A DNA stretch of 13,598 bases from an uncultured Pseudorhodoferax sp. GTDB lineage: Bacteria > Pseudomonadota > Gammaproteobacteria > Burkholderiales > Burkholderiaceae. Under the pieces are notes generated by a model that did no database searches, was not told where the DNA came from, and saw only the letters and a list, made by a program, of their open reading frames with translations. Below, piece by piece: positions 1 through 13,598 of this stretch. How positions within the stretch are numbered: position 1 is the first letter of the stretch; each line of letters starts with the position of its first letter. The position numbers and the translations under genes are program-made. Location: contig CAJYRH010000522.1 in the NCBI GenBank assembly GCA_913776795.1, forward strand, positions 1 to 13,598, read 5' to 3'.

Positions 1-1252
1 TGCTCAGCTGGCCGTTGGCACGTGCCTGGACGCGCCAGTCCTGCGGCAGCGCCAGCTGCACGAACCCACCGAGCCGCGCGATGCTGTAGTCGCGCCGGGC
101 GCCCGGACGCACGGCCTCGAAATCGGCTTGGCCGCTGTTGCGCCCGCCCAGGCCCAGGTTGTGGACCAGGGCGATGTTCGCGCCAGCCGGCCAGGCACCG
201 CCCTGCTGCACCTGGTACTCCAGGCTCAGCGGCTGGACCGTGACGCTTTCGCCGGCGCCGCCGCACACGCCGGCCGGCAGGCCGGCAATCGCACAGTCGT
301 TCAGGTAGGCGCGCTGGTCCAGGCCCAGCACCACGCGCTGGTCGCGCTCGCCCTGGCGCGGCAGCAGCTTGGTCAGGCGCGTGCCCAGCACACGCCCGCG
401 GCCGTTGAACTGCAAAGCGCCCGCGGCGGTGCCGGTGGTGCCGCCATCCACGCTCGAGTACGCGCCGTACAGGTCCCAGGCCAGGCCCTGGCCATAGAAC
501 GGAATGCGGTAGCTGCCGCTGAACACCTTGACCTGGTCCACATGGTCGGGCGAAGTCTGGGCCTGCAGCATCAGCTGGTGGTCCCGGTCCCACAGCCCGA
601 AATTCTGGTAGGCCACGCCGACGCGGTACCAGCCTGTCTGGTGGTTGCCGGTGTTGTCCAGGCTGAGCGACCAGGCGCCCACCGCACGCTCGGTCACGTT
701 GATGCGTGCATCCACCTCGCCTTGCTGCTGGCCGGGCTCCAGCACCACGGCCAGCTGCTTGGCAGGGTTCTCGTTGGCCAGCTGGATCTGCGCGTCGAGC
801 CGCTGCACCTGTGGCGTGCGGCCCTCCACCAGCAGCGGCAGGCTGCGCCGGATGTTGGCCTCGCTGAACGCCTTGTTGCCCAGCACGACCACGCGTGCCA
901 CGCGCCCTTCCAGCACGCGCACCGTGACCACACCGCCGGCGCCGCGCTGCTCGGGCAGGTAGGCGACCACGGCGCCGTAGCCAGCCTGGCGGTATTGGTC
1001 CTGAACAGCCGCGGCGGCCTGCTGCAGCTCCGCCACGCTGCGCTCGCCCTTGAACTGCGCCAGCGCCGACTGCAACACCGCATCCGGCAGCAGGGTGTTG
1101 CCTTCGATCCGGAAGGCCGTCACGTCCATCCGTGTCGGCTGCGGCGCCGTCACTACGGCTGGCTGGGCTTGCGCAGAAGGCAGCGCGCCGGCGGCCGCCG
1201 CCATGCCGATCCATGCGCAAGCGCAGGCTTTTCCAATAATCGAAGTGCTCAT
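1..1252 (-). CDS. FhaC/ShlB-type two-partner secretion outer-membrane transporter (TpsB), N-terminal part, runs off left edge
   Basis: TpsB proteins are outer-membrane beta-barrels that export one large TpsA partner (haemolysin or filamentous adhesin) from the periplasm. Read on the minus strand, 417 codons are visible out of roughly 550-600 usual for the family. Residues 1-29 look like a signal peptide: hydrophobic AWIGMAAAAGAL, then SAQAQ with a likely cut after AQA. POTRA 1 spans about 44-118 (FRIEGNTLLPDAVL, then VVTVRVLEGRV). POTRA 2 spans about 119-188 (VVVLGNKAFSEANIRRSL, ending DARINVTE). Alternating barrel strands begin near 192 (WSLSLDNTGNHQTGWYRVG). The window cuts the gene just before where the family's conserved loop-6 motif would be expected, so that motif cannot be checked. 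The start at 1252 is chosen because it begins a good signal peptide; an in-frame ATG at 1294 would add 14 residues and spoil it. Neither has a clear ribosome site. The gene diverges from the T6SS operon and its TpsA partner is not visible. The family call is firm; the exported substrate is unknown. Confidence 0.9.
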   Translation of the reverse strand, partial: MSTSIIGKACACAWIGMAAAAGALPSAQAQPAVVTAPQPTRMDVTAFRIEGNTLLPDAVLQSALAQFKGERSVAELQQAAAAVQDQYRQAGYGAVVAYLPEQRGAGGVVTVRVLEGRVARVVVLGNKAFSEANIRRSLPLLVEGRTPQVQRLDAQIQLANENPAKQLAVVLEPGQQQGEVDARINVTERAVGAWSLSLDNTGNHQTGWYRVGVAYQNFGLWDRDHQLMLQAQTSPDHVDQVKVFSGSYRIPFYGQGLAWDLYGAYSSVDGGTTGTAAGALQFNGRGRVLGTRLTKLLPRQGERDQRVVLGLDQRAYLNDCAIAGLPAGVCGGAGESVTVQPLSLEYQVQQGGAWPAGANIALVHNLGLGGRNSGQADFEAVRPGARRDYSIARLGGFVQLALPQDWRVQARANGQLS

Positions 1253-1519
1253 TGCGCGCCCGAAAACAAGATAATGTGCGCCAGCATTTTCCATTCCGTT
1301 GTATACAAAACAATAGGCGGACTTCATTTGTTTTTTTGCAGCTGAAGCCGCCTGCATTCCACTTTCAAAAAATTTAAGGAACGCTGTGTGCAGAGTGTTA
1401 CATTGAAAGGCTAGACTGGCTAGGCCCGCTCTTGAAGATAAGCCACTTTGCCTTCAAGCCATGGCAGGCATGGGCTGACTGATTCACTCCACCAAGAATC
1501 TCTTCGACGGTTTTGCCAC
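1253..1519. promoter_or_regulatory. Divergent intergenic region between the transporter gene and tssA
   Basis: This 267-nt gap is markedly more AT-rich than the rest of the window, with runs TTTTTTT at 1330-1336 and CAAAAAATTTAAGG around 1366-1379, as expected for a promoter region serving both directions. No -35/-10 pair with good matches and spacing was found on either strand, so no promoter is assigned. An imperfect hairpin lies in the tssA leader: AGCCATG (1457-1463) pairs with CATGGGCT (1469-1476), with one bulged base and a 5-nt loop, 43 nt upstream of the chosen tssA start. No RNA gene or further ORF of interest was seen. Confidence 0.5.
1299..1308. promoter_or_regulatory. Perfect 10-bp palindrome TTGTATACAA, candidate operator
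   Basis: TTGTATACAA equals its own reverse complement. It sits 47-56 nt upstream of the chosen transporter start, where a regulator could block or activate that gene. Operators of the TNGTNNNACNA type are known for FCD-subfamily GntR regulators, and this sequence fits that pattern. No regulator gene lies in the window, and a single 10-mer in an AT-rich region can arise by chance, so this is only a candidate. Confidence 0.3.
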
Positions 1520-2545
1520 ATGGACATGCAGGTGATCGACGTCTGGCTTGAGCCCCTGGAGGGTGATGCTTGCGGTCCGGACATGGAATACGACCCGAGT
1601 TTCATGGAATTGGAGCAGGCGGTCGCGGGTAAACCGGAGACGCAGTTCGGTCCGGCCGAAGCGCCCGATTGGCCGCGCAGCCGGGACCTGGCACAGGAGC
1701 TGTTCGGACAAACGCGCGACCTTCGCGTGGCCATGCACTGGACGCGCGCCATGGTCCATCTGGAGGGTCTGGAGGGCTTGCCGCCGGGCCTGGCGCTGCT
1801 GACGGGATGGCTGGGCCGCTACTGGGACGAATTGCACCCCAGGCCCGACCCGGACGACGGCGATGCGTTCGCGCGCCTGAGCGTGCTGGCCAGCCTGGAC
1901 GCGCTCGGCGGACTGCTGGGCGACGTGCGCCAGGCCCCGCTCGTCGTCGACCGGCGCCTGTCCGCGCTGCGGGTGCGCACCGTCGAGATCGCCCGCGAAA
2001 AGCTGGCCGCACGGGCCGACGAGCCGGTCCTGTCCCGTGGCCAGATCGAAGGCACATTGCGCGACCTGCCCGACCTGGCGGCGCGGCTGGAAGCGGCCGT
2101 CGGCGAGGCCTTGCGCCAGCTCAAGGCGCTGCACACGCTCATCGACGAGCGCTTCGGCGCCGGCCAGGGGCCGGAGCTCAAGAACCTGCGCGACATGCTG
2201 CAGGGCATCCAGACGGTCCTGCCCCAGACCGACGGCGGCGCCGAGCCGACGGAAGATGAGGCGCCCCCCGATCGGCCGACCGCTGCCCCCATAGCATCCG
2301 GCCGCGGCGGAGTATCCGCGGTGGAAAGCCGCGAGGATGCCGTCCGTGCCATTCAATTGGTGTGCGCTTATCTCGACCGCCACGAGCCCACCAATCCGGC
2401 GCAATTACTCCTGCGCCGCGCGGAACGTTTGATCGACAAGGATTTTCTGCAGCTCGTGCGCGACCTGGCGCCCGACGCATTGAATGAGGTCGCCAAAATC
2501 CTCGGCGTGGATCCAGAAACTGTCAGGGATTCGGGTTCCTACTGA
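1520..2545 (+). CDS. tssA: T6SS protein TssA (ImpA family)
   Basis: TssA proteins contact the baseplate and the distal end of the growing tail and help organise tube and sheath polymerisation in the cytoplasm. The product is 341 residues. The N-terminal ImpA_N domain spans about 8-120, with the typical opening LEPLEGDACGPDMEYDPSF, then DWPRSRDLAQELFGQTRDLR and RYWDELHP. A low-complexity linker rich in Asp, Glu and Pro lies near 249-276. The C-terminal block contains SREDAVRAIQLVCAYLDRHE and LLLRRAERLIDKDFLQLVRD, characteristic of the short TssA class. The start at 1520 gives the family's usual N-terminus; the frame is open upstream to a TTG at 1448, but those 24 residues are not TssA-like. 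An ATG at 1526 is an almost equal choice. The ribosome site is weak for all of them. It is the first gene of the + strand operon, 80 nt before tssB. The assignment is secure; the exact start is less so. Confidence 0.92.
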   Translation: MDMQVIDVWLEPLEGDACGPDMEYDPSFMELEQAVAGKPETQFGPAEAPDWPRSRDLAQELFGQTRDLRVAMHWTRAMVHLEGLEGLPPGLALLTGWLGRYWDELHPRPDPDDGDAFARLSVLASLDALGGLLGDVRQAPLVVDRRLSALRVRTVEIAREKLAARADEPVLSRGQIEGTLRDLPDLAARLEAAVGEALRQLKALHTLIDERFGAGQGPELKNLRDMLQGIQTVLPQTDGGAEPTEDEAPPDRPTAAPIASGRGGVSAVESREDAVRAIQLVCAYLDRHEPTNPAQLLLRRAERLIDKDFLQLVRDLAPDALNEVAKILGVDPETVRDSGSY

Positions 2546-2625
2546 TTAATGTGCCGGTATGGGCACTTGACACTGCATTAATTCATCGGCCGAGCTTGGC
2601 TTGGTTAACCTAGCGGAGAGTCAGC
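2546..2625 (+). promoter_or_regulatory. tssA-tssB spacer with a small hairpin and the tssB ribosome site
   Basis: Just after the tssA stop, GTGCC (2551-2555) pairs perfectly with GGCAC (2562-2566) across a 6-nt loop, flanked by two ATTAAT copies (2545-2550 and 2577-2582). A further perfect palindrome GGTTAACC lies at 2603-2610. A TTGACA box at 2567-2572 has no -10 partner at 15-19 nt. The strong ribosome site GGAGAG (2615-2620) stands 5 nt before the tssB ATG. The hairpin may stabilise or punctuate the mRNA; with only 5 pairs and no following T-run it is not a convincing terminator. Confidence 0.35.
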
Positions 2626-3123
2626 ATGGGCAGTAGCCAGAAATTCATTGCACGCAATCGTGCGCCACGTGTTCAGATTGAATACGATGTGGAACTCTAC
2701 GGCGCGGAGAAAAAGATCCAGCTGCCGTTCGTCATGGGCGTGATGGCCGACCTGGCGGGCAAACCCGAGGATCCGCTGCCCCCGGTGGCCGACCGCAAGT
2801 TCCTGGAGTTCGATGTCGACAACTTCGACACCCGCATGAAGGCCATGAAGCCGCGGGTGGCGTTCACGGTGCCCAACACGCTGACCGGCGAGGGCAACCT
2901 GTCCATCGACCTGACGTTCGAGAACATGGACGACTTCTCGCCGGCGTCCATCGCCGCGAAGTCCGAGGGCCTCAAGCAGTTGCTCGAAGCGCGCCAGCAG
3001 CTGTCCAACCTGGTCACCTACATGGACGGCAAGGGCGGCGCCGAGGAGCTGATCGCCAAGGTGCTCGCCGATCCCGCGCTGCTCGCCTCCCTGTCCGCCT
3101 CGGCCAAGCCGAGCGAGGCCTGA
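2626..3123 (+). CDS. tssB: T6SS contractile sheath small subunit TssB (VipA)
   Basis: TssB pairs with TssC to build the helical cytoplasmic sheath that contracts to drive the Hcp tube out of the cell. The 165-residue product matches the family length. The family signature begins at about residue 15 (RVQIEYDVELYGAEKKIQLP, then FVMGVMADLAG). It continues with EFDVDNFDTRMKAMKPRV, and the C-terminal half is helical and charged (LKQLLEARQQLSNLVTYMDG), the region that packs against TssC. The ATG follows a strong GGAGAG with 5-nt spacing. The gene lies 32 nt before tssC, as usual for this pair. In TagJ-containing systems TssB is also the reported docking site for TagJ, whose gene is further down this operon. 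No oddity was seen. Confidence 0.97.
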   Translation: MGSSQKFIARNRAPRVQIEYDVELYGAEKKIQLPFVMGVMADLAGKPEDPLPPVADRKFLEFDVDNFDTRMKAMKPRVAFTVPNTLTGEGNLSIDLTFENMDDFSPASIAAKSEGLKQLLEARQQLSNLVTYMDGKGGAEELIAKVLADPALLASLSASAKPSEA

Positions 3124-3155
3124 ACCCCTACCCACAAGGCATCCGGAGCACCTTC

Positions 3156-4646
3156 ATGGCCGAACTGCAACAAACTGGCGCCGCGTTCGAGGGCGTCACC
3201 GTCGAGGGCAACGACTTCGCGTCGCTGCTGAGCAAGGAATTCAAGCCCAAGTCCGACGAGGCGCGCTCGGCGGTCGAGGCCGCGGTGCAGACGCTGGCAG
3301 CCCAGGCGCTGACCAACGCCAAGCTCATCAGCAGCAACACCGTGGCCAGCATCGAATCGATGATCGCCGCGATCGACCGCAAACTGTCCGAGCAGCTCAA
3401 CCTGATCCTGCACCACGCCGACTTCCAGAAGCTCGAATCGGCCTGGCGCGGGCTGCACTACATGGTCAACAACACGGAGACCGACGAGCAGCTGAAGATC
3501 CGCGTGATGTCCATCTCCAAGCAGGACCTGGGCAAGACACTCAAACGCTACAAGGGCACGGCCTGGGACCAGTCGCCGCTCTTCAAGAAGCTGTATGAAG
3601 AGGAGTACGGCCAGTTCGGCGGCGAACCGTTCGGCGCCATCGTCGGCGACTACCACTTCGACCACTCGCCACCCGATGTCGAACTGCTCGGCGAGATGTC
3701 CAAGATCGCCGCGGCCGCGCACGCGCCCTTCATCACCGGCGCCGCGCCGACCGTGATGCAGATGGATTCGTGGGGCGAGCTGGCCAACCCGCGCGACCTC
3801 ACCAAGATCTTCAGCACGCCCGAGTACGCCGCCTGGCGCTCGCTGCGCGAGAGCGACGACGCACGCTACCTGGCGATGTGCATGCCGCGCTTCCTGGGAC
3901 GGTTGCCCTACGGCCCGAAGACGTCGCCGATCGACGCCTTCAATTTCGAGGAAGACACGGTCGGCGCCGACCACGACAAGTACAGCTGGTGCAACGCGGC
4001 CTACGCCATGGCCACGAACATCAACCGCTCGTTCAAGCTGTACGGCTGGTGCTCGCGCATCCGCGGCATCGAGTCCGGCGGCGCGGTCGAGAACCTGCCC
4101 ACCCACAGCTTCCCGACAGACGACGGCGGGGTGGACATGAAGTGCCCGACCGAGATCGCCATTTCCGACCGCCGCGAAGCGGAGCTCAGCAAGGCGGGCT
4201 TCCTGGCGATGATCCACCGCAAGAACTCCGACTTCGCGGCCTTCATCGGCGGCCAGTCGCTGCAAAAGCCTGCGGAGTACGACGACCCGGACGCCACCGC
4301 CAACGCCTCGCTGGCCGCGCGCCTGCCCTACCTGTTCGCCTGCAACCGCTTCGCCCACTACCTCAAGTGCATGGTGCGCGACATGGTGGGCTCGTTCAAG
4401 TCGCGCGACGCGATGGAGCGCTGGCTGAACGAATGGATCATGGCCTACGTCGATGGCGATCCGACCAACTCGAGCGAGACCACCAAGTCCCAGCGCCCGC
4501 TGTCGGCCGCCGAGGTCGTGGTCGAGGAGGTCGAAGGCGCACCTGGCTACTACCAGTCCAAGTTCTTCCTCAAGCCGCACTACCAGCTCGAAGGCCTGAC
4601 CGTTTCGCTGCGACTGGTATCCAAGCTGCCGAGCGAGAAGGGTTGA
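3156..4646 (+). CDS. tssC: T6SS contractile sheath large subunit TssC (VipB)
   Basis: TssC forms the outer layer and core of the contractile sheath together with TssB; the contracted form is the substrate of the ClpV ATPase. The product is 496 residues, the normal family length. Recognisable blocks are LESAWRGLHYMVNNTETDEQ at about 93-112, FGAIVGDYHFDHSPPDVE, a central ITGAAPTVMQMDSW, PRFLGRLPYGPKTSPIDAFN, and a C-terminal part with ARLPYLFACNRFAHYLKCM. The final residues (YYQSKFFLKPHYQLEGL, then SLRLVSKLP) are the typical end of the family. The start ATG has GGAG about 8 nt upstream. It follows tssB closely and is followed by a 101-nt gap before hcp. Nothing appears truncated or frameshifted. 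Confidence 0.97.
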   Translation: MAELQQTGAAFEGVTVEGNDFASLLSKEFKPKSDEARSAVEAAVQTLAAQALTNAKLISSNTVASIESMIAAIDRKLSEQLNLILHHADFQKLESAWRGLHYMVNNTETDEQLKIRVMSISKQDLGKTLKRYKGTAWDQSPLFKKLYEEEYGQFGGEPFGAIVGDYHFDHSPPDVELLGEMSKIAAAAHAPFITGAAPTVMQMDSWGELANPRDLTKIFSTPEYAAWRSLRESDDARYLAMCMPRFLGRLPYGPKTSPIDAFNFEEDTVGADHDKYSWCNAAYAMATNINRSFKLYGWCSRIRGIESGGAVENLPTHSFPTDDGGVDMKCPTEIAISDRREAELSKAGFLAMIHRKNSDFAAFIGGQSLQKPAEYDDPDATANASLAARLPYLFACNRFAHYLKCMVRDMVGSFKSRDAMERWLNEWIMAYVDGDPTNSSETTKSQRPLSAAEVVVEEVEGAPGYYQSKFFLKPHYQLEGLTVSLRLVSKLPSEKG

Positions 4647-4747
4647 GGACTGCCCGGAACAGCCCTCGTGTTGTGTGTTGACCGTTAGACCAATCGCTGT
4701 ATCTGCCACGGCCCGTGCGGGCGTAGGCACCAACCAAAGGAAATGAC
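4647..4747 (+). promoter_or_regulatory. tssC-hcp spacer: weak promoter candidate and strong hcp ribosome site
   Basis: At 101 nt this is one of the longer gaps in the operon and precedes the gene expected to be most highly expressed. A TTGACC box (4678-4683) is followed 16 nt later by TATCTG (4700-4705), a poor -10 match, so an internal promoter is only possible. GCCC/GGGC around 4712-4723 can form a short stem. The purine-rich AAAGGAAATGAC directly before the hcp ATG is the best ribosome site in this part of the operon and agrees with high Hcp synthesis. Confidence 0.25.
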
Positions 4748-5287
4748 ATGCCAGGAAACGCTTTCATCAAGTTCAAGGGCGTCGACAAGGGAGAGTCGAT
4801 GGCCGAGACCCATCCGGGCAAATCCGGCTGGAACGAAATCACCGACTGGAGCTGGGACATCGAGGCCGAGACGAGCTTCCTGAAGGGCAGCGGCGCGGCG
4901 GTGGGCAAGCCCACGCCGGGCACCTTCTCGATCACCCATCCCTATGACACGGCCTCGCCCGCGATCATGAACCGCATCGTGCTGGGCACGCACTTCGCCG
5001 AGGTGCAGGTCGTCATGCTCAAGCAGACCGGCGCAGCAGATGGCAAGGGCGAGATCTACTTCGGCGTGCAGATGCGCTCGGTCTTCATCACCAAGGTGTC
5101 GAGCAAGGGCGGCGAGGACGGCTCGGTCACCCAGGACGTGGAGTTCGTGTTCAAGGACATCGCGCTGGGCTACCGCCCGCAGAAGCAGGACGGCGGCCTG
5201 GACGTCCAGATGAACTTCGGCTGGGACATCGCCAAGATGACCACCGACGGCATCACCGCGCCGGACATCAAGAACTTGAAGGGCTGA
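4748..5287 (+). CDS. hcp: T6SS tube protein Hcp (canonical copy)
   Basis: Hcp hexamers stack into the inner tube that is fired out of the cell and can carry small effectors in its lumen. The 179-residue product carries the family pattern. Its N-terminal strand is AFIKFKGVDKGES, followed by WNEITDWSWDIEAE (about 28-41). Next come GTFSITHPYDTASPAIMNRI and a central pair of strands (FGVQMRSVFITKVSSKGGED). The C-terminal signature is DVEFVFKDIALGYRPQ and then FGWDIAK near 157-163. It is slightly longer than many Hcp proteins (about 160-170) because of a roughly 16-residue tail after the FGWDI motif (TTDGITAPDIKNLKG). No separate toxin domain is fused. It occupies the usual hcp position after tssC and has the strongest ribosome site nearby. 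It is the most likely of the three copies to be the main tube protein. Confidence 0.95.
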   Translation: MPGNAFIKFKGVDKGESMAETHPGKSGWNEITDWSWDIEAETSFLKGSGAAVGKPTPGTFSITHPYDTASPAIMNRIVLGTHFAEVQVVMLKQTGAADGKGEIYFGVQMRSVFITKVSSKGGEDGSVTQDVEFVFKDIALGYRPQKQDGGLDVQMNFGWDIAKMTTDGITAPDIKNLKG

Positions 5288-5307
5288 GCCGCTGCACGCG
5301 CAGACCG

Positions 5308-5330
5308 GGGTCGGCGCGCGCCGCTGACCC
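5308..5330 (+). promoter_or_regulatory. GC-rich hairpin directly after hcp, possible transcript stabiliser or attenuator
   Basis: GGGTC (5308-5312) pairs with GACCC (5326-5330), and between them GGCGCGCGCC (5313-5322) is a perfect palindrome that extends the stem, with a 3-nt bulge (GCT) on the right arm. The hairpin starts 20 nt after the hcp stop codon. It lacks a T-run, so it is not a classic intrinsic terminator. A 3' hairpin here would fit differential expression of the first hcp over the genes behind it, but that is inference. Confidence 0.35.
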
Positions 5331-5354
5331 TCCCTTCGGCCGCCTGGTCCTGCC

Positions 5355-5924
5355 ATGTCCACCCAAATCTTCCTCTACCTCGACGTGCACGGCCGGGCCA
5401 TCGCCGGAGAAGGCTCGACCGCCGGCTACGAGGGCGAGATCGAGATCGAGAGCTTCTCCTTCGACCTGGGCGAGGAATCGAGTGCGTCCAAGGACAAGAC
5501 CGAGGAGGCCTACCGCCAGGCCGTGTACCAGGCCAGCAAGGACGGAAAGCCGCCGCCCAAGAAGCCCGCACAGTCCGCGGGCAACACGCTCAGCATCACC
5601 AAGTTCTACGACAAGTCGTCGACCAACCTGGCCCGCTACCTGGCCAATGGCGCCCGCTTCGACGAAGCGCGCCTGACCGTCGACCACCACCTCATCTCCG
5701 GGGGCGCCAAGATCGCCAACCCGGCGCTGACCGTGACCCTGTTCAACGGCCAGATCAAGGACCTGAACCTGAGCCTGTCGGACAGCGACAAGTCGGCCAA
5801 GCTCATGGAGACCATCAAGCTGTCCTACCGCAAGATCGAGGTCGTCTACTACAAGTCCAGCCGCAAGGACCGCACCGCGCGCAGCGCGAACTTCGTCTTC
5901 AGCCACGACCTGGACAAGAAGTGA
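5355..5924 (+). CDS. Hcp-like protein, second paralogue with Lys-rich insertion
   Basis: This 189-residue protein has the Hcp fold pattern: an N-terminal strand IFLYLDVHGRAIAGE, then GYEGEIEIESFSFDLGE (25-41). A core follows with LSITKFYDKSSTNLARYLAN (79-98) and ARLTVDHHL (105-113). The later strands are ALTVTLFNGQIKDLNLSL and ETIKLSYRKIEVVYYKSS. Its ending (NFVFSHDLDKK) replaces the FGWDI-type end of the first copy. Residues about 43-77 are an insertion rich in Lys, Pro and Ala (KDKTEEAYRQAVYQASKDGK, then PPPKKPAQ), in the region where Hcp proteins have a variable extended loop. It lies 67 nt after hcp and 61 nt before the third paralogue; the ribosome site is weak. It is clearly different in sequence from the neighbouring Hcp, so this is not a recent duplication. 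It may form part of the tube, cap it, or carry cargo; the sequence alone cannot decide. Confidence 0.85.
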   Translation: MSTQIFLYLDVHGRAIAGEGSTAGYEGEIEIESFSFDLGEESSASKDKTEEAYRQAVYQASKDGKPPPKKPAQSAGNTLSITKFYDKSSTNLARYLANGARFDEARLTVDHHLISGGAKIANPALTVTLFNGQIKDLNLSLSDSDKSAKLMETIKLSYRKIEVVYYKSSRKDRTARSANFVFSHDLDKK

Positions 5925-5985
5925 CGGCTGACAGAGCGCACCGACCGACCCGACCGAACGCACCGCCACGCCCCGAGGCATCGCC

Positions 5986-6585
5986 ATGTCATCGCTGCTG
6001 TTTCTCCAACTGATCGACAAGGGCGGCAGCCTCGTGAAGGGCGAGGTCGAAGCCGAAGGCCATGCGCACTGGATCGAGGTCGAGGGCTGCAGCTGGGACA
6101 TGTCGCAGCGCGACGAGCTGCAGGGCACCGTCGCAGGCAAGGCCGCCAACTACGCCAGGCCCAAGACCTTCAGCTTCAGCAAGGCGCCCGACAGTTCGAC
6201 CACGCGCATGATGCAGGCCCAGGTCGAAGACCTGCTGTTCCAGCGCGCCGACTTCCACCTCTTCGAGGAACTCGAGGGTTCGGCCGAGGACACCGGCGGC
6301 ATCTTCGACCTCACCATCACGCTGACGGACGTGCGCGTCAAGAGCTACAAGCTGACCGCCAGCAGCGACGACAAGGCCGTCACGCTGAAGGAAGAGTGGG
6401 AACTCGACTACGGCGACATCACTTTCAAGCACAAGAACGCCGGCGCGAACGTGACCATCGAGAAGCCGGCCGAGCCGCCCACGCCGCCCGACAAGGGCAA
6501 GCCGGACGCGTCCGGCGCCACCGGCGGTGCATCCGGCGGCCAGGGCGGTGGCAGCGACTTCCTGACGCCTCTGGGCAGCATCTGA
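5986..6585 (+). CDS. Divergent Hcp-like protein, third paralogue with Pro/Gly-rich C-terminal tail
   Basis: The first about 158 residues follow the Hcp strand order: LLFLQLIDKGGSLVKGEVEA, then HWIEVEGCSWDMSQRDE (28-44), TFSFSKAPDSSTTRMMQAQV (61-80), and FDLTITLTDVRVKSYKLTAS. They end with KEEWELDYGDITFKHKN. It is more distant from the other two than they are from standard Hcp. From residue 160 it carries a 40-residue tail of low complexity (EKPAEPPTPPDKGKP, then ASGATGGASGGQGGGSDF) ending DFLTPLGSI, which lacks any recognisable enzyme domain. GAGG lies 7 nt before the ATG. It is followed after 37 nt by the zinc-ribbon gene. A flexible linker with a short hydrophobic end is the sort of structure that can dock a partner, but this is inference. 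The Hcp-family call is reasonably sure; its role is not known. Confidence 0.8.
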   Translation: MSSLLFLQLIDKGGSLVKGEVEAEGHAHWIEVEGCSWDMSQRDELQGTVAGKAANYARPKTFSFSKAPDSSTTRMMQAQVEDLLFQRADFHLFEELEGSAEDTGGIFDLTITLTDVRVKSYKLTASSDDKAVTLKEEWELDYGDITFKHKNAGANVTIEKPAEPPTPPDKGKPDASGATGGASGGQGGGSDFLTPLGSI

Positions 6586-6622
6586 CACTGCCGCGCCCAC
6601 GCATGCACGAGACCCAACGGCC

Positions 6623-7207
6623 ATGGCACTGACCAACTACACCGATGTCAGCCCCGAGTTCACGGACACCGATGCAGGTTTCGAGTTCGAATTCCGCTGC
6701 ACGGACTGCGCGTACCGCTGGCGCAGTCCGCTGCAGCCCTACACGCGCGGCCGGATCGCCGGCTGGCTCTTCAACCTGAACTACCTGATCAGCGGCGCGC
6801 GTGCCTCGGAAGCCGCCAGCCGCCGCGTGGCCGAGGCCGGCGCCGGGCAGGCGCGCGACGACGCGCTCGCCAGGGCACGGCAGCTCGCCGCCGCGCACTT
6901 CAGCGAGTGCGAGGAATGCAGGAAGGCGTTCTGTGGCGACTGCTTCGATGCCGACGCACGCCAATGCCATGCCTGCGCCCACACCGCCAGGCGCGGCCAG
7001 CAGGCGGGCGGCATGCCACAGGCCCATGCCCCGGCGGCCCGCAGCACAAGCCCGAACTGCCCGAACTGCAGCACCGCAAGCCACGGCGGGCGTTTCTGCG
7101 CGGAATGCGGCTTCGACATGGCCAGCACCCACAAGAGCTGCCCCGGCTGCGGCGCGATGGCCGAACGCAGCGCGCGCTTCTGCGGCGACTGCGGCCACGG
7201 ATTCTGA
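6623..7207 (+). CDS. Poly-zinc-ribbon protein of unknown function, T6SS-linked
   Basis: I do not recognise this as any core or standard accessory T6SS protein. The 194-residue product has eight CxxC pairs, enough ligands for four zinc ions: C26/C29, C96/C99, C104/C107, C115/C118, C146/C149, C159/C162, C173/C176 and C187/C190. The last four pairs form a tandem double zinc-ribbon (CPNC...CAECG, CPGCG...CGDCG). The N-terminal part begins with FEFEFRCTDCAYRWRSPLQP, then a segment with GRIAGWLFNLNYLISGA that may be a short amphipathic or membrane-touching helix. A charged helix (about 61-95) follows, and then CEEC/CGDC/CHAC. No signal peptide is visible, so it is probably cytoplasmic. It lies between the third Hcp-like gene and tagJ with short gaps (37 and 44 nt) on the same strand, so it is almost certainly co-transcribed. 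Possible roles include adaptor, chaperone or scaffold; none is shown by the sequence. Confidence 0.85.
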   Translation: MALTNYTDVSPEFTDTDAGFEFEFRCTDCAYRWRSPLQPYTRGRIAGWLFNLNYLISGARASEAASRRVAEAGAGQARDDALARARQLAAAHFSECEECRKAFCGDCFDADARQCHACAHTARRGQQAGGMPQAHAPAARSTSPNCPNCSTASHGGRFCAECGFDMASTHKSCPGCGAMAERSARFCGDCGHGF

Positions 7208-7251
7208 AGCCGGCGCATCGCCGAAGACGCCAACCCGATCGGACACCTGCC

Positions 7252-8097
7252 ATGAACCCACAAGCTCTCGCCGCGGCCGAAGCCGCCGTGCGCGCCAGCG
7301 ACCCCAAGGCCGCACTGGCCGCGCTGACCACGGCCGTCAAGGCCGCGCCGGCCAACCCGAAGCTGCGCATCTTCATGGCGCAGCTGCTGTGCGTGCTCGG
7401 CCAGTGGGAGCGGGCGCACACCCAGCTCAACGTCGTCGCGGACATGGACGGCACCACCGGGCCGATGCGCGAGATGGTCGGCCATGCGTTGCGCTGCGAA
7501 CTGCTGCGCGCGGCGGTGTTCGAAGGCCGCCGCACGCCCATGGTGTTCGGCCAGCCGGACGAATGGCTCGCGCTGCTCATCGAATCGACGCTGCAGCGCC
7601 AGGACGCCGCGCAGAGCGCGCACCTGGCGCAAGCGGCCTTCGATGCCGCGCCGGCCAGCGCCGGCCTGCTCAACGGCGAGCCGTTCGAATGGATCGCCGA
7701 TGCCGATTCGAGGCTGGGCCCGGTGCTCGAGGCCATGGTCAACGGCAAGTACTACTGGATCCCCTTCAGCCGCCTGTCGCGCATCTCCATCGACGACCCG
7801 GGCGACCTGCGCGACCGGGTCTGGCTGCCGGCCCACATCGGCTTTGCGAACGGCGGCGAAGCCATCGCGATGATCCCGACCCGCTACCCCGGTTCCGAGC
7901 ACAGCGCGGACGGCCAGATCCTCATGGCCGCGAAGACCGAGTGGGCGGCCATCGGCGACGAGCGCTATGCCGGCCTGGGCCAGCGCGTGCTGGTGACCGA
8001 CACCGGCGAGCACGACATGCTGTCGGTGCGCCTGATCGAGTTCCACGACGCGGCGCCTGCCGAAGGTGCCAACGCGGGTGCGCCGGCCGATGGCTGA
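7252..8097 (+). CDS. tagJ: T6SS accessory protein TagJ (ImpE/HsiE1 family)
   Basis: TagJ is an accessory factor found with one class of T6SS; in Pseudomonas aeruginosa HSI-I the homologue HsiE1 binds the TssB sheath protein and is linked to ClpV recruitment. The product is 281 residues. Residues about 1-65 are helical, TPR-like repeats (AAEAAVRASDPKAALAALTT, then PANPKLRIFMAQLLCVLGQW). The C-terminal domain has the ImpE pattern: GEPFEWIADADSRLGPVLEA, INGKYYWIP-like NGKYYWIPFSRL, RDRVWLPAH and IPTRYPGSE. The frame is open upstream to 6907, but MNPQ at 7252 gives the family N-terminus and fits the end of the preceding gene. The last 8 nt overlap the start of tssE, which suggests coupled translation. 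In HSI-I this gene directly follows hcp; here three genes separate them from the canonical copy. Confidence 0.92.
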   Translation: MNPQALAAAEAAVRASDPKAALAALTTAVKAAPANPKLRIFMAQLLCVLGQWERAHTQLNVVADMDGTTGPMREMVGHALRCELLRAAVFEGRRTPMVFGQPDEWLALLIESTLQRQDAAQSAHLAQAAFDAAPASAGLLNGEPFEWIADADSRLGPVLEAMVNGKYYWIPFSRLSRISIDDPGDLRDRVWLPAHIGFANGGEAIAMIPTRYPGSEHSADGQILMAAKTEWAAIGDERYAGLGQRVLVTDTGEHDMLSVRLIEFHDAAPAEGANAGAPADG

Positions 8098-8617
8098 ACT
8101 GAACTCGCGCGACCGCCTGCAACCCTCCCTGCTGGACCGCCTGACCGACAGCGCCCCGTCCGACAGCCAGGAGACGCTGGAGGCGCGCGTCCTGACGCGC
8201 CAGCAGTTGCGCCACGCCGTGCTCCGCGACCTTTCCTGGCTGTTCAACGCCACGCGCGCCGAGCCCGAGCCGGCTTCCTCGCGCGAGGACGAGGTGCGGC
8301 TGTGGGAGCGCTACCCCCATGCGCGCCACTCGGTGCTGAACTTCGGCATGCCGGCCTTCGCCGGCACCACGCTGTCGTCCATGGACACGCAGCAGATCGA
8401 GCGGGTGGTCGCTGCGGTCATCAAGGACTTCGAGCCCCGCATCGCCGCCGACACCCTGGCCGTGTCGGTGCGCATGGACCCGGACAACCACCACAACACG
8501 CTGCAGCTGACGATCCGCGGGCAGATGTGGAACCAGCCGGTGCCGCTGGAGCTGTTGCTGGCGGCCGACCTGGACATCGAGACCGGCAACACGCGCGTGC
8601 GCGACCTGCGTCCTTGA
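8090..8617 (+). CDS. tssE: T6SS baseplate protein TssE (gp25-like)
   Basis: TssE is the homologue of phage T4 gp25, a baseplate wedge component that helps start sheath polymerisation. The 175-residue product has the family order: LQPSLLDRLTD (10-20), then VLRDLSWLFNATRAE (44-58). These are followed by RHSVLNFGMPAFAGTTLSSM (79-98) and IERVVAAVIKDFEPRI (103-118). The C-terminal strand region is LAVSVRMDPDNHHNTLQLTI (123-142). Start choice: the frame is open a further 24 nt upstream, but MAEL at 8090 begins just inside the tagJ stop and gives the usual N-terminus. It is followed by the unusual 192-nt spacer before tssF. No truncation was seen. Confidence 0.93.
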   Translation: MAELNSRDRLQPSLLDRLTDSAPSDSQETLEARVLTRQQLRHAVLRDLSWLFNATRAEPEPASSREDEVRLWERYPHARHSVLNFGMPAFAGTTLSSMDTQQIERVVAAVIKDFEPRIAADTLAVSVRMDPDNHHNTLQLTIRGQMWNQPVPLELLLAADLDIETGNTRVRDLRP

Positions 8618-8809
8618 CCATGAAACCACCCCGCTCGGCTGGCCCGCTGCGTGCAGCCATCCCATACCCCACAAAAGGCGCACCCGGCGGCCGGGCTGAG
8701 CCCCTTGCGCGGGTGCGCGGGCATGGCCTGCTTTGCGGCCGTTCGACCAGCGGCATGCGGGCCGTCGTGGTGCTCCGCGGGTGGTGCGCCAGGGCCATGG
8801 ACCACTGAC
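8618..8809. repeat. GC-rich tssE-tssF spacer with inverted repeat, possible dispersed repeat element
   Basis: This is the longest non-core stretch inside the operon, where other gaps are about 100 nt or less. It contains a perfect 9-bp inverted repeat, GCGCACCCG (8678-8686) and CGGGTGCGC (8710-8718), enclosing a smaller GGGC/GCCC stem (8693-8696 and 8700-8703). A second short stem CTGC/GCAG lies at 8647-8656. The text has the look of short palindromic intergenic elements found in many copies in betaproteobacterial genomes, but only one copy is visible here, so the repeat nature is unproven. Confidence 0.35.
8620..8808 (+). CDS. Small ORF exactly filling the tssE-tssF spacer, doubtful
   Basis: An ATG 2 nt after the tssE stop opens a 62-residue frame whose TGA ends 1 nt before the tssF ATG. 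The peptide starts MKPPRSAGPLRAAIPYPTKG and is rich in Arg, Gly, Ala and Pro, with no domain or membrane segment. The fit could mean translational coupling from tssE through to tssF. However, every frame in this GC-rich spacer is fairly open (the tssF frame and a minus frame also run through it), and the composition resembles a translated intergenic repeat. I consider it more likely not a protein gene. Confidence 0.15.
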   Translation: MKPPRSAGPLRAAIPYPTKGAPGGRAEPLARVRGHGLLCGRSTSGMRAVVVLRGWCARAMDH

Positions 8810-10672
8810 ATGGACCCCCGCCTCCTTCGCTACTACAACCAGGAACTGCGCTACCTGCGCGAGCTGGGCGGCGAATTCGCGCGCGAATTTCCCAAGATCG
8901 CGGCCCGGCTGGGCATGGACGGCCTGGAGGTGGCCGACCCGTACGTGGAGCGCCTGCTGGAGGGTAGCGCCTTCCTGGCCGCGCGCGTGCAGCTCAAGCA
9001 GGACGCCGAGTTCCCGCGCTTCTCGCAGCGCCTGCTGGAGATCGTCTACCCGAACTTCCTCGCGCCCACGCCCGCGATGATGGTGGCGCAGCTGCACCCG
9101 GTGCCCGACCCCAACCTGCTGAAGGCGCCGACGGTACCGCGCGACAGCCAGGTGCTGGGTCCGGCCAGCGGCAAGAGCCGCACCCGCTGCGAGTTCCGCA
9201 CCGCCCAGGCGGTGCGCCTGACCCCGCTCAGCGTGGCCAAGGCCGAATACTTCCTCAACGTCGCCGATCTCGGCCTGGCGGGCCTGCAACTGCCGGTGCG
9301 CCCGCGCGCGGGCCTGCGGTTGCGCCTGCAGGTGCCCGCCGGCATGGCGATGGCGCAGCTCGACCTGGACGCGTTGTGCATCTACCTGGGCGGCCAGACC
9401 GATGTGGCGATGCGCCTGCATGCGCTGCTGCTGGGCAGCACCGTGGCCGTGCTGGCGGGCCCTCCCGGCCAGCCGCAATCGCGTCGCGTGCTGCCGGCCG
9501 ATGCGGTGCAGCCCGTGGGCTACGCCGACGACGAAGCCCTGCTGCCGCCCACGCTGCGCGGCTTCGCCGGCATGCGCGTGTTGCAGGAGTACTTCGCGTT
9601 CCCCGAGCGCTTCCTGTTCGTGCGCATCGCCGGCCTGCGCGCCGCGCTGCAGGCCTGCCCGGCCAACGAGCTGGAGATCGTTCTGCTGCTGTCGGCGCCG
9701 GGCCAGGGGCTGGACGGCGTGGTCGATGCCGACAACTTCCTGCTGCACTGCACGCCGGCGATCAACCTGTTCCCCAAGCGCGCCGACCGCATCCAGATCG
9801 ACGAGGGGCACCACGAATTCCAGGTCGTGCCCGACCGCAGCACGCCGCTGGACTACGAGGTCTACGAGGTGCTGGGCCTGAACGGCTACGACGACCATGG
9901 CGACGAGCGCCACTTCCTGCCGCTGTACGCGCCCAGCCACGCCACCCTGCCCGGCCAGCCGGCCTACTACACCAGCTGGCGCGAGCCGCGGCTGGTGTCC
10001 GAGCAGGCACGCCGCGATGGGCCGCGCTCGGGCTACATCGGCTCGGAGGTCTTCGTGTCGCTGGTCGACACCAGCGAGGCGCCCTACCCCGGCGCGCTGC
10101 GCCAGCTGTCGGTGCACACGCGCTGCACCAACCGCGACCTGCCGATCTTCCTGGGCACCGGCGGGCTCAGCGAGTTCACGCTGGACGCCGGCATCCCGCT
10201 CGGATCGGTACGCGCCGTGGCCGGCCCGTCGCGCCCGCACACCTCGCTGCGCGAGGGCGGCGTGGCCTGGCGCTTCATCAACCTGCTGTCGCAGAACTAC
10301 CTGTCCATCATCGAGAGCGGCGACGGCGAGGCGGTGGCCGCGCTGCGCAGCCTGCTCAGCCGCTTTCCCCAGGGCGACGAGGCCACGGTGCGCCGCCAGA
10401 TCGAGGCGCTGCAGGGCGTCGCGACGCGCCCCGTGGTGCGCCGCCATCCCGCCCCGGGGCCGATCGCCTTCGCGCGCGGCATCGAGATCGAACTGACCGT
10501 CGACGAGCTGGGCTACCAGGGCGGCAGCGCCCACCTGTTCGGTGCCGCGATGCACCACTACCTGTCGCGCCACGTGTCGATGAACAGCTTCGTGGAGACC
10601 TCGCTCCGGTCGCTGACGCGCGGCGAGATCATGCGTTGGAGACCATCGCACGGACAGAGGGCCGTGCTGTGA
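8810..10672 (+). CDS. tssF: T6SS baseplate protein TssF
   Basis: TssF is a large baseplate wedge protein that works in a complex with TssE, TssG and TssK to anchor the sheath. The product is 620 residues, within the family range. The N-terminus is diagnostic: LLRYYNQELRYLRELGGEFA, then FPKIAARLGMDG and DPYVERLLEGSAFLAARVQL. The LLEIVYPNFLAPTPAMMVAQ block follows. The C-terminus has the typical MNSFVETSLRSLTRGEIMRW ending. The frame is open upstream to 8651, but the upstream residues are not TssF-like and fall in the repeat-like spacer, so the ATG at 8810 is chosen; its ribosome site is weak. The stop TGA overlaps the GTG start of tssG by 4 nt. No frameshift or missing block was noticed. Confidence 0.95.
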   Translation: MDPRLLRYYNQELRYLRELGGEFAREFPKIAARLGMDGLEVADPYVERLLEGSAFLAARVQLKQDAEFPRFSQRLLEIVYPNFLAPTPAMMVAQLHPVPDPNLLKAPTVPRDSQVLGPASGKSRTRCEFRTAQAVRLTPLSVAKAEYFLNVADLGLAGLQLPVRPRAGLRLRLQVPAGMAMAQLDLDALCIYLGGQTDVAMRLHALLLGSTVAVLAGPPGQPQSRRVLPADAVQPVGYADDEALLPPTLRGFAGMRVLQEYFAFPERFLFVRIAGLRAALQACPANELEIVLLLSAPGQGLDGVVDADNFLLHCTPAINLFPKRADRIQIDEGHHEFQVVPDRSTPLDYEVYEVLGLNGYDDHGDERHFLPLYAPSHATLPGQPAYYTSWREPRLVSEQARRDGPRSGYIGSEVFVSLVDTSEAPYPGALRQLSVHTRCTNRDLPIFLGTGGLSEFTLDAGIPLGSVRAVAGPSRPHTSLREGGVAWRFINLLSQNYLSIIESGDGEAVAALRSLLSRFPQGDEATVRRQIEALQGVATRPVVRRHPAPGPIAFARGIEIELTVDELGYQGGSAHLFGAAMHHYLSRHVSMNSFVETSLRSLTRGEIMRWRPSHGQRAVL

Positions 10673-11721
10673 CCGCAGCCGCCGATGGCTTCGACGACTG
10701 GCTGGCCGCGCTGACTGCGCAGCCTTGGCGGCACGACTTCTACCAGGCGCTGCGCCACATCGAGGCCGCGCACCCGCACCTGCCGCGGCTGGGCGAGGCC
10801 CTGCGCCCCGCGGACGAGCCGCTGCGTCTGGCCCAGCCGCCGGAGTTGAACTTCTCGCCGGCGTCGCTCCACGCGGTGGAACGGAGCCACGCGGGCGTGG
10901 CACGCTTGCAGCAGCGCATCTTCGGCATGCTCGGGCCCAACGGTCCGCTGCCGATCCACCTGACCGAGTACGTGCGCGAGCGCGCCGTGCATGCCGGCGA
11001 CGCGACGCTGCTGCGCTTTCTGGACCTGCTGACGCACCGCTTCGCGCTGCTGTTCTACCGCGCCTGGGCGCAGGCCCAGCCGGTGGTGGCGCTCGACCGT
11101 CCGGGGCCCAGCGCCTTCACCGCCCGCCTGGGCGCGCTGATCGGCATCGGCGAGCCCGCACTGCTGCAGCGCGATGCGGCGGGCGACGCGGCCAAGCTGC
11201 ATTTCGCCGGCCGCCTGTCGCGACAGGTGCGCGATGCCGACGGGCTGCTGCAATGGATCCGGCTGGAGTTCGACGTGCCCGTGCGCATCGTGCAGTGGCG
11301 CGGGCACTGGATGGCGCTGGGGCGCGAGGAGCGCACCCGGCTGTTTCCGCCGCTGCAGCGCAACGCCGGCCAGCAGCTGGGCCGAGGCGCCGTGCTGGGC
11401 CGCGCGGTCTGGGACGTGCAACACAAGTTCCGCATCGTCATCGGACCACTGCGCGCAGCGCGCTACCACGCGCTGCTGCCCGGCGGCAAGGACCTGGCCC
11501 GACTGCAGGCGCTGGTGCGCCAGTGGGTCGGGCTGGAATTCCAGTGGGACCTGCAACTGATCCTGGCCCGGGCCGACGTGCGCCCGATGCGCCTGGCCCG
11601 CAGCGGCGAGCTGGGCCGCAGCTGCTGGCTCGGCAACTACCGGCCCGCGGCCGATGCGGACGACCTCGTCATCGATGTCGAACGCACGCACCGACCGACG
11701 AGCCGACCGACGACCTCCTGA
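10669..11721 (+). CDS. tssG: T6SS baseplate protein TssG
   Basis: TssG forms the core of the baseplate wedge, bridging TssF to the rest of the complex in the cytoplasm. The 350-residue product has the family opening (FDDWLAALTAQPWRHDFYQA, then LRHIEAAHPHLPRLGEAL). The PPELNFSPASLHAVE block follows, then GMLGPNGPLPIHLTEYVRER. The later part has FRIVIGPLRAARYHALLPGG and LVRQWVGLEFQWDLQLILAR. The frame is open far upstream inside tssF, but the GTG at 10669, sharing GTGA with the tssF stop, gives the proper N-terminus and implies coupled translation. The final dozen residues (RTHRPTSRPTTS) are encoded by ACCG-type short repeats and look like a non-conserved extension. Confidence 0.93.
   Translation: MTAAADGFDDWLAALTAQPWRHDFYQALRHIEAAHPHLPRLGEALRPADEPLRLAQPPELNFSPASLHAVERSHAGVARLQQRIFGMLGPNGPLPIHLTEYVRERAVHAGDATLLRFLDLLTHRFALLFYRAWAQAQPVVALDRPGPSAFTARLGALIGIGEPALLQRDAAGDAAKLHFAGRLSRQVRDADGLLQWIRLEFDVPVRIVQWRGHWMALGREERTRLFPPLQRNAGQQLGRGAVLGRAVWDVQHKFRIVIGPLRAARYHALLPGGKDLARLQALVRQWVGLEFQWDLQLILARADVRPMRLARSGELGRSCWLGNYRPAADADDLVIDVERTHRPTSRPTTS
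11687..11717 (+). repeat. Short ACCG-type repeat at the tssG 3' end
   Basis: The tssG tail is written by CGACCGACGAGC followed by CGACCGACGACC, two near-identical 12-nt units. The 13-mer CGCACCGACCGAC at 11687-11699 recurs exactly at 5937-5949, in the spacer before the third Hcp-like gene. These are low-complexity tracts of a GC-rich genome and could be slippage-prone; no function is implied. Confidence 0.5.
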
Positions 11722-11756
11722 CCAACGACCACCCGACCCGCAAGGACGCCTTCACC

Positions 11757-13598
11757 ATGAGCGAAATCAGCCGCGTTGCCCTGTTCGGCAAACTGAACCC
11801 GCTGGCCTACAAGGCCATCGAGAGCGCCACCGTCTTTTGCAAGATGCGCGGCAATCCTTACGTGGAGCTGGTGCACTGGTTCGTGCAGCTGGTGCAGAAC
11901 AACGAGACCGACCTGGACGCCATCCTGCGCCACTACCAGGTCGATGCCTCGGCCATGGCGCGCGACATGACGGCCGCGCTCGACCGGCTGCCGCGCGGGT
12001 CCACCTCCATCAGCGATTTTTCCGAGCAGATCGAGAACTCGATCGAGCGCGCCTGGGTCTATGCCACCCTGCAGTTCGGCGAGGCGCACGTGCGCACCGG
12101 CACGCTGATCATCGGCATGATGAACAGCAACAACCTGCGCAACGCGCTGCTGGCCATCTCCAAGGAATTCGCCAAGATCCGCGTCGACGACCTGGCCGAC
12201 AACTTCGCCAAGATCTGCGGCGGCACGCAGGAAAGCAAGCTCGGCGCGCAGGACGGCACCGGCATGGGCTCGGGCGAGCCGGGCAGCGAAAGCGGCGCGA
12301 TGGCGCCGGCCGCCATGGGCAAGGGCGAGGCGCTGAAGAAGTTCTGCGTCGACATGACCGAGCGCGCCCGCGAAGGCAAGATGGACCCGGTCACGGGCCG
12401 CGACGAGGAGATCCGCCAGATCGTCGACATCCTCATGCGCCGGCGCCAGAACAACCCCATCCTCACGGGCGAGGCCGGTGTCGGCAAGACGGCGGTGGTC
12501 GAGGGCTTCGCCCAGCGCCTGGCACGCGGCGACGTGCCGCCGCAGCTGCAGGAGGTCGCGCTGCTGAGCCTGGACCTGGGGCTGCTGCAGGCCGGTGCCA
12601 GCATGAAGGGCGAGTTCGAGCAACGCCTGCGCCAGGTGATCGACGAGGTGCAGGCCTCGCCCAAGCCCATCATCCTGTTCATCGACGAGGTGCACACGCT
12701 GGTGGGCGCCGGTGGCGCGGCCGGCACCGGCGACGCGGCCAACCTGCTCAAGCCCGCGCTGGCGCGCGGCAACCTGCGCACCATCGGCGCCACCACCTGG
12801 GCCGAGTACAAGAAGTACATCGAGAAGGACCCCGCGCTGACCCGCCGCTTCCAGGTCGTGCAGGTGCCCGAGCCCGACGAGGCCAAGGCCGTGCTGATGC
12901 TGCGCGGCGTGGCCACCGTGCTGGAGAAGCACCACCGCGCGCAGTTGCTGGACGAGGCCATCGAGGCCGCGGTGCGGCTGAGCCACCGCTACATCCCGGC
13001 GCGCCAGCTGCCCGACAAGGCTGTGAGCCTGCTGGACACCGCCTGCGCCCGCGTGGCCGTCAGCCAGCACGCGACGCCGGCCGAGGTGGAGGACTGCACG
13101 CGCCGCATCGAGGCACTGGAGATCGAGGAAGGCATCATCGCCCGCGAACAGGCGGTCGGCGTGGCCGTCGGCACGCGCGGCACCGAGGTGGCCGAGAAGC
13201 TCACCACCGAGCGCGCGCGCCTGGTCGGCCTGCAGGCCAGGTGGAAGGACGAGAAGGCGGTCGTCGACAAGGTGCTCGAACTGCGCGCCCGGCTGCGCCT
13301 GGAAGGCGACGAGGCCAAGGACGTCGACCGCGAAGCGGTGCTGGCCGAGCTGCGCGGCGCGCAGGACCAGCTCGCCGCCCTGCAGGGCGAGTCTCCGCTC
13401 ATCATGCCTTCGGTGGACGCGCAGGCCGTGGCCAGCGTGGTGTCCGACTGGACCGGCATTCCCGTCGGCCGCATGGTCAAGAACGAGCTGGAGAACATCC
13501 TGCGCCTGGGCGAGACGCTGGGCCAGCGCGTGATCGGCCAGCAGCACGGCCTGGACATGATCGCCAAGCGCATCCAGACCTCGCGCGCACGGCTGGAC
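11757..13598 (+). CDS. clpV: T6SS sheath-disassembly ATPase TssH (ClpV), N-terminal part, runs off right edge
   Basis: ClpV is a hexameric AAA+ ATPase of the ClpB family that extracts and recycles TssC/TssB from the contracted sheath. The visible part is 614 residues; the full protein is usually about 870-900. The N-terminal Clp_N domain covers about 1-155 (LNPLAYKAIESATVFCKMRG, then NPYVELVHWFVQL). A Gly/Ser-rich linker at 160-188 follows. The first AAA+ domain has Walker A GEAGVGKT (238-245), Walker B ILFIDE (306-311) and LTRRF (361-365) with the expected arginine finger. A charged coiled-coil middle domain lies at about 440-545, and the conserved VVSDWTGIPVGRM begins at 561. The second ATPase domain has just begun at the window end, so its Walker motifs cannot be checked. 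AAGGA lies about 10 nt before the ATG. Its presence with tagJ agrees with the HSI-I-like class. Confidence 0.96.
   Translation, partial: MSEISRVALFGKLNPLAYKAIESATVFCKMRGNPYVELVHWFVQLVQNNETDLDAILRHYQVDASAMARDMTAALDRLPRGSTSISDFSEQIENSIERAWVYATLQFGEAHVRTGTLIIGMMNSNNLRNALLAISKEFAKIRVDDLADNFAKICGGTQESKLGAQDGTGMGSGEPGSESGAMAPAAMGKGEALKKFCVDMTERAREGKMDPVTGRDEEIRQIVDILMRRRQNNPILTGEAGVGKTAVVEGFAQRLARGDVPPQLQEVALLSLDLGLLQAGASMKGEFEQRLRQVIDEVQASPKPIILFIDEVHTLVGAGGAAGTGDAANLLKPALARGNLRTIGATTWAEYKKYIEKDPALTRRFQVVQVPEPDEAKAVLMLRGVATVLEKHHRAQLLDEAIEAAVRLSHRYIPARQLPDKAVSLLDTACARVAVSQHATPAEVEDCTRRIEALEIEEGIIAREQAVGVAVGTRGTEVAEKLTTERARLVGLQARWKDEKAVVDKVLELRARLRLEGDEAKDVDREAVLAELRGAQDQLAALQGESPLIMPSVDAQAVASVVSDWTGIPVGRMVKNELENILRLGETLGQRVIGQQHGLDMIAKRIQTSRARLD

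Follow-up and report, generated by a model that had tools for sequence, protein, structure and literature searches.

A conserved row of three diverged Hcp-fold genes in a type VI secretion locus of Pseudorhodoferax and related bacteria

In the usual picture of type VI secretion systems (T6SSs), one Hcp is stacked straight onto VgrG. The start of the tube is described differently for extracellular injection systems (eCISs), in which dedicated tube-fold proteins do the job: Alg1 is reported to make the tube, and Alg5 and Alg7 are two layers of the same fold that join the tube to the spike, with contact to the wedges through a domain added at the C-terminus of Alg7 (PMC8894135). Systems with more than one Hcp gene have also been described. 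Several diverged Hcp genes in one system are reported for Bacteroidales T6SSs (PMC4714493), and hetero-hexamers of Hcp are reported for Bacteroides (PMC13323088, PMC4714493; PDB 9vne). Strains of E. coli and Salmonella that carry three hcp genes have been described, too (PMC5874247, PMC4882540, PMC13055400); the accounts speak of three clusters of hcp with known Hcp types in APEC (PMC5874247) and of three genes of the hcp family in an integrated T6SS (PMC4882540), and T6SS clusters that have multiple hcp genes are mentioned as well (PMC5874247).

The locus considered here lies in a window of 13,598 nt (the whole stretch of DNA that was analysed) from an uncultured Pseudorhodoferax sp., and all genes named in this paragraph and the next are on the forward strand. 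tssA (1448..2545; PF06812 109 bits, TIGR03363 201 bits) is followed by the genes for the small and the large sheath subunit, tssB (2626..3123; PF05591 189.4 bits) and tssC (3156..4646; PF05943 449.7 bits, PF18945 145.2 bits). Next comes a trio of Hcp-fold genes at 4748-6585 (179, 189 and 199 residues), flanked by tssC on one side and on the other by the gene for a double zinc-ribbon protein of 194 residues (6623..7207; PF12773 33.6 bits, alignment and comparison of loci). Downstream lie tagJ/impE (7252..8097; PF07024 142.7 bits), which is reported to be tied to one ClpV/TssC class (PMC4239648), and the baseplate genes tssE (8090..8617; PF04965 72.9 bits, TIGR03357 80.4 bits), tssF (8810..10672; PF05947 688 bits) and tssG (10666..11721, with an approximate start; PF06996 325 bits). 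The last gene, clpV (11757..13598), is truncated by the window end and was recognized by its AAA and AAA_lid_9 domains and by its position in homologous loci.

The first-pass annotation had read the trio as three Hcp-fold genes in one T6SS operon, and this is borne out. H1 (4748..5287, class A), H2 (5355..5924, class B) and H3 (5986..6585, class C) score 72.8, 64.1 and 69.7 bits with PF05638, all above the curated cut-off of 23.5, and 35.2, 33.6 and 38.4 bits with TIGR03344 (the NCBIfam TssD subfamily), below the cut-off of 58.9. Single-chain structure models of both H2 and H3 come out with the Hcp tube fold, and together with the PF05638 scores they rule out that the genes are something other than hcp. 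Alignments and models agree with the earlier observation that the three proteins differ mainly in inserts and C-termini. H2 has about 20 extra residues, modelled as a helix (residues 43-62), at the site of the Hcp extended loop. In the H3 model, the core extends to about residue 163 and is followed by a glycine-rich, disordered tail that ends in FLTPLGSI. By alignment and model, this tail (residues 165-199; 6478..6582) consists of a linker and a terminal [FY]LxPLGS[FIL], an ending found in six of six rows of the class C alignment. Superposition of the model on 4hkh, a structure of EAEC Hcp1, aligns the two proteins up to H3 residue 161 and 4hkh residue 158, so that the tail is predicted to start at the ring-stacking face. 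An evolved Hcp effector with a C-terminal toxin was considered for the window and rejected, as the H3 tail is 36 residues long, disordered and without a second domain. Likewise, Pfam scans of class C copies (H3; 14 of 14, 7 of 7 and two further copies) gave no LysM or other second domain over the cut-off.

The same set of genes is found in other genomes, which shows that it is not a random local arrangement. Of 399 genomes from the family, 19 matched a class A profile strongly (E at most 3.4e-56), and all 19 loci were examined. The order tssC, A, (second A), B, C, zinc-ribbon gene holds in all 19 complete loci, namely the window and 18 genomes; a twentieth locus (L047), whose contig ends after B, stands outside this count. 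A second class A gene (A2) is present in seven of the 19, and the reading frames of B and C are intact in every locus examined. In Pseudorhodoferax sp. Leaf274 and Aquariibacter albus, the row has three Hcp genes, and there is no further PF05638 match genome-wide. The row also occurs in Eleftheria terrae, the single record with a match in a plasmid search, where the public record names each of four genes after tssC as Hcp. Scored with class models for which the other loci, and not E. terrae, had been used, these four genes reached their highest values for A, A2, B and C in turn (265, 284, 122 and 121 bits), with runner-up scores of 250, 244, 49 and 60 bits, A and A2 being mutually close.

How common such rows are was gauged from broader samples. 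Among the matches listed for a draw of 200 genomes of the family, at least 72 genomes had Hcp and at least nine had three or more adjacent Hcp genes (rows counted by hand). A class-wide draw of 369 genomes had Hcp in 71, with three adjacent genes only in the centre genome (G001), as judged by eye. Since PF05638 splits or misses class C proteins with long inserts (G032 and G193 looked inconspicuous), such loci may escape PF05638 draws. H2 had 18 listed relatives in protein searches, a number that counts the window's own copy, and H3 had six. The suggestion that the apparatus is an undescribed variation is supported in part: a literature search that took in few subscription papers turned up no published account of A-B-C as a conserved row in Proteobacteria, but T6SSs with multiple Hcps and the annotation of the E. 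terrae genes as Hcp were already known.

The three genes are not recent copies of each other. In a tree of 54 rows, B formed one group (96/89), as did C (97/94) and A (87/85). A tree of 84 rows, made by a quicker method, with a warning that long branches meet and with L020 and L021 excluded, gave SH-aLRT values of 93 for B, 90 for C and 97 for B and C joined, and intermixed A and A2. As B and C are each one group, the split between A, B and C is older than these loci, and judging by the trees the three are old Hcp classes. Sister loci of the same family (L016-L020, L022, L023, L025), sampled from the two-Hcp genomes among the matches listed in the 200-genome draw, carry a pair of Hcp genes (D1, D2); D2 is a group of its own (99/93 in the 54-row tree) and joins neither B nor C in either tree. 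Comparison of the window with Leaf274 gives dN/dS values of 0.043 for H1, 0.043 for tssB and 0.033 for tssC, and of 0.246 for H2 and 0.249 for H3, so that B and C have values five to six times that of A. Mean pairwise identity over 10 loci is 62% for A, 35% for B and 33% for C. The trees and the dN/dS comparison rule out a recent duplication, in line with the initial impression that the genes are too diverged for one. The faster change of B and C could still reflect a plain duplication with relaxed constraint, which would make them redundant or decaying copies of the tube protein. However, dN/dS is only about 0.25, the frames are open in every locus, and the one-group classes are common to distant loci. 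This reading is contradicted by conservation, and we find it hardly credible.

Class A also differs from B and C at the carboxyterminal end. The segment W-[NDS]-x occurs within the last 45 residues of every class A (20/20), A2 (7/7) and D1 (8/8) copy, and of no B (0/20), C (0/19) or D2 (0/8) copy. The Hcp copies of E. terrae obey the same rule, and so do those of the window, where H1 has the segment (as W-D-I) and H2 and H3 do not. It aligns with the C-terminus of P. aeruginosa Hcp1. For EAEC Hcp1, it is reported that the C-terminal residue 158 and the loop residue N93 are at the interface of stacked rings, and that tryptophans at these positions abolish tube formation (PMC3925092). The segment is not universal, as the solved tube-forming Hcp 8yun has F-D-I in its place, and when the motif is relaxed to [WF], three of 20 B copies match. 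Its absence alone is no proof of an end ring, because D2 lacks it as well. The PF05638 score of H1, its place in the trees, its low dN/dS and its C-terminal segment suggest that class A is the likely maker of the bulk tube.

The constant presence of B and C in complete loci, their lack of the C-terminal segment of A, the greater length of C and the layout known from Alg5 and Alg7 together suggest a role for B and C at an end of this tube. They would form low-copy rings at one tube end, most likely that of the baseplate, between VgrG and the tube. We put this forward tentatively, as a reading that we regard as plausible and only somewhat short of probable. Special or mixed rings had been proposed for the extra copies from the outset. 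Among the variants then considered, a tube-start adaptor would fit the comparative evidence best, and a tip cap gained no support, as none of the present results places B or C beyond VgrG.

Protein lengths bear on this question. Class C is always longer, with 199-326 residues compared to 168-190 for B (one copy of 233) and 165-191 for A. It is longest in six loci on a distant branch (L042, L043, L045, L046, L048, L049; 254-326 residues), in which the excess lies mostly ahead of the second half of the Hcp domain, at the extended loop. These six proteins have 94-166 residues beyond a 160-residue core, and six copies of that excess come to 62-110 kDa. By our own estimate, which assumes a radius of 20 and a height of 40 angstrom, the lumen of one ring has room for about 41 kDa, which argues against repeated homohexamers of the long class C proteins. 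Six copies of the window's own H3 tail, at 24 kDa, would fit this estimate.

Length and divergence could also be explained by cargo. B and C might form separate homohexamers that serve as cargo-specific carriers, mixed into the A tube or swapped with it. The greatest differences of classes B and C lie in the extended loop (L2,3) and the C-terminus, and this loop is reported to be needed for the delivery of antibacterial effectors by two APEC Hcps (PMC5874247). Fast change and lineage-specific tails would be expected from cargo binding, too. However, cargo-specific Hcps would be expected to come and go, whereas both extra classes are fixed in every complete locus, and the lack of the C-terminal segment of A also argues against carriers of this kind. 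We therefore consider them rather unlikely.

Co-divergence was analyzed with the TssC/TssF distance removed and with A2 copies and L047 left out. The residual values were 0.71 for B-C, 0.64 for A-B and 0.59 for A-C, and at most 0.38 for the other 18 of 21 pairs; the permutation p for A, B and C was printed as 0.000 (2000 permutations). These values fit contact among all three proteins, with the proviso that a shared fold may bias them, and the residual of -0.43 between TssE and the zinc-ribbon protein indicates that the residuals are not free of structure. Charges of B and C were opposite in the first ten loci (r -0.91, core values). Over 19 loci, the contrast correlation was -0.62 for the core (p 0.0025) and -0.45 for full-length proteins (p 0.032), in a test of 36 pairs in two versions that was uncorrected and left out L047. 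The known partners TssB and TssC gave -0.57 and -0.60, and negative values were also obtained for A2-TssB (-0.71/-0.74, seven loci), B and the zinc-ribbon protein (-0.43/-0.46) and A-TssC (-0.49, full length). In the eight new loci other than L037, the B-C correlation was +0.34, and when L037 was added it was -0.46, in both cases not significant. Having failed to replicate in new loci, compensatory charge between B and C was dropped as evidence.

According to a close rival, B and C are mixed with each other or with A in hetero-hexamers inside the tube and load particular effectors, as is reported for Bacteroides. Co-divergence and constant co-occurrence fit this model equally well, with the caveat that paralogues of the same fold may share rate biases. 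The missing charge signal in the eight further loci speaks against it, and so does the lumen room, which by our estimate is too small for six class C copies with long inserts, a difficulty that is eased at three copies per ring. On balance, we regard mixed rings as possible, if doubtful.

The end-ring reading can be extended to the neighboring genes. The zinc-ribbon gene is directly 3' of class C in 19 of 19 complete loci. In E. terrae there is no gene between the last Hcp and tssE, hence no zinc-ribbon gene at that place, and the gene is not a strict part of the set. An order-wide draw, with up to eight candidates scored per genome, found the protein in at least three of 399 genomes (G001, L040, L041), and in L040 and L041 there was no match to the Hcp profile or to eight tss queries within the 20 and 16 kb examined. 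Its occurrence there and its absence from E. terrae indicate that the protein belongs to a wider family, and they rule it out as a strict marker. Eight D1-D2 stretches had no zinc-ribbon match. L013 was excluded from the zinc-ribbon alignment.

Downstream, the relatives of the window have vgrG, DUF4123, two conserved proteins (about 590 and 270 residues, no Pfam match), FHA and DUF4280, and further on tssK, tssL with OmpA, and tssM. FHA is also encoded in L028, a sister stretch, along with a frame whose sequence we read as PP2C-like. A sheath-fold protein of about 600 residues, a fused TssB/TssC-like paralogue, is encoded in five of the seven stretches initially examined downstream, all outside the window. 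Its TssB match is weak, its match to the N-terminal part of TssC is clear (1.7e-32), and the TssC C-terminal domain is absent; the tail has two short LLxxL-type motifs in five of five aligned proteins and also in E. terrae. All 19 A-B-C genomes have the paralogue with an E value of at most 3.7e-187, the threshold used here because all 24 genomes match at E 1e-10, where ordinary TssC matches too. In the 200-genome draw, with up to six candidates scored per genome and at E 1e-60, it was found in 13 genomes, comprising 11 of 11 with A-B-C and two of 189 others, i.e. genomes without a strong class A match (both at lower identity, 51 and 47%). Fisher's test gives 2e-16 for the association, with genomes counted without kinship correction. 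In one of the two others (G145), neither the tss queries nor the Hcp profile had a match up to a distance of about 8-9 kb from the paralogue; G145 is also the one genome with the paralogue among five D1-D2 genomes examined. Our literature search, with most subscription papers outside it, found no report of a sheath paralogue fused in this way.

A sheath-fold partner would fit as well if B and C closed off the tube at its far end, that of TssA, and had no role in its start, and a tail at one face together with the missing C-terminal segment would serve a terminator. However, the T6SS sheath is reported to grow at its distal end (PMC5511345), so that an end ring there would be displaced during growth. 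Moreover, a distinct cap protein with a single domain, Alg16A, is reported to sit on the last ring of the eCIS tube (PMC8894135). We consider a far-end cap quite improbable.

Combined with the proposed placement of B and C near the baseplate, the observations can be assembled into a model for the whole machine. Class A would build the bulk tube, and B and C would form tube-fold rings at its end, a two-ring initiator with the tail of C docking to the baseplate or an assembly partner; T6SS tubes would then not always consist of a single Hcp along their whole length. The fused TssB/TssC-like protein would provide a corresponding end piece for the sheath, and the zinc-ribbon protein would aid assembly in most members. 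Whether loci of this kind form a T6SS subtype with such a phage- or eCIS-like tail is a more ambitious proposal, and as a whole we see it as conceivable, with considerable doubt. With a bulk tube-fold protein, two special ones and a second sheath-fold protein, such loci would make a natural system in which the difference in tube start between T6SSs and eCISs could be tested one gene at a time. Should B and C turn out to form mixed rings, Hcp hetero-hexamers would extend from Bacteroides to Proteobacteria, with a defined pair for cargo loading.

Among known systems, the D1-D2 loci are similar in that a second Hcp gene lies behind the first and its product lacks W-[NDS]-x. They differ in that D2 falls outside the B and C groups and in the absence of the zinc-ribbon gene from eight stretches. 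To our knowledge, neither an A-B-C row nor the sheath paralogue is known from the strains of E. coli and Salmonella for which three hcp genes are described. With the H1-type system of P. aeruginosa, which is of the TagJ/HsiE class and has a single Hcp, the locus shares tagJ beside the tail genes; loci of the present kind differ in having three or four genes for Hcp and, in addition, one for the zinc-ribbon protein and one for the second sheath-fold protein. Like the multi-Hcp T6SSs of Bacteroidales, the loci have several diverged Hcp genes each, but they belong to another phylum, keep a fixed A-B-C order, and have one extra class that is always longer. The layout reported for Alg1, Alg5 and Alg7 (PMC8894135) has its counterpart here, known from the genes, in one likely bulk tube protein and two extras of the same fold, one of them C-terminally extended. 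Unlike Alg7, class C has no LysM, and we do not class it as an eCIS tube initiator, but suggest that it may work like one.

In 19 of 19 genomes with the three-class set of Hcp-fold genes (A, B and C, in this order after tssC), there is also a gene for a protein of about 600 aa that resembles TssB and TssC fused together; its tail has two LLxxL-type motifs, and it may be an end piece of the sheath. Its gene follows tssM, as in the relatives' stretches L028 (15037-17007) and L033 (14372-16954) and, on the minus strand, L026 (2511-4766), L029 (3247-5217) and L032 (2810-4705); in Eleftheria terrae (L051:25652-27430) it follows tssK. A fused TssB/TssC-like gene is also found in genome G145 (L050:9442-11559), where the 20 kb stretch examined gave no tss or hcp match around it.

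Two further conserved proteins, of about 590 and 270 aa, are encoded behind vgrG and a DUF4123 gene (L028:1299-3062 and 3062-3868), and neither has a match in Pfam or NCBIfam. Both are present in E. terrae (L051:21708-24202), with 37% and 46% identity to the L026 copies.

Class C Hcp proteins reach 254-326 aa in six loci (L042, L043, L045, L046, L048 and L049), with an insert at the extended-loop site that is highly charged and roughly 90-170 aa long; the match to the Pfam Hcp profile PF05638 is mostly limited to the part after the insert. Across the ten loci compared first, the net charges of classes B and C (window 5355-6585 and counterparts) mirror each other; eight additional loci do not show this pattern.

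The zinc-ribbon gene of the window (6623-7207) has family members in two other genomes (L040:9822-10565 and L041:5837-6586, both minus strand), away from any detectable T6SS gene. Upstream of tssA and on the opposite strand lies a gene for a ShlB/FhaC-type two-partner secretion transporter with POTRA and ShlB domains (2-1357, minus strand), cut by the window start; a relative is encoded near the Aquariibacter locus (L002:2293-4014, minus strand).

Other Hcp arrangements occur as well. L024 (G084:C8:67838-68728) has a single open frame of 491 aa with two consecutive PF05638 matches, suggestive of an Hcp-Hcp fusion. In eight sister loci (L016-L020, L022, L023 and L025), tssC is followed by a pair of Hcp genes; the second member, D2, lacks the C-terminal W segment and falls in a group of its own.
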